A stretch of DNA of 64,000 nt from Methylophaga sp. (GTDB lineage Bacteria > Pseudomonadota > Gammaproteobacteria > Nitrosococcales > Methylophagaceae), in contig NVWQ02000006.1 in the NCBI GenBank assembly GCA_002733715.2, positions 1 through 64,000 on the forward strand, read 5' to 3'. The translations under genes and the position numbers were made by a program. The notes beneath the pieces were generated by a model. That model saw only the letters and a program-made list of their open reading frames with translations. It had not been told where the DNA came from and ran no database searches. Shown here one piece after another: positions 1-64,000 of the stretch. Position 1 is the first letter of the stretch. Each line of letters begins with the position of its first letter.

Positions 1-348
1 CATCATGCTGGTGATCTAGTATTAAAACAGGCCGCACGCATTTTCAGTGATAGTATGCGAACCAGTGATGTGCTTGCACGCTATGGTGGCGAAGAAGTTG
101 TTATCATTCTTGCTGATACTGACAGTAATGTCGCATACGATATTGCTGAGAGAATTCGTATCTCTATTGCAAACACTGATTTCGATATTGGCACCTCAGA
201 GTATCTAAAACTTACCTTATCTATAGGACTTGCAACAATGGCTGAAAGCACTCAAATAGCAACCACTTCCCAGCTCCTAGAATCTGCAGATCAGGCCGTA
301 TATGCGGCAAAGAACTCTGGTAGGAACTGCGTTCACCGCAATCATTAA
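1..348 (+). CDS. GGDEF-domain protein (probable diguanylate cyclase), 5' end outside window
   Basis: The frame is open from the first base, so only the C-terminal half of a GGDEF domain is seen. Visible landmarks are HHAGDLVLKQAA (the GDxxL helix that precedes the signature), then YGGEEVVIIL, which is the GG(D/E)EF active loop, and LTLSIGLAT plus ADQAVYAAKNSGRN near the end, the usual last helix. The fifth signature residue is Val instead of Phe; the catalytic Gly-Gly-Glu-Glu are kept, so cyclic-di-GMP synthesis is likely but not certain. No N-terminal sensor can be described because it lies outside. The gene ends 5 bases before the channel gene. Confidence 0.85.
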   Translation, partial: HHAGDLVLKQAARIFSDSMRTSDVLARYGGEEVVIILADTDSNVAYDIAERIRISIANTDFDIGTSEYLKLTLSIGLATMAESTQIATTSQLLESADQAVYAAKNSGRNCVHRNH

Positions 349-353
349 TCACT

Positions 354-779
354 ATGTTTCTGACAATCCTTATTAATTCTGTTGTTGTAGCTTGTTGTGT
401 ATTAATACATTACGAGATTCTTTACCAACTTGCTAAAAGATTACCTAATTATGCCATTCGTCCTCGATATCGTGTATTAACAGGTGTCTTTGCCATTCTT
501 ACTGCACATGTTATAGAAATTTGGCTATTTGCACTTGCTTACTTTTTAATGATTAACATCGAAGGTTTAGGTGCACTCTCTGGCAACTTTGATCAAAGCT
601 TAGTCGATTGTAGTTATTTTTCCTTTACCACCTTTACCACTGTAGGTTTTGGCGATATTGAACCCACTGGCCACATTCGATTTTTAACGGGTTTAGAATC
701 TTTGGCTGGCTTAGTGTTAATCACATGGTCAGCTTCGTTCCTATTCTTAGAAATGCAAAAAAATTGGCCAAAAAAATGA
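354..779 (+). CDS. Small two-TM potassium channel-like protein
   Basis: A 141-residue membrane protein with hydrophobic segments at about 1-23, 43-68 and 108-134, and a pore loop between the last two. The loop carries TTVGFGDIEP (residues 95-104), a canonical K+ selectivity filter (TVGFGD). It matches the ion-channel-2 fold and would need to assemble as a tetramer. No RCK or cyclic-nucleotide domain follows, so any gating domain is absent or supplied by another protein. Its stop overlaps the next gene's start as ATGA, indicating coupled translation with the amidohydrolase; it also follows the GGDEF gene closely, so all three may be one operon. Confidence 0.8.
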   Translation: MFLTILINSVVVACCVLIHYEILYQLAKRLPNYAIRPRYRVLTGVFAILTAHVIEIWLFALAYFLMINIEGLGALSGNFDQSLVDCSYFSFTTFTTVGFGDIEPTGHIRFLTGLESLAGLVLITWSASFLFLEMQKNWPKK

Positions 780-1870
780 AACTACTCCGCCGCTTAATTT
801 ATACCCTAATTATAATTTTTATAATCGCACTCACACTAAGATTTATCTTTTTTAAAGGCCCCGTATTACCACCTCAAGCACTTCCCACGTCACCCATTAT
901 CGACATGCATGTCCACATTGCAGGTTTAGGTTATGGCAGTGACAGCTTTGTTTCAGATGAAATGAAAAAAGGCTATAAATTTGATTATTACCTAAATGCC
1001 TTTGGTATTACACGTGAACAAATAGAACAACATGGCGACCAATTAGTTGTGAAAAAAGTGGCCCAACTTATCGAGCAATCACAACAAATTGGTGGTGCTG
1101 TTATTTTAGCGATGGATGGCGTGATCGATAAAAATGGTCTTTTAGATAAAACTAAAACCCAAGTTTATATCCCCAATGATTTTGTAGCACAGCAAACAGC
1201 GAAATATCCTTCTCTTTATTTTGGTGCCAGCATCAATCCCTATCGTCCTGATGCTTTAGCACTTTTAGAACAAGCAAAACAACAAGGTGCAGTACTGATT
1301 AAATGGATCCCAAATATTCAACATATTGATCCAGCCGATGAAAAGATCATCCCTTTTTACAAAAAATTAAAAGAACTCAACTTGCCGTTATTAAGTCATA
1401 CCGGCCAAGAACGTTCATTCGGCAGCGCCATTGATGAATATGGTGATCCACAGCGTTTAAGATTACCACTCTCACTGGGTGTAACCGTAATTGCAGGCCA
1501 TATCGCCACCACAGGCGAAACAGATCAGCAAAGTAATTATCAACGAATTTTAGAAATGTTTGATGAATACCCTAACTTATATGCCGATATTTCCAGCCTC
1601 ACTCAAATTAATAAATTGGGCTATTTGAATACCGCTTTAGTCGAAGATAAACTTAAAGGGCGATTAATCTATGGCAGTGATTTTCCACTCAATAATATGG
1701 TGTTAGTGTCACCCTACTACTTCCCCTTAAATCTTACCTTAAACCAAATGTGGCAAATTACAAAAATCAAAAATCCATTCGATCGCGATATTGCACTTAA
1801 GCAAGCATTGGGTATGCCGGCAAATATCTTTGATCAAAGTAGATCGTTATTAGCTATTGAATATAAATAG
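776..1870 (+). CDS. Membrane-anchored amidohydrolase (TIM-barrel metal-dependent hydrolase)
   Basis: I place the start at 776, where ATG overlaps the upstream TGA as ATGA; an earlier ATG at 725 in the same frame would lie deep in the channel gene. The 364-residue product begins with a basic stretch and one hydrophobic helix (about 7-26), a signal anchor placing the domain in the periplasm. The catalytic domain shows the amidohydrolase-2 metal motif DMHVH (residues 43-47), LLSHTGQE, AGHIATTGE and YGSDFPLNN, which supply the later His and Asp ligands. The substrate is unknown; the family includes decarboxylases and lactonases as well as amidases. Its position after a K+ channel gives no clear functional hint. 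Confidence 0.75.
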   Translation: MKLLRRLIYTLIIIFIIALTLRFIFFKGPVLPPQALPTSPIIDMHVHIAGLGYGSDSFVSDEMKKGYKFDYYLNAFGITREQIEQHGDQLVVKKVAQLIEQSQQIGGAVILAMDGVIDKNGLLDKTKTQVYIPNDFVAQQTAKYPSLYFGASINPYRPDALALLEQAKQQGAVLIKWIPNIQHIDPADEKIIPFYKKLKELNLPLLSHTGQERSFGSAIDEYGDPQRLRLPLSLGVTVIAGHIATTGETDQQSNYQRILEMFDEYPNLYADISSLTQINKLGYLNTALVEDKLKGRLIYGSDFPLNNMVLVSPYYFPLNLTLNQMWQITKIKNPFDRDIALKQALGMPANIFDQSRSLLAIEYK

Positions 1871-1932
1871 AGAAAACCGCTTTCATTAGTTCAGCATGCT
1901 AAAATGACTAAAAATGGCATTTTTCACGAAAT

Positions 1933-1957
1933 TGACCCCAAGCGAATCAAGGGGTCA
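1933..1957. terminator. Inverted repeat between convergent genes, possible terminator
   Basis: TGACCCC at 1933-1939 pairs perfectly with GGGGTCA at 1951-1957 across an 11-base loop, in the gap between the rightward amidohydrolase and the leftward nuclease. Neither strand has a good T-run directly after the stem, so termination is only a guess from position. Confidence 0.3.
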
Positions 1958-1970
1958 GCCAACTTGATTT

Positions 1971-2798
1971 TCAATCCGATATTATCAAGGCACTTGGATG
2001 ACGGACTAAAATAGAAAAAGGGGATTTTTTCCCCGACAACCAGCCTCTTACTTCGACTTTTTGACCAATATACGTTTCAAGATCTGGAAATAAATAGAGA
2101 TTTTGTTTTGCTATTCGAATATTTAATTTCTTGTTTATGAATAATCGTACGTATTTACGATTATTTTTAATGGATTGCACGGTGCCTTGATAGCGTTTCC
2201 AGCCCGATACCTTTCTTACTTTATCTGCCGATGTAAGTTGATAACGCTTCATTGCCCACATGCCTAGATGCTGTTGTTGGGCAGTTTTTTGGGCGGCTAA
2301 CAATTCATTTTTATAACGTAAGTTTGGTGGGAACAAGTTAACAATCGCTAAGCCTTCTTTAACTAATGTGACATTAATGTGTTCGCCATTTTTTAAAAAA
2401 ACATGGGCTAATACTCGTTTATATTTATCACGTTTTTCTTGATCATATTCCAAATAAACATCTGCACCTTCTAATCGTTTTGTTAGCCATTTTTTTGCGA
2501 CATTGCCACCCGGAGTCGCTTTTCGGTAATGACTGGCTACTTCTGGTGTATCTATCCCTAGCAAGCGTATTTTTTCACCATTTTCTAGTTTGATGGTGTC
2601 GCCATCATAAACATACGCTACTTTATTTTTGTATCGTTGAGAATGTGTGTCGGACTTTTGCAGTGTTGCATTGGATGAGGGTTTGTCGGAAAAACTAATA
2701 TTGCCATTGGTATCTTGACTTCGATATACCTCTGCACACAAAAAATTAGCCTGCACAAGCAGGCTAATTATGATCATTCCATTGATTAATTTATTCAT
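1971..2798 (-). CDS. Secreted thermonuclease-family (SNase) protein with N-terminal DUF4124
   Basis: A 275-residue protein with a signal peptide (about 1-22, ending at a CAE site). Residues 24-45 (VYRSQDTNGNISFSDKPSS) match DUF4124, a small periplasmic domain often placed before enzymes. Next comes a staphylococcal-nuclease fold: VYDGDTIKLENG, then IRLLGIDTPEVA and KYKRVLAHVFLKNG, which contain the Asp, Arg, Glu and Arg positions expected at the SNase active site. After residue 195 a further beta-rich region (RYQGTVQSIKNNRKYVRLFI) resembles an OB-type extension found in related proteins. It probably degrades nucleic acid outside the cytoplasm. It is transcribed alone, converging on the amidohydrolase. 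Confidence 0.8.
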   Translation of the reverse strand: MNKLINGMIIISLLVQANFLCAEVYRSQDTNGNISFSDKPSSNATLQKSDTHSQRYKNKVAYVYDGDTIKLENGEKIRLLGIDTPEVASHYRKATPGGNVAKKWLTKRLEGADVYLEYDQEKRDKYKRVLAHVFLKNGEHINVTLVKEGLAIVNLFPPNLRYKNELLAAQKTAQQQHLGMWAMKRYQLTSADKVRKVSGWKRYQGTVQSIKNNRKYVRLFINKKLNIRIAKQNLYLFPDLETYIGQKVEVRGWLSGKKSPFSILVRHPSALIISD

Positions 2799-2860
2799 GG
2801 ATTCATTTTACCCATAAATCAAATTTTTAGTCTATACCAGTGACCATTCAATTCACTCCT

Positions 2861-2891
2861 CCGTCACTCCCACACGTGGTTAGTGGGAGTC
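2861..2891 (-). repeat. REP-like palindrome, inverted copy
   Basis: Read on the minus strand this is GACTCCCACTAACCACGTGT followed by GGGAGTGACGG, matching the copy at 12715-12750 closely. It lies back to back with the direct copy at 2903-2934. Confidence 0.7.
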
Positions 2892-2902
2892 TTGTTTATA
2901 CT

Positions 2903-2934
2903 CAGATCCCGGCTACAAGCCTACCGGGATGACG
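2903..2934 (+). repeat. REP-like palindrome, direct copy
   Basis: CAGATCCCGGCTACAAGCCT then ACCGGGATGACG. The stem ATCCCGG/CCGGGAT and the tail GATGACG fit the dispersed family. It sits in the 177-base spacer upstream of the nuclease and downstream of the di-iron protein gene. Confidence 0.7.
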
Positions 2935-2975
2935 CGGCAGTAAAAGCTACAATTTGGTTTCACTTGGGTATATAT

Positions 2976-3722
2976 TTATCGAACACTGCTCCAGCCTGAG
3001 CCTACGTCTAAATTCTCAAACCATGTTAAAAATTTGGCGACATCATCACCTTTAAAGATTGAACCATGCTGCGGACAGATCATTTCAACATCCCGTTTTC
3101 GTATCTCAGCAATCCAGCGTAATTTTGCTGAATTAGAAGGCATCCAACGACGGTGGAAATATTCCATATGTTTCGTGTGTTCATCAAAATCCGTTACAAA
3201 CATCTCAGTATCATCATCTGGTAATAAAGCAGCACCAATATCGCCCGAAAATAAGATTTTTGCATCCGGATCATAAAGCGATAAACACCCTGATGAATGC
3301 AAATAATGCTGTGGAATAACTTCTAAGTCATGTCCACCTAAAGTGATCACTCCACCTTCATCAGGAATAGCTCGCATATTTTCTTCTTTCACTCCGAAAT
3401 GTGAAATAAAGCTGACCCAAATTTGAGGCACGTATACGATTAATTTTGGATTAGTTTGGATCCATAAAGCCAAAGAAGAGATTACGTCAGGATCTTGATG
3501 CGATGCAAAAATAGCCTCAACATTAGCTAATTCAAAATGCTTCGAAAACTCTGCTGCTACCACTGCAAAATTCTCAATACCACCGGGATCAAGTAATAAA
3601 CCTCGTCCATTATTTTGTATTAAATATTGATTGGTATCAATTACCTCTTGGCGCTTATCAGGGTCTCGCCCCATTACCATCCAGCTATGGGTATTTTTCT
3701 TATAGAGATTTTCAACGAGCAT
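2976..3722 (-). CDS. Metallo-beta-lactamase-fold di-iron protein (ODP / flavodiiron-like, no flavodoxin domain)
   Basis: A 248-residue soluble MBL-fold protein like the catalytic half of flavodiiron proteins but without the FMN domain. The metal motif is H75-Q-D77-P-D79, followed by H142 (in YLHSSGCLSL), D161 (in LFSGDIGAA) and H219 (in CPQHGSIF). In flavodiiron enzymes the first motif is HxExDH; here the last His position is Val80, as expected for oxygen-binding di-iron proteins (ODP) that sense rather than reduce oxygen. This assignment is inferred from motifs. The start codon lies inside the end of the chemoreceptor-like gene (11-base overlap), so the two are co-translated and likely work together. 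Confidence 0.75.
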   Translation of the reverse strand: MLVENLYKKNTHSWMVMGRDPDKRQEVIDTNQYLIQNNGRGLLLDPGGIENFAVVAAEFSKHFELANVEAIFASHQDPDVISSLALWIQTNPKLIVYVPQIWVSFISHFGVKEENMRAIPDEGGVITLGGHDLEVIPQHYLHSSGCLSLYDPDAKILFSGDIGAALLPDDDTEMFVTDFDEHTKHMEYFHRRWMPSNSAKLRWIAEIRKRDVEMICPQHGSIFKGDDVAKFLTWFENLDVGSGWSSVR

Positions 3723-4401
3723 AAAGCAAATTCCTCTGATTTGTTTGTTGGTTTTCCATTGAGTCAGTTAAGTCACGTAATAAAATGCGTTGACGAACGG
3801 ATTGTTCACCTAGTTGACCCACTAATTCACGTAACATTGATGATACCGCTTCAAAGCTAACGCCATGTTCACCTGCGCTAGCGGCTTCAACTGATGAACA
3901 AACGGCAAGATATTCACCTTTTTTAACCAGTGTTGCCACAGGAGATAATAAGTTTTTCAACTCTCCCAAGCAGCGGCTTAACTTATGATTATATTCTCTA
4001 ATAGACTCTACAACTTGTTTTCTACCTCGATCAAAATAGGTGACTTTGGTGACTGTATCAACATTTTCAAGGCGACTTTGTAGGTCTAGATAGATTAGAT
4101 AGTTAGCAAAATAACGTGACAAAGTTGATGCTAAGTTAACAATGTCGGTGGTGACCTTTTGAGTATCATCGATACAATCTGAAACTTCATCACCTAGCAA
4201 CTGAATATCTTGTGTCAGCACTCGAAAGGCATCACCTTCACTGCCTGCTCTAGCAGCACTGCTCACTGCATTGGATGATAATAAATGCATCTGTTTAGCT
4301 AAAGGCACGAGTTTATGTAGCTCTGTATTTAGACTGACACATTGTCGAAAGATGGTGTCATACTCTTCACCCATCCTACGTGTATATAAATTTCCGCTCA
4401 T
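3712..4401 (-). CDS. Soluble chemoreceptor-hairpin-like protein, partner of the di-iron protein
   Basis: A 229-residue helical protein without membrane segments or signal peptide. Residues 38-75 (MHLLSSNAVSSAARAGSEGD and on to VLTQDIQLLGDEVSD) resemble the methyl-accepting chemotaxis protein signature LLALNAAIEAARAGE...FAVVADEVR, with the usual spacing but several changed positions. The rest (80-225) reads as long helices and likely forms a coiled coil. It could be a cytoplasmic receptor-like adaptor that takes input from the overlapping ODP-like protein. No cheA, cheW or cheY gene is near. I did not recognise a named family, so function is inferred from the motif and the gene overlap. Confidence 0.6.
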   Translation of the reverse strand: MSGNLYTRRMGEEYDTIFRQCVSLNTELHKLVPLAKQMHLLSSNAVSSAARAGSEGDAFRVLTQDIQLLGDEVSDCIDDTQKVTTDIVNLASTLSRYFANYLIYLDLQSRLENVDTVTKVTYFDRGRKQVVESIREYNHKLSRCLGELKNLLSPVATLVKKGEYLAVCSSVEAASAGEHGVSFEAVSSMLRELVGQLGEQSVRQRILLRDLTDSMENQQTNQRNLLYAR

Positions 4402-4448
4402 TCCAACCCCATTATTGTTTAATGGGCGCTGGAACTAATTCTGCCGCA

Positions 4449-5318
4449 TTAAACTGATAAATTTAATGAATAATGGGCAACCACTCCGAGAAACAATGCG
4501 GCACCAACCCAATTATTGTTCAAGAATGCTTGCAAACAGCGTGCCGGTTCTCTATTTTCTACTAATTTCAACTGATATATTGATAGTAATGCAGCGATTA
4601 GAATTCCGACGTAGTATATATAGCTCATTTCTAGCTTACTACCCACTAGCGCCATTACCAGTAAAAAACTAAACTGAATAATGCCCACAATCACTTTGTC
4701 ATCATCACCAAACAAAATAGCTGTAGACTTAATATCAGCTAACATATCCTCTTCTCGATCAGCCATGGCATAGAGGGTGTCATAAGCCGTTGTCCACAAT
4801 ACATTAGCTAAAAACAATAACCAGGCAACAGTAGGAACAGCATTGGTCTGAGCAGCAAAAGCCATAGGAATAGCCCACGCAAAGGCAGCGCCCAAAAAGA
4901 CTTGAGGTAGATACGTATAACGCTTCATAAATGGATAAATAGCTGCTAATAATACCGCGACTACTGACATATAAATCGTTAATTTATTAAGGTTCAATGC
5001 TGCCAGTGAAAATGCAATTAAGCTTAACGTTCCAGCCGCTATTAATGCATTTTTAGGAGTCAACTCACCTGTTGCCAACGGCCTATTCATTGTTCGCACA
5101 ACTAGGGCGTCAACCTCTCTGTCTGCATAATCATTTATGGCACAGCCTGCACTACGCATAAGAATAACACCAAGCACAAACACGGTTAATACAGTGTAAT
5201 CTGGCATGCCCTCAGCAGCGATCCACAGTGCTGTTAATGTTGGCCATAGCAATAATAAAATGCCTATCGGTTTATCTAAGCGTATTAATCTTATATACAG
5301 TTTTAACTTTTCCATCAT
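4449..5318 (-). CDS. ubiA: 4-hydroxybenzoate octaprenyltransferase UbiA
   Basis: Integral membrane prenyltransferase of ubiquinone synthesis: it attaches the polyprenyl chain to 4-hydroxybenzoate. The 289-residue length is normal. The first Asp-rich motif is NDYADREVD (residues 62-70) followed by RTMNRPLATGEL; the second is YDTLYAMADREED (179-191). About eight or nine hydrophobic helices fill the rest. Two adjacent ATG codons (5318 and 5315) lie at the start; the upstream ubiC stop overlaps them, so both genes are translated as a unit and the substrate made by UbiC is passed to UbiA. Confidence 0.95.
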   Translation of the reverse strand: MMEKLKLYIRLIRLDKPIGILLLLWPTLTALWIAAEGMPDYTVLTVFVLGVILMRSAGCAINDYADREVDALVVRTMNRPLATGELTPKNALIAAGTLSLIAFSLAALNLNKLTIYMSVVAVLLAAIYPFMKRYTYLPQVFLGAAFAWAIPMAFAAQTNAVPTVAWLLFLANVLWTTAYDTLYAMADREEDMLADIKSTAILFGDDDKVIVGIIQFSFLLVMALVGSKLEMSYIYYVGILIAALLSIYQLKLVENREPARCLQAFLNNNWVGAALFLGVVAHYSLNLSV

Positions 5319-5851
5319 TCATTCCATAAAGTCGGCAAAAATATCTCATTAACAAGCAAGCTTTTGCCGCTTAGATAAAAAGCTGAGCGTCTTCCCCATA
5401 ACATTTCAGGTCGATAGTTTTCATCCAACACTGCCATTTCATATAACCATTGCCCTGGCTTCAAACAGGCGATTTCAATCGGGCCTCGTTTAACCAAAGG
5501 ATCGGTAAATAATAATTCACCCAACGGTTTATTACCCAAACTATTAAATCGGTGTTGCATCGCCATATAAGTAGTGCGAGGTATAACAGTGCGAGCATAG
5601 ACATTTGCAGTGTCTCCATCCATCAAACGAACTTCACGCTGATATACGTGTTCTGCCACTGGCAACCCTAATGATATAGCTTCATCTGTTAGGGGTTTTA
5701 TCCAACAGCTCCCTAATAACTCTACCGAAAAACCATGATGATTCTGCGCCTGCAAACGTCTCGTCAACGAATCGGTGCTGGTTAACCATGATGCCAGTTT
5801 AGCAGGCATTAATCGTCGTTGTGGCTGATGCCAACGCGTCCGGTTATGCAT
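5315..5851 (-). CDS. ubiC: Chorismate pyruvate-lyase UbiC
   Basis: Converts chorismate to 4-hydroxybenzoate and pyruvate, the first committed step of ubiquinone synthesis. The 178-residue product carries TRRLQAQNHHGFSVELLG, the REVRLMDGD strand, YARTVIPRTT and the C-terminal MLWGRRSAFYLSGKSLLVNE, typical of UbiC; the two Arg (REVRL and WGRRS) and the Glu of LLVNEIFLP fit the product-binding pocket known for the family. A GAGGT ribosome site lies just before ATG 5851. It overlaps ubiA by 4 bases. Confidence 0.93.
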   Translation of the reverse strand: MHNRTRWHQPQRRLMPAKLASWLTSTDSLTRRLQAQNHHGFSVELLGSCWIKPLTDEAISLGLPVAEHVYQREVRLMDGDTANVYARTVIPRTTYMAMQHRFNSLGNKPLGELLFTDPLVKRGPIEIACLKPGQWLYEMAVLDENYRPEMLWGRRSAFYLSGKSLLVNEIFLPTLWNE

Positions 5852-5877
5852 TTAGGGTACCTCTATTATGTCTCACT

Positions 5878-7965
5878 TTATACTTGTCCAAAATCAATCT
5901 TATGCCCAAACCAGCGAGCGATTAATTTATCACTCAATTCTGGAGAACTTGCTAATAATTGGTCTGCTGCTTGTGCCATAACATTAATTAAATCTTGATC
6001 TTGCATCACATCTGCCACCCGAAATTGTGGCAAGCCTGTTTGTCTCGTCCCTAATACCTCACCCGGGCCGCGCAATTCTAAATCACGTTGTGCGATAGCA
6101 AAACCATCATTAGTATCTCGCAAACAACTTAAACGTGCCTGACCATTTTCAGACAGGGGTGATTTATACATCAATACACAATGACTTTGTACACTGCCGC
6201 GACCCACTCTTCCACGTAATTGATGAAGCTGAGCCAAGCCCAAACGCTCTGCATTTTCAACCACCATTAAACTCGCATTAGGTACATCAACACCCACCTC
6301 AATTACCGTCGTCGCCACTAATAAATCAATATTTCCGGCTTTGAACTGCTGCATTACTTGCTCTTTTTCTATCGATTTCATTCGACCATGCACTAATGCA
6401 ATGCGTAAATCAGGTAAGGCATCTTGCAATTCTGTAGCCGCATCTTCTGCTGCCTGACACTGTAAATGTTCTGATTCTTCTATCAATGTACAGACCCAAT
6501 ATACTTGACGGTTTTGCTGACAAGCGATATGAACACGCTGAACAATTTCTCCACGCCGTGTATCAGGTAAAACAACTGTTGTTACAGGACTACGCCCCGG
6601 TGGCAACTCATCAATAACTGACACATTAAGATCAGCATAAGCCGTCATTGCCAATGTTCGGGGAATAGGCGTGGCTGTCATGACTAATTGATGAGGGAAA
6701 CTATCCGCTGCTCGACCTTTATCTCGTAGTGCCAGCCGTTGATGCACACCAAAACGATGCTGCTCATCTATGACCACTAAACCAAGATTATTAAATGTTA
6801 CTTCATCTTGAAATAATGCATGTGTGCCTACAGCCACCTGTATTTTTCCATGGATTAAATCTGCAAGCACTTGTTTGCGCTCAGCGGCTGTTTGTTTGCC
6901 GATACACCAGCCCACTTGAATACCTAGTGGCTCCAGCCATGTTTTAAATGTCTGTAAATGTTGCTCAGCCAATAATTCCGTGGGAGCCATCATTACCGCT
7001 TGATAGCCCGTAGAAATAGCTTCTAACACTGCCATTGCAGCCACCACTGTTTTCCCTGATCCTACATCGCCCTGCACTAATCTCTGCATCGGAATTGGCT
7101 GTGCAATATCGGCTAGAATTTCTGTTACTACACGTTGTTGAGCATTTGTTAATGGAAAAGGCAATTGTTCTAACAACTGTTGTCGATAATCGCCATTGCC
7201 TTTTAAAATGGGTGCGGCATGCTGTTGCGCTTGTGCTTTTACTTTTCTCATACTCAAATGATGAGCGAGTAATTCTTCATACGCTAAACGTCGCTGAGTT
7301 GGATGGCGTTTATCTAATAATAATTGTACATCAACGTCAGGCGGTGGCTGATGAACAAAATGTAGTGCATCAACTAAAGAATAATCTGCAACAGAATTAA
7401 GCTTTGCTTGTTCCGTTAATAATTCTGGCAGCGACTCATCGTTCAGCAATGCAATCGCTTGCTTTATTAATTTACGAAAACTAAGCTGGTGCAAGCCTTC
7501 TGTTGTTGGGTAGATTGGCGTTAACTCTGCATCAACAGGCACTATTTTATCATCGGCAATCACTTGATATTCAGGGTGCACCATTTCTAATGAAGATGGC
7601 CCATTACGTAGCTCACCAAAACAACGTATTTTCACTCCTTGAGCTAATTGTTGTAATTGCGTATTTGAGAAATGAAAAAACCGTAATACTAATGACCCCG
7701 TGCCATCTTCAATATGGCATAGCAATGAACGGCGGCGTCCAAATTTAATCTGAGATAAACGAATCGTGCCTTCAACTAAAACTTCTTGATGCAATTTCAG
7801 TGAGCCCATTGGCTGCAAACGTGTTCGATCTTGATATCTTAAAGGCAGGTGGAATAATAGGTCTTGGATCTGATTGATGCCTAATTTTTCTAAGCGCTCG
7901 GCAACTTTGCTGCCAACCCCTTTTAAAGCGGTGACTGACTGAGTTAGTGTGATTTTATCTGCCAC
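5878..7965 (-). CDS. recG: ATP-dependent DNA helicase RecG
   Basis: Replication-fork reversal and recombination helicase. The 695-residue protein begins with the wedge OB-fold (GVGSKVAERLEKLGINQIQD), then superfamily 2 motifs: GDVGSGKTVVA (Walker A), VVIDEQHRFGVHQR (DEQH box), VMTATPIPRTLAMT (motif III), ATTVIEVGVDVPNASL and QLRGRVGRG (motifs V and VI), and the C-terminal GEVLGTRQTGLPQFRVAD. Length and motif order are standard. The start is GTG at 7965. It follows ridA by 20 bases and may share its transcript. Confidence 0.96.
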   Translation of the reverse strand: MADKITLTQSVTALKGVGSKVAERLEKLGINQIQDLLFHLPLRYQDRTRLQPMGSLKLHQEVLVEGTIRLSQIKFGRRRSLLCHIEDGTGSLVLRFFHFSNTQLQQLAQGVKIRCFGELRNGPSSLEMVHPEYQVIADDKIVPVDAELTPIYPTTEGLHQLSFRKLIKQAIALLNDESLPELLTEQAKLNSVADYSLVDALHFVHQPPPDVDVQLLLDKRHPTQRRLAYEELLAHHLSMRKVKAQAQQHAAPILKGNGDYRQQLLEQLPFPLTNAQQRVVTEILADIAQPIPMQRLVQGDVGSGKTVVAAMAVLEAISTGYQAVMMAPTELLAEQHLQTFKTWLEPLGIQVGWCIGKQTAAERKQVLADLIHGKIQVAVGTHALFQDEVTFNNLGLVVIDEQHRFGVHQRLALRDKGRAADSFPHQLVMTATPIPRTLAMTAYADLNVSVIDELPPGRSPVTTVVLPDTRRGEIVQRVHIACQQNRQVYWVCTLIEESEHLQCQAAEDAATELQDALPDLRIALVHGRMKSIEKEQVMQQFKAGNIDLLVATTVIEVGVDVPNASLMVVENAERLGLAQLHQLRGRVGRGSVQSHCVLMYKSPLSENGQARLSCLRDTNDGFAIAQRDLELRGPGEVLGTRQTGLPQFRVADVMQDQDLINVMAQAADQLLASSPELSDKLIARWFGHKIDFGQV

Positions 7966-7985
7966 AGTATCTAAACTATTTTTCT

Positions 7986-8372
7986 TTATGCACCTAAATG
8001 CATAACCGCATCCATCTCAACAGGAACCTCTTTAGGTAATGATGCCACACCAATGGCTGCACGAGCAGGATAAGGTTGTTGGAAATATTCAGCCATAATT
8101 TCATTCACTGTACCGAAATGACTCAAATCTGTTAAGAAAATATTTAATTTAACAATATCTTGTAAATTGCCACCAGCCGCTTCAGCAACAGCAGTTAAAT
8201 TGTCAAATACTTGGCGAACTTGTGCTGAGAAATCGCCCTCAAGCACCGTCATCGTTTCTGGAACTAACGGAATTTGGCCTGACATATACACTATATCGCC
8301 TATTTTCACTGCTTGTGAATAAGTACCTATTGCTTCCGGTGCATTTGATGTATGAATAATTTCACGAGCCAT
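7986..8372 (-). CDS. ridA: RidA family 2-iminobutanoate/2-iminopropanoate deaminase
   Basis: Hydrolyses reactive enamine/imine intermediates released by PLP enzymes. I choose ATG 8372 (128 residues, [12 protein letters not shown]...): AAGGAA lies 6 bases upstream, whereas the longer frame would start with GTG at 8390, in a region that itself forms the ribosome site. Family marks are [20 protein letters not shown] and [20 protein letters not shown]; the Arg of ARAAIGV is the substrate-carboxylate binder needed for deaminase activity, so this is an active RidA-type member. It sits between spoT and recG, an order common in gammaproteobacteria. Confidence 0.93.
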
Positions 8373-8418
8373 TGCCATTTCCTTTGCCACCTTAAGTGGT
8401 GGATTAAATTATATTAAG

Positions 8419-10581
8419 TTAGTTAAGACGCGCTATGCGCTCAACCTGTTCAATCCGTCGTAACCGACGAATAACACGTGCTAAATGTTGGCGATCATTG
8501 ACTTCAATAGTCAAACGTAAATCAGAGTAGCCACCATCTCGCTCATCAATCACAATATTATCAATATTAGAATCACTTGCTGATACTGCAGCGGCAATAG
8601 TAGCCAAAACACCTCGCTGATTAGTAACATGCACCATAATCTCAACTGGAAAATCACGGTTGGCATCATCAGCCCACATTACATCTAACCATTTTTCATT
8701 TTGATTGCGCAATTTAAGGGTGTTTTTACAATTCATTTTATGCACAACGATGCCACGTCCAGCACTGATAAAACCGTGAATAGGATCGCCCGGTATCGGG
8801 TAGCAACAACGGCCAAAACTGACCACCATGCCTTCTGTTCCGGCGATAATTAATGGTTGCTGCTCACTGTTTTCTAAAGCCTCTGCATCATGAACTAATT
8901 TTTGAGCAACCACAAATACAGGTCGTGAACCCAAACCAATTTCTTCTAACAACTGATCAAAGTCATCGAGTTCGAATTCAGATACTACAGCATTAATTTG
9001 TTGTTCATCAATATCGTCTAGCTTGGTAGCATAGGCCGTTAGGTGTTTCACTAATAATCGTTTTCCTAATAAAACCGCATCTTCACTTTTTAACTGTTTG
9101 AGATACTGCCTGATATGTGTACGTGCTTTTGCCGTACTTACAAAATTTAACCATGCTGGATTAGGATGTGTACTTTGTGCCGTAATGATTTCAACAGATT
9201 GTCCTGTCTCAAGCTGTGTACTCAACGGCACTAAGTGTCGTCCTACTTTTGCTGCAACACAACTATTGCCTACATCTGAATGGACTGCATAGGCAAAGTC
9301 TACGACCGATGCACCCCGTGGTAGCACCATAATTTGACCTTGCGGGGTGAACACATAAATTTCATCTGGGAATAAATCAATGCGTAAATTTTCTAAAAAC
9401 TCAACCGAATCGCCCGAACCTTTCTGCATTTCTAAAATGCCTTGCAGCCACTGCCTAGCCAAACGATGTGATTGATTTCCACCCTCACTGTCGCCCGTTT
9501 TATATAACCAATGTGCCGCTACGCCCGCTTCAGCCATTTGATCCATATCGCGTGAGCGAATTTGCACTTCAATAGGCACACCAAAAGGACCAAATAAAAT
9601 GGTATGTAATGATTGATAGCCATTTATTTTTGGAATAGCGATGTAATCTTTAAACTTACCTTGGACAGGCTTATAAAGATTATGAACCACGCCCAACATT
9701 CGGTAACATGAGTCAACATCATCAACCACGATCCTAAATGCATACATATCCGTTACTTCAGAAAATGATAGTTGTTTACTCACCATTTTCTGATAAAGGC
9801 TATAAAGGTTTTTTTCACGACCTTGAATTTCGGCGGTTAACGATTCTTGCTCCATCCGATTCATGATGGAAGTAGTGATTTGACTGACAATCTCTTTGCG
9901 ATTACCGCGCGCTTTTTTTACTGCCGCATCAAGCACTCGATAGCGTATTGGATGTAGCACATGGAAACCTAAATCTTCAAGTTCGAGACGCATCAGATTC
10001 ATACCTAAGCGCTGTGCAATCGGCACATAAATATCTAAGGTTTCATTGGCAATTCTGCGACGTTTCTCTGAGGGCATATGCCCCAAAGTTCGCATATTGT
10101 GGAGTCTATCAGCTAACTTTACGATAATGACGCGAATGTCATTCGACATCGCTAGCATCATTTTTCTTAGGTTTTCACCTTGTGCTTGTTGACGTGTTTC
10201 AAATGTAGCTTTTGCTAATTTACTAACGCCATCAACTAATAAGGCCACTTCTTCACTGAACTCTGCAGCCAAAGCCTCACGACTGACCTCTGTATCTTCG
10301 ATTACATCGTGTAATAAGCCAGCCATAATGCATTCATGATCCATATGCATCATAGCGAGTACATGTGCCACAGCTAATGGATGGGTGATATAAGGATCGC
10401 CTGAACGGCGGAACTGGCCTTCGTGTGCTTGTTCTGCAAAAAAATAAGCACGTCGAATATCATCAACGTGCTTACTTTCTATATAGTTTGAAACAGCAAA
10501 ACATAAGTCATCAATTTTAAGTAATGGCTCTGAATTTTGTATGAGCTCTAGCTCAGAAGCAACAACTGATTGCTCACTCAC
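8419..10581 (-). CDS. spoT: Bifunctional (p)ppGpp synthetase/hydrolase SpoT
   Basis: A 720-residue RelA/SpoT homologue that makes and degrades the stringent alarmone. The hydrolase half is intact: RRSGDPYITHP (59-69), HD at 91-92 and ED at 95-96. The synthetase half carries GKFKDYIAIPKINGYQSLHT and EVQIRSRDMDQMAEAGVAAHW. TGS (LPRGASVVDFAYAVHSDVG), the CCYPIPGDPIHGFISAGRGI zinc-finger region and a C-terminal ACT domain follow. Both catalytic sets are present, so it is bifunctional SpoT rather than RelA. GTG 10581 is preceded by AGGAGGAA. It follows rpoZ, as in E. coli. Confidence 0.96.
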   Translation of the reverse strand: MSEQSVVASELELIQNSEPLLKIDDLCFAVSNYIESKHVDDIRRAYFFAEQAHEGQFRRSGDPYITHPLAVAHVLAMMHMDHECIMAGLLHDVIEDTEVSREALAAEFSEEVALLVDGVSKLAKATFETRQQAQGENLRKMMLAMSNDIRVIIVKLADRLHNMRTLGHMPSEKRRRIANETLDIYVPIAQRLGMNLMRLELEDLGFHVLHPIRYRVLDAAVKKARGNRKEIVSQITTSIMNRMEQESLTAEIQGREKNLYSLYQKMVSKQLSFSEVTDMYAFRIVVDDVDSCYRMLGVVHNLYKPVQGKFKDYIAIPKINGYQSLHTILFGPFGVPIEVQIRSRDMDQMAEAGVAAHWLYKTGDSEGGNQSHRLARQWLQGILEMQKGSGDSVEFLENLRIDLFPDEIYVFTPQGQIMVLPRGASVVDFAYAVHSDVGNSCVAAKVGRHLVPLSTQLETGQSVEIITAQSTHPNPAWLNFVSTAKARTHIRQYLKQLKSEDAVLLGKRLLVKHLTAYATKLDDIDEQQINAVVSEFELDDFDQLLEEIGLGSRPVFVVAQKLVHDAEALENSEQQPLIIAGTEGMVVSFGRCCYPIPGDPIHGFISAGRGIVVHKMNCKNTLKLRNQNEKWLDVMWADDANRDFPVEIMVHVTNQRGVLATIAAAVSASDSNIDNIVIDERDGGYSDLRLTIEVNDRQHLARVIRRLRRIEQVERIARLN

Positions 10582-10654
10582 AGGATTCCTCCTGCTGCTT
10601 AATTAGCCTTGATTTAAGATTTAAGATCATGACTAACATTTTATAGTTAAATTA

Positions 10655-10912
10655 CTATGTGGCAGGTAATTCAGTTTCGCTAACAATGCTTTCTGTCGCA
10701 TGTTCATGAGCACTAGCGCGATCTAAAATGCTTGCATCAATTAAACCTTCTGCAATCTCACGCAAGGCGATAACGGTTGGTTTGTCATTATCAATATCAA
10801 CAAGCGGATCCGCACCCATTGAAATTTCACGTGCACGTTTAGATGCAATTAATACGAGCTGAAAGCGGTTATCCACATTTTCTAAACAATCTTCTACTGT
10901 TGTGCGAGCCAT
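10655..10912 (-). CDS. rpoZ: RNA polymerase omega subunit RpoZ
   Basis: An 85-residue product beginning [20 protein letters not shown], the classical omega N-terminus; an in-frame extension to 10945 lacks family similarity and is ignored. The helix [19 protein letters not shown] and the EIAEGLID segment complete the conserved core. Omega helps assemble the beta-prime subunit and forms part of the ppGpp binding site on RNA polymerase, which fits its position between gmk (guanine nucleotides) and spoT. Confidence 0.95.
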
Positions 10913-10969
10913 GACTATTACCCTAAAAATACTAACTGAAAACATTCCATTATATGAAAGAACCTCTAT

Positions 10970-11581
10970 TTACGCTAGAAGTTCTATTAACAATTTTTGC
11001 TTTATTTGTTTTTGAATTCCAATCGAATTGCGTTGTGCCGAAATAATCGCTGCAAGTTCAGCCAAAGCATCATCAAAATCATCATTTACAATTAGGTAAT
11101 CAAACTCAACATAATGCGACATTTCGCTTTTTGCATCACGCATTCTACGCGCAATTATTTCATCGTCATCTTGACCTCGGCCTCGTAGACGTTGCTCTAA
11201 GGCAGATTGAGATGGCGGAAGAATAAATATACCGATACATTCAGGATAATTATTTCCGATCTGCTGGGCACCTTGCCAATCAATTTCTAAGATCACATCT
11301 AAATCTAAATTTAGTTGGGTCATAACCGATTCAGATAATGTGCCATAACAATTATCAAATACTGTTGCCGATTCTAAAAATGCGCCCGCATCGCGCATTT
11401 GCGCAAATTCGTCCTGACTTATAAAGAAATAATCTTCTCCATCTACCTCTCCATCACGTTTTGCTCGCGTTGTATGAGAAATTGATAGCCGCACATCAGC
11501 CATGCTATCAACTAGCGCGTTAACTAGACTTGTTTTACCTGCACCTGATGGTGCTGACACAATAAAAAGACTGCCGCTCAT
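10970..11581 (-). CDS. gmk: Guanylate kinase Gmk
   Basis: Phosphorylates GMP to GDP. The 203-residue protein has the P-loop SAPSGAGKTSLVNAL, the GMP-binding SISHTTRAKRDGEVDGEDYFF, and LEIDWQGAQQI. Length and order are standard. It heads the gmk-rpoZ-spoT group; about 60 bases separate it from rpoZ. The upstream spacer contains a possible MITE (11591-11739). Confidence 0.96.
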   Translation of the reverse strand: MSGSLFIVSAPSGAGKTSLVNALVDSMADVRLSISHTTRAKRDGEVDGEDYFFISQDEFAQMRDAGAFLESATVFDNCYGTLSESVMTQLNLDLDVILEIDWQGAQQIGNNYPECIGIFILPPSQSALEQRLRGRGQDDDEIIARRMRDAKSEMSHYVEFDYLIVNDDFDDALAELAAIISAQRNSIGIQKQIKQKLLIELLA

Positions 11582-11590
11582 TACATACCC

Positions 11591-11739
11591 ATGACTATTC
11601 GATTTGTAGATTTATAGCACGCATACTAGATGCGCTGACTGCGTTATATTATCAAGCAATAGAACGGCTATTGCAATGAAGATATGCCTTGCCAGCCCAC
11701 CTATTATTCACACTAGAAAACAGCAAATCGAATAGTCAT
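11591..11739. repeat. 149-base element with 16-base terminal inverted repeats (MITE-like)
   Basis: ATGACTATTCGATTTG at 11591-11606 is repeated exactly as its reverse complement at 11724-11739. Inside lies a short perfect stem (CAATAG...CTATTG, about 11659-11675) followed by ATGCCTTGCC. There is no coding capacity. It fills almost the whole yicC-gmk spacer. No clear target-site duplication is visible. Confidence 0.5.
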
Positions 11740-11760
11740 AGTCAATAGGTATAAATCTCC

Positions 11761-12627
11761 TTATTCAATATTCTGAATTTGTTCACGCATTTGTTCAATC
11801 AATACTTTTAAATCAACTGAATGGCGTGTTGTTTCAGTATTAATTGATTTTGAACCTAGTGTATTGGCTTCACGGTTAAGTTCTTGCATTAAAAAATCTA
11901 AACGTCGACCTGTGGGCTCATCACGTTGTAATACATTTTGCACTTCTACAATATGACTTTGCAAGCGATCCAACTCCTCAGCTACATCACTTTTTTGCGC
12001 TAACATCACCATTTCTTGCTCTAAACGTTCTGGCTCAAGGTTCACTTGCAGATCTGCAACACGTTCTGCTAGTCGAGTTCGTTGTTGCTTCAGAATTTCT
12101 GGCATACGCTCACGCACATCAATAGCAATCTTATTGATTTCGATGCAGCGTTGCTCAATCATTTTTTGTAACGCTGCGCCTTCTGTTTCACGCGTTTCAA
12201 TCAATTCAGCTATTGCATTATTTAAAGCTGACATTACTGATTTATTCAATGCTTCTTGATCTAAGCTTTCAACTTGTAACACGCCCGGCCATTGCATTAC
12301 TCTGAGCATATCAACAGGGGCTGGGTGGGCCGTCAGTTGGGCAAGTTCATCGCAATGTCCTATCACTGATTTAGCAAGCGCTTGATCAATGTGTAACGAT
12401 GATTGCTGCTCTTCTGGCATTTTATAACGCAGACTAGCATCAATTTTACCTCGACCTAATTTATCTGAAAACAATTTCTTTATTTTCATTTCTAGGGGAC
12501 GAAAACGCTCCTCAAGTCGTAGCGATGTTTCAAGGTAGCGATGGTTAACGCTGCGAATTTCCCAGGTTAAATCGCCCTGTTCAGTTTGCTGCTCTTGGCG
12601 AGCAAAAGCGGTCATACTTCGTGTCAC
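11761..12627 (-). CDS. yicC: YicC family endoribonuclease-like protein
   Basis: A 288-residue protein starting with GTG and reading MTRSMTAFARQE, the typical YicC opening. The conserved N-terminal domain contains WEIRSVNHRYLET and RLEERFRPLEMKIK; the C-terminal DUF1732 region shows GRRLDFLMQELNREANTLGS and KVLIEQMREQIQNIE with the conserved metal-binding Glu residues. E. coli YicC cleaves RNA and helps degrade the sRNA RyhB. The neighbourhood with gmk is common in proteobacteria. It diverges from rph. Confidence 0.92.
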   Translation of the reverse strand: MTRSMTAFARQEQQTEQGDLTWEIRSVNHRYLETSLRLEERFRPLEMKIKKLFSDKLGRGKIDASLRYKMPEEQQSSLHIDQALAKSVIGHCDELAQLTAHPAPVDMLRVMQWPGVLQVESLDQEALNKSVMSALNNAIAELIETRETEGAALQKMIEQRCIEINKIAIDVRERMPEILKQQRTRLAERVADLQVNLEPERLEQEMVMLAQKSDVAEELDRLQSHIVEVQNVLQRDEPTGRRLDFLMQELNREANTLGSKSINTETTRHSVDLKVLIEQMREQIQNIE

Positions 12628-12714
12628 AATTTATACCAAATATTACTGAAAGCGATATCTTATCATTCAAATTAAGCATTGGTCATTGTCGAGTTCTCTT
12701 ATCGGCAATCTATA

Positions 12715-12750
12715 TTAGACTCCCGCTAACAACATGCGGGAGTGACGACG
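12715..12750 (+). repeat. REP-like palindrome, single copy
   Basis: TTAGACTCCCGCTAACAACA followed by TGCGGGAGTGACGACG. The stem CTCCCGC/GCGGGAG is perfect. It lies between the divergent yicC and rph genes, directly upstream of the rph -10 candidate. Confidence 0.75.
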
Positions 12751-12763
12751 TATTGATTACAGG

Positions 12764-12769
12764 TATAAT
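12764..12769 (+). promoter_or_regulatory. Candidate -10 box for rph
   Basis: TATAAT, 33 bases before the rph start. The matching -35 region would fall on the tail of the REP-like repeat (AGTGACG) and is weak, so only the -10 is called. Confidence 0.35.
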
Positions 12770-12802
12770 GTGCCAATCATTTAAGATTTTAAGGAAATAT
12801 AT

Positions 12803-13519
12803 ATGCGTCCAAGTGGTCGTCAAAACAATGAATTACGCCAAGTTACTATCACCCGTAACTACACAAAACATGCTGAAGGTTCAGTTTTAATCGAAATGGG
12901 TGATACCAAAGTATTATGTACTGCATCTGTAGAAGAGCGTATCCCACAATTTTTGCGCGGCAAAGGTGAAGGTTGGGTGACAGCTGAATATGGCATGTTA
13001 CCGCGCTCAACTGGCTCACGTATGGGTCGTGAAGCCGCTCGAGGAAAGCAGAGTGGCCGCACACAAGAAATTCAACGCCTTATCGGACGTTCACTACGTG
13101 CTGCTATCGATTTGAAAGCATTAGGCGAACGTAGCATCACCATTGATTGTGATGTTATTCAAGCTGATGGTGGTACACGCACCGCTTCTATCACCGGCGC
13201 ATTTATTGCGTTAACTGATGCTATTAACAGCTTGCTCGCAAGTAAAAAAATCAAGAAAAATCCATTATTAGGACACGTCGCTGCGATTTCAGTCGGTATC
13301 TACAATGGTGAGGCCGTACTTGATCTCGATTATGCAGAAGATTCGAATGCTGAAACAGATATGAACGTAGTAATGAATGAAGCAGGCGCTTATATTGAGA
13401 TTCAAGGCACCGCTGAAGGTCATGCATTCAGACCAGAAGAGTTACAAGCTATGCTTGCTATAGCTGGCGAAGGTATTGCTGATTTAATTATCAAACAAAG
13501 TGAAGCACTAGAAGCATAA
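12803..13519 (+). CDS. rph: Ribonuclease PH
   Basis: Phosphorolytic 3'-to-5' exoribonuclease for tRNA 3' ends. The 238-residue length is standard. Visible marks: [68 protein letters not shown] and [19 protein letters not shown], which together contain the phosphate-binding Arg and the catalytic Asp residues. AAGGAA lies 8 bases before ATG. The stop overlaps the rdgB start as TAATG. Unlike the truncated rph of E. coli K-12, it is full-length. Confidence 0.96.
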
Positions 13520-14112
13520 TGGAGAAAATTGTTTTAGCCAGTGGTAACCAAGGCAAGTTGCGTGAATTTTCTCAGCTTTTTGCCCCAATGGATATCGAGG
13601 TAATTCCTCAGTCTGAATTTGATGTACCAGAGGCCGAAGAAACGGGACTGACGTTTGTTGAAAATGCCATCATCAAAGCCCGCAATGCCGCGGAGCACAC
13701 TGGTTTGCCAGCAATTGCCGATGATTCGGGCATTGAAGTAGATTACTTGCTTGGTGCACCGGGTATCTATTCCGCCCGTTTCGCTGGTAGCGATGCTAGT
13801 GATGAAGATAATCTAAATGCATTATTGGCCGCACTTGAAAATGTACCTGATAATGAGCGTAATGCTCGTTACCAATGCCTATTAGTGATGATGCGTCATT
13901 CAAAAGATCCCACGCCGTTAATTTGCCAAGCCGACTGGCAAGGCCGGATTTTACAATCACCCATTGGTGATGGTGGTTTTGGTTATGATCCTATTTTCTG
14001 GGTTCCTGATATGGAATGTAGCGCCGCACAATTAACAGCAGGCGAGAAACATGCGATTAGCCACCGAGGAAAAGCGATTCGTCAGTTTATGACTGCCTTT
14101 CGTGACCAATAA
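13519..14112 (+). CDS. rdgB: XTP/dITP diphosphatase RdgB (HAM1 family)
   Basis: House-cleaning pyrophosphatase that removes non-canonical purine nucleotides. The 197-residue product shows VLASGNQGKLREF at the N-terminus (nucleotide-binding), ADDSGIEVDYLLGAPGIYSARFAG (metal and base recognition), GDGGFGYDPIFW and a C-terminal EKHAISHRGKAIRQF. All catalytic landmarks are intact. It shares one base with the rph stop codon, so expression is coupled. Confidence 0.95.
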   Translation: MEKIVLASGNQGKLREFSQLFAPMDIEVIPQSEFDVPEAEETGLTFVENAIIKARNAAEHTGLPAIADDSGIEVDYLLGAPGIYSARFAGSDASDEDNLNALLAALENVPDNERNARYQCLLVMMRHSKDPTPLICQADWQGRILQSPIGDGGFGYDPIFWVPDMECSAAQLTAGEKHAISHRGKAIRQFMTAFRDQ

Positions 14113-14124
14113 AACTATTCATTT

Positions 14125-14769
14125 GTGAAAAATATAATTCTTAGCTTATGCATACTGTTTTTAACTGCTTGTGCAGCATCATCTGCTCATCAACCTATTG
14201 AGCCTATCAGGAAACTAGATGATATAAAGCGCCTTACTGATTATGTAAGCACACCTTTTATCGGTGAGCCAAGCCCTGAAAATTATTCTATTTGCCATAA
14301 TAATGGCTGCGCTGAATTTTCATTTATCAGCTTAACGTCTCAACAATGGCCTAGTGTTGAAGCATTATTTTTACCCATTGCTAGCAATGCACAGCAAGAA
14401 CGCGAGCAAATTAAATCCGCGATTGCTTTATTAGAGTTCTATAGCGGCGCGCAATCTACAACATATAAGGATCAAGCTGAAAACTCACTTGCCGTAGGCC
14501 GAGAAGGTCAATTAGATTGTATTGATGAAGCCACCAATTCAACAGTGTATCTACGTATGATTGCAAATGCAGGTTTACTAAAATTCCATCAACAATCATC
14601 ACGCACTTCACGTGGTGGATTTATCATCCCCCACAACACCGCCACAATTATTGAGATAGAATCAAAACAACGTTATGCCGTTGATTCATGGTTTGAAGCT
14701 AATGGAGAGCCGCCTCATATCGTGACACTTAAAGCATGGAAAAAAGGCTGGAAACCTGAAAATGATTAA
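14125..14769 (+). CDS. Predicted lipoprotein of unknown function
   Basis: A 214-residue protein starting with GTG 14125, 12 bases after rdgB. The N-terminus ends in LFLTACAASS, a clear lipobox with Cys16. The mature part contains YSICHNNGCAEFSFISLTSQ and EGQLDCIDEATNSTVYLRMI; the two Cys in the first motif and the one in GQLDCIDEA could form a disulfide or bind a ligand. I do not recognise a named domain. It sits between rdgB and hemW but is separated from hemW by repeat sequence, so functional linkage is doubtful. Confidence 0.75.
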   Translation: MKNIILSLCILFLTACAASSAHQPIEPIRKLDDIKRLTDYVSTPFIGEPSPENYSICHNNGCAEFSFISLTSQQWPSVEALFLPIASNAQQEREQIKSAIALLEFYSGAQSTTYKDQAENSLAVGREGQLDCIDEATNSTVYLRMIANAGLLKFHQQSSRTSRGGFIIPHNTATIIEIESKQRYAVDSWFEANGEPPHIVTLKAWKKGWKPEND

Positions 14770-14834
14770 TCCTCGCCCCGTTATCCCCGAGATCTTACCC
14801 AGTCAAGCTGAGCATAAGCCTATCGAGGGATCTA
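14770..14834 (-). repeat. Decayed inverted REP-like copy
   Basis: Read on the minus strand: AGATCCCTCGATAGGCTTAT ... AGATCTCGGGGATAACGG. It keeps the AGATCCC edge and GGGGATAACG tail of the family but has diverged. It precedes the direct copy at 14875. Confidence 0.4.
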
Positions 14835-14874
14835 TTTTGTTATCCTCCACTAGTCACATGGATATTGCCAGTAC

Positions 14875-14912
14875 TCATAGATTCCCGCTAAAAATATGCG
14901 AGAATGACAATG
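14875..14912 (+). repeat. REP-like palindrome running into the hemW start
   Basis: CATAGATTCCCGCTAAAAAT then ATGCGAGAATGACAATG. The left arm equals the copy at 31563; the right arm has GCGAGAATGACA for GCGGGAATGACG. The last ATG is the hemW start at 14910. Confidence 0.7.
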
Positions 14913-16076
14913 CTTGATTTCAAAGCATTACCCCCGCTCAGCTTATACATCCATGTGCCTTGGTGCGTGCGTAAATGTCCATATTGCGATTTCAACTCAC
15001 ATAAGTCACCTGACAACTTACCAGAGCAAGCCTATATCGATGCGCTGATCCGAGATTTAGAACAAGAAATTCCTCATATATGGGGGCGAACGGTTCAAAC
15101 TATATTTATAGGCGGCGGCACACCCAGTCTTTTTTCGGCTGAAGCCTATGACCGACTATTCTCCTCAATTCGCGCCTTATTACCACTAAGCCCACAGGTT
15201 GAAATAACCTTAGAAGCCAACCCCGGCACATTTGAAGCGCAGCGCTTTGCTGATTATTTAGATTTAGGTATTAATCGTTTATCGATTGGTGTACAGAGTT
15301 TTAATGACCAGTCACTCACCGCATTAGGACGAATTCACGATAGCAAACAAGCTATAAAGGCTATTGAAACAGCGCATAAAGCCGGCTTTGAGAATTTCAA
15401 TCTAGATTTAATGTTTGGCCTGCCTCATCAAACTGAGAAAGCAGCTCACAATGATGTCGCCACGGCCATAGCACTAGAGCCGAGCCACATATCGTATTAT
15501 CAACTAACACTCGAGCCCAACACCTTATTTTATCAACAGCCTCCAACTTTGCCAGATGAAGACCCAATAATAGATTGGCAAATAGCAAATCAACAACGCC
15601 TAGCTGATGCGGGTTATCAACAATATGAAGTATCCGCCTACGCCAAAAAGAACAAACAATGTCAGCACAATCTAAACTATTGGCACTTTGGCGACTACAT
15701 CGGCATTGGTGCCGGTGCACATAGCAAAATAAGTGATGCCGCCAAGCAAGCCATCACCCGCCGTTCAAAACAAAAACAGCCGCAAACTTATATGGATAAT
15801 GCCGGTTCACCTACCGTAATCTTAACGGAAGAAACAATTGCCGAATCTGACTTAGGTTTTGAATTTATGCTCAATGCATTACGGTTAACCGATGGTTTTC
15901 CCACATCTCTATTTTATCAACATGCAGGATTACCAATCTCACATATCAACTCAGCATTACAACAAGCCGAACAATTAGGCCTAATAACGCACGATATTCA
16001 CAGAATACAACCTACCGAAAAAGGCCAACGTTACCTTAATAGCCTGGTAGAGTTATTTTTACCCGTATCTCATTAA
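14910..16076 (+). CDS. hemW: Radical SAM heme chaperone HemW
   Basis: Carries heme to respiratory proteins (formerly called oxygen-independent coproporphyrinogen oxidase-like). The 388-residue protein begins MLDFKALPPLSLYIHVPWC; the radical SAM cluster motif is CVRKCPYCDFNSH (CxxxCxxC). GGGTPSLFS, RLSIGVQSFND and LMFGLPHQT are typical. The C-terminal winged region ends the protein. I choose ATG 14910 over 14904: GAGA lies 6 bases upstream and family members start at this point. The start codon and ribosome site are part of a REP-like repeat. Confidence 0.93.
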   Translation: MLDFKALPPLSLYIHVPWCVRKCPYCDFNSHKSPDNLPEQAYIDALIRDLEQEIPHIWGRTVQTIFIGGGTPSLFSAEAYDRLFSSIRALLPLSPQVEITLEANPGTFEAQRFADYLDLGINRLSIGVQSFNDQSLTALGRIHDSKQAIKAIETAHKAGFENFNLDLMFGLPHQTEKAAHNDVATAIALEPSHISYYQLTLEPNTLFYQQPPTLPDEDPIIDWQIANQQRLADAGYQQYEVSAYAKKNKQCQHNLNYWHFGDYIGIGAGAHSKISDAAKQAITRRSKQKQPQTYMDNAGSPTVILTEETIAESDLGFEFMLNALRLTDGFPTSLFYQHAGLPISHINSALQQAEQLGLITHDIHRIQPTEKGQRYLNSLVELFLPVSH

Positions 16077-16187
16077 CCTATCTTTTGTTGATCAATATGG
16101 AATATTAAGAAAGTCAGCTCCAAAGTTACCTCTTTAAATACTTAACCATTACACACAGCTTCATGATAGGCATCTTAAAGCTGATGC

Positions 16188-17495
16188 TTATATTTCTATT
16201 TCTTCCCCAGTTTCTTTTTTTATACTTCCATCAGCATAGTATTCCATTGTTCGAATCACATTGCCCTTAGCTGAATAATCAATAGATTTCATCATTACTC
16301 CTTCGACATATTCTTCTTTACGAGAAAGCATACCTTTTTCATTAAAATAGCTTGTGCCTCCATGCCTACTACCATCTTTATATTTACTTTCTTCAAAAAT
16401 ACTACCATTATGATAATAACGAATTACAGTGCCATCCGGAGTAAAGTATGACCGTGAACCATAAAATACTTTACGATATTGCCCTGTTAACACTAATCCA
16501 CCCTCATCATTATATCGGCGGATGTTAGAAGTTTCATTTAAGTTGTGCGTTATCTCTTTCTTTAAATGTCCATTTAGGAAATATAGTTTTTCTGACTGCT
16601 TATAGCCTTTTTGCCAAATAGTTTCAGATTCTTTTTGCTTTGTGTTTGGAAAAAAAGAGAGCGCTATACCCGTTTGTTCCTTCCCGTTATTAAATTCAAA
16701 AGTATTAAGTAACTTTCCATTTTCAAATAACTCAGATGATATCTTACTACCCTGCTTATAAATAGTTAGACGGTTCACACTTCCATCATCATTTAACCTT
16801 ACATGCCTCCCATCCTTTTGACCATTCAAATACTCTTTAATTTTAGTTATTTTCCCTTTACTATTATAGAGTGATATTTGACCTCGAATCCCATTACGTC
16901 CACACCAGATAACATCTTCAGGGAGTACAGAATAAGCTCCACATTTTATCGATGAAGGATGTCCTTCTTTTGTAAACTGAATTGATGTTTTTTCACTGCT
17001 TTTAGCGTCGCCCATCCAAAAAACTCTTTGCAACAGACCCGTTTCTGAATTATAGTTGCGCTGCACTCCTGATAGCTGACCATTTTCATAATGTAGCTCT
17101 CTTTGAAGCTTGCCATTTCTATGATCATACTGAAGAATTACCCCATGATATTTATCATTCTTGTACTCGCCTTCTTTTGCAATATTTCCCGTTTGGGCAT
17201 CATAATCTTGAAAGCCACCCGTTTTCATCCCTGCGACCAAATGAAAGGACTTCTTTTTCATTTTTGTTCGAATATGATAACAAATAACATGTCCAGAAAA
17301 GTCATCAGGAACAGACTGGCGAAGAGTATCAGTATCAGCCATTGCACCAGGTGACAGTCTTTTACCATCATATAAACACCCATCCATCTCTGTATTTTTA
17401 ACTGCTCTAGCAATACTTTGGCTCGAAATAGATGCCACACATATAAATACGAGTATCTTAATTGATAATACTAGCTCTTTCTTAAAATTCATCAT
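16188..17495 (-). CDS. Secreted MORN-like (YwqK-type) repeat protein
   Basis: A 435-residue protein with a signal peptide (about 1-30). The rest is many copies of a roughly 20-residue beta-hairpin unit such as GEYKNDKYHGVILQYDHRNG, KEYLNGQKDGRHVRLNDDG and ESKYKDGSRHGGTSYFNEKG, the MORN variant also named YwqK antitoxin-like. Such repeats usually make an elongated binding surface; no enzyme motif is seen. ATG 17495 and 17492 are both possible; GGAGGG upstream is nearer the ideal distance for 17492. It stands alone with opposite orientation to hemW and serC. Its function is unknown. Confidence 0.7.
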   Translation of the reverse strand: MMNFKKELVLSIKILVFICVASISSQSIARAVKNTEMDGCLYDGKRLSPGAMADTDTLRQSVPDDFSGHVICYHIRTKMKKKSFHLVAGMKTGGFQDYDAQTGNIAKEGEYKNDKYHGVILQYDHRNGKLQRELHYENGQLSGVQRNYNSETGLLQRVFWMGDAKSSEKTSIQFTKEGHPSSIKCGAYSVLPEDVIWCGRNGIRGQISLYNSKGKITKIKEYLNGQKDGRHVRLNDDGSVNRLTIYKQGSKISSELFENGKLLNTFEFNNGKEQTGIALSFFPNTKQKESETIWQKGYKQSEKLYFLNGHLKKEITHNLNETSNIRRYNDEGGLVLTGQYRKVFYGSRSYFTPDGTVIRYYHNGSIFEESKYKDGSRHGGTSYFNEKGMLSRKEEYVEGVMMKSIDYSAKGNVIRTMEYYADGSIKKETGEEIEI

Positions 17496-17819
17496 CCACC
17501 CTCCGTTAGAAGGGTCAAATTATACTATCACACCTTGCAAAGTTCCCATTAATTGTACTAGCTGGCAATATTGCTATAAAAAATCACGAACTATCACAGC
17601 GATAGCACAATAAGGTTTAACATCCCTGATTCCACTATTTATTATGTGGAGCCGTGAGCATGAAAAAATCAGCCGAAAAATGGCACCCCTTGTTAAATTA
17701 ATTCTCATTAATAAACTAAATAATCCTCGGTCAATACCTTTAAAAAACTCATGGTTGTTAGATATTGTTTGTTATACTCAACCGTTTAACTAACCTACTT
17801 ATAATAAGGACTCTTTTAA
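17496..17819. other. Intergenic region between divergent MORN-repeat gene and serC
   Basis: 324 bases without a supported gene. A 13-codon frame at 17660-17701 has a plausible GTGGAG ribosome site but nothing else supports it. TATACT at 17773-17778 is a possible -10 for serC, with no good -35 at the right distance. AAGGA at 17806-17810 is the serC ribosome site. No terminator or repeat is recognised. Confidence 0.5.
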
Positions 17820-18905
17820 ATGTCACGCCTCTACAATTTTAGTGCTGGTCCAGCCATGATACCTGAAGCCGTTTTACAACGTGCCCAACAAGAATTTCTT
17901 GATTGGAATGGCACCGGTATGAACACCATGGAAATGAGTCATCGTGGCAAAGAGTTTTTATCTATAGCCAATAAAGCTGAAGCTGATCTTCGCGAAGTAA
18001 TGGCGATTCCTGATAATTATAAAGTGCTGTTCTTACAAGGTGGTGCGTCATCGCAATTTGCAGGCATTCCGATGAATCTGCTGCGTGGTAAAACGACAGC
18101 TGATTATTTCAATACTGGGCAATGGTCTAAAAAAGCGATTAGCGAAGCTAAACGTTACTGCGATGTCAATATTGTAGCTAGTTCGGAAGATGATGGATTT
18201 AATTCTGTGCCAGATAAATCAACGTGGAAATTAAACCCTGATGCCGCTTATGTGCATTACACCGCTAATGAAACCATCGGCGGCGTTGAGTTTGATGAGA
18301 TTCCTGATGTTGGTGACGTGCCTTTAGTTGTTGATTTATCTTCTACTATTTTATCTCGCCCGATTGATGTATCAAAATTTGCATTAATTTATGCTGGTGC
18401 TCAAAAGAATATTGGCCCTGCCGGCTTAACCATTGTGATTTTACGAGATGATTTAATCGGCGATACCTTAGCCGGAACACCGACTATGTTTGATTATCAG
18501 GTGCAGGCTGATAACGATTCTATGTATAACACGCCACCAACCTATGCTTTATATCTAGCTGGTTTAGTGTTTGACTGGGTGAAAAACCTTGGCGGCTTGA
18601 CTGGTATGGCAAAAATTAACCAACGCAAAGCCGAAAAGTTGTATGCCGCGATTGATGGTTCAGACGGTTTTTACAGCAACCCTGTGAACCTTCAACATCG
18701 TTCATGGATGAATGTAACATTCACTTTAGACAATGCTGATTTAGACGCTGACTTTTTAGCCGGCGCCAAACAAGCAGGCTTAGTGACCCTTAAAGGTCAT
18801 CGTAGCGTCGGTGGAATGCGCGCAAGCATCTACAATGCAATGCCCGAAGAAGGTGTAGATGCACTGATTACATTTATGCAAGATTTTGCGGCTAAAAATA
18901 AATAA
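17820..18905 (+). CDS. serC: Phosphoserine aminotransferase SerC
   Basis: PLP enzyme converting 3-phosphohydroxypyruvate to phosphoserine (and acting in pyridoxal phosphate synthesis). The 361-residue protein opens with RLYNFSAGPAMIPEAVL and shows FLQGGASSQFAGIPMN, NETIGGVEF, the PLP lysine in YAGAQKNIGPAGLT, and the C-terminal GHRSVGGMRASIYNAMP that binds the phosphate. A strong ribosome site AATAAGGA precedes ATG. serA follows 9 bases later, so both serine-synthesis steps are co-transcribed. Confidence 0.96.
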   Translation: MSRLYNFSAGPAMIPEAVLQRAQQEFLDWNGTGMNTMEMSHRGKEFLSIANKAEADLREVMAIPDNYKVLFLQGGASSQFAGIPMNLLRGKTTADYFNTGQWSKKAISEAKRYCDVNIVASSEDDGFNSVPDKSTWKLNPDAAYVHYTANETIGGVEFDEIPDVGDVPLVVDLSSTILSRPIDVSKFALIYAGAQKNIGPAGLTIVILRDDLIGDTLAGTPTMFDYQVQADNDSMYNTPPTYALYLAGLVFDWVKNLGGLTGMAKINQRKAEKLYAAIDGSDGFYSNPVNLQHRSWMNVTFTLDNADLDADFLAGAKQAGLVTLKGHRSVGGMRASIYNAMPEEGVDALITFMQDFAAKNK

Positions 18906-18914
18906 GGCGCCAAC

Positions 18915-20081
18915 ATGCTTAAAATACTAACGCTTAATAATATTTCGGTAAGCGGATTAGATCGCTTGCCCCGTGAAAACTACGAAATTGCATCAGAAAT
19001 TCAAAACCCTGATGCCGTTTTATTACGTTCGTTTAAAATGCATGATTGGGATGTGCCCCCCACATTACAAGCCATCGGCCGTGCAGGCGCAGGTGTTAAT
19101 AACATTCCTGTTGAAAAAATGACCTCAAAAGGCATCCCTGTTTTTAATGCACCCGGTGCAAATGCAAATGCAGTGCAAGAATTAGTATTAACCGGCATGT
19201 TATTAAGTGCTAGAAATATTTGCCCAGCATGGGAATTTGCTAAACAGTTAGAAGGTGATGACACCCAAATTACCAAACAAGTTGAAGCAGGAAAAAGCGA
19301 TTTTGTTGGCTTTGAATTGCCAAGAAAAACACTTGGCGTCATTGGTTTAGGTGCCATTGGTATAAAAATCGCCAACACAGTCACTGCTTTAGGCATGCGC
19401 GTAATTGGTTATGATCCCAAAATCACCGTTGAAAGTGCATGGAAATTATCACATGAAGTGGAACAAGCCACTAGCGTAGATGATTTATTGACACATTGTG
19501 ATTTTGTCACCTTCCATGTGCCATTAATTGAAGCTACTAAAAATATGATCAATGCCGATCGCTTAGTTAATATGCGTGATAACGTCACCATTTTGAATTT
19601 TGCCCGTAGCGGTATTGTGAATGATGAAGCAGTAATAGCGGCACTTGATAGTGGCAAAGTAAATGCCTACGTGTGTGATTTCCCTAGTAATTTACTAAAA
19701 AATCATCCAAAAGTAATTGCCTTACCGCATCTAGGCGCATCAACAGCAGAAGCCGAAGATAACTGCGCCATAATGGTCGCGGAACAAGTGAAAGATTATT
19801 TAGAAAATGGCAATATCACTAATTCAGTAAATTTCCCCTCTATTAAAATGCGAAAACAAGCGGATCAGTTTCGCTTAACAGTCGCTCATGAAAATGTGCC
19901 CAATATCCTGAGCTCTATTACCAATGCCATTGCCAATGTCGAGATTAATATTGTCGATATGCTGAGTAAGTCATTTAATGATGCAGCGTATACTCTAATC
20001 GATATCGAATCACCATTGTCCGAATCAGTTCAAGATGAAATAAAAGCAATTGAAGGCGTATTAAATGTACGTTGTTTGTGA
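18915..20081 (+). CDS. serA: D-3-phosphoglycerate dehydrogenase SerA (ACT-domain form)
   Basis: First enzyme of serine synthesis: NAD-dependent oxidation of 3-phosphoglycerate. The 388-residue protein has the substrate segment GRAGAGVNNIPVEKM, the Rossmann loop LGVIGLGAIGIKIANTV, the NFARSGIVND segment, and PHLGASTAEAEDNCA with the catalytic His. The last 75 residues (RLTVAHENVPNILSSITNAI) are an ACT domain, which gives serine feedback in related enzymes. It lies 9 bases after serC and catalyses the preceding pathway step. Confidence 0.95.
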   Translation: MLKILTLNNISVSGLDRLPRENYEIASEIQNPDAVLLRSFKMHDWDVPPTLQAIGRAGAGVNNIPVEKMTSKGIPVFNAPGANANAVQELVLTGMLLSARNICPAWEFAKQLEGDDTQITKQVEAGKSDFVGFELPRKTLGVIGLGAIGIKIANTVTALGMRVIGYDPKITVESAWKLSHEVEQATSVDDLLTHCDFVTFHVPLIEATKNMINADRLVNMRDNVTILNFARSGIVNDEAVIAALDSGKVNAYVCDFPSNLLKNHPKVIALPHLGASTAEAEDNCAIMVAEQVKDYLENGNITNSVNFPSIKMRKQADQFRLTVAHENVPNILSSITNAIANVEINIVDMLSKSFNDAAYTLIDIESPLSESVQDEIKAIEGVLNVRCL

Positions 20082-20093
20082 GAAAGATAACAG

Positions 20094-20122
20094 TTGAGCA
20101 ATAAATAATCACGTAGTATGCT
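20094..20122 (+). promoter_or_regulatory. Candidate sigma-70 promoter
   Basis: TTGAGC (20094-20099), a 17-base spacer and TATGCT (20117-20122), in the 74-base gap between serA and the small BamE-like gene. A second TATAAT-like hexamer lies 3 bases downstream. It would start the 20156-21076 pair independently of serCA. Confidence 0.4.
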
Positions 20123-20155
20123 TATAATTAAGTACTATATTAAGGGATTTGACTA

Positions 20156-20437
20156 ATGAAAAAACTACTATTAATCCTAAGCATTACACTACTCTGTGGA
20201 AGTGCTTCCAGCTGGGCTCAAATACTGACAGTGCCTAGTTACGCCGTCTCAAATAGCAGTGAAGGTATCTTGCGGCCCACAAGAGGTATGTCTAAATCTG
20301 CTGTAGAGCAAAAATTTGGAACACCCGATCAAAAATCAGCGGCCATTGGTGACCCACCAATTTCAAAATGGACATACTCTGATTTTATCGTCTATTTTGA
20401 ATATAATCATGTTATTCATTCAGTGATTCCACGCTAA
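20156..20437 (+). CDS. Small periplasmic BamE/SmpA-like protein
   Basis: A 93-residue protein with a signal peptide (about 1-21, ending SSWAQ). The mature part has RPTRGMSKSAVEQKFGTPDQ, the GMSxxxVExxFGxP pattern of the SmpA/BamE-like fold, then PPISKWTYSDFIVYFEYNHV. There is no lipobox, so it is probably free in the periplasm. Similar small proteins are found in many gammaproteobacteria but without known function. AAGGG lies before ATG; the stop abuts the TTG start of the MOSC gene. Confidence 0.7.
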   Translation: MKKLLLILSITLLCGSASSWAQILTVPSYAVSNSSEGILRPTRGMSKSAVEQKFGTPDQKSAAIGDPPISKWTYSDFIVYFEYNHVIHSVIPR

Positions 20438-21076
20438 TTGAAACTTCGCTCAATCAATGTCTCGCTACCCGTAGAAGTTGAATATAAAGGCAAATTAATT
20501 TCTACTGGAATTTTCAAAAAGCCCATCGATGGGCCTATTTATATCAGTCCACAGGGATTATCAAACGACGAGCAAGTTGATTTAAAAAATCATGGCGGTG
20601 AACATAAAGTAGTCTATGCTTTTTCTGCTCATCATTATGACTTTTGGCGTAACGAACTCAATCAACCCGATCTTGCTTTTGGACAATTTGGTGAAAATCT
20701 CACCATTGCTGATTTAGATGAAACCTCGCTTTGCATTGGTGACCAAATTCAGATAGGTGAATGTATTTTAGAGATCACCCAGCCAAGAGTACCTTGCTAT
20801 AAATTAGGGATAGCACTAGGGCGAGAAGATATGCCAAAGCTCTTCGTGCAGCACGGTGCCACAGGCATTTATTTTCGGGTATTACAAGCAGGCAATATTG
20901 ATATTAATAGTCAAACTTCAATACTTTTCCGACACCCGAAACAATTAACCGTCCACACTCTCTTCAATGCTTATTTTGACAAAGATTATCTTGATTCAAA
21001 TAAAATTATGGCGCTTGCAGAAACCATTCCCCAGCTTTCAAATGAATGGCGAAACAAAATCCTCACAAGACTTTAA
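20438..21076 (+). CDS. MOSC-domain protein (YiiM type)
   Basis: A 212-residue MOSC protein of the YiiM group. It starts with TTG directly after the upstream TAA; the reading MKLRSINVSLPVEVEYKGK fits the family N-terminus, and no ATG lies near. Motifs: KNHGGEHKVVYAFSAHHYDF, GQFGENLTIADLDE, and QPRVPCYKLGIALG with the conserved Cys that binds molybdenum cofactor in this superfamily. YiiM of E. coli reduces N-hydroxylated compounds such as 6-hydroxylaminopurine; the same role is plausible here. Its end overlaps the convergent histidine kinase by 4 bases. Confidence 0.85.
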   Translation: MKLRSINVSLPVEVEYKGKLISTGIFKKPIDGPIYISPQGLSNDEQVDLKNHGGEHKVVYAFSAHHYDFWRNELNQPDLAFGQFGENLTIADLDETSLCIGDQIQIGECILEITQPRVPCYKLGIALGREDMPKLFVQHGATGIYFRVLQAGNIDINSQTSILFRHPKQLTVHTLFNAYFDKDYLDSNKIMALAETIPQLSNEWRNKILTRL

Positions 21077-22938
21077 TAAGCCATTACTAATCGTATCAGC
21101 GTTCCTTGTTCACTAGAGGCTATAATCAAATCCGCCCCTATTTGCTCTGCTCGATAACGCATATTATTAATGCCTCTGCTATTTGAATTCGTCAAGTCTT
21201 GCTGTTTAAAGCCATTACCATAATCAATCACATCGATAAATATTTGCTGGGGTTTTTCTAATACACCCGTTGCTAGTTTCATTTTCTTTGAATCAGAATG
21301 CTTGATAGTATTTGTGATCGCTTCTTGCACAATACGCATAATATGCAAACTTCGGCTGGGACTCATGTTTTCTAAAACAGGTAATTCTGTCACTGCCCAC
21401 TCAAGGTCAATATCTGCCGCATCAATCTGATCAATCAGTCGCAACCTCATCATTCCCAACAAAGTTGATAAATCGCTGAGCACAGGATCAAGTGAATCAA
21501 TTACAAACCGTAAATCGGTTAAACTATTTTGCACCTTCTCTCTAACTTTTACAAAGACAGTGCCTTTCTTCTCTTGAAGCAGGCCAATAATGGCAATCAA
21601 TTGACCGCCAATACCATCATGAATATCTCGCATAATGCGTTCACGTTCGGTTGAAAGAAGCTGTTGCTTCTCCAGCTCTTGAACTTGTTCATATTGTAAT
21701 TGTAGTGCATGCTGCTTATCTTTAACGCGCTGCTCTAATGTGACGGCAAGATCTTCTGCATTATTAATAGCCTGCACAAAGCGTTTGACCAAAAACCAGC
21801 TAAATAACAGCACGGCCATGATTAAACCATAGTGCATGATCATGCCTTCACGCTGATCTATCTGATGATTTATGACTAAAATATCATGTAAGCCAAAAAC
21901 CAAAATAGGGACACCAACAAATAACATTAGATACACATCTCGATTTGGTTTTTGTAGGTAAACTTTGACCAAAAATAGTACAGCATAACAACCAAAAATC
22001 AGTATAAACACATCCCATATTTTATAACCAATATGAAGAACACTCGCCACATCAGGCAAAAAGAATATAGCTAAACCCAAAGTAGCAAAAATCAATAACA
22101 CTTTTTCAAGCCGATTATTTTTATAGCTAACATAACGGTGATTAAACAAAATCATGGCAACCACAGTCCAGCCAAGCGTACTCATCATCATAGCTTCCCA
22201 TATTCGTGTAGAAACAGGAATATTTGAGACCAGTAAATTTAGATTATGAGTTGCCCAAAAAATAAGTTCTAAAGTAAATAAAGCATAGATTGCATCTTGG
22301 GGGCGTGCTATCCAAAAAGAGAAGACAACTAAGCTCATGATAAACATTGAGATTGTTATCCACCGTATCAAATCAACACGAATAAAATGTTTCCATAAAT
22401 AAGCTGGCTGCAACTGTTCCATAGGAGCAAGATAAAATTGATCTAACAAACCTTGCTCCCAAAATGCTGCTTTCACCCTAATATCTATTTGATTAGTCCC
22501 CTGCTGCAATAACTTTGATGAGAAATTAAATAACAAAGGTTCATTATGATGACGGGAGACAGGCTCGCTAAAAGGCCCTCCTTGGCCAACCCATATATCA
22601 TTGATATACACTGCGGCATTATGAGTAACACTGGGTAAATAAACACCCCATGGTTCATCCGTTACCCTATCTAAACTTACTTCGGCCCTATACCAAACTT
22701 GATCAACTTCGGGGTGATTTTTATACCAACTATCGGGAAGTGAAGTAGCTTGCCAATTAGTATTATCTAATGACTCAACAGAATTTGCATCACCAGTATT
22801 AAATTGAACATTATTTATAGCACTGACTTTGGGCGGGCTAAAAAATGTAATAGGAGAATAGAACACTAAGATATTGATTACTATTGCATAAATAAGTAAA
22901 AAACCTAATGCTTTAATTTTATTATTATCTGCTTGCAT
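21073..22938 (-). CDS. Membrane histidine kinase with 7TM sensor (NarX/HisKA_3 type)
   Basis: A 621-residue sensor kinase. One TM helix (about 9-30) precedes a periplasmic beta-sandwich (about 60-160, with WYRAEVSLDRV and VYINDIWVGQGG) resembling 7TMR-DISM extracellular or carbohydrate-binding jelly rolls. Seven hydrophobic segments follow (about 188-385), then a coiled coil and a HisKA_3 dimerisation helix with RERIMRDIHDGIGGQ (phospho-His440). The ATPase domain shows HIMRIVQEAITNTIKHSD (N box), DYGNGF and SRGINNMRYRAEQIGA (G box). Its partner regulator lies 28 bases upstream in the same direction. The ligand is unknown. Confidence 0.88.
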   Translation of the reverse strand: MQADNNKIKALGFLLIYAIVINILVFYSPITFFSPPKVSAINNVQFNTGDANSVESLDNTNWQATSLPDSWYKNHPEVDQVWYRAEVSLDRVTDEPWGVYLPSVTHNAAVYINDIWVGQGGPFSEPVSRHHNEPLLFNFSSKLLQQGTNQIDIRVKAAFWEQGLLDQFYLAPMEQLQPAYLWKHFIRVDLIRWITISMFIMSLVVFSFWIARPQDAIYALFTLELIFWATHNLNLLVSNIPVSTRIWEAMMMSTLGWTVVAMILFNHRYVSYKNNRLEKVLLIFATLGLAIFFLPDVASVLHIGYKIWDVFILIFGCYAVLFLVKVYLQKPNRDVYLMLFVGVPILVFGLHDILVINHQIDQREGMIMHYGLIMAVLLFSWFLVKRFVQAINNAEDLAVTLEQRVKDKQHALQLQYEQVQELEKQQLLSTERERIMRDIHDGIGGQLIAIIGLLQEKKGTVFVKVREKVQNSLTDLRFVIDSLDPVLSDLSTLLGMMRLRLIDQIDAADIDLEWAVTELPVLENMSPSRSLHIMRIVQEAITNTIKHSDSKKMKLATGVLEKPQQIFIDVIDYGNGFKQQDLTNSNSRGINNMRYRAEQIGADLIIASSEQGTLIRLVMAY

Positions 22939-22966
22939 ATCGACGCTAACAGCTAAAGTGAGCTTA

Positions 22967-23623
22967 TCATAGCAAGCCTAACTTCATTGCCTCATGCAAG
23001 GCCTCGGTTCGACTATTTACCTGTAATTTTGTGTAGATATTCTTGATATGCGTCGTTACGGTATAATATTTAATATCTAATTTTTCTGAAATTTCTTTTG
23101 AAGAAAACCCCTGACTCACTAATTTAAGAATTTTAATTTGACGCTCCGTTAAAGCTTCTGGCACAACTTGATCTGGAGTTTGTGCATGCTGAAATCGTTG
23201 TAACATCAAACGTGCAATCACCGGGCTAATCGGCGCGCCTCCTTCCATCATCATTAAAATAGCATCGGTAATCCTACTACTTTTATCATGTTTAAGAATA
23301 TACGCCTTCGCTCCTGCTTCCAAAGCATCAAATACCGTATATTCATCCTGAAAGCCAGAAATCACCATCGCCTCACAATCCAAGTGCCAACGGCTAATCG
23401 CTTTTATCAAATCAATCCCCGAACCATCAGGCAAGCCAATATCTGCCAACAAAATATCAGGTTTATAACGTTTAAGCGCAGCAAGACCTCCAGCTAAGGT
23501 GCTCTCCACTGCAAGTAAATTAAAAGCATCATGGCTTTCTATCATATAGGACAACCGCTGGCGTATATCAGCATCATCTTCAACAATAATCAGTGAATAG
23601 TTATTCATTTCTTCTTTAGTCAT
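22967..23623 (-). CDS. NarL/LuxR-family response regulator
   Basis: Receiver domain with IVEDDADIRQRL at the acidic pocket, phospho-acceptor Asp in DILLADIGLPDGSG and Lys in AYILKHDK; C-terminal LuxR helix-turn-helix LTERQIKILKLVSQGFSSKEI and TVTTHIKNIYTKLQV. I use ATG 23623 (218 residues); ATG 23608 (MNNYSLIIVEDD) is also reasonable, and a longer frame to 23671 has no support. It is co-directional with and just upstream of the kinase gene. It diverges from the small gene at 23798, an obvious candidate target. Confidence 0.9.
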   Translation of the reverse strand: MTKEEMNNYSLIIVEDDADIRQRLSYMIESHDAFNLLAVESTLAGGLAALKRYKPDILLADIGLPDGSGIDLIKAISRWHLDCEAMVISGFQDEYTVFDALEAGAKAYILKHDKSSRITDAILMMMEGGAPISPVIARLMLQRFQHAQTPDQVVPEALTERQIKILKLVSQGFSSKEISEKLDIKYYTVTTHIKNIYTKLQVNSRTEALHEAMKLGLL

Positions 23624-23797
23624 AAGTTTAAGCAATAAATGTATGACGATTAGTTTACACCTAATTATCATATTACAGCGTCAACATACCAAGAATTTGG
23701 TATATGCATACACCCCATTAACCTCTAAACTTCTAATTCTATAGAAAATTTCGACTCAATCACTTTTTATGCATTTCGTATTCATAAGGAAAAAACA

Positions 23798-24169
23798 ATG
23801 AAATTATTACCTTTAGCTCTATTAGGATTGTTACCTCTGACAGCCCAAGCCGATCCCGCCGCCTTTGTGGGAATAAGCTACTCCTTCGGTGGCAGTGGTG
23901 TTGGTATCTCAGTAAAAGTTCTTTCAGACGATGAAGAAGATCAAGCTGTTGCTGCCTTAGGTGCAACATATTACCCCATGGCTGCAAATAAATTTGGTAT
24001 TGATCTTAGTGCAGGCTATGCATTTGATGATGCCGCAGTTTTAGTTGGCTGGGATTTCTTACAAAAAAGCGTTCAGGTCAGTGCCGGTTGGGCTGATATT
24101 GAAGATGATGATTCAAGTAATTCATCTACTACAGCTCCAGCTCCAGCGCCTGGCGGACCGGGAGCGTAA
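23798..24169 (+). CDS. Small secreted envelope protein, glycine-rich with Ala-Pro tail
   Basis: A 123-residue protein with signal peptide MKLLPLALLGLLPLTAQADP. The mature part has alternating beta-strand-like stretches (AAFVGISYSFGGSGVGISVK, LGATYYPMAANKFGIDLSAG, AAVLVGWDFLQKSVQVSAGW), like part of a small outer-membrane barrel or beta-sheet protein, and an acidic, Ser- and Ala-Pro-rich tail. I do not recognise a family. AAGGA lies before ATG. Transcribed divergently from the two-component system, so it may be regulated by it. Confidence 0.65.
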   Translation: MKLLPLALLGLLPLTAQADPAAFVGISYSFGGSGVGISVKVLSDDEEDQAVAALGATYYPMAANKFGIDLSAGYAFDDAAVLVGWDFLQKSVQVSAGWADIEDDDSSNSSTTAPAPAPGGPGA

Positions 24170-24224
24170 CTATCATCCGAAAGGAGGGATAGAGGTGCTA
24201 GCTAAATTGGCTATAATATAGTTT

Positions 24225-24725
24225 TTAATCTTCTTCATTAAGATAACGTTGCCTAGCACCTTTTGGATAAGCCCCTAATCTTGCATGATGTAAAGAATCA
24301 GATTCAATAATGACCAAAACTAATACTGACATCAATGTGGGTAGCAGGCCAAGGCCGCCTATCAGTGCATAAGTCAATTCTTTCATCATGAGGCCGGAAT
24401 TTTGTCCCCACCAGCCTAGAAAAGAAACAGTGCATAATAATGCTAACACGCCACTGAATAAGACACTCCAGCGACGGGCTATTTGCCAATGCACATAGAT
24501 AAATTCGCTATCTTCACGTTTCACCTTGTGCGCGCGATAAAAAGTGTATGCCAATGCTATAAAAGAGAAAATAGGCACTAATACTAAAAGGTTGATGTAT
24601 TTCCCACCAAAGGCTGCGATAGCCGTGAACAATAAAATATGATTCATTATCAAATTACTCAAGAAAATATCATGCGGCACTTTAGCCGCTGATATTTCTT
24701 GTTGTGTTACTTCGGCTTCGCTCAC
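24225..24725 (-). CDS. Four-TM inner-membrane protein of unknown function
   Basis: A 166-residue protein with predicted membrane helices at about 23-41, 44-64, 85-107 and 116-142, and a charged cytoplasmic stretch RAHKVKREDSEF between helices 2 and 3. The start is GTG 24725. No motif for a named family is seen. Convergent with the gene at 23798; the 55-base gap has only a weak TAGC/GCTA stem. It is upstream of and separate from thrC. Confidence 0.6.
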   Translation of the reverse strand: MSEAEVTQQEISAAKVPHDIFLSNLIMNHILLFTAIAAFGGKYINLLVLVPIFSFIALAYTFYRAHKVKREDSEFIYVHWQIARRWSVLFSGVLALLCTVSFLGWWGQNSGLMMKELTYALIGGLGLLPTLMSVLVLVIIESDSLHHARLGAYPKGARQRYLNEED

Positions 24726-24774
24726 TTAAGAAGTCTCTGATTAATGCAGGTACTGCTAGCAGAAATTAGGAACT

Positions 24775-24843
24775 GTGCATTTTTTATGCAAAAGCGAGGC
24801 GAATACTTATTGTATTTAATGAGTGTTTGCATAGAAAAGGTGC
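24775..24843. repeat. Imperfect inverted repeat, about 69 bases
   Basis: GTGCATTTTTTATGCAAA at 24775-24792 pairs with TTTGCATAGAAAAGGTGC at 24826-24843 in 14 of 18 positions. A small inner stem AATAC/GTATT is present, beside GCGAGGCGAATA. It occupies the spacer upstream of the 4-TM gene and downstream of thrC. Possibly a decayed mobile repeat related to 11591-11739. Confidence 0.3.
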
Positions 24844-24889
24844 TGTTTGTAGTTTTTTCTAGGTGTGCTTGCATTGGTCAGAGCCTTCT

Positions 24890-25972
24890 CTAATCTGCCA
24901 TATTATTTAAGATAGCATCACGAACAGCATCTAATGTTGCATCAACGGTTAGCATTGGCGATGTGCTTTGCTTGATTGCTATATCAGGGTCTTTTAATCC
25001 GTGACCTGTTAGTGTGCAAACAATCATACTGCCTTCAGGAATCTTACCACTATTAATATCGTTAATCGCACCGGCTAATGATGTGGCAGAAGCAGGTTCA
25101 CAGAAGATGCCTTCATGTTCTGCTAACAATTTTTGAGCTGCTAAAATTTGTGCATCGGTACATTCATCAAACCAGCCCTGAGACTCTTCTTTAACCTTCC
25201 ATGCTTTGTCCCAACTTTGTGGATGGCCTATACGAATAGCGGTTGCCACTGTTTCAGGATCATCAACCATTTCACCTCGCATAAACGGTGCACTGCCATC
25301 AGCTTGATAACCGACCATTTTAGGACGTTCAGTGATGATGCCATCATCAAAGTATTCACTGTAACCCATCCAATGCGCTGTAATATTTCCCGCATTACCA
25401 ACGGGTAGACAATGAAAATCCGGTGCACGTGAAAGTTCTTCAACAATCTCAAATGCGGCTGTTTTCTGGCCTTGTAGTCGGTATGGATTAATTGAGTTTA
25501 CAATGGTTACTGGCGCATGTTCGGCCACTTCTTTAACTAATTGCATGCCTTCATCAAAGTTGCCTTTGATTTGGATAACGGTTGCACCATGCATCATGCC
25601 TTGTGCTAACTTACCTAGGGCAATTTTACCTTCAGGAATAAGTACAAATGCAGCTATACCAGCACGGGCAGCATAGGCCGCTGCTGATGCGGATGTATTG
25701 CCTGTTGAGGCACAAATAATCGCTTTGCTACCTTCTTCAACCGCTTTAGTCACTGCCATGGTCATGCCACGATCTTTAAATGATCCTGTTGGATTCAGGC
25801 CTTCATACTTAACATAGATTTCAATATCTTTTCCCAATACTGCTGGAATATTATTGAGTTTTAACAGCGGCGTATTACCTTCACCTAAGCTGATCAATTT
25901 TGTATCGTCGCTGACCGGTAAACGGTCACGATAATTTTCAATTAGGCCGGTGTAACGTGGTCGAAAGGGCAT
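24890..25972 (-). CDS. thrC: Threonine synthase ThrC (short form)
   Basis: PLP enzyme converting O-phosphohomoserine to threonine. At 360 residues it belongs to the shorter Bacillus/Thermus-like class rather than the 430-470 residue E. coli class. Motifs: LGEGNTPLLKLNNI, the PLP lysine in NPTGSFKDRGMTMAV, CASTGNTSASAAAYAARAG, LPVGNAGNITAHWMGY and EPASATSLAGAI. A GAGGA ribosome site lies before ATG 25972. It follows hom on the same strand, after a repeat-containing 111-base gap. Confidence 0.95.
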   Translation of the reverse strand: MPFRPRYTGLIENYRDRLPVSDDTKLISLGEGNTPLLKLNNIPAVLGKDIEIYVKYEGLNPTGSFKDRGMTMAVTKAVEEGSKAIICASTGNTSASAAAYAARAGIAAFVLIPEGKIALGKLAQGMMHGATVIQIKGNFDEGMQLVKEVAEHAPVTIVNSINPYRLQGQKTAAFEIVEELSRAPDFHCLPVGNAGNITAHWMGYSEYFDDGIITERPKMVGYQADGSAPFMRGEMVDDPETVATAIRIGHPQSWDKAWKVKEESQGWFDECTDAQILAAQKLLAEHEGIFCEPASATSLAGAINDINSGKIPEGSMIVCTLTGHGLKDPDIAIKQSTSPMLTVDATLDAVRDAILNNMAD

Positions 25973-25997
25973 TTTATTTTCCTCTTAAACTTAATTT

Positions 25998-26036
25998 TCG
26001 TCATCCTGAATATTGTCATCCGGGATCTTGAATTTC
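25998..26036 (-). repeat. REP-like repeat, inverted partial copy
   Basis: Minus strand: CTGCGAAATTCAAGATCCCG, then GATGACAATATTCAGGATGACG. It keeps AGATCCCG and the terminal GATGACG, and faces the direct copy that follows immediately. Confidence 0.5.
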
Positions 26037-26069
26037 GCAGATTCCCGATAAAAGATCTCGGGAATGACG
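26037..26069 (+). repeat. REP-like palindrome, direct copy
   Basis: AGATTCCCGATAAAAGATCT then CGGGAATGACG. Part of an inverted/direct pair between hom and thrC. Confidence 0.7.
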
Positions 26070-26083
26070 TGCGCTTATTTTAA

Positions 26084-27394
26084 CTATCCTAATGATTCTA
26101 CACGAATACGCATAACAGAATCTTTAACACTTTCAAGTGCTTCCATTTGTGAAATTGCAGCATTCATATTTTTTTCGACAATTTGCTGCGTGAGCATAAT
26201 AACCGGAACAATCCCGCCTTGCTGTTCTGGCTCTTTCTGTAAGATAGCTTCGATGCTTATTTCTTGCTCACTCATAATGCGGGTGATATCAGCTAATACA
26301 CCTGGTTTATCTTCGGTATGAATTCTCAAATAATACGATGTCACTACTTCTGACATCGGTAAAATTGGTGTATCAACTAAAGCATCTGGTTGGAATGCTA
26401 AATGAGGTACACGATTTTCAGGATCTGTCGTCAACGCACGAACAATATCGATGATATCTGCAACTACAGCTGATGCCGTTGCATCTGAGCCGGCTCCTGC
26501 ACCATAATAAAGTGTTGGACCAACAGCATCACCTTGAACCAATACAGCATTCATCACACCATCAACATTAGCAATCAAACGGCGATGCGGAATTAAGGTC
26601 GGGTGAACCCGTAGCTCAATACCTTTTTCTGTTTTTTTACTAATGCCCAGATGTTTAATGCGATAACCTAATTCGGATGCATATACCACATCTTCTTGAG
26701 AAATCTTACTAATGCCTTCTGTATACGCTTTATCAAATTGCAGCGGAATACCAAATGCAATTGAAGCCATAATCGTTAGCTTATGCGCGGCATCAATGCC
26801 TTCAACATCAAATGTAGGATCAGCTTCAGCATAACCTAATGCCTGAGCTTCGCTTAATACATCAGCAAAATCACGTGCTTTATCACGCATTTCTGTCAGA
26901 ATAAAGTTACCTGTACCATTGATGATACCCGCCAACCATTCAATTCTATTTGCAGCCAAACCTTCTCGCATTGCTTTGATAATGGGAATACCACCAGCAA
27001 CCGCAGCTTCAAAAGCAATAGTGACACCTTTTTCTTGGGCTTTAGCAAACAACTCATTACCATGTATGGCAATCAAGGCTTTATTGGCTGTAACAACATG
27101 CTTGCCATTTGCAAGCGCTTCCAGTACCAGTTCACGGGCAATTCCCGTTCCACCAATCAATTCAACAACAATTTGAATGTTGGGATCACACACAATGTCG
27201 TGTGCATCGGTAGTAAGGGCAATACCCGAGGTATCACATCCTTTTGGGCTATCAAAACTACGATCGGCTGCACGGGTAATTTCAATATCTCGTCCTGCTC
27301 GACGTGTGATTTCTTTTAAATTACGACATAGTACATTAACCGTACCACTGCCCACTGTGCCCAAACCTAGAACTCCAACTTTTACTGATTGCAC
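26084..27394 (-). CDS. hom: Homoserine dehydrogenase (monofunctional, ACT domain)
   Basis: NAD(P)H-dependent reduction of aspartate semialdehyde to homoserine. The 436-residue protein opens VKVGVLGLGTVGSGTVNVLC (Rossmann fold), continues with VVTANKALIAIHG, AFEAAVAGGIPIIKAMREGL and the substrate segment GYAEADPTFDVEGIDAAHKL, and ends in a C-terminal ACT domain (YYLRIHTEDKPGVLADI). It is not fused to aspartokinase. GTG 27394 starts just after the alaC stop and AGGGG is formed by the last alaC codons. Operon alaC-hom-thrC supplies threonine. Confidence 0.95.
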   Translation of the reverse strand: MQSVKVGVLGLGTVGSGTVNVLCRNLKEITRRAGRDIEITRAADRSFDSPKGCDTSGIALTTDAHDIVCDPNIQIVVELIGGTGIARELVLEALANGKHVVTANKALIAIHGNELFAKAQEKGVTIAFEAAVAGGIPIIKAMREGLAANRIEWLAGIINGTGNFILTEMRDKARDFADVLSEAQALGYAEADPTFDVEGIDAAHKLTIMASIAFGIPLQFDKAYTEGISKISQEDVVYASELGYRIKHLGISKKTEKGIELRVHPTLIPHRRLIANVDGVMNAVLVQGDAVGPTLYYGAGAGSDATASAVVADIIDIVRALTTDPENRVPHLAFQPDALVDTPILPMSEVVTSYYLRIHTEDKPGVLADITRIMSEQEISIEAILQKEPEQQGGIVPVIMLTQQIVEKNMNAAISQMEALESVKDSVMRIRVESLG

Positions 27395-27397
27395 TAC

Positions 27398-28585
27398 TTA
27401 CCCCTTTCTAAACATATCACGGATCCCTCGGACCGCCTGACGTGTTCTATGTTCATTTTCAATTAAACCAAAGCGTACATGGTCATCACCATATTCACCA
27501 AAACCAATGCCCGGTGACACCGCTACTTTAGCTTCTTGTAATAATTTTTTAGTGAATTCTAATGAACCCATTTCACGATATTTCTCAGGAATTTTCGCCC
27601 AAACAAACATCGTTGCTTTAGGTTTTTCAACTTGCCAACCTATCGCATTTAAACCATCACACAATACATCTCGACGATTTTTATATGTTTCGACTATTTC
27701 TGCCACACATTCTTGCGGCCCATCTAATGCCGCAATGGCTGCCACCTGTATAGGAGTGAACATACCGTAATCTAAATAAGATTTCATTCTGGCTAATGCC
27801 GCAACTAATGTTTTATTGCCCGACATAAACCCAACACGCCAACCTGGCATATTGTAAGTTTTTGATAAGGTATAAAATTCTACAGCTACATCTTTCGCGC
27901 CAGGCACTTGCAGTATTGACGGTGCTTTATAACCATCAAATACAATTTCACCATACGCTAAATCATGCACAACCCAAATTTCGTGCTCTTTAGCAAATGC
28001 TACAACACGTTCAAAGAACTCAAGGTCAACACATTGTGTAGTTGGGTTACCAGGGAAATTTAATACCAGCATTTTTGGTTTAGGCCATGAATCTTTTACA
28101 GACTTTTCTAACTCCGCAAAAAAATCGCCACCTTCAATCAACGGTACATGTCGAATATCAGCGCCAGAAATAACAAACCCATAAGGGTGAATTGGATACG
28201 CTGGATTAGGCACTAAGATCGCGTCACCCGGGCCAACTGTCGCTAAGGCCAAATGGGCTAAACCTTCTTTAGAACCGATTGTAACGATAGTTTCTGTCTC
28301 AGAATCTAATTCAACATCAAATTTTCGCTTATACCAATTACAGACAGCTTTCCGCAAACGTGGGATCCCGCGCGACATAGAATAGCGATGTGTATCTGGT
28401 CTTTGCGCAGCTTCAATTAATTTATCAATGATATGTTGCGGTGCAGGTTTGTCAGGATTTCCCATGCCAAAGTCAATAATATCCTCTCCGCGCGCGCGCG
28501 CTTCCGCCTTCAAATCATTGACTATATTGAATACATACGGGGGTAGACGTTTAATTCTTGGAAAATCGTCGTTCAAAAAGGACAC
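27398..28585 (-). CDS. alaC: AlaC-type alanine transaminase (class I/II PLP aminotransferase)
   Basis: A 395-residue fold-type I aminotransferase. [20 protein letters not shown] and [16 protein letters not shown] match the AlaC family; [23 protein letters not shown] and the PLP lysine in [16 protein letters not shown] are present. It likely interconverts glutamate/pyruvate and alanine. The longest start is GTG 28585; AAAAGG is better spaced for TTG 28576, so the first three residues are uncertain. It heads the alaC-hom-thrC operon, an association seen in other proteobacteria. Confidence 0.9.
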
Positions 28586-28759
28586 CTTTTATTCATTGGG
28601 TATATACCCAAAACTATAATTTTAGCTGTATTTGCTGAAAATAATCATTTAATTTCTTCAAACCGTGGACTTCGTAAAAAAAATTAAAGAAAACCGTTGG
28701 CAAGTCGATTAAAATAACTGAGAATAATCTTATTTATAACCATTTTACAGAACTTTGCA

Positions 28760-29599
28760 ATGACTGAACAAGAAACATTTTATAACGACATCTTAGCCGA
28801 TCTTGAAAACGGCACTTTAATGCTACCAACACTACCCGAAGTAGCCTTGAAGGTGCGTGAAGTTGTTGATGAACCCGATGTCACTGCCGCGCAATTAGCA
28901 GAAATTATTATTACTGATGCAGCACTATCAACACGACTGCTAAAAGTAGCAAACAGCGCACTTTATCGTGGTCGAATTCCTACTGAAACAATTCAAAATG
29001 CTGTTTCAAGACTAGGTCTAACGTTAGTTCGTAATCTTGTAACCAGCTTAGTAATGGAACAAATGTTTCAAGCAACATCTAATCGTTTAGATAAACGATT
29101 GCATGTATTGTGGGAACATAGCCGTGAAGTTTCGGCTATCAGCCAAATGTTAGCCTCAAAAGAAGCTGGAATAAAAAATGATGAAGCCATGTTAGCTGGG
29201 TTGATTCACAATATCGGCGTTCTACCCATCTTGATGAAAGCAGAAGAAACACCAGGCCTTTTGCAAAATACTGTTTTGTTAGATAACGTAATCGAAACGC
29301 TATATCCTCGTATTGGTGCGGCTATTTTAGAAAGCTGGAAGTTTTCTGCTGAGTTTATTGCCGTCGCTGCTGGGCATAATGACCTTGATAGACCCGCAAG
29401 TACATCTCCCAGCTTAATTGATATTGTTCAGGTTGCTAATTTACAAAGTTATTTTAATACTGACAAAGCATTAGATACGAGCATTTTAGAAAAGGTGCAG
29501 GCCTTTAAAACACTTAATATTGATATTGAAATGGATGTAGATGAGCTTGATGAAGACAGTGATGAATACGCTGAAGCACTAGCACTGTTCGGAGGATAA
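28760..29599 (+). CDS. HDOD-domain regulatory protein
   Basis: A 279-residue protein consisting of one HDOD domain, a catalytically modified HD fold used in signalling. MLPTLPEVALKVREVVDEPD, ITDAALSTRLLKVANSALYR and MLAGLIHNIGVLPIL are the classical landmarks; the usual HD pair is replaced by HN in LIHNIG. The C-terminus is strongly acidic (DVDELDEDSDEY). No receiver or GGDEF domain is attached. It stands alone, divergent from alaC; the partner is unknown. Confidence 0.85.
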   Translation: MTEQETFYNDILADLENGTLMLPTLPEVALKVREVVDEPDVTAAQLAEIIITDAALSTRLLKVANSALYRGRIPTETIQNAVSRLGLTLVRNLVTSLVMEQMFQATSNRLDKRLHVLWEHSREVSAISQMLASKEAGIKNDEAMLAGLIHNIGVLPILMKAEETPGLLQNTVLLDNVIETLYPRIGAAILESWKFSAEFIAVAAGHNDLDRPASTSPSLIDIVQVANLQSYFNTDKALDTSILEKVQAFKTLNIDIEMDVDELDEDSDEYAEALALFGG

Positions 29600-29604
29600 T
29601 ATTT

Positions 29605-29913
29605 TTAGCGCTTCTTTGGTGATGTTAGCTCGCTAAGCATTTTCTTCTCTTCTTCCGTTAATAATCCAATCCCTTTTTTGGCCAATCTTTTCGAAGAAGT
29701 ACTCTCCACACGAATCTCAGTACGACGATCTTGAGTTCGGCGGTCTTCGTTACGGCGGTCTTGGGCGCGGCGATCTTGTTTCGGCCACATTGAATAATGT
29801 TTTTGTATTTCTTCAGTCCACTCTGGGCTACCAAAAACATGCTTTATTTTTCGGTTTTCCTTTGTGCGCCGTTCTGTATTACGCCTACTCTTTTCTCTTG
29901 AATTTTGAGCCAT
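29605..29913 (-). CDS. Small basic protein with tandem DRR repeats
   Basis: A 102-residue, highly charged protein. Residues 46-67 carry a repeated six-residue unit (QDRRAQ-DRRNE-DRRTQ-DRR), giving a mostly Arg/Asp helix; the N-terminus is also rich in Arg/Lys/Glu. No signal peptide or membrane helix. The centre has FGSPEWTEEIQKHYSMWP, which looks like a conserved aromatic segment. I do not recognise a family. It converges on the HDOD gene with only 5 bases between. Low sequence complexity reduces certainty, but the frame is clean and has an ATG. Confidence 0.6.
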   Translation of the reverse strand: MAQNSREKSRRNTERRTKENRKIKHVFGSPEWTEEIQKHYSMWPKQDRRAQDRRNEDRRTQDRRTEIRVESTSSKRLAKKGIGLLTEEEKKMLSELTSPKKR

Positions 29914-29967
29914 AATGTCAAAACCTGCGATTATTAATACGTAAGTGTTTAGTCCCTAATCTGATTG

Positions 29968-29985
29968 GCAAGTTCCTTAACTTGC
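29968..29985 (-). terminator. Hairpin just after the lysS stop
   Basis: GCAAGTT and AACTTGC pair perfectly around a 4-base loop, starting at the lysS stop codon. No T-run follows on the minus strand, so it is either a weak terminator or a transcript-stabilising stem. Confidence 0.35.
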
Positions 29986-31478
29986 TATTCAGGCCGCATA
30001 TGCGGAAACAATAATACATCTCTAATTGATGGAGAATCTGTTAACAACATCACTAAACGGTCGATACCAATGCCCTCACCCGCTGTCGGCGGCATTCCAT
30101 ATTCTAATGCTCGAATATAATCATCATCAAAATGCATGGCTTCATCATCACCGGCATCTTTTTCTGCTACTTGCGCTTGGAAGCGCTCTGCCTGATCTTC
30201 TGCATCATTTAACTCAGAAAAACCATTAGCAATTTCACGGCCGCCAACAAAGAACTCAAAACGGTCGGTTACAAACGGATCATCATCACTACGACGTGCT
30301 AGCGGTGAAACTTCAGTTGGATAAGCGGTAATAAATGTTGGCTCCATCAAACGATGCTCAACTGTTTTTTCAAATATTTCGATTTGAATTTTACCTAAAC
30401 CATAACTATCTTTTAGTGGAATACCTAAACCTTGAGCAATTTTTGTTGCCTCTTCTAATGTCGATAATTGTTCAACAGAAATCTCAGGATTAAAATGTAA
30501 AACTGATTCAATAATCGTCATACGATGAAACGGTTTAGCAAAATCTAAATCCGTTCCTTGATAATGCACTTGTGATGTACCCAATACATCTTGTGTGACA
30601 GTGCGTAGCATTTCTTCAGTTAGATCCATCAAATCTTTATAATCAGCATAGGCTTGATAAAATTCAACCATAGTGAATTCTGGATTATGGCGTGTTGATA
30701 AACCTTCATTACGGAAATTACGATTGATTTCGAATACACGTTCAAACCCGCCCACAACAAGACGTTTTAAATATAACTCAGGAGCAACACGCAAAAATAG
30801 CGGCATATCTAACGCATTGTGATGCGTTGTAAAAGGTCTCGCAGTCGCTCCACCCGGAATCACATGCATCATCGGGGTTTCAACTTCCAGATAGTTTTTT
30901 GCCATCAAGAAACGACGAATACCATCAATCACTTTGGTGCGAATAATAAAGGTCTCACGACTCACTTCATTCATAATCAAGTCAACATAACGTTGGCGAT
31001 AACGTGTTTCTTGATCGGACAAACCGTGGAATTTTTCAGGTAATGGACGTAATGATTTTGTTAATAATCGAATATCATCGACTATCACTGATAATTCACC
31101 TTTTTGAGTGCGGAACATCACACCTTCAGCCGCAATAATATCGCCTAAATCCCAGCGTTTAAAATCAGCATAAACACCTTCAGCTAAATCATCACGCTTC
31201 ACATAAAGCTGCATATTGCCTGACATATCACGGATATTAGCAAAGCTAGCTTTACCCATCACTCGCTTAGTCATCAATCGACCTGCAATTTTAACGCGGC
31301 GCGGCGACTCTTTTAACTCTTCTGCTGACGTATTTTCATATTCAACTGCTAATTCAGCATTCATCACATCACGACGAAAATCATTCGGGAAGGCATTGCC
31401 CTTCTCCCGTAACTCCGCCAGCTTTTCACGGCGTAGCGCGATTAATCTATTTTCATCTTGTTGTATTTCGTTTGTCAT
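29985..31478 (-). CDS. lysS: Lysyl-tRNA synthetase LysS
   Basis: Class II aminoacyl-tRNA synthetase, 497 residues from ATG 31478 ([20 protein letters not shown]), which has GGAAAG at the right distance; the frame extends to 31505 but without family similarity. N-terminal OB fold: [20 protein letters not shown]. Class II motifs: [15 protein letters not shown] (1), [22 protein letters not shown] split as [16 protein letters not shown] (2) and [13 protein letters not shown] (3). It lies downstream of prfB in the same direction, the usual prfB-lysS order, with a repeat pair between. Confidence 0.96.
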
Positions 31479-31499
31479 ATTCTTTCCGTTTATTTTTAT

Positions 31500-31555
31500 C
31501 GTCATTGATCCTACGGTTACTTCGTTTCGGTAGGCTTTTTAGCCGGAATCTAGTG
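31500..31555 (-). repeat. Extended REP-like repeat, inverted copy
   Basis: Minus strand: AGATTCCGGCTAAAAAGCCT ... CCGTAGGATCAATGACG. It shares about 50 bases with the copy at 58334-58383, including AACCG(T/A)AGGATCAATGACG. The edge AGATTCC(C/G)GCTAAAA is common to the short copies. Confidence 0.7.
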
Positions 31556-31562
31556 TTCAAAG

Positions 31563-31595
31563 CATAGATTCCCGCTAAAACATGCGGGAATGACG
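31563..31595 (+). repeat. REP-like palindrome, best-preserved copy
   Basis: CATAGATTCCCGCTAAAACA then TGCGGGAATGACG. The stem ATTCCCGC/GCGGGAAT is perfect around TAAAACAT. It forms a pair with the inverted extended copy before it, between prfB and lysS. Confidence 0.8.
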
Positions 31596-31623
31596 TGGAG
31601 TAACTTAGCGAAGTGATTATAAT

Positions 31624-32722
31624 CTAAAGCCCTGACTTTAGGGAGGCCTCTATAAATAAATGCAAATCACCATCTAAAACAGCTTGTGTATTGCCTGTTT
31701 CTACATTGGTGCGTAAATCTTTGATACGTGATTGATCTAATACATAAGAGCGAATTTGACTGCCCCAACCAATGTCTGCTTTACCATCTTCGGCTAATTG
31801 TTTTTCTTCATTCTGTTTGAGCAATTCTAACTCATACAGCTTCGCTTTCAACAAACTCATCGCTGTATCTCTATTTTTATGCTGAGAACGTTGCGATTGG
31901 CATTGTACAACCGTATTGGTCGGTAAATGGGTAATACGCACAGCAGAGTCTGTTTTATTGATATGCTGACCACCAGCACCACTGGCATGATAGGTATCGA
32001 CGCGTAAATCTGCCTTATTGATTTCAATATCAATATCATCATTCACTTCGGGATAAACAAATACACTACAAAATGAAGTGTGGCGTTTTGAATTAGAATC
32101 AAATGGTGATTTTCGTACTAAGCGATGCACACCTGTTTCCGTGCGTAACAATCCAAAAGCATATTCACCTTCAAAATGAATGGTTGCGCTTTTAATACCG
32201 GCAACCTCACCCGATGATGCTTCGACTAAATCGACCTTAAAGCCTTGCGCCTCGCCCCAGCGTAAATACATACGTAACACCATATTGGCCCAGTCTTGCG
32301 CTTCTGTACCGCCCGATCCAGATTGAATATCAAGATAGGCGTTATTTGCATCCATCTTGCCAGAAAACATACGTTGAAACTCAAGTTTCTCTAACGCTGT
32401 TTCTAATTCTGTTAAATCGGATTGCACCGCATCAAAGGTTTCTTGATCTTGTTCTTCGACCGCCATTTCAAGCAGATCTTTCGCGTCATCTAACGTTTCA
32501 CTATGATTAGATAAAGTCGTAACAATACGCTCTAAACTAACCCGTTCTTTGCCAAGCTGTTGAGCACGCTCAGGATCATCCCATACCGCCGGTGATTCTA
32601 ATTCACGTGTAACTTCTACTAATTGTTCAGCCTTAATATCATAGTCAAAGGTACCCCCTAAGATCGTCGCTACGACCTCGAAGTTCTTTTATTTTCTGTA
32701 TTGTTGCACCTAATTCCAACAC
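31624..32722 (-). CDS. prfB: Peptide chain release factor 2 with programmed +1 frameshift
   Basis: Recognises UGA/UAA stop codons. Translation starts at GTG 32722 (25 codons: [20 protein letters not shown]...), meets an in-frame TGA at 32645-32647 within CTTTGAC, shifts +1 and continues in the second frame from 32646 to 31624, giving 365 residues, the same length as E. coli RF2. The anticodon-like SPF is in [12 protein letters not shown] and the catalytic GGQ in [15 protein letters not shown]. Because of the shift, simple frame finding shows only the piece starting at 32466. A ribosome site AGGTTA lies before GTG. Confidence 0.94.
32644..32659 (-). other. prfB: RF2 autoregulatory frameshift site
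   Basis: Minus strand AGGGGGTACCTTTGAC: a Shine-Dalgarno-like AGGGGG, a short spacer, then the slippery CTT followed by the weak stop TGA-C. When RF2 is scarce the ribosome pauses and slips +1. Only the codon TAC instead of the common TAT differs from the E. coli site. Confidence 0.93.
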
Positions 32723-32770
32723 TTAAAGTAACCTATTCTAAGAAATTTTAGCTCAATTATACGTGAGAGC

Positions 32771-33523
32771 TTATCGTTTTGGTAAAAACCGTATAGGATC
32801 AACCGGCTTGCCATTGCGTCTGACTTCAAAGTGAAGTTGATTCCGTTGTGTGCCAGTGCTGCCTAATCTGGCGATTTTTTGGCCTGCTTTTACATAGTCA
32901 CCTTCTTTCACCAATAGTTTGGTGTTGTGGGCATAGGCGCTGAGATATACATCGTTATGTTTTACAATTAATAAATTGCCATAGCGTGGCAGACCATTAC
33001 CAGCATAAACGACTTTCCCTGATGCTGCGGCCACTATGGTTTGACCTGCTTTACCTGCGATGTTGATCCCTTTTCTACCGGTAGCAGTTTTTGAATAGGT
33101 AGAGATCACTTTGCCTCTTGTGGGCCATTGCCATGTCAATTTAGTATTGGCTGCTGGTTTGATGCTAGGTTTTGGTTTAGCTGGTTTGCTAGTCGATGCC
33201 GCTGGCTTGGTACTAGTCGGTTTTGGCTTTGATTTGCTTGCTATTTTTATCGGTTTAAAGCGCAGTTTTTGCCCAATGGCTAGTCGATAAGGCGAGCGAA
33301 TATTATTATACTTGGCAAGGGTTTTATAATCCATACCATAGCGCCAGCTGATCGAATAAAGTGTGTCACCTTTTCTAACTTTATAAATTGTCGGTGGTTT
33401 TGAGGATGCATATTTAACTTGTGGTGTTTTAGTGGCATAACCCTGATTCCCTACTGGAGCAATCGCCTTACTACCTCCGCAGGCGGTTAATAACAACATT
33501 AGAAATACGAGTACTATTCTCAT
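32771..33523 (-). CDS. nlpD: NlpD-like lipoprotein, LysM + M23 peptidase-fold amidase activator
   Basis: A 250-residue lipoprotein (lipobox LLLTACGGS, Cys15). A LysM domain (YKVRKGDTLYSISWRYGMDY to IGQKLRFKPIK) binds peptidoglycan; a Lys/Pro/Ser linker follows; the C-terminal domain (KGINIAGKAGQTIVAAASGK to HFEVRRNGKPVDPIRFLP) has the LytM/M23 fold. The metal-binding HxxxD is lost (GINIAGKAG instead of HxGID), so it should activate amidases (AmiC in E. coli) rather than cut peptidoglycan itself. It follows yqaA with a one-base TAATG overlap. rpoS, the usual next gene, is absent; prfB follows. Confidence 0.9.
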   Translation of the reverse strand: MRIVLVFLMLLLTACGGSKAIAPVGNQGYATKTPQVKYASSKPPTIYKVRKGDTLYSISWRYGMDYKTLAKYNNIRSPYRLAIGQKLRFKPIKIASKSKPKPTSTKPAASTSKPAKPKPSIKPAANTKLTWQWPTRGKVISTYSKTATGRKGINIAGKAGQTIVAAASGKVVYAGNGLPRYGNLLIVKHNDVYLSAYAHNTKLLVKEGDYVKAGQKIARLGSTGTQRNQLHFEVRRNGKPVDPIRFLPKR

Positions 33524-34101
33524 TAGTGGCTAAAAATAAAATACGCTATCACTAAGAGCACCAATGTAACCCAAGCTATACGATCAATCCACGTATGCAG
33601 GTGTTTTTCAAGACGTTCACCGCCCCACCACATTAGACCTGCTTCTAGAAAGTAGCGCAGACCTCGGCTAATCGTCGCACCCAGCACAAAAGGAATAAAG
33701 GCCATCGACGCTACACCGGCAGCAATGGTAAATAATTTAAAGGGTATAGGCGTAAAGCCTGCGACAAAAATTGCCCAAAACCCCCACTCTGCAAACCAGC
33801 TTTCAACAGTAAGATAAGCCTCTTGATAACCTACTGAAATTATCCAAGGTTCAACCACTTGAAATGCATACATGCCGATAAGATAGCCCAAAATCCCGCC
33901 TAAAACAGAAGCAATAGTTGTTAACCCTGCATAAAACCATGCCTTTTCTGGTTTGGCTAAGGTCATCGGTGCCAGCATAATATCGGGTGGGATAACAAAA
34001 CAAAATGATTCAGTAAAACTAACTAAGGCGAGCCAATAGCTGGCATGTTTATGGCGAGACCACACCATCACTTTGGCATAGAGTGCTGAAAATAGCCCCA
34101 C
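33523..34101 (-). CDS. YqaA family (VTT/DedA-like) membrane protein
   Basis: A 192-residue membrane protein starting with GTG 34101 inside the pcm stop (TAGTG). It reads MGLFSALYAKVMVWSRHKHA, then FTESFCFVIPPDIMLAPMTL, GILGYLIGMYAF and FKLFTIAAGVASM, typical of YqaA, a relative of DedA/VTT proteins linked to lipid scrambling or carrier recycling. About five hydrophobic helices. Insertion of yqaA between pcm and nlpD is common in many gammaproteobacteria. Confidence 0.85.
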   Translation of the reverse strand: MGLFSALYAKVMVWSRHKHASYWLALVSFTESFCFVIPPDIMLAPMTLAKPEKAWFYAGLTTIASVLGGILGYLIGMYAFQVVEPWIISVGYQEAYLTVESWFAEWGFWAIFVAGFTPIPFKLFTIAAGVASMAFIPFVLGATISRGLRYFLEAGLMWWGGERLEKHLHTWIDRIAWVTLVLLVIAYFIFSH

Positions 34102-34754
34102 TAAATTTGCCCTGAAAGCAGTGGTACAAAGCTCACAGCATCTAATACCGTTTCTTCAAATGAATGACCATTGCGATCAATCACGCGTAATGATTGCTCT
34201 GTTCCACCTACAGGGATCACTAATCTGCCACCCGGTGCGAGTTGATTTAATAACTCCTTAGGCACTTGTTCTGGCGCACAGGTAACGATAATACCATCAT
34301 AGGGTGCATTTTCTGGCCAGCCCCAGTTACCATCACTGTGTTTTAAGCGAATATTATTGAGTTTTAAAGAATAAAAACGTTCGCGAGCTTGATTTTGTAA
34401 AGGTGAAATTCGCTCAACACTGTGCACACGATCAACTAGCCGCGACAATACTGCTGTTTGGTAACCTGAACCGGTACCCACTTCTAGCACTTTCTTTTTC
34501 GGCAATCCTTCTAGTAACAATTCAGTCATTTTGGCTACAATAAAAGGCCGTGAAATTGTTTGGCCTTGGCCAATAGGCAAAGCTGTATCTTCATAAGCGC
34601 GACTAGCTAATGCTTCATCAACAAAGACATGGCGGGGTAATTCTCGCATTGCACTCAATACTTCTATGCTACGGATCCCTTGTTCTTTTAGCCTTACAAT
34701 TAAACGATCTCGGGTTCGCTGTGAGGTCATGCCTATGCCACGTTCAGGTGTCAT
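34101..34754 (-). CDS. pcm: Protein-L-isoaspartate O-methyltransferase Pcm
   Basis: Repairs isoaspartyl residues by SAM-dependent methylation. The 217-residue product includes [20 protein letters not shown] and [20 protein letters not shown] (substrate site), the SAM loop [16 protein letters not shown], and ALAP-type [10 protein letters not shown]. Starts at ATG 34754 one base after surE, with AGAGG at a suitable distance. Linked to surE and nlpD as in E. coli. Confidence 0.95.
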
Positions 34755-34755
34755 T

Positions 34756-35502
34756 TTATAAACCTCTCAACCACGTTGCCACGCCATCAATAGCTTTGTA
34801 ACTAGTTAAATCAATTTGTAGAGGCGTTACTGACACTGCATTGCGACGAATAGCATCAAAATCAGTGCCCGGACCTGCATCTTGCTCTTCACCCGCAGGC
34901 CCTACCCAATACATCACTCGACCACGGGGATCATATTCTTTAATCACAGGCTCTGCTTTATGGCGATAACCTAAGCGTGTACTTTCAAAACCGATAATAT
35001 CTTCCCTTGGAACATCAGGCACATTAACATTCAAAATAGTGTCAGCCGGCAACGATGATTGCTGCAACTGAGCTACTAATTTTTGCGCAACCCAAGCAGC
35101 TGTTTCATAATGATTACCTTCTGTTCCAACCAATGAGATTGCAATAGCTGGCAAACCGAGAAAGCGACCTTCCATAGCGGCTGCAACGGTGCCTGAATAC
35201 AATACATCATCACCTAAATTCGCTCCGGCATTAATACCTGACACCACCATGTCAGGTTCGTCTTCTAGTAGTCCTGTAATCGCTAAATGCACGCAATCTG
35301 TTGGTGTGCCTTCAACACGATATATGCCATTATCCAATTGGTTTACACGCAGAGGATTATCTAAGGTTAACGAATTGCTGGCACCACTACGATTTCGATC
35401 TGGAGCTACCACCGTTATTTTCCCTAGACTCGATAATGCTTCTGCTAAGGATTTTAAACCTTCGGCCATATAGCCGTCATCATTACTGATTAAAATTCTC
35501 AT
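34756..35502 (-). CDS. surE: 5'/3'-nucleotidase SurE
   Basis: Stationary-phase survival nucleotidase that removes phosphate from nucleoside monophosphates. The 248-residue protein begins [20 protein letters not shown] (metal-binding DD) and has [52 protein letters not shown] and [15 protein letters not shown]. It is first in surE-pcm-yqaA-nlpD. Confidence 0.95.
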
Positions 35503-35589
35503 ATATTAGTATTTTTTCAAGTTATTTTGGTTCATATAGTAGCATTTATACCCGTGTTCATTGAAACTGCTGTGTATTAATATCAGGTA

Positions 35590-35617
35590 TAAAAAAGGGC
35601 ACCATTAATGATGCCCT
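35590..35617 (-). terminator. Intrinsic terminator of the formate dehydrogenase operon
   Basis: On the minus strand GGGCATCATTAATGGTGCCC, a near-perfect 20-base palindrome, is followed by TTTTTT. It lies 24 bases after the fdsA stop. Confidence 0.8.
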
Positions 35618-35640
35618 GATTTTTGGTCATTTGATGCGAA

Positions 35641-38439
35641 TTACATCAGTTTATTATCAGACTGTCCACCGCCATAACTATGGAATTGCATCGTTTCACC
35701 GCCAGCCTCTACCTTCACGGCACAATATTTAAACTCAGGTATTTTAGCTGAAGGATCAAGCGCCGCATTAGACAGCTCATTGACCGCTGCTTCGTAATAA
35801 CAGAACGCCATAAATACAGTACCCGTTGGCACCCCCTCATCAGCCCGAGCAATCATGGAAATCTGTCCACGTCGCGTTGATAAGGTGATCATGTCACCTG
35901 GCTTCACACCCATTTCGTCTAGACTTATTGGGTTGATTGTTGCCACCGCTTCGGGTTCTAACGCATCCAATACATTTGAGCGACGCGTCATTGAGCCTGT
36001 ATGCCAATGTTCAAGCATTCGCCCGGTGATCAATATAAACGGATATTCTGCGTCTGGCCGTTCATCTGGCGGCACAATATCTGCGGGTACAAATTTACCT
36101 AAACCATTAGCACTTTCAAAAGTCTCGGTAAAAATAACATCATCACCCGGATCACCTTCTTTCAAACACGGATAAACAATAGAACCTTCTTTTTCTAAGC
36201 GCTCCCATGTCATTCCCGCCATGGTAGGCACGGCTTTACGTATTTCTTCGAATACTTCCTGAGAATCTTTATAATTCCAGTCTAAACCAAGACGACGAGC
36301 CATTTCTTGAATGATCCACAAATCTTGTCGTGCATCACCTGGTGGTGGGACCGCTTGGCGACCAATTTGAACTAATCTATCGGTATTAGTAAAGGTAGCT
36401 GTTTTCTCAGAATAAGCTGAAGCAGGCAATACCACATCCGCTAAATAAGCCGTTTCAGTTAAAAAGATGTCTTGAACAACCAAGTGTTCAAGCTCAGCCA
36501 ATGATTGACGTGCATGATTAGCATCAGGATCTGACATGGCAGGGTTTTCACCTTGCACATAAAGCCCGGTCAAATCACCATCATGAATGGCATGCATAAT
36601 TTCAACAACGGTTAAACCCGGGTTTGTATCTAATTCACAACCCCATAGCGCTTCAAAATAGGCATGTGCTTTTTCATCATCCACAGGTTGATAATCTGGG
36701 AATACCATCGGTATCAAGCCCATATCAGACGCACCCTGAACATTGTTTTGGCCACGTAATGGATGCAAACCTGTACCCGGACGGCCAATTTGTCCGGTCA
36801 TTAAGGCTAATGAAATCAGGCAACGCGCATTATCCGTACCATGAACATGTTGTGAAATTCCCATACCCCAGAAAATCATTGAACGTTTTGATGTTGCATA
36901 CAATCGTGCAACTTGGCGTAAAGTATCAGCAGGAACACCACAGATGGGTTCCATGGTTTCTGGAGAATAGGATTTCAAGTGATCTTTCATTGCTTCAAAA
37001 CCTTCTGTTCTTTCAGCAATAAATTTAGGATCGACTAAATCTTCCTCAATAATAACGTGCATGATTGCATTCAGCATTGGCACATCACTACCCGGTTTAA
37101 AGGCTACATGGTGTGTTGCCTCGCGTGATAAATCTGTTGAACGTGGATCCATCAAAATCAGCTTAGCACCTTTACGCATGGCATTTTTCATCCATGTTGC
37201 ACCTACAGGATGATTCACTGTCGGATTTGAACCAATAATGACAATCACTTCTGCTTTTTCAACATCAGAAACCGGATTTGATACCGCACCTGAACCTAAA
37301 CACTCTAATAATGCAACAACAGATGAGGCATGACAGAGACGAGTACAGTGATCAACATTATTGGTTTTAAAGCCCGTTCGAACTAATTTCTGGAATAAAT
37401 AAGCTTCCTCATTACTGCCTTTAGCACTACCAAAACCTGCTAATGCATTAGGTCCTTGCTCATCACGAATTTTATTAAATCCGCCTGCTGCAAAATCAAG
37501 CGCTTCATCCCATGTTGCTTCACGGAAAATTTTATCTATATCATTAGGATCCATCGAGAAATCACCTGATTTAGGTGCGTCATCTCTACGAATAAGCGGC
37601 TTAGTTAAACGATGTTGATGATGAACATAATCAAACCCGTAGCGACCTTTCACACATAAACGACCGTGATTAGCGGGTCCATCGCGGCCTTCTACATAAA
37701 GAATTTTGTCATCTTTAACGGCATAGGTCATTTGACAACCGACGCCACAGAATGGACAACCAGAGTCCACCATCCGATCAGGTTCAACCATACCCACATC
37801 ATCTGCAGGCATTAACGCACCCGTCGGACATGCTTCAACACATTCACCACAACCGACACAGGTACTTTCACCCATTGGGTCGTCTAAATCAAAAACGATT
37901 TGGGTGTGTGTGCCACGCATTGCCAAACCAATAACATCATTATTTTGTTCATCACGACAGGCACGAACACAACGCGTACATTGAATACAGGCATCCATAT
38001 TAACGGCAATACCGGGATGGGATACATCTGCTTGTGGCTGATGTCTGGCTTCAAAGCGAGGCAGTCCCACATCTAATTTTCCTGCCCAATAGTCTAACTC
38101 TGAATTCAAGGTGTGAGGTTTTTCTGACACATCAGATTTAAGTAATTCTAATATCATTTTTTGTGATTTTAGTGCGCGTTCACTATTCGTTTGGACCGTC
38201 ATACCTTCTGTTGGTGCTCGACAACATGACGGTGCCAATACACGTTCACCATCAATTTCCACCATACAGGCACGGCAGTTACCATCTGAACCTTGTCGTT
38301 CGGAATAACATAAGTGCGGAATATCAACACCATTACGCTTGGCGGCATCTAAAATTGTTTCATCTGCACCAGCGGTAATAGCTTCACCGTTTAATGAGAA
38401 ACTGATTGGGCTTGCTAATTCTTCAGGGTTAATAGCCAT
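35641..38439 (-). CDS. fdsA: NAD-dependent formate dehydrogenase, catalytic alpha subunit
   Basis: A 932-residue molybdo/tungsto-pterin enzyme oxidising formate to CO2. From the N-terminus: NuoG-like 2Fe-2S part (CYSERQGSDGNCRACMVEID, then SCCRAP), ferredoxin-type 4Fe-4S motifs (DACIQCTRCVRACRDEQ and CVGCGECVEACPTGAL), the 4Fe-4S of the FdhF part (CPFCGVGCQMTY), then bis-MGD domains. The active-site residue is Cys in CTRLCHASSVVALLE, not selenocysteine. C-terminal GRMLEHWHTGSMTRRS is typical. I choose ATG 38439, sharing one base with the beta-subunit stop (TAATG); the frame extends upstream without merit. fdhD and fdsC are not nearby. Confidence 0.93.
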   Translation of the reverse strand: MAINPEELASPISFSLNGEAITAGADETILDAAKRNGVDIPHLCYSERQGSDGNCRACMVEIDGERVLAPSCCRAPTEGMTVQTNSERALKSQKMILELLKSDVSEKPHTLNSELDYWAGKLDVGLPRFEARHQPQADVSHPGIAVNMDACIQCTRCVRACRDEQNNDVIGLAMRGTHTQIVFDLDDPMGESTCVGCGECVEACPTGALMPADDVGMVEPDRMVDSGCPFCGVGCQMTYAVKDDKILYVEGRDGPANHGRLCVKGRYGFDYVHHQHRLTKPLIRRDDAPKSGDFSMDPNDIDKIFREATWDEALDFAAGGFNKIRDEQGPNALAGFGSAKGSNEEAYLFQKLVRTGFKTNNVDHCTRLCHASSVVALLECLGSGAVSNPVSDVEKAEVIVIIGSNPTVNHPVGATWMKNAMRKGAKLILMDPRSTDLSREATHHVAFKPGSDVPMLNAIMHVIIEEDLVDPKFIAERTEGFEAMKDHLKSYSPETMEPICGVPADTLRQVARLYATSKRSMIFWGMGISQHVHGTDNARCLISLALMTGQIGRPGTGLHPLRGQNNVQGASDMGLIPMVFPDYQPVDDEKAHAYFEALWGCELDTNPGLTVVEIMHAIHDGDLTGLYVQGENPAMSDPDANHARQSLAELEHLVVQDIFLTETAYLADVVLPASAYSEKTATFTNTDRLVQIGRQAVPPPGDARQDLWIIQEMARRLGLDWNYKDSQEVFEEIRKAVPTMAGMTWERLEKEGSIVYPCLKEGDPGDDVIFTETFESANGLGKFVPADIVPPDERPDAEYPFILITGRMLEHWHTGSMTRRSNVLDALEPEAVATINPISLDEMGVKPGDMITLSTRRGQISMIARADEGVPTGTVFMAFCYYEAAVNELSNAALDPSAKIPEFKYCAVKVEAGGETMQFHSYGGGQSDNKLM

Positions 38440-40151
38440 TATTTCGCCCCCCCTTTTGTTAACTCTTCTGGAAAGTATTTCATCACACTGCGAACAGGAT
38501 TCGGTGCTGCTTGGCCTAAACCACAAATTGATGTATCAATCATTACTTCTGATAATTCTTCTAGCAAATCTTCATCCCATTGCGGTTGCTGCATCAAGGT
38601 TACAGCTTTAGCTGTTCCCACTCGACATGGTGTGCATTGTCCACAGGATTCTTCTTCAAAGAACTCCATTGCATTTACGGCTAAATCACGTGCTTTATCT
38701 TGATTGGAGAACACCACAATCGCAGCACTACCAATAAAACAGTCATATTCTTGCAAGGTATCAAAATCTAACGGCACATTACCTAATGAGGCTGGCAAAA
38801 TTCCGCCTGATGCACCACCCGGGAAATAACCATAAAACTCATGGCCATCTTCCATACCGCCACAGTATTCTTCGATTAATTCAATCATGGTAATACCGGC
38901 ATCGGCAAGGTGAACACCCGGTTTATTAACACGTCCACTGACAGAAAATGAACGTAAACCGACACGACCATTTCGACCATGGTCAGTTAAACAGCTAGGA
39001 CCTTTTTCTAAAATATCACGAACCCAATACAATGATTCCATATTGTGCTCTAGCGTAGGCCTACCAAATAACCCCACTTCAGCTACAAATGGTGGACGCA
39101 AACGCGGCATACCGCGTTTACCTTCAATTGATTCAATCATCGCTGATTCTTCACCACAAATATAGGCGCCCGCACCACGGCGAAGATGAATTATTGGCAT
39201 ATCATCTACAGGAGGATTTGCAACTAATTTTGCGACTTCTTTTTCAAGCACATTTCTAATTGCAGCATATTCATCACGTAGATAAATATAAATTTCATGG
39301 ATACCTGTTGCCCATGCACCAATCAACATGCCTTCTAAGAAACAATGTGGATCGCGTTCTAAATAATATTTGTCTTTTAATGTGCCGGGTTCACCTTCAT
39401 CAATATTAACCGCCATTAATTTTGGCTCCGGCATTCCCCGTACAATGCGCCATTTACGGCCGGCGGGGAAACCCGCACCACCCAAACCACGTAGACCGGA
39501 GTCATCCATTGAATCTAATACTTTATCAATGTTATAGGTGCCATTTCTGCACATGCGATAGGTGTTATAACCACCGCTCTCTCGGTAAGCTTCATATTCA
39601 ATCGGCTGTAATGATTCCGGTTCAATTTCATTGTTGTTAACTGCTGCTTCCACCCTTGCAACATCGGCTTCTTCAATAGGGTTCATTCCCACCACGGCTA
39701 CTGGTGCTTTCTCACAACGCCCAACACAGGGAACACGCTGAACACGTACATCACTACCCAATGTATCTTCCAGTGAATTAACTAAGTCTTCTGATCCTTT
39801 CATGCCACAGGTGAGTGATTCACAGACACGCACCGTCAATTGTGGTGGTGGCGTATCACCTTCTTTTACAATATCAAAATGATGGTAAAAAGTGGCGACT
39901 TCATACACTTCTGCCTTTGATAAATTCATTTCTCTCGCTAATGCAACTAAATGCGCAGCAGAAAGATGTTTATAATGATCTTGAATTTTGTGCAAATGCT
40001 CGATTAATAAATCTTTTTGGCGGGACTCATCACCTAATAATGCCTGCACTTCTGTCAGCGCTTTGGGGTCAACTTGCCTACCTTTACCAACAGCACGTGG
40101 CAGCTTTAGTTTATTTCCGGATTTCCGAGCGCTGATTTGCTGCTCACTCAT
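38439..40151 (-). CDS. fdsB: Formate dehydrogenase NuoE/NuoF-like fused gamma-beta subunit
   Basis: A 570-residue fusion of the diaphorase parts of soluble NAD-FDH. Residues about 30-175 are NuoE-like (AEVYEVATFYHHFDIVKEGD; 2Fe-2S Cys in VCESLTCGMKG and VPCVGRCEKAPV). The rest is NuoF-like: GLRGLGGAGFPAGRKW (FMN), NIDEGEPGTLKDKYYL (NADH), GAGAYICGEESAMIESIEGK, and the 4Fe-4S ESCGQCTPCRVGTAK. In Rhodobacter-type FDH these are separate fdsG and fdsB genes; here they are one polypeptide. It passes formate electrons from the alpha subunit to NAD+. It is the first gene of the pair. Confidence 0.92.
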   Translation of the reverse strand: MSEQQISARKSGNKLKLPRAVGKGRQVDPKALTEVQALLGDESRQKDLLIEHLHKIQDHYKHLSAAHLVALAREMNLSKAEVYEVATFYHHFDIVKEGDTPPPQLTVRVCESLTCGMKGSEDLVNSLEDTLGSDVRVQRVPCVGRCEKAPVAVVGMNPIEEADVARVEAAVNNNEIEPESLQPIEYEAYRESGGYNTYRMCRNGTYNIDKVLDSMDDSGLRGLGGAGFPAGRKWRIVRGMPEPKLMAVNIDEGEPGTLKDKYYLERDPHCFLEGMLIGAWATGIHEIYIYLRDEYAAIRNVLEKEVAKLVANPPVDDMPIIHLRRGAGAYICGEESAMIESIEGKRGMPRLRPPFVAEVGLFGRPTLEHNMESLYWVRDILEKGPSCLTDHGRNGRVGLRSFSVSGRVNKPGVHLADAGITMIELIEEYCGGMEDGHEFYGYFPGGASGGILPASLGNVPLDFDTLQEYDCFIGSAAIVVFSNQDKARDLAVNAMEFFEEESCGQCTPCRVGTAKAVTLMQQPQWDEDLLEELSEVMIDTSICGLGQAAPNPVRSVMKYFPEELTKGGAK

Positions 40152-40278
40152 GTATGTTCTCTCTTCTATTTAGGGTTCACCAATTTGGTGCAATTATTTT
40201 CGCTTTAATATAGTGAAAATACCATGTCTAGCACCACTTGTGAAGCGAAACACCATGATAAAACACCCAAGACGCCAT

Positions 40279-40314
40279 AAAAAAGCCGACAAATAATGAC
40301 ATATTTATCGGCTT
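40279..40314 (-). terminator. Intrinsic terminator after the OFA transporter
   Basis: On the minus strand AGCCGATAAATA pairs with TATTTGTCGGCT (one mismatch) around TGTCAT and is followed by TTTTT. It ends the transporter transcript 38 bases past its stop, so the transporter is transcribed separately from the dehydrogenase. Confidence 0.8.
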
Positions 40315-40351
40315 ATATTTATACTCATAATAGTGTGGTAATTAGTCTGAA

Positions 40352-42034
40352 TTAATCACTCTTCATATGATGTGAGTGATGCACTGGCTTCATAAAGAAA
40401 TTAGCTATAAATGCCACAATTAATAATCCAGCCATTAAATACATTGTTTGATTATATAAACTGGGTGTGGGATCAACAGTTCCCGCCGGCGCAATTTCCA
40501 TTAACTTAGCAATGGTTACTGTTTTTGCTTCCATCAAACTATTTAGTTGTTCAACACCCGCACCAAACGCAACTTGAAATGATGCAGGATCTATTTTATC
40601 AACCAATCCTTGAATTGCTTTTGCCGTTGCACTCTCTCGCAATGATGTAATGGCTAATGGACCTAATACGCCTGCTGTACTCCAAGCAGTCAATAAACGT
40701 CCGTGAATACCACCGACATACTTAGTGCCAAAGATATCTGCAAGATAGGCTGGAATAGTAGCAAATGCTCCGCCATACATAGTGAAAATCAACATGGTTG
40801 CCGCATAAAACATCACCAGCCACGTAATTGAAGGTGCGACGCTTACTGCTTGCGCTGCAAAGGGGATAGATGCGTAGAGCAATGCACCCAAACCAAAGAA
40901 GATATAGTAGGTCGTTTTACGACCAATATAGTCAGAAGTGCTGGCCCAGAAGAAACGACCAGCCATATTAAATGCACTGATCATAAGCACATAAGTTGCT
41001 GCAAACTCTAGATTGACCACATCGGGCAATGCGCCACCAAAAATATCTTTCATCATCGTTTTAGCAACAGAAATAACACCAATACCTGCCGTTACATTCA
41101 GGCAGAGCATCAGCCATAATTGCCAAAATTGCGGTGTTTTTAGGGCTTGATCAATATGCACATCATGTTCTGTAATCATGCTTTTTGTTTCATCTGGTGC
41201 AACGTAACCTTCAGGCATCCAGCCTTCTTTTGGTATGCGATAAGAAAATGCTGCAATCAGCATAATAACAAAATAAACAACACCTAAAGTAAAGAAGGTT
41301 TGAGCAACACCGATATTACCTGTTCCAGCCAAATATACACCTTCTGGACCAGACACCAACATGCTCGCCACATCATTTGCACCGATAACGACTACCTCTC
41401 GTAATTCACCGGCCACTTCAACTACACGACGTCCTGCCTCAGTCATTAAATTCACACTATCTAACGTGCCCAAATATTCTGGTGCACTATAGAATGATTT
41501 CATCATTGGCGTAATCATAAATTTAGCAATCATTGCACCACCGCCAAAGCCCATAATAGCGATACCAGTAGCCATGCCGCGACGGTCAGGAAACCATCGA
41601 ATTAATGTGCTAACGGGTGAAATATACCCCAATCCCAAACCACAACCACCCAGCACGCCATAACCAAGGTAAAGCATCCATAACTGTCCAGAAACAATGC
41701 CTAAACCGCCAATAATAAAGCCACCACCCCAACAAAAGGCAGCAATTGTTCCCACAAGTCTTGGTCCGACTTTTTCTAACCATTTACCCGCAAAAGCAGC
41801 AGATAAACCAAGAAAAACAATAGCTACAGTGAAAATCCAAACAACACTTTTTAGTGTCCAGTCATCTGCAGCACTCGTGACAACACCTATTCTCGCAACT
41901 AGGGCAGGATTAAATAAACTCCACGCATAAACAGAACCAATGCATAGATGTATACCTAGTGCCGCCGGCGCAATCAGCCAGCGATTAAATCCGTCTTTTG
42001 CGACAATCCGTTGCTTTGAAAACAACCCAGCCAT
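40352..42034 (-). CDS. OFA-family (oxalate/formate antiporter-like) MFS transporter
   Basis: A 560-residue major facilitator protein with 12 expected TM helices. The N-terminus (RWLIAPAALGIHLCIGSVYA WSLF, read as two pieces) and GGCGLGLGYISPVSTLIRWF, FPDRRGMATGIAIMGFGGGA match the oxalate:formate antiporter group; the C half has IPAYLADIFGTKYVGGIHGR. Longer than the usual 400-430 residues because of periplasmic/cytoplasmic insertions (about 190-240 and near 480-520). Adjacent to formate dehydrogenase on the same strand, so formate or a related carboxylate is a reasonable cargo, but the terminator at 40279 separates the transcripts. Confidence 0.82.
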   Translation of the reverse strand: MAGLFSKQRIVAKDGFNRWLIAPAALGIHLCIGSVYAWSLFNPALVARIGVVTSAADDWTLKSVVWIFTVAIVFLGLSAAFAGKWLEKVGPRLVGTIAAFCWGGGFIIGGLGIVSGQLWMLYLGYGVLGGCGLGLGYISPVSTLIRWFPDRRGMATGIAIMGFGGGAMIAKFMITPMMKSFYSAPEYLGTLDSVNLMTEAGRRVVEVAGELREVVVIGANDVASMLVSGPEGVYLAGTGNIGVAQTFFTLGVVYFVIMLIAAFSYRIPKEGWMPEGYVAPDETKSMITEHDVHIDQALKTPQFWQLWLMLCLNVTAGIGVISVAKTMMKDIFGGALPDVVNLEFAATYVLMISAFNMAGRFFWASTSDYIGRKTTYYIFFGLGALLYASIPFAAQAVSVAPSITWLVMFYAATMLIFTMYGGAFATIPAYLADIFGTKYVGGIHGRLLTAWSTAGVLGPLAITSLRESATAKAIQGLVDKIDPASFQVAFGAGVEQLNSLMEAKTVTIAKLMEIAPAGTVDPTPSLYNQTMYLMAGLLIVAFIANFFMKPVHHSHHMKSD

Positions 42035-42162
42035 AATCTCTCTCCAAACATATTATTCTTATAATTTTGACCCACAAAAATAACACGCTTATTAGTTAAC
42101 TTCAATGCAATAGATCGTTTTTCATACTTTTAATGAACACTAAAATCAACGCTTAAAGTTAG

Positions 42163-44403
42163 TTATTCTGCCAGATTAACCTTAGTTACTTTCTGTAAAC
42201 CGCGGGGCAATTTATTACCCCGTTTACCACGATCACCTGTGTAATGTGCTAAGTCTGCAGGTTTTAGTGTTAGATGACGCCTGCCCGCATAGAGCGTGAG
42301 GCTGCTATTTTCTGGAACCACCGTAACTGAATGTAGCGACTCTTGTTTGCTCACAAATCGTGCTTGTGGAATATTGATTAATCGTACGCCTTTACCTCGG
42401 TTTAGATTTGGCATTTCACTCGCTGCAAAAACTAATAATCGGCCATCTCCGGCAGTAACTGCTAGACTATCATTAGCATTTTCAATCCAAAGTGGCGGTA
42501 AAATTTCTGCACCTTTCGGCAAGTTAAATAAAGCTTTTCCCGCTTTATTTTTGGCTAATAAGTTATCCAGTGTAGTAATAAAACCATAACCAGCCGTGTT
42601 CGATAATAATAATGGTTTATCTAGCTCACCTGCTAATACGGCAACAAATCGTGCATCAGCTGGCATCTGTAATCGACCACTTAATGGCTCGCCTTGGCCG
42701 CGGGCAGACGGTAATGTATGTGCAGCAACCGAATAACTGCGCCCTGTAGAATCTAAAAATACAATTTGCTGATTACTACGTGCATTGACCGACAGCATAT
42801 AACGATCACCGGTGCGATAATTAAGTGCTTCTGCATCAACATCATAGCCTTTTGCAGCCCGCACCCAACCACTTTCTGATAGTACAATGGTCAATGGCTC
42901 GGTGGGTAACAACTCGGTTTCGCTTAATGCTTTTGCCGCATTACGTTGCACAATTGCACTACGGCGATCATCACCAAATTTTTCAGCATCAGCAGTCAGT
43001 TCTTTACGGATTAATGTTTTAAGGCGTGTTTCAGAGCTCAATAATAATTCTAATGATTTACGTTCAATAGCAAGTTCATCTAACTCACCACGAATTTTCA
43101 TTTCTTCTAATTTAGCTAAATTACGTAGTTTTATCTCTAAAACAGCTTCTGCTTGGCGATCACTAATACCAAAGCGTTCCATGAGCACTGGTTTAGGCTC
43201 GTCTTCTGTTCGAATAATATGAATAACTTCATCAATATTCAGATAAGCGACCAACAAGCCTTCTAACACATGCATTCGCTCAACAATTTTATCTAAACGA
43301 TATTGCAGGCGACGACGCACAGTTGCTGTTCGATACACTAACCACTCTGTCAGAATATCTTTCAAGTTTTTAACTTGCGGACGACCATCAAGGCCAATCA
43401 TATTCATATTAACGCGATGGCTTTTTTCTAAATCTGTTGAGGCAAATAAATGCGACATCAGGCCTTCAATATCAACGCGATTTGAACGCGGCACAATCAC
43501 TAATCTTACGGGTTGTGCATGATCAGACTCATCGCGAAGATCGGCTACCATCGGCAATTTCTTATTGTTCATCTGATTGGCGATTTGTTCGATTATTTTT
43601 GCACCTGATACTTGATAAGGCAGTGCATTAATAATGATTTCACCTTCTTTTGTTTTTTCATAACAGGCGCGTTGACGCACACTGCCATGGCCCGTGGTGT
43701 AGATCTTCATTAAGTCTTCACGTGAAGAAATGATTTCGCCACCCGTTGGGAAGTCTGGCCCTTGAACATCTTCTAATAACGCTTCAAGTTTAGTTGTAGG
43801 CTTTTTCAGCAATTGCAAACAGGCACTCACCACTTCGCGTAAATTATGCGGTGGAATATCGGTTGCCATACCGACGGCAATACCACTGCCGCCATTCAAT
43901 AAGATATTAGGTAATCGCGCAGGCAATAACTGAGGCTCGTTCATTGTGCCGTCAAAATTAGGCACCCAATCAACGGTGCCCTGACCCAATTCACCTAATA
44001 AGGTTTGTGCATAAGCGGTGAGTTTTGATTCGGTATAACGCATCGCTGCAAACGATTTAGGATCATCCATCGATCCCCAGTTACCTTGGCCATCTACTAA
44101 TGGATAACGATATGAAAATGGCTGTGCCATCAATACCATCGCTTCATAACAAGCCGAATCACCGTGTGGATGATATTTACCTAATACATCACCCACCGTA
44201 CGTGCTGATTTTTTATGTTTTGAAACTGAGCTTAGACCTAGTTCAGACATCGCAAAAATGATGCGACGCTGAACCGGTTTCAGGCCATCACCTACATTGG
44301 GCAAAGCGCGATCCAAAATAACGTACATGGAATAATCCAAATACGCTTTTTCGGTAAATTCTCGAACGGGAAGTCGTTCTAAATCATCTACTGCTGAAGT
44401 CAT
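42163..44403 (-). CDS. parC: DNA topoisomerase IV subunit A ParC
   Basis: Cuts and rejoins DNA for decatenation. The 746-residue protein has the breakage-reunion domain with [20 protein letters not shown] (the quinolone-determining Ser83 and Glu87 of this numbering are the susceptible-type residues) and the catalytic Tyr in [12 protein letters not shown]. The C-terminal beta-pinwheel is shorter than that of GyrA and lacks a clear GyrA-box, which favours ParC; pairing with ParE confirms it. It begins 27 bases after parE. Confidence 0.95.
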
Positions 44404-44430
44404 TATTTAATATCTCGTTTTATAGCCTGA

Positions 44431-46527
<2,097 letters not shown>

Positions 46528-46543
46528 TGCACCAAAACTGCTC
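46528..46543 (+). promoter_or_regulatory. NtrC-like binding site 1
   Basis: TGCACCAAAACTGCTC. The left half (TGCACCAAAA) matches the NtrC consensus TGCACYAWWWTGGTGC exactly; the right half is degenerate. Its centre is 31 bases, three helical turns, from site 2. Confidence 0.6.
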
Positions 46544-46558
46544 TCTAATATCTAAAAA

Positions 46559-46574
46559 TGCATCTATTTGGTGC
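46559..46574 (+). promoter_or_regulatory. NtrC-like binding site 2
   Basis: TGCATCTATTTGGTGC matches the NtrC consensus in 14 of 16 positions. It lies about 77 bases upstream of the -24 element, a normal enhancer distance. Confidence 0.7.
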
Positions 46575-46650
46575 GGTGATAATTTACCTGTTTTATAGGT
46601 GTTGTCGATAAGGTATTAATACATATGGCTATTATTGTTTCTGGTTTAAA

Positions 46651-46666
46651 TGGCAGGAATATTGCT
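46651..46666 (+). promoter_or_regulatory. Sigma-54 promoter of the guanidine operon
   Basis: TGGCAGGAATATTGCT. The invariant GG (-24) and GC (-12) are separated by exactly 10 bases; the sequence departs from TGGCACGNNNNTTGCW at one position. Transcription would start near 46676, leaving a leader of about 210 bases that contains the complete riboswitch. Confidence 0.78.
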
Positions 46667-46737
46667 TTTGTCTATTGTGAAGTGCGAGATGATTATATAA
46701 TCATCAATAACGTAAGATCATAGCATTAAAAAATAGG

Positions 46738-46832
46738 TTGCTAGGGTTCCGGTTAGTTAAGAGCTAACGTCTGGTCCGAGAGTCACCGACCTTCACAGTG
46801 AAGGTTACACGGAGGGATAAAAGCCCGGGAGA
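46738..46832 (+). promoter_or_regulatory. Guanidine-I (ykkC) riboswitch aptamer
   Basis: Conserved blocks appear in order: CTAGGGTTCCGG, a short hairpin (GTTAG...CTAAC), TGGTCCGAGAG, a perfect variable hairpin CCTTCACAGTGAAGG (46790-46804), ACACGGAGGGATAAAAGCCC and GGGAGA. These are the signature segments of the ykkC class I aptamer, which binds free guanidinium. The genes downstream are exactly those of guanidine uptake and degradation, which fits an ON switch. Confidence 0.95.
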
Positions 46833-46853
46833 TTGTTTGTATAAACATCTCTC
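46828..46853 (+). promoter_or_regulatory. Hairpin in the riboswitch expression platform
   Basis: GAGAT-GTTT pairs with AAAC-ATCTC (one bulged T) around a GTAT loop. Its left arm shares GGGAGA with the 3' end of the aptamer, so ligand binding and this hairpin should exclude each other. No T-run follows; the start codon of the first gene lies 36 bases later behind GGAG. Confidence 0.5.
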
Positions 46854-46888
46854 GCACCCAACCCGTCATTAACTGTGGAGTAAACAAC

Positions 46889-47956
46889 ATGATTCGTCCT
46901 CTTTTACGTACAAGTAGTGCCCTACTACTTATTATTTCTTTCCTTTTTACACCTTTGCTAGCAAATGCTGAAACCAAAGATAAATTCAGTGTAGCTTGGA
47001 CTATTTACGCGGGTTGGATGCCGTGGGATTATGCCAGTAATGAAGGCATTGTGAAAAAATGGGCCGCTAAATACGACATAGAAATTGATGTTGTTCAGAT
47101 TAATGATTATGTCGAATCAATCAATCAATATACCGCGGGCCAATTTGATGGTTGCACCATGACTAACATGGATGCACTCACTATTCCTGCCGCAGGTGGT
47201 GTTGATTCAACAGCATTAATCGTAGGTGACTTTTCTAATGGTAATGATGGCATTGTATTAAAAGGTGCTGATAAAAAACTAGCTGATATCAAAGGTCAAA
47301 ATGTTAACTTAGTTGAATTATCTGTTTCTCATTATTTATTAGCGCGTGCACTTGATACGGTTGGAATGACAGAAAAAGATCTTAAAGTGGTTAATACTTC
47401 TGATGCCGATTTAGTCGGTGTGTTTGCGACAAACGATGTGACTTCAACGGTGACATGGAATCCACTTTTATCAGAAATCACAGCTGTTCCTAATACATCA
47501 AAAGTATTTGATTCATCTGATATTCCAGGTGAAATCATTGACCTTATGGTCGTTAATACACAAACGCTGAACGATAATCCTAAATTTGGTAAAGCATTGG
47601 TTGGCGCTTGGTATGAAATCATGGAAATAATGAATAGTGGTGATGAAGCGGCACTAACAAGTATGGCAACAGCCTCTGGTACTGATTTAGCAGGTTATCA
47701 ATCTCAATTGGCTGCAACCAAAATGTTTTATAACGCAGCAGATGCCGTTGCTTTTGTTGAAAGTGAACAACTACCAGCAACCATGAAAAGCGTAAGTGAG
47801 TTTTCATTCGATCACGGTATTTTAGGTGATGGCGCACAAGACGCCGACTTTATTGGTATGGCTTATCCGAATGGTGTGGTAACCGGAGATAAAGACAATA
47901 TCAAATTCCGTTTTACCGTTGATTATATGAAAATGGCTGCAGAAGGTAAGTTATAA
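46889..47956 (+). CDS. ABC transporter substrate-binding protein (NMT1/SsuA-like), probable guanidine uptake
   Basis: A 355-residue periplasmic binding protein with signal peptide (about 1-27, cleavage after LLANA). The fold resembles NMT1/taurine/nitrate type proteins: FSVAWTIYAGWMPWDYASNE, QFDGCTMTNMDALTIPAAGG, SNGNDGIVLKG, VELSVSHYLLARALDTVGM. The aromatic-rich beginning (WTIYAGWMPWDY) could line a cation pocket. It is the first gene after the guanidine riboswitch, in an operon with permease and ATPase, so guanidine or a guanidino compound is the likely cargo; this is inference from context. Confidence 0.85.
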   Translation: MIRPLLRTSSALLLIISFLFTPLLANAETKDKFSVAWTIYAGWMPWDYASNEGIVKKWAAKYDIEIDVVQINDYVESINQYTAGQFDGCTMTNMDALTIPAAGGVDSTALIVGDFSNGNDGIVLKGADKKLADIKGQNVNLVELSVSHYLLARALDTVGMTEKDLKVVNTSDADLVGVFATNDVTSTVTWNPLLSEITAVPNTSKVFDSSDIPGEIIDLMVVNTQTLNDNPKFGKALVGAWYEIMEIMNSGDEAALTSMATASGTDLAGYQSQLAATKMFYNAADAVAFVESEQLPATMKSVSEFSFDHGILGDGAQDADFIGMAYPNGVVTGDKDNIKFRFTVDYMKMAAEGKL

Positions 47957-47989
47957 AACTTACCTTTCATTTCGTAATTCGAGAACAAT

Positions 47990-48817
47990 ATGAAACGTCT
48001 CATTAATCAACATCCCCGTCGTATTGGGAAAATATTACTTGGGCTTATTCCTTTCTTATTGATCCTAGGAGTATATTCATTTGCGTCAAATGAACGCCTA
48101 GAAATAAACCCAAATGATAAGCTAATGCCTGCGTTTAGTACCATGGCTGACTCCATGCACCGGATGATGTTTGAACCTAGCAAACGATCTGGGGAATATT
48201 TGTTTTGGACTGATACATCCTCAAGCCTCAAAAGACTGGGGTTGGGGGTGGCTATCAGTGCTTTCATTAGTCTTGTTGTGGGGATATTTTTAGGTATTAT
48301 CCCTAAGATTCGGGCGGGTGTTGCCCCCTTGATTACGGCAGTTTCATTGATTCCACCCCTCGCAATTTTACCTATTTTATTTATTATTTTTGGGCTGGGT
48401 GAAGTATCGAAAGTGATGCTAATTGTATTGGGAATCACCCCTTTCCTTATTCGTGACACTCAACTACGGGTGATGGAGTTACCAGAAGAGCAAATCATAA
48501 AAGCGCAAACCTTGGGGGCAAATAGCTGGCAAGTTATTACACGGGTGGTATTACCACAAATTCTGCCAAAACTGATTGATGCATTGCGTTTAAGTCTTGG
48601 GTCAGCTTGGTTATTTCTAATCGCCGCAGAAGCTATCTCTTCAACGTCAGGTTTAGGCTATCGAATTTTTCTGGTGCGTCGTTATTTGTCGATGGATGTT
48701 ATTTTGCCTTATGTTGTTTGGATTGCGATTTTAGCTTTTGCAGCTGATTATCTACTTCGTCGCCTCTCGCGGTCTGCTTTTCCTTGGCAAATAACCGCCA
48801 CAAGAGAGGCTAAATGA
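47990..48817 (+). CDS. ABC transporter permease (SsuC/TauC-like)
   Basis: A 275-residue inner-membrane protein with six expected helices. The cytoplasmic coupling (EAA) loop is MELPEEQIIKAQTLGANSWQ followed by VITRVVLPQILPKLIDALRL. Similar to nitrate/sulfonate/taurine permeases. Starts at ATG 47990, 33 bases after the binding protein; its end overlaps the ATPase start. It pairs with the neighbouring genes as one importer. Confidence 0.9.
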   Translation: MKRLINQHPRRIGKILLGLIPFLLILGVYSFASNERLEINPNDKLMPAFSTMADSMHRMMFEPSKRSGEYLFWTDTSSSLKRLGLGVAISAFISLVVGIFLGIIPKIRAGVAPLITAVSLIPPLAILPILFIIFGLGEVSKVMLIVLGITPFLIRDTQLRVMELPEEQIIKAQTLGANSWQVITRVVLPQILPKLIDALRLSLGSAWLFLIAAEAISSTSGLGYRIFLVRRYLSMDVILPYVVWIAILAFAADYLLRRLSRSAFPWQITATREAK

Positions 48818-49599
48818 AGACGATTGAAATCAAGCATCTCTGGAAAGAGTATGGCGATAATATTGTACTTGAAGATCTAAATTTGAGTGTTAAAGCGGGT
48901 GAATTTGTCACGCTAGTAGGTACTTCAGGTTGCGGAAAAACAACCTTTCTAAAATTATTATTGGGTATTGAAACAGTTACCCGTGGCAAAATTTTATTAG
49001 ATGACGAACCTTTAGTGGATGAACCTGATGCCACGCGAGGTATCGTTTTTCAACGCTATTCATCATTTCCCCACCTCAATGTAGTCGAAAATGTCATGTT
49101 GGGTGAAGAGTTTGAGTCATCGCCTCTATTCGGTCGAAGCTTTGGTAAAAAACGCCAAGCGATTCGTGAACGCGCTATTAAAATACTCAAACGTGTTGGT
49201 TTAGGTGATGCAATAGATAAATATCCATCTGAGCTTTCTGGTGGCATGCAACAACGCCTTGCTATTGCTCAAGCGCTGATCAAAAACCCATCAATCTTAT
49301 TACTTGATGAACCATTTGGCGCATTAGATCCGGGTATTCGTGCTGATATGCATGAACTTATCCTCGATATTTGGAAAGAAACAAAATTAACCATTTTCAT
49401 GATCACCCACGATCTTAAAGAAGGTTTTCATTTAGGCACCCGTTTATTAGTATTTGATAAACGCAGACATGATCCTGATCAACCGAACCGCTACGGGGCG
49501 ACCATTACCTATGATATTCCCGTCGAAAAAACGGACAATGAAACACTGGATGAAATAACAGGCTCTATGAGTAACAAAAAACAAGAAGCGACCTTATGA
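48814..49599 (+). CDS. ABC transporter ATP-binding protein (SsuB/TauB-like)
   Basis: A 261-residue ATPase. Walker A is GTSGCGKTTFLKLLLG, the Q-loop FQRYSSFPHLN, the signature ELSGGMQQRLAIAQAL, Walker B SILLLDEPFGALDP and the H-loop MITHDLKEGF. All are intact. It overlaps the permease (ATGA) and the next DUF1989 gene (ATGA), so the translation of importer and enzymes is coupled. Confidence 0.93.
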   Translation: MKTIEIKHLWKEYGDNIVLEDLNLSVKAGEFVTLVGTSGCGKTTFLKLLLGIETVTRGKILLDDEPLVDEPDATRGIVFQRYSSFPHLNVVENVMLGEEFESSPLFGRSFGKKRQAIRERAIKILKRVGLGDAIDKYPSELSGGMQQRLAIAQALIKNPSILLLDEPFGALDPGIRADMHELILDIWKETKLTIFMITHDLKEGFHLGTRLLVFDKRRHDPDQPNRYGATITYDIPVEKTDNETLDEITGSMSNKKQEATL

Positions 49600-50360
49600 C
49601 GAAACAATACACTGATAACGATCTTTATTATGAAGATACTCTTCCCGGTGGGGCTCATTGGTCGATGCTTATTCGAAAAGGCACCACATTACGCCTAACC
49701 GACCAACAAGGTGGGGCAAATGTAGGGATGTTATTTTACAACCCAAATGAAAAGCTAGAACGCTACAACGCGCCGGACACCTTAAAATGCCAGCACACCT
49801 TTAAACTCACCAAGGGGCATTGCTTATATTCCGATATGGGCCATATATTCTGCTCTATTATTGATGATAGTGTAGGTTGGCATGACACCGTGGGCGGAAA
49901 CCTCAGTGACCACAATATGCATAAGAAATGGGGTGAAAGAAACTATCAAGACCATCGCAATGATTGGTGCATTAGTGGCGACCACGCCTTTTTAGTCGAA
50001 TTAGCAAAATATGGCTTAAGCCAGCGTGATATGGCTGCCAATTTAAATTTATTTAGCAAAGTCGCCACTGATAATGAAGGCAACCTTAGTTTTGTTGAAA
50101 ACCACAGTCAACAAGGTGATTTCATTGATCTTCGTTTTGAAATGGATACGCTGGTACTGTTACATACCTGCCCACATCCGATGAATACAGCTACCGAATA
50201 TCCTAAAAATCCTATTCAATATCAGCTAAGAAAATCGGCACCGATAGGTGAAAATGATTATTGCATGAATCACTGTTCTGAAAATCAACGCGGATTCCAG
50301 AATAATGCGCTCTATCATATAGGGTGTAGCTTATCTCCACTTTCAGGAGGTTTGGCGTGA
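49596..50360 (+). CDS. DUF1989 protein, carboxyguanidine deiminase subunit (urea carboxylase-associated, longer type)
   Basis: A 254-residue member of the urea-amidolyase-associated family. Conserved parts are [40 protein letters not shown] and [10 protein letters not shown]. In guanidine-degrading bacteria two such proteins form carboxyguanidine deiminase (CgdA/CgdB), which turns carboxyguanidine into allophanate and ammonia; which letter belongs to this one I cannot say. The ATG overlaps the ATPase stop and the stop overlaps the start of the second DUF1989 gene. Confidence 0.88.
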
Positions 50361-50995
50361 TTAAAGAAAGCAATTTAAACGCTGATAGCACACTCTACCG
50401 CGAGACAGTGCTTGCCGGTGATTATTGGATAAAAGAAATCAACGCAGGTCAGACTTTTCGCATTCTTGATCTTGAAGGTAATCAGGCCGCTGATACCTTA
50501 TTTTTCAATGCTCATAATACTGCTGAACGATACAGTGCAATGGATACCGTACGAGAACAAGGCAATATTTATCTAACCGCGGGCACAAAATTACAATCTA
50601 ATTTTGGCAATACCTTATTAGAAATCACTGCTGATACCTGTGGTCGGCATGACACTATCGGTGGTGCATGTGCCACTGAATCAAACACCATTCGTTACGC
50701 CTTGGATAAAAAATGCATGCATGCTTGTCGAGATAGTTGGATGCTTGCTATTGCACAAAATGAGCAGTTCAACCTGAGTAAACGAGATATTACCCACAAC
50801 ATTAATTTCTTTATGAATGTACCTATCACTGCTGAAGGTGGCCTTAGCTTTGAAGATGGAATTTCTGATGCAGGGAAGTATGTCGAGATGAAAGCAATGA
50901 TGGATGTCATTGTGCTTATTTCTAATTGTCCACAACTGAATAACCCTTGTAACGCGTATAACCCAACGCCTATAGAAATTTTGGTGTGGAATTAA
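50357..50995 (+). CDS. DUF1989 protein, second carboxyguanidine deiminase subunit (shorter type)
   Basis: A 212-residue paralogue of the preceding protein. Starts with GTG 50357 overlapping the previous TGA, with GGAGG 7 bases upstream. Marks: [60 protein letters not shown] (the His-Asp and the Cys are candidate metal or catalytic residues) and [10 protein letters not shown]. With its neighbour it should make the heteromeric carboxyguanidine deiminase between the carboxylase and allophanate hydrolase steps. Confidence 0.88.
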
Positions 50996-51000
50996 TGACT

Positions 51001-51020
51001 ATTTTGAGACGACTCAAAAT
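51001..51020 (+). other. Perfect hairpin inside the operon
   Basis: ATTTTGAG and CTCAAAAT pair around ACGA, in the 69-base gap between the second DUF1989 gene and the carboxylase. No T-run follows, so it is more likely a stability or processing stem than a terminator. Confidence 0.4.
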
Positions 51021-51064
51021 CACTAGACTAATGTGGGACGACCCGCAAAAAGTGATGAGTAATT

Positions 51065-54000
51065 ATGTTTAGAAAAGTATTAATCGCCAATCGTGGCGCT
51101 ATTGCGACAAGAATTATTCGTAGCTTACGGGCTATGAATATTCAATCTGTCAGCATTTATGCCGAAGCAGATCGCGATTCATTACATGTGAGTGATACCG
51201 ATGAAGCTTATTCTTTAGGTGAAGGTAATGCGGCAGCAACCTATCTTGATCAAGATCGTATATTTGAAATAGCACGCGAATCAGAGGCTGAGGCTATTCA
51301 TCCCGGCTATGGTTTTCTGAGTGAAAACCCTGATTTTGCTCGCCAATGTGAGCAGCACGGCATTGTCTTTCTGGGCCCAACACCGGAACAAATGGAAGCA
51401 TTTGGTCTAAAACATCGTGCTCGCGAATTGGCTGAGCAGAGCCAAGTTCCTCTATTGCCAGGAAGTGGCTTATTAAATAATATTGATGATGCGATTGTCT
51501 CGGCGAATAAAATCGGATATCCGATTATGTTGAAATCAACTGCAGGCGGTGGCGGTATTGGGCTAACACGATGTGATAACCAGATTGAACTGCAAGAAGC
51601 ATTTGTATCAGTTAAACGATTAAGCGCCAATAATTTTTCCAATGATGGTGTGTTTATTGAAAAGTTCATCTCTCAAGCTCGTCATATCGAAGTGCAATTG
51701 ATAGGCGATGGTAATGGCCATGTTCTAGCCCTAGGTGATCGCGATTGTTCAACACAGCGACGTAATCAAAAAGTCATAGAAGAAGCTCCTGCGCCCAATC
51801 TTCCCGATGAGATACGAGCAGAAATGCAGTCTGTTGCGGTTCGTTTATTGTCGACAATTAAGTATCGAAGTGCGGGCACAGTAGAATTTGTTTATGACAT
51901 CCAATCACATGATTATTACTTTCTTGAAGTCAATACACGCTTACAAGTAGAGCATGGTGTTACCGAAGAAATTTATAATATTGATCTCGTGCGCTGGATG
52001 ATTGAGGTGGGTGCAAAAGAAGCTAAGCTACCTACTCAAACACCAAAAGCAAATGGTCATGCTATTCAAGTACGACTTTATGCTGAAGATCCCTTTAAAA
52101 ACTTCCAGCCTTCAGCCGGCTTATTAACACAGGTTTCTTTTCCTCAAGATGACCATTTACGGATAGACCATTGGATCAAAGCAGGGCTTGAAATATCGCC
52201 GTTTTTTGACCCGATGTTAGCTAAAGTAATCAGTCATGCAGACACACGAGATATTGCGCAACTAAAGCTGACACAGGCACTGCAAGATACTCAGTTATAT
52301 GGCATAGAAACCAATGCGGAATATGTGCGCCAGGTTTTATGTGACAATGCCTTTTTATCGGCTAGCATCACCACCCGTTACCTCAATAGTTTTGCTTATA
52401 AGCCACTCAGTATGAATGTGGTTTCACCCGGCACCTTTACTAGCATTCAAGATTATCCTGGCCGGCAAAACCACTGGGATGTGGGCGTTCCACCTTCTGG
52501 CCCTTTTGATAATTGGTCTTTTCGCTTGGGAAATCGACTTTTAGACAATGACGAAAACTGCGCTGGCTTAGAAATCACCTTGCAAGGGCCAACACTAGAA
52601 TTCAATAGTGATACTGCCATTGTCATCAGTGGTGCCGACATTGACGCCCAGCTTAATGGCGGTGATATTGCCCAATGGCAAGTCATTCCTGTTAAAGCTG
52701 GCGACAAGCTATCACTAGGAAGATTGACTGATAATGGTGCAAGATCCTATTTATTAATCACAGGCGGCATTCAATGCCCTGAATATTTAGGCTCCCGTTC
52801 TACTTTTACTTTAGGACAATTTGGTGGCCACGTAGGTCGCACATTAAAAACGGGAGACGTGTTGCATCTAAGCTCAAATAAAAACGCTGCTTCTACCCAA
52901 AAATTACCTGCAAACCTTGTTCCTGTCATTACTAAACATTGGGATATTAAAGTTATCTACGGCCCTCATGGCGCACCTGATTTCTTTACTGATGATGATA
53001 TTAAACATTTTTTTGCAGCAGATTGGGAAATCCATTACAACTCAAGTCGCACCGGTATACGCTTAATCGGCCCTCGACCTGAGTGGGCGCGGACCACAGG
53101 CGGAGAAGCGGGGCTACACCCCTCTAATATCCATGACAATGCCTATGCGGTGGGAACTATTGATTTTACCGGTGATATGCCCGTCATATTAGGGCCTGAT
53201 GGCCCTTCCTTAGGTGGTTTTGTTTGTCCTGCAACGGTTATCACAGCAGAGTTATGGAAATTAGGCCAGCTCAAAGCTGGCGATACTGTTCGCTTTATTC
53301 CTGTTTCACTTGAAACCGCGGCTGCACTTGAGCGTGCACAAAATAAATCACTAGACTCCTTACAAGAAGTAACGATTGCCACTTCTAAAGTTGAAATTGA
53401 TTCCCCAATTTATGAACAGATCCCCATAGAAAAATTTGGTGTACCGGTTACTTATCGGCTGGCAGGCGACCATTACCTCCTAATCGAATATGGTGATCAG
53501 GTCCTCGATATCAATCTTCGCTTTCGAGTGCATGCACTCATGTTATGTTTGCAAAACAAAAAGATTAATGGCATACATGAACTCACCCCCGGCATTCGTT
53601 CCTTACAAGTTCATTACAGCAGTTTAATTTTGCCTATTGAAAAATTAATAGTTCTTCTCAAGTCAGCTGAACAAGAATTAAAAAATATTGATGCACTTGA
53701 AGTGCCTGCTCGTATTGTGCATTTGCCCATTTCATGGAACGACGACGCCTGCCGTGAAGCCATTGAAAAATACACCCAATCCGTTCGAGATAATGCACCG
53801 TGGTGTCCTGACAATATTGAATTTATTCGCCGTATTAATGGCTTGGATTCCGTCGAAGATGTTAAACGTATTGTATTTGATGCTAGCTATGTAGTACTAG
53901 GATTAGGTGATGTATACCTAGGCGCACCTGTAGCAACACCCATGGATCCTCGCCATCGTTTGGTTACCACAAAATATAACCCAGCTCGTACTTGGACAGC

Positions 54001-54652
54001 AGAAAATTCTGTCGGAATAGGTGGCTCATATATGTGTGTTTATGGGATGGAAGGCCCAGGTGGCTATCAATTCATTGGCCGTACATTACAAATGTGGAAT
54101 CGTTACCAACAAACAACAGAATTCACCAAACCATGGCTACTTAGATTCTTTGACCAAATTCGTTTCTATGAAGTGAGCAGTGATGAACTAAAACAAATTC
54201 GCCTTGATTTCCCGCAAGGAAATTATCCGCTTAAAATTGAAGAGACTACCTTTAGTCTAAAAAAATACAATGCATTTCTTGAGCAAAACCAATCAGGAAT
54301 TAACGCCTTTAAACAAACTCGGCAAGCTGCGTTTGAAGATGAGTTACAACATTGGAAGGATAATGGTTTGCTCCACTTTGATAGTGAGTCAGCGGTGGAA
54401 ACATCTGAACAAGAATATGAAGATCTGCCTGAAAACTATATTGCTGTCGACAGCCCAATGAACTGCAATATTTGGAAAATAACGGTTGAAGAAGGCGATA
54501 GAGTTAAAGAAGGCGATACATTGCTGATCCTTGAAGCCATGAAAATGGAAATCAAAATGACCGCACCAGCGGAGGGTATTGTAAAAAATATTCTTCGAAA
54601 AGCTGGATCTCAAGTCACTGCCGGCGATCGTTTAGTGGTAATGGAGCTTTAG
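51065..54652 (+). CDS. Biotin-dependent urea/guanidine carboxylase
   Basis: A 1195-residue multidomain enzyme. Biotin carboxylase: FRKVLIANRGAIATRIIRSL, IHPGYGFLSENPDFA, KSTAGGGGIGLTRCD, EVNTRLQVEHGVTEEI (to about 445). Then KipA/AHS2-like (about 450-790: SIQDYPGRQNHWDVGVPPSG, HPSNIHDNAYAVGTIDFTGD), KipI/AHS1-like (about 805-1010: VTYRLAGDHYLLIEYGDQV) and a biotinyl domain with LEAMKMEIKM (biotin Lys1160). It carboxylates guanidine (or urea) with ATP and bicarbonate. The riboswitch, the deiminase genes and Asp700 in TIDFTGD (yeast urea amidolyase has Asn here, from memory) favour guanidine. Confidence 0.92.
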   Translation: MFRKVLIANRGAIATRIIRSLRAMNIQSVSIYAEADRDSLHVSDTDEAYSLGEGNAAATYLDQDRIFEIARESEAEAIHPGYGFLSENPDFARQCEQHGIVFLGPTPEQMEAFGLKHRARELAEQSQVPLLPGSGLLNNIDDAIVSANKIGYPIMLKSTAGGGGIGLTRCDNQIELQEAFVSVKRLSANNFSNDGVFIEKFISQARHIEVQLIGDGNGHVLALGDRDCSTQRRNQKVIEEAPAPNLPDEIRAEMQSVAVRLLSTIKYRSAGTVEFVYDIQSHDYYFLEVNTRLQVEHGVTEEIYNIDLVRWMIEVGAKEAKLPTQTPKANGHAIQVRLYAEDPFKNFQPSAGLLTQVSFPQDDHLRIDHWIKAGLEISPFFDPMLAKVISHADTRDIAQLKLTQALQDTQLYGIETNAEYVRQVLCDNAFLSASITTRYLNSFAYKPLSMNVVSPGTFTSIQDYPGRQNHWDVGVPPSGPFDNWSFRLGNRLLDNDENCAGLEITLQGPTLEFNSDTAIVISGADIDAQLNGGDIAQWQVIPVKAGDKLSLGRLTDNGARSYLLITGGIQCPEYLGSRSTFTLGQFGGHVGRTLKTGDVLHLSSNKNAASTQKLPANLVPVITKHWDIKVIYGPHGAPDFFTDDDIKHFFAADWEIHYNSSRTGIRLIGPRPEWARTTGGEAGLHPSNIHDNAYAVGTIDFTGDMPVILGPDGPSLGGFVCPATVITAELWKLGQLKAGDTVRFIPVSLETAAALERAQNKSLDSLQEVTIATSKVEIDSPIYEQIPIEKFGVPVTYRLAGDHYLLIEYGDQVLDINLRFRVHALMLCLQNKKINGIHELTPGIRSLQVHYSSLILPIEKLIVLLKSAEQELKNIDALEVPARIVHLPISWNDDACREAIEKYTQSVRDNAPWCPDNIEFIRRINGLDSVEDVKRIVFDASYVVLGLGDVYLGAPVATPMDPRHRLVTTKYNPARTWTAENSVGIGGSYMCVYGMEGPGGYQFIGRTLQMWNRYQQTTEFTKPWLLRFFDQIRFYEVSSDELKQIRLDFPQGNYPLKIEETTFSLKKYNAFLEQNQSGINAFKQTRQAAFEDELQHWKDNGLLHFDSESAVETSEQEYEDLPENYIAVDSPMNCNIWKITVEEGDRVKEGDTLLILEAMKMEIKMTAPAEGIVKNILRKAGSQVTAGDRLVVMEL

Positions 54653-54653
54653 T

Positions 54654-56456
54654 GTGGATATAACAACACTTGATATGACTATCCCACGTATTTTGCATGC
54701 TTATCGCGATAAGAGCTTATCGCCTGAAAGCCTAATTGATCAGCTACTGCTTCGTAGCAAGAATTATGATGATCATAATATCTGGATCACACAATTATCA
54801 AAACAACAGATTCAGCCTTATCTGGATAGATTGGAAAAATTCACACCGGATGAATTACCTCTATATGGTATTCCTTTTGCCATTAAAGACAATATTGATT
54901 TAGCAAATATTCCAACAACTGCTGCGTGTGCTGATCTTGCCTATACTCCTAACAAACATGCCCATGTAGTGGAATGTTTGATTAAGGCTGGTGCTATTCC
55001 TATTGGCAAAACTAATCTAGACCAGTTTGCAACAGGCTTGGTAGGTGTGCGATCACCCGAGTCATGGGGCGCATGCAAAAACAGTATTGATCCTGACTAT
55101 ATTTCAGGCGGATCCAGTGCCGGTTCGGCTGTTGCTGTCGCCCTAGGTTTAGTTAGCTTTTCACTGGGCACAGATACCGCAGGGTCGGGTCGCGTGCCTG
55201 CCGCGTTTAATAATATTGTGGGATTAAAACCGAGTAAAGGTTTATTAAGCACACAAGGTGTCGTTCCTGCTTGCCGCAGTATTGATTGCGTTAGCATCTT
55301 TAGTCTCACTACCGATGATACTAATCATGTATTTGAAATCGCGGCAGACTTTGATAGTACTGATGCCTATGCTCGACCAAACATCGATACCAACAGAAAA
55401 AACTATGGCATATTACCGCAACAATCATTCCGCTTTGCAACACCAAAAGAAGAGCAGCTTAAATTCTTTGGCAATGCTGAAATAGAAACCGGATTCAAGC
55501 AAACCATACAACAACTTGAACAGCTCGGTGGGCAACATGAAACTATCGATTTCTCACCCTTCTTAAGTGCTGCCCGACTGTTATATGAAGGCCCATGGGT
55601 GGCCGAAAGACGTATTGCCACTAAAGGTGTTGACCCAACAGCAATGTTACCTGTTATTGCTGATATTTTATCAACACAAAAAACAGCATCGGCTGATGAT
55701 CTATTTAAAGCACAGTACGCATTACAAGCATGCTACCAACAAGTACAACCAATATTAGTTGAATATGATTTTATTCTCACACCGACCACCGGTACGATTT
55801 ATACCATTGAACAAGTTCAACATGATCCCATAAAACTGAATAGTAATTTAGGCTATTACACCAATTTTATGAACCTACTTGATTGCAGTGCCGTTGCTAC
55901 ACCGGCAGGATTTATGGACAATAACTTACCCTATGGTGTAACGCTCTTTTCTCGCGCTTTTAGTGATACACGACTCTTGTCATTTGCCAATTTATTACAA
56001 CAAAAATTGAACTTAACATTGGGGGCATCGACACATACACTGCCAGCTTCAATAGCAAAAGACGCTGGTGTAATGGATAGCGTAGAAATAGTGGTCTGCG
56101 GCGCTCATCTCGAAGGTTTACCGCTAAATTGGCAACTGACCGAACGTGGCGGCAAGTTAGTTAAAAAAACTCAAAGCTCTGCTAATTATCGCCTATATGC
56201 ATTGGCTGGCGGCCCACCATTTCGACCGGGAATGGTTCGGGATGAAGACAATGGAACACCTATTGAAGTTGAAGTTTGGTCATTACCCACAAAACAGTTT
56301 GGCTCTTTTGTAGCGGGTATTCCCGCACCACTAGGAATAGGAAAAGTTGAGCTCAAAGACAATCGCTGGTACACGGGGTTCATTTGTGAACCTTATGTAC
56401 TTAATACCGCAATAGATATTACACATCTAAGGGGGTGGCGAAATCACAAAATATGA
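54654..56456 (+). CDS. atzF: Allophanate hydrolase AtzF
   Basis: Splits allophanate into two ammonia and two CO2, the last step of guanidine use. The 600-residue protein starts with GTG 54654, one base after the carboxylase stop. The amidase-signature triad is visible: Lys78 in IPFAIKDNIDL, Ser154/155 in SGGSSAGSAVAVAL and Ser178 in LGTDTAGSGRVPAA. The C-terminal 125 residues (VVCGAHLEGLPLNWQLTERG to GRVELKDNRW-like end) are the allophanate-hydrolase-specific domain that raises turnover. All parts are present. Confidence 0.93.
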   Translation: MDITTLDMTIPRILHAYRDKSLSPESLIDQLLLRSKNYDDHNIWITQLSKQQIQPYLDRLEKFTPDELPLYGIPFAIKDNIDLANIPTTAACADLAYTPNKHAHVVECLIKAGAIPIGKTNLDQFATGLVGVRSPESWGACKNSIDPDYISGGSSAGSAVAVALGLVSFSLGTDTAGSGRVPAAFNNIVGLKPSKGLLSTQGVVPACRSIDCVSIFSLTTDDTNHVFEIAADFDSTDAYARPNIDTNRKNYGILPQQSFRFATPKEEQLKFFGNAEIETGFKQTIQQLEQLGGQHETIDFSPFLSAARLLYEGPWVAERRIATKGVDPTAMLPVIADILSTQKTASADDLFKAQYALQACYQQVQPILVEYDFILTPTTGTIYTIEQVQHDPIKLNSNLGYYTNFMNLLDCSAVATPAGFMDNNLPYGVTLFSRAFSDTRLLSFANLLQQKLNLTLGASTHTLPASIAKDAGVMDSVEIVVCGAHLEGLPLNWQLTERGGKLVKKTQSSANYRLYALAGGPPFRPGMVRDEDNGTPIEVEVWSLPTKQFGSFVAGIPAPLGIGKVELKDNRWYTGFICEPYVLNTAIDITHLRGWRNHKI

Positions 56457-56524
56457 AATGTGAAATCGACAACAGTGTTGTCAAAAAATGTGTATTTATT
56501 ATTTAACTTTTGGAGAACTACAAA

Positions 56525-57247
56525 ATGAAAAAATTATTAAGTTTAGGCTTAGTCTTACCGCTCTATCTCTCGTCGCCAGTGGCAAGTGCCGAAGGTGTAT
56601 TAGATGCTGAAAACTTTAGCGCCAATATTGCGATTACATCAAACTACCTCTTCCGTGGGATTACCTTATCAAATGATGATGGTGCTGTTAGCGGTGGTTT
56701 TGATTGGGGCTATAATGGCTTTTATCTTGGCACATGGGCAAGCTCAATTTCTGCTGTAGAAACCGAATCTTTTGAAATTGATTATTATGGTGGCTACGCG
56801 GGCGAATTAGGCGGATTTTCTTACTCTTTGGATGTCATTTACTATGACTACCCGGGTGAAGCGGGTGGCACTACACCTGATTTAGCCTATTTAGAATATG
56901 GTGGCTCATTGGGCTACACATTTGATGCAAGTTTAGAACCGACAATTGGTGTATCGGTTCTACACTCACCCGATTTCTTTGCAGAATCAGGTAATGCTAC
57001 AGCCGTTGAAGGTTCACTAGATCTTAGTTTACCTGCTGATTTCGGTTTGAGTATCTACTACGGTAACCAAGATCTAGATTCAAGCAAAAACCCGATTAGT
57101 GATTACGACTACTACGGTATTATTTTATCTAAATCTGTTGGAATTTTTGACCTAAGTGTTGGTTATAGTGACACTGACAGCGATGGTGAAACATTCCAAG
57201 GTAGTGCTACAGATGAAATTTACTTCACTATTGGTGCTTCTATCTAA
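56525..57247 (+). CDS. TorF-family putative outer-membrane porin
   Basis: A 240-residue secreted beta-rich protein. I use ATG 56525, with TTTGGAG upstream; a TTG at 56510 in the same frame is not likely. Signal peptide MKKLLSLGLVLPLYLSSPVA, then ITSNYLFRGITLSNDDGAVS, the YLFRGxS-type opening of the TIGR02001 (TorF) family, followed by strands such as GFYLGTWASSISAVETESFE and a terminal aromatic-type strand FTIGASI. It lies 68 bases after atzF with no terminator between, so it may form the outer-membrane entry for the operon's substrate. Confidence 0.82.
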   Translation: MKKLLSLGLVLPLYLSSPVASAEGVLDAENFSANIAITSNYLFRGITLSNDDGAVSGGFDWGYNGFYLGTWASSISAVETESFEIDYYGGYAGELGGFSYSLDVIYYDYPGEAGGTTPDLAYLEYGGSLGYTFDASLEPTIGVSVLHSPDFFAESGNATAVEGSLDLSLPADFGLSIYYGNQDLDSSKNPISDYDYYGIILSKSVGIFDLSVGYSDTDSDGETFQGSATDEIYFTIGASI

Positions 57248-57297
57248 GATTCATACTAGTCATTACTCCTCATGACTAGTTTATTTTAGATAGTTTT

Positions 57298-57334
57298 AAA
57301 AGCCCTAAGTCTTCTTGGCTTAGGGCTTTTTTTT
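57298..57334 (+). terminator. Strong intrinsic terminator of the guanidine operon
   Basis: AAGCCCTAAG pairs with CTTAGGGCTT around TCTTCTTGG and is followed by eight T. It closes the unit that starts at the sigma-54 promoter. Confidence 0.9.
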
Positions 57335-57379
57335 GTCTAAACTATATATCATCCGTAGCCACGTTCCAAAAACTTCCTA

Positions 57380-57407
57380 TTGACAGCACTTTTATCTGTA
57401 GTAATAT
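57380..57407 (+). promoter_or_regulatory. Candidate sigma-70 promoter for the DUF2892 gene
   Basis: A perfect TTGACA (57380-57385), a 16-base spacer and TAATAT (57402-57407); TATAGA at 57405 is an alternative -10 with a long spacer. The gene starts 37 bases later. Confidence 0.45.
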
Positions 57408-57443
57408 AGACTATATTAGCAAATACTAATTTAGGAGACACCA

Positions 57444-57647
57444 ATGAATATTGATCGACTCGTTCTTGCCTTTGCGGGCGCTATGATTTTAATAAGCCTT
57501 GTACTTTCGCAATACCACAGTGTTAACTGGTTATGGCTAACCGCTTTTGTGGGTGCCAATTTATTTCAAGCTGCATTTACTGGTTTTTGCCCCTTAGCAA
57601 AAATATTGAAAGCCGCGGGCAAGAAAGCAGGACATGCATTTGATTAA
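57444..57647 (+). CDS. Small two-TM DUF2892 (YgaP-like) protein
   Basis: A 67-residue membrane protein: [20 protein letters not shown] then [20 protein letters not shown] and [19 protein letters not shown]. Two hydrophobic helices and the conserved GFCPLAKIL Cys-Pro motif place it in DUF2892, found alone or as the tail of YgaP-like rhodanese proteins. Sulfur handling is possible but not shown. AGGAGA precedes ATG. It may share a transcript with the heme protein 44 bases later. Confidence 0.8.
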
Positions 57648-57691
57648 AAAATAGTACGTCTAAATTTAATTAAAAGACCGGAGATCTTATA

Positions 57692-58264
57692 ATGAAAAAA
57701 CTAGTATGCCTATCATTCACATTGCTTACTTTAGTATCATTTTCTGTTGTTGCTGATGAGCAGAAAGAATTTCAGATACAAAGCAAAGCCGCTATTAAAG
57801 AATTTGCAAGCACACTGAAAGGAGCCTTAGTTTCAGCTATGAAGTCAGGTGGCCCTACTGAAGCGATTCAAGTGTGCAATCAAGTTGCTCCAGCTATTGC
57901 GGCAACATTATCTGAAAAATATGGTTTTGAGATTGCTCGAACCAGTCTAAAAGTACGTAACCCTGACAATAAAGCGGATTGCTGGGAGCGAAAAGTGCTT
58001 AATCAATTTGAAAAACGCAAACAGGCGGGTGAAGAAGTAAAAACACTTACTTTTAGCGAGACAGTGACTAGTGATGATGGTCAAGAAATGCGAATAATGA
58101 AAGCTATTCCGACTGGCGCGGTGTGCCTAAAATGTCACGGCAGTAATATTGCTGAACCTGTTCAAACTTCTTTAAGTGAGCTATATCCAGAAGATCAAGC
58201 GACAGGTTTTTCTTTGGGTGATATTCGTGGTGCGTTTACAATTCGTAAAACTATCGAACAGTAG
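57692..58264 (+). CDS. Periplasmic DUF3365 (Tll0287-like) c-type heme protein
   Basis: A 190-residue secreted protein with signal peptide (about 1-21, ending VVADE). The core matches DUF3365: AIQVCNQVAPAIAATLSEKY, ARTSLKVRNPDNKADCWERK, then GAVCLKCHGSN, a CxxCH heme c site, and the C-terminal GFSLGDIRGAFTIRK. Relatives form sensor-like domains or small cytochromes; electron transfer or redox sensing in the periplasm is plausible. A stem terminator follows at 58271. Confidence 0.82.
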   Translation: MKKLVCLSFTLLTLVSFSVVADEQKEFQIQSKAAIKEFASTLKGALVSAMKSGGPTEAIQVCNQVAPAIAATLSEKYGFEIARTSLKVRNPDNKADCWERKVLNQFEKRKQAGEEVKTLTFSETVTSDDGQEMRIMKAIPTGAVCLKCHGSNIAEPVQTSLSELYPEDQATGFSLGDIRGAFTIRKTIEQ

Positions 58265-58270
58265 AAATTA

Positions 58271-58300
58271 AAAAGCTCTTGTTGCGCTACAAGAGCTTTT
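58271..58300. terminator. Hairpin terminator after the heme protein
   Basis: AAAAGCTCTTGT and ACAAGAGCTTTT form a perfect 12-base stem with a 6-base loop, 6 bases after the stop. The T-run is short on both strands, giving a symmetrical, possibly bidirectional terminator. Confidence 0.7.
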
Positions 58301-58333
58301 AATATTCTTTAGTCTAGGAAATTTATTTTAACC

Positions 58334-58383
58334 ACAGATTCCGGCTAAAAGCATGCCGAAACGTAGTAACCGAAGGATCAATG
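58334..58383 (+). repeat. Extended REP-like repeat, direct copy
   Basis: CAGATTCCGGCTAAAAGCAT, GCCGAAACGTAGTAACCGAA, GGATCAATGACG. It corresponds over its whole length to the inverted copy at 31500-31555. It lies between the heme-protein terminator and the winged-helix gene. Confidence 0.7.
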
Positions 58384-58421
58384 ACGGAAAACACGTTAAA
58401 TATCCTTAAGCTGGATTATGG

Positions 58422-58619
58422 TTATTTTAAAACAATAGTTTCCGTTCGACCTTTAGTCACAACAGTAAGTTTGCCTTCTTTCGCTAACCAACCAATTGCA
58501 CGTTGTACTTCTTTCGCATCAAGTTTTGTTTCTTTTGCGATCTTCGTTGCGCTACTTGCACCATTTTTATCTAAATATTTCCATAACGCACCTGCCGCGT
58601 TACCAATTGCATCTGCCAC
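58422..58619 (-). CDS. Small winged-helix protein (DUF2582)
   Basis: A 65-residue protein made up of one winged helix: AIGNAAGALWKYLDKNGASS, ATKIAKETKLDAKEVQRAIG, WLAKEGKLTVVTKGR. This matches the DUF2582 family of small wHTH proteins found across bacteria. It should bind DNA or a protein partner; the target is unknown. A good AGTGGAG ribosome site precedes ATG 58619. Downstream of the rhomboid gene on the same strand. Confidence 0.82.
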   Translation of the reverse strand: MADAIGNAAGALWKYLDKNGASSATKIAKETKLDAKEVQRAIGWLAKEGKLTVVTKGRTETIVLK

Positions 58620-58707
58620 TTTTATTCTCCACTGTTATATTAAATTTTAGAACCATCGCCATTATACGTAGCTCTTGTAGCCATTTATAGAGAAAAACTT
58701 CCCGATT

Positions 58708-59361
58708 TTACTTCGGTGGCTGTTCGTCATCCCAGTCCATCTCTATCGTTTCATCCTTATCGGCTTCAATTTCCCAGCTATATTTTTTCTCAGGCGGCTT
58801 TGGATCTTTGTTTCTAAATATAATCGCACAGATAATTCCCATCAACGCGCCAAACAGATGCGATTCAAATGATATTTCTTCTTTGGTCGGCAATACGCCC
58901 CACACCATGCTGCCATAGAGAAAGAACACAATCATGGCAATCGCCATGGCCGGTTTATCTCGTCTTAACACTCCAATTAAAAACAGAAAAAACATCATAC
59001 CGTGAGTGAGGCCACTCGCACCATAATGATACGATTCTCGGGCAAATAACCACACTCCTAAACCAGAACCAAAATAAATAATGATCAATGTCCATTTTGC
59101 TGATTTCGGATATTCGTAGAATAAAGCCGTCGTTAAAACAAATAATGCTAAGGTGTTAGAAAAAAGATGCTCAAATGAACCGTGAATAAGTGGTGCGAAC
59201 ACTATACCTATTAAACCTTCAATCTCTCTAGGGTAAACACCATATATACCCAAGCGCCATGAAAATGCTAATTGCAAACCTTTAATAAGCCATAACACTG
59301 CAATAACAATAACGACTTTAATTGCGATTGGTTTTAATAAAACCTGTTGTTCAGGTTCCAT
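58708..59361 (-). CDS. Rhomboid-family intramembrane serine protease
   Basis: A 217-residue membrane protease with about six helices. The catalytic pair is Ser116 in YHYGASGLTHG and His168 in ESHLFGALMG; HGSFEHLFSNTLAL (His60, His65, Asn69) forms the oxyanion region. The C-terminal tail is charged and cytoplasmic. ATG shares one base with the ovoB stop (TAATG), so it is co-translated with the ovothiol genes; a direct role in that pathway is not expected, and the substrate is unknown. Confidence 0.87.
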   Translation of the reverse strand: MEPEQQVLLKPIAIKVVIVIAVLWLIKGLQLAFSWRLGIYGVYPREIEGLIGIVFAPLIHGSFEHLFSNTLALFVLTTALFYEYPKSAKWTLIIIYFGSGLGVWLFARESYHYGASGLTHGMMFFLFLIGVLRRDKPAMAIAMIVFFLYGSMVWGVLPTKEEISFESHLFGALMGIICAIIFRNKDPKPPEKKYSWEIEADKDETIEMDWDDEQPPK

Positions 59362-60518
59362 TACAAAGATTGGATGATCAACTTGCAGGCGTCTAAGACT
59401 ACTTTCCTTGGAGCCGCAATATTCAGTCGCATAAAACCACTGCCCGCCTCACCAAAACTAATGCCGGGATTTAAGCCTACTTTTGCCTGTTTTACAAAAA
59501 ATTCTTTTAAGTCGTCGTCATTCAAATTCATTGCTCGACAATCAAGCCAAAGTAGATATGTGCCTTGAGAATTAATCACCTTGATCTTAGAGGTCATCTC
59601 ATCAAATAATGCTACAACTTGGTGACGTGTTTCATCTAAATAAAGCATTAATTCATCTAACCACGACTCACCTTCACGATACGCCGTTTCAAATGCTGTA
59701 ATACTAAACGGATTGATCGCATTAATATGCAGGCGATCAAACACCTGCCTTATAGCTTTCCAATGCTTCCTGTCGTTAATAACAAGGCTCGATAAACCTA
59801 GACCCGGAATATTAAATGTCTTGCTAGGGGATACAGCCGTAATAACGGTTACATCATCAGCCAATGTGGCTAGTGGAATATGCTGATAGTCTGGGTAAAT
59901 TAAATCGGCATGAATTTCATCAGAAATAATAATTAAATTATACCGCCGAGCGATATCTAACACCGCTTCTAGCTCTTGCTGTTGCCACACGCGACCTACC
60001 GGATTATGCGGTGAACATAATAATAAGATTTTGGCACCCGACGCAGCACATTGCTCAAGGTGTTCCAAATCAAATTGATATTCGCCGCCTTCTAGTTTCA
60101 GTGGGCTCTCAATGAGAGTGCGGCCAGTATCTGTGACCGCTGAGAAAAAAGGTGGATAAATCGGCGGTTGCACAATAATGCCATCACCCTCTTCTGTTAA
60201 AGCCTCAATCACCGCATGCATAGATGGCACAACACCTGGACAGATCAAAATCGATTTTTTATCAATCGACCAGTTATGGCGATGTTTGAACCAGTCTTGC
60301 ATCGAAGTAAATAACGAATCGGGATAATGGGTATATCCGTAAATAGGGTGACTTGCACGTTGAATCAATGCATTTGTCACAGCGATCGGTGCAGCCAAAT
60401 CCATATCCGCTACCCACAGCGGTGTCACATTTTCAGTGCCAAATACCGCTTTACGCACACCAAACTTAACATCTGACGTGCCCGTTCTATCGATTATTTG
60501 ATCAAAATCGATTGCCAT
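59361..60518 (-). CDS. ovoB: OvoB, PLP-dependent C-S lyase (PatB/MalY-like) of ovothiol synthesis
   Basis: A 385-residue fold-type I PLP enzyme of the MalY/PatB group. ADMDLAAPIAVTNALIQRAS, HPIYGYTHYPDSLF, LLCSPHNPVGRVW, ISDEIHADLIYPDYQ and the PLP lysine K233 in SPSKTFNIPGLGLSSLV are present. As a free-standing gene it would be called cystathionine beta-lyase or aminotransferase; directly after ovoA it is best read as OvoB, which cleaves 5-histidylcysteine sulfoxide to 5-thiohistidine, pyruvate and ammonia. The start shares one base with the ovoA stop. Confidence 0.82.
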   Translation of the reverse strand: MAIDFDQIIDRTGTSDVKFGVRKAVFGTENVTPLWVADMDLAAPIAVTNALIQRASHPIYGYTHYPDSLFTSMQDWFKHRHNWSIDKKSILICPGVVPSMHAVIEALTEEGDGIIVQPPIYPPFFSAVTDTGRTLIESPLKLEGGEYQFDLEHLEQCAASGAKILLLCSPHNPVGRVWQQQELEAVLDIARRYNLIIISDEIHADLIYPDYQHIPLATLADDVTVITAVSPSKTFNIPGLGLSSLVINDRKHWKAIRQVFDRLHINAINPFSITAFETAYREGESWLDELMLYLDETRHQVVALFDEMTSKIKVINSQGTYLLWLDCRAMNLNDDDLKEFFVKQAKVGLNPGISFGEAGSGFMRLNIAAPRKVVLDACKLIIQSL

Positions 60519-62623
60519 TATTTCCTAATCCATAGTGTGACATCTGACAAAGTATGCTGAAATTTACGGCTAGTCTCTCGGATAACAAACGGTACTTGTT
60601 GTGGTGCTTTCATCAAATCAAAATCTGTTCCTAAAACAGTTTTCAGGCCATCTAAGCTTGTCACATTCTCACCATCTTTTTTAATGCCTCCGATCCAGTT
60701 TTCTTTATTGGTATGTTCTTCCAACCATGTGTACGGTGATGCAATTAATAACACTCCACCCGAATTAATACGTTGGTGAATAGTTGATAAGAACAATGCT
60801 GGATCATATAAACGGTCAATCAAATTTGCTGCCATCACTAAATCATAGCCTTTAAAATGTGCTTTCAAATTACAGGCATCACCTTGTAAAAACTCCACTT
60901 TATCACTGACCACGGCTAAACCAAGATCATCCAATCGGCGTTCACGATGCAGCATCAACTCACCTTCATCAGCAATGCTATAGCGAATGACACCTTGCAC
61001 AGCTAATTGCACGCCAAGGTTGATTAACCGTGCTGAGAAATCAATACCCGTCACATGATCAAAATGTTTAGCTAATTCAAAGCTAGCTCGCCCTACCGCA
61101 CAACCAATATCTAAAGCTTTGAGGGCAGGTTTGTCACCCAAGGCCTTAATAGCAATTTCGGCAAGTATTTGAGGAAAGTTAGCCACATCATAATAGCTAT
61201 CACCATAGTGGAACTCAGCATATTCGGATAACATTTTATCATTTTCATAGTTGGACACAGCGTGTTCCTCAAGTTCATCAGCCACAACATAACGGAAACC
61301 CGCATGTTGAAAAAAGTGTCGCCTAAACGCATATCGCGCCGCCTTACGGCTTTCATTACCTGATGAAATCCACGAGCCGCCTTTAAATAAATTATGCCTG
61401 CCATCAAATGTCGGCATAGTGAAATCATCATAAAGCGGATGCACTTGAAAACCATCCAGTGGATAGATTGGCGTTTCTGTCCACTGCCAGACATTACCGA
61501 CTACATCATATAACTCACCATGAGAAAACTCATTAACCGGGCAGGATGAAGCGGCATAATCACAGTGGATATTGGCAGTAGATTGTTCGCTAGTTAATTC
61601 TTCAACACCCGAAAAATCATACATTCGCTGCCATTCATCTTCGGTTGGCAGACGTATTGATAAACCTGTTTGTGCAGCTTTCCAATTACAAAAGGCTTTG
61701 GCTTCATGATAATTAACATCGACAGGCCAATCCCACGGCATCGCCACCATTTCCGTCATCAAACGCAATTGCCAGCCTTGTTCGGTTTTATGCCAAAACG
61801 TAGGGTGTGTTGCCTTAGCAAATGATTTCCATTCTAAACCTTCTACCAGCCAGTATTCATCAGTTTGATAAGCATCAGCTTCCACAAAAGTCAGAAACTC
61901 ATGATTACTCACTAAAAATTTACTAGCCTGAAACGCATTAATATCTGCTTGGTGCAAGCCATATTCATTATCCCAACCATAAACATGAGCATCAGCTGAT
62001 TTACCTAAACTCACCTTACCAGCAGAAATAGCCACTAATTCATTATTAGGTGGTGAACCTGTTTTGGTCCAAGGCCGCCATGCATCATTTGTTTGAACTA
62101 ATTCCAAGGCCTGCTGACGAATTAAAACTGATGATGTCTCAATGTGGATCTGCTCATGCTCAATCCCCATCAAAATCGTCCACCATGGGTTTTTCCAGTT
62201 GATTGGCAATTCTAATAGTGCTGTTTTGATAAGCTTATTAATCAGGTCTTTAAGCTGTTTTCGATAGGCTCTAACCTCAGCCACCGTCGGCCAATCATAA
62301 TGCGCATCGTCAAGATCATCCCAACTCATCTCATCGACACCAATAGCAAACATCGATTCAAATTTAGGGTCAATCCGCTGTTCTATCAAACCTGCTAATA
62401 ACAATTTATTAACAAAAAATGTTGCGGTGTGACCATAATAGAATATTAAAGGATGGCGTAGCGGGATAGATTGTTGATAATAGGCTTCGTCACTTGCCAA
62501 TGTTTCAAATAATGATTCATAACGCTCAAAAGTAGCATTAAAATAAGCCGCAATTTCTGCACGTTTTGCTTCAACATTATCACCCGTTAATAAAGGCGTT
62601 CTTAAATACTTCTGGGATGACAT
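60518..62623 (-). CDS. ovoA: OvoA, 5-histidylcysteine sulfoxide synthase fused to 4-mercaptohistidine N1-methyltransferase
   Basis: A 701-residue iron enzyme for ovothiol A. The N-terminal DinB-like domain gives the iron ligands: His65 in FYYGHTATFFVNKLL and His156/His160 in GIEHEQIHIETSSVL (HxxxHxE). The central FGE-sulfatase-like domain ends with GNVWQWTETPIYPLDGFQVH, KGGSWISSGNESRKAARYAF and RRHFFQHAGFRYV. The last 220 residues are a SAM methyltransferase (LDIGCAVGRASFELAKHFDH, LMAANLIDRLYDP). It joins cysteine to histidine at C5 and later methylates the ring. ovoB follows immediately. Confidence 0.93.
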   Translation of the reverse strand: MSSQKYLRTPLLTGDNVEAKRAEIAAYFNATFERYESLFETLASDEAYYQQSIPLRHPLIFYYGHTATFFVNKLLLAGLIEQRIDPKFESMFAIGVDEMSWDDLDDAHYDWPTVAEVRAYRKQLKDLINKLIKTALLELPINWKNPWWTILMGIEHEQIHIETSSVLIRQQALELVQTNDAWRPWTKTGSPPNNELVAISAGKVSLGKSADAHVYGWDNEYGLHQADINAFQASKFLVSNHEFLTFVEADAYQTDEYWLVEGLEWKSFAKATHPTFWHKTEQGWQLRLMTEMVAMPWDWPVDVNYHEAKAFCNWKAAQTGLSIRLPTEDEWQRMYDFSGVEELTSEQSTANIHCDYAASSCPVNEFSHGELYDVVGNVWQWTETPIYPLDGFQVHPLYDDFTMPTFDGRHNLFKGGSWISSGNESRKAARYAFRRHFFQHAGFRYVVADELEEHAVSNYENDKMLSEYAEFHYGDSYYDVANFPQILAEIAIKALGDKPALKALDIGCAVGRASFELAKHFDHVTGIDFSARLINLGVQLAVQGVIRYSIADEGELMLHRERRLDDLGLAVVSDKVEFLQGDACNLKAHFKGYDLVMAANLIDRLYDPALFLSTIHQRINSGGVLLIASPYTWLEEHTNKENWIGGIKKDGENVTSLDGLKTVLGTDFDLMKAPQQVPFVIRETSRKFQHTLSDVTLWIRK

Positions 62624-62692
62624 GTGATGACCTTTCTACACTTCAAAATCAATAGACAATCTAGCAGTATAAACGTTACGAATACAGTGCGT

Positions 62693-63259
62693 TTAATTTG
62701 CCGGCATTGCCAACCATGCTATTTTTGCTGACAACTCCACCGAGCAACTCCATTTATACGCCAAGTTGATTGTTTCTGCACAGGCATAGACACCATGACC
62801 TTTTACTACAGCGACTTTATGATCTTTTAGTGCTTCGGCTACTGCGCTGGGAGATTGTTCAAGATACTTGTCGTATGGAATAGTGATAACAGGCACAAAG
62901 GGAAAATAATACTGACCTTCAAAATCTACAGGAACGAAGTCATCACCATTCAATGTTAGTGCGACCGTATGTGGGCCATGACTGTGAATAACAGCTTTGG
63001 CATTTGAATTTTGTTGATAAACCTGGATGTGCAGAGGTGCATCAAGCGATGCGCCTTCTTCCATTGATCCATCAATATGACAGCAGATTAAATCATCAGC
63101 TTGTAGAGTATCGGCACAACAGCCTGTCGGGGTGACCCAAATTTCATCATGCCACCGAAATGAGGCATTACCGCTGTGCGAATCGTTGCAACCATATTGC
63201 CTTAGCCAACGATAGTGTTCAACCAGTTGCTGCTTCAGTTGTTTTCTGCTGCTCTTCAA
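62693..63259 (-). CDS. Class II aldolase/adducin-family protein
   Basis: A 188-residue zinc-fold protein. SHSGNASFRWHDEIWVTPTG is the class II aldolase opening, HSHGPHTVALTL gives two metal His, and VVKGHGVYACAETINLAYKW the third. Relatives include fuculose- and ribulose-phosphate enzymes and MtnB of methionine salvage; the substrate here is not evident. It starts with TTG 63259, supported by AAGGAG 7 bases upstream, within the end of the TPR gene (41-base overlap). It lies 69 bases upstream of ovoA on the same strand. Confidence 0.78.
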   Translation of the reverse strand: MKSSRKQLKQQLVEHYRWLRQYGCNDSHSGNASFRWHDEIWVTPTGCCADTLQADDLICCHIDGSMEEGASLDAPLHIQVYQQNSNAKAVIHSHGPHTVALTLNGDDFVPVDFEGQYYFPFVPVITIPYDKYLEQSPSAVAEALKDHKVAVVKGHGVYACAETINLAYKWSCSVELSAKIAWLAMPAN

Positions 63260-64000
63260 CTTGCCGCTCCTTAAGCTGATTGTCGATATGTTGTATCCAT
63301 CTTGCCGCTTGGCTACGTTGCTTTGAAAAAGCTGTTGCTTTATTAAACGATTTTTTCGCCTGAGGCAGATTGTTTAGGTGAAATTGGGTCATACCTAACA
63401 GCAAAAATGCTTGGCCTGCTTGGTCACCACTTAATTTACTGGTACTTTTTGATAATGCTTCTGACGCAGATTTCCACTGTTCAAGATCAAATAAAACACG
63501 ACCGTATTTTAAATCTGCTTTTCCGCTATTATCCAATGCCGTAATTCGTTTTAATATCGCTGCGGCCTTTTTTTCTTCTCTTGCAGCCAACCAACTATCA
63601 GCAAGATCGTTTAGATTTTTCAGATCAGTTTTTATCACGCCATTATTCATACCTGTTTTTAACATTTGAGCTGACTTATAGGGAATGCGTAAATAACTAT
63701 ACATATCAATCAGGTTCCTTAATGTTTTGGTATCGCCTAATTCTAAACGTTGTGCCAGCATTTTAACTGACAGAGCACTGAACTCTTTATTTTGTTGCAG
63801 ATACAATCCTGCTAATTGATTCCAATAATCTTTTTTATAGGGATAACGTGTAATCAAGGTTTCTAATACATTAATCGCCGACTTATATTGTTTAAGCTCA
63901 ATATGTGCTGACAACAGCACTTGATACCATGCTTCTTTGGCTGATTTGTCACGCTTAATGGCAGTGGTAATATGCCTAACCGTACCTTTGTATTGTTTAA
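63219..64000 (-). CDS. TPR-repeat protein, N-terminal part outside window
   Basis: The reading frame is open to the right edge (ITTAIKRDKSAKEAWYQVLL at the border), so only the C-terminal 260 or so residues are seen. It is built of helical pairs of TPR type: AINVLETLITRYPYKKDYWN, QLAGLYLQQNKEFSALSVKM, ADLKYGRVLFDLEQWKSASE, AFLLLGMTQFHLNNLPQAKK. The end is charged (LKERQVEEQQKTTEAATG). A GTG at 63920 is not the true start. Such repeats are protein-binding scaffolds; the partner is unknown. The end overlaps the aldolase start. Confidence 0.75.
   Translation of the reverse strand, partial: KQYKGTVRHITTAIKRDKSAKEAWYQVLLSAHIELKQYKSAINVLETLITRYPYKKDYWNQLAGLYLQQNKEFSALSVKMLAQRLELGDTKTLRNLIDMYSYLRIPYKSAQMLKTGMNNGVIKTDLKNLNDLADSWLAAREEKKAAAILKRITALDNSGKADLKYGRVLFDLEQWKSASEALSKSTSKLSGDQAGQAFLLLGMTQFHLNNLPQAKKSFNKATAFSKQRSQAARWIQHIDNQLKERQVEEQQKTTEAATG

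Follow-up and report, generated by a model that had tools for sequence, protein, structure and literature searches.

Does the REP-like repeat that ends immediately in front of hemW supply this gene with its start codon and ribosome site, or was it inserted beside a start that hemW already possessed? The question is raised by a window of 64,000 nucleotides from Methylophaga sp. (contig NVWQ02000006.1, positions 1 to 64,000), the whole stretch of DNA analysed here. The ORF list and a family profile search give the gene row rph, rdgB, a small lipoprotein-like gene and hemW. The identity of HemW is firm (TIGR00539, 381.8 bits against a cut-off of 205.4). At E 0.001 neither Pfam nor NCBIfam gave a match for the small gene, which is read as lipoprotein-like from its N-terminus. 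Its stop codon is separated by 140 nt from the hemW ATG at 14910, and a consensus scan found no promoter in 14600-15000. Elsewhere in the window, a guanidine-I riboswitch occupies 46730-46833 (97.8 bits), and the ORFs downstream of it are read as an operon encoding an ABC transporter and urea-carboxylase-like proteins.

The gap between the small gene and hemW is occupied, at 14777-14909, by a head-to-head pair of CGTC-tagged REP palindromes (Table 1). The tag of the left REP, CGTT, stands at 14779-14782; the right REP reads ATTCCCGC-TAAAAATAT-GCGAGAATGA at 14881-14907, followed by CA and then by ATG 14910, and its stem contains one C.A mismatch as RNA. The preliminary description had a right arm followed by ATG, with GAGA six bases ahead of ATG 14910, and the sequence is as described. 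It had also called the element REP-like, which the copy number bears out, though the repeat is larger than was thought, as it includes the left partner: exact matches to the right-arm pattern number 41 in the 2.83-Mb genome that holds the window (G000; other G numbers are relatives), against none for the reversed control pattern. Across the genus, 119 copies occur in 12 of 29 genomes (41 in G000 and 78 in 11 others), and 37 of the 41 G000 copies lie outside mechanically called ORFs. The left part, 14777-14834, is itself repeated: G000, G017, G008, G023 and G028 contain matches of 78-92% that extend over some 48-66 nt. Its alignment to each of three short-loop left REPs was equalled by 0 of 1000 shuffles. 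Another REP of this kind is found in the window at 31568-31595, between the ORFs 29985-31505 and 31624-32466; it has the GCGGGA that is usual for the family.

Table 1. Features of the small gene-hemW junction (window positions)
Feature	Position	Strand	Description
Upstream small gene	14125..14769	+	ORF; stop TAA 14767-14769
Inferred insertion, about 138 bp	14772..14909	+	Flanked by TTAATC and the native ATG; left edge deduced by comparison with G024 (TTAATC-ATG) and others
Left REP, long-loop type	14777..14834	+	Related copies in G017, G008, G023 and G028
Linker joining both REPs	14835..14880	+	Mostly absent in G017
Right REP	14881..14909	+	Stem ATTCCCGC / GCGAGAAT, 9-nt loop, tag GACA (TGTC on the other strand)
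GAGA, weak Shine-Dalgarno-like match	14900..14903	+	6 nt before ATG 14910
Repeat-borne in-frame ATG	14904..14906	+	Possible 2-residue N-terminal extension (MT)
hemW from native start	14910..16076	+	Profile match and comparison of relatives

CGTC-tagged REPs carry the tag CGTC or TGTC and 8-9-bp stems starting with AT, mostly form head-to-head dimers and sit near the 3' end of the upstream gene; their CGTC-1 family takes in neisserial dRS3 and Rickettsia RPE-6 (Di Nocera 2013, PMC3733652). The element at hemW is likewise a head-to-head dimer close to the stop of an upstream co-directional gene, with mostly intergenic copies. Its right REP ends in GACA, the permitted TGTC of the other strand, and has an 8-bp stem with AT first, apart from the single mismatch. 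The short-loop copies in G000, with their 4-nt loop and CCA-type tail, fit CGTC-1. The hemW copy, however, has a 9-nt instead of a 4-nt loop and a long-loop partner, its tail is CTA (TAG before the stem) as against CCA (TGG) in most of the short-loop copies listed, and its tag end touches the start codon, whereas PMC3733652 gives varying distances to downstream genes. Because loop length and tail differ, the hemW copy belongs, on its sequence characters, to the CGTC-tagged REP superfamily and not to CGTC-1. The inverted REP doublet that forms the repeated unit at hemW also resembles REPINs, which are REP doublets linked to RAYT transposases (Bertels and Rainey 2011, PMC3116915). The profile search gave one Y1 transposase match (PF01797) in the G000 genome, and the 2-kb locus around this sole match contains no REP pattern.

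Whether the start codon came with the repeat is decided by the comparison of relatives for which the preliminary description had called, most of those examined being without the repeat. Some match to hemW was found in 56 of 59 relatives, a few of them only to HemN-like paralogues; the set analysed comprises 31 genomes, namely the 30 best hemW loci, including G000, together with G017, and partial and more distant matches fall outside it. In 31 of 31 genomes a start codon stands at the position of ATG 14910 (ATG in 30, GTG in G013). In the set without G000 and G017, the upstream stop lies no more than 12 nt from hemW in 25 of 29 loci, overlapping the start in five of the 25, G023 included; it is 31-37 nt away in the remaining four. 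The gene preceding hemW is read as rdgB instead of the small gene in some relatives, so the ancestral neighbour differs between genomes. Since the relatives share the start codon and most of them a near or overlapping upstream stop, ATG 14910 is, by this comparison, hemW's own start, and the proposal that the repeat donates it is not supported. By the same comparison, the insertion altered the 5' sequence and the distance to the upstream stop, and added the in-frame ATG 14904. The suggestion that the insertion replaced the translation signal thus survives in part: about 20 nt before hemW are now repeat-derived, but the start codon is native.

The longest hemW ORF begins at the repeat's own ATG 14904, upstream of ATG 14910, and among the 31 genomes an ATG six bases before the hemW start occurs only in G000 and G017. 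The repeat might therefore donate the start after all, with translation from 14904, an MT- extension and the native ATG internal. We regard this as unlikely. The frame is indeed open from 14904, G017 has its ATG at the same place (MAMLDF), and 3 of 41 copies (those at hemW, kdtA and lolC/E) have an arm ATG that shares its frame with a long ORF downstream; however, GAGA touches 14904 and leaves no room for a Shine-Dalgarno sequence, 14904 lies partly within the hairpin stem, the apparent native starts of kdtA and lolC/E are conserved 27-30 nt downstream, and an in-frame arm ATG is expected by chance in about one case in three when no stop intervenes. Hence ATG 14910 is retained as the probable start.

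Start donation was also considered at other copies. For kdtA/waaA (L010 1501-1552), the arm ATG lies in frame 27 nt upstream of the apparent start TTG, which is present in all 26 loci listed; automatic annotation may add 9 residues here. At a lolC/lolE-type permease gene (L145 1475-1525, minus strand), the arm ATG opens a 10-residue in-frame extension before a conserved ATG 30 nt downstream, found in 17 loci listed from 27 genomes with any match. As both genes have apparent conserved downstream starts, the repeat does not seem to have given either gene its start. In the 29 genus genomes, just one further arm runs directly into an ATG (G023:C80), where an 8-codon ORF opens; a thrC-like start, the gene being named from the window's copy of thrC, lies 22 nt after that arm.

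Known repeats do provide coding signals. The ends of GTAG REPs supply stop codons, and REPs have been noted at ORF amino-termini, where translation may begin downstream (PMC3733652). Pneumococcal BOX repeats supply the starts of expressed ORFs (Croucher 2011, PMC3049150). BOX is similar to the present element as a small interspersed repeat able to carry a start codon, but there the start of the new ORF lies within BOX, whereas hemW retains its native start.

The ribosome site is a different matter from the start codon. The anti-Shine-Dalgarno match before ATG 14910 amounts to -3.0 kcal/mol, a value that 23% of 2000 random window sites reach and that is close to the median (-3.1 kcal/mol) for a selection of 31 starts out of the ORF list. 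In relatives without the repeat the match ranges from +1.7 to -6.5, and G000 does no better than many of them. The A in GCGAGA had been thought to improve the site, yet it weakens the binding, as the family GCGGGA would give -4.3 kcal/mol at hemW, and the A variant is common, occurring in 10 of 41 G000 copies and 24 of 119 genus copies. The A also breaks one pair of the RNA hairpin, which is thereby predicted at -5.8 instead of -12.7 kcal/mol with the family G, and lowers the cost of opening the hemW start to 12.8 from 19.7 kcal/mol. Even so lowered, the start of G000 is the second most structured of the 31, at 12.8 against a median of 4.55 for the other 30, with only G017 higher; because the start is so structured, the insertion may impair initiation. 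On balance, these predictions suggest that the insertion is tolerated and that the arm is at best a weak putative ribosome site. A separate 7-bp hairpin that pairs the start codon is predicted in AATGCTTGATTTCAAAGCATT (14909-14929), which spans the hemW start and has the same letters in G023.

The idea that the A reflects selection, also raised in the preliminary description, was followed across the repeat copies. Gene starts were called mechanically, an open frame being 100 open codons, or at least 60 at the end of a stretch; the 15-nt limit was set beforehand and the 25-nt limit was not. Among the G000 copies, A is present in 4 of 5 within 15 nt of a start and in 6 of 36 elsewhere, and genus-wide 10 of 24 A-copies lie no more than 25 nt upstream of an open frame's ATG, as against 8 of 95 G-copies. 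For the 78 copies from 11 other genomes, the proportions near a start are 2 of 14 (A) and 1 of 64 (G) at 15 nt (p 0.08), and 5 of 14 and 3 of 64 at 25 nt (p 0.004). In a control with gene 3' ends, copies were merged into locus clusters and nearness to a start and to an end was kept exclusive, 7 of the 119 copies having had both. By cluster, the association with starts holds at 15 nt (A 5/20, G 2/80, p 0.003), 25 nt (6/20, 8/80, p 0.03) and 40 nt (9/20, 13/80, p 0.009); that with convergent gene ends is present at 15 nt (7/20, 7/80, p 0.0065) and fades at 25 nt (7/20, 15/80, p 0.11) and 40 nt (8/20, 24/80, p 0.27). At short range, A-copies thus sit near gene edges generally. Since A is enriched near gene 3' ends too, a selective effect specific to starts is possible, not established. 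It is improbable that the A was selected for weakening the hairpin over the hemW start: the weaker hairpin, the lower opening cost, the excess of A-copies upstream of open-frame ATGs and the more persistent link to starts speak for it, but A-clusters are also enriched near convergent gene ends at 15 nt, the preset limit gives p 0.08 in the 11 other genomes, and the gene starts were called mechanically.

Two close relatives provide a view of the history of the insertion. In the hemW tree, G000 and G023 form a pair (99/97) inside a clade with G017 and G013 (100/99). G013 is without the insertion, and its order relative to G017 is not settled in this tree. G017 HemW is 92% identical to that of G000 over residues 1-251 and 85% over 252-387. 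Its stop-hemW gap measures 89 nt, of which the first 75 nt or so align with the window's spacer, and AAGCGACAATGGCA before its ATG matches the window's tag arm at 10 of 12 positions; the left arm of the palindrome and most of the linker are gone, and GAGA is not kept (GCGACA). Taken alone, this spacer could not be identified as a REP, since 66-156 of 1000 shuffles do as well against the three left REPs, so its link to the repeat comes from the alignment with the window. Within its coding region, G017 hemW (G017:C36, about 42080-42151, minus strand) contains an in-frame insert of about 72 nt (24 residues), at whose edges lies an inverted repeat that includes AATTAAAGGGTAGCGTCCCC. With up to one mismatch, this 20-mer occurs in 9 of 29 genus genomes, nine times in G017 itself, and this recurrence indicates that a second repeat family entered the hemW coding region there.

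The hemW of G023 is 94% identical to that of G000, but only AAGTCCCCGAGAACGACTA stands before its ATG, and the upstream stop overlaps the start (TAATG). The junction TCCCCGAGAACGACTAATG fits a deletion between CGAGA in the left REP and CGAGA in the right arm, with a score of 10.5 that 5 of 1000 shuffles equal, against a best value of 9.0 among the unrelated genomes. On this modest evidence, G023 likely represents an insertion collapsed by deletion. Most simply, an ancestor common to G000, G017 and G023 would have received the insertion once, and it would have decayed in G017 and collapsed in G023 afterwards. That the spacer is instead ancestral and was deleted in most relatives is very improbable: REPs can be deleted, and G023 may exemplify such a loss, but the near or touching stop-start arrangement of the 25 other loci is spread across the tree, and many parallel losses would be needed.

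The following course of events is envisaged. Before the insertion, hemW was probably translated by ribosomes re-initiating after the adjacent upstream stop, as stop and start adjoin or overlap in most relatives examined. A head-to-head CGTC-tagged REP dimer would then have entered the junction of small gene and hemW, probably before the G000 species and its near relatives G017 and G023 separated, landing with its tag end touching hemW's own ATG. With the stop now 140 nt away, ribosomes would load on the right-arm sequence, with the at best weak GAGA, and start at ATG 14910. Decay in G017 and collapse through a deletion in G023 seem to have followed, the latter bringing stop and start back into overlap. 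Taken as a whole, this account of a dimer inserted at a native start, with a repeat-derived flank, a shared origin and later decay or collapse, is probable. For G000 it is shown that the repeat was inserted, that the start is native and that the flank derives from the repeat; the origin shared with relatives, their collapse and a role of the arm in ribosome loading are proposed.

The insertion may instead act chiefly on the upstream gene, its hairpin stalling ribosomes and lowering expression of that gene, with hemW a bystander. In E. coli, ribosomes are reported to stall, and expression to fall, where a REP hairpin lies no more than 15 nt from a stop codon (Liang 2015, cited in PMC12306157), and the tag of the left REP at hemW begins 9 nt after the upstream stop, inside this 15-nt rule; the rule, as cited there, comes from E. 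coli and from other REPs. By this analogy the alternative deserves consideration, but it is rather doubtful, and the account given above is preferred.

A second junction of the same kind is found at dusB (DusB, TIGR00737; PrmA, TIGR00406; both profile matches), for which 27 of 28 genomes with a match were compared, the partial G022 being dropped. In 9 of the 27 the codon aligned to the first DusB residue is not a start codon, and dusB therefore begins elsewhere there. In G000 and G028 a REP dimer separates the upstream stop from dusB by 109 and 106 nt, respectively, with the tag end 4 nt before the start. In 13 of the remaining 16 genomes no more than 12 nt separate the upstream stop from the dusB start, and in 9 of these 13 the two overlap; the gene upstream of dusB looks different in G023. 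There is no REP dimer at dusB in G017 or in G008, the sister of G028, and the matching spacing in G000 and G028 could stem from one event with losses or transfer, or from two events at one site. The opening cost of the dusB start is unremarkable: G000 has 7.3 and G028 has 12.2, against a median of 9.05 for the 26 genomes other than G000.

The hemW insertion is a neat case of a known kind of insertion and ordinary REP biology, not a new mechanism. Among the open-licence PMC papers listed by a search, none reports in its title or opening abstract a REP takeover of a conserved gene's ribosome site, which is weak evidence. As a speculation that we hold to be fairly unlikely, REP dimers would be portable spacers that cut translational coupling at touching stop-start junctions while bringing a ready GGGA or GAGA and an ATG on the tag arm, so that the downstream gene is still expressed, and whose later collapse re-couples the genes via repeat-derived sequence; if this were true, hemW and dusB would be two examples. 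Annotation is affected as well: with the longest ORF beginning at an ATG of the repeat, starts called automatically at such sites may be wrong by a few codons. More broadly, hemW offers an ordered series of one REP insertion at a stop-start junction, from empty through full to probably decayed and probably collapsed, and shows that repeat DNA can replace the very sequence on which ribosomes land, even in a gene that is widely conserved.
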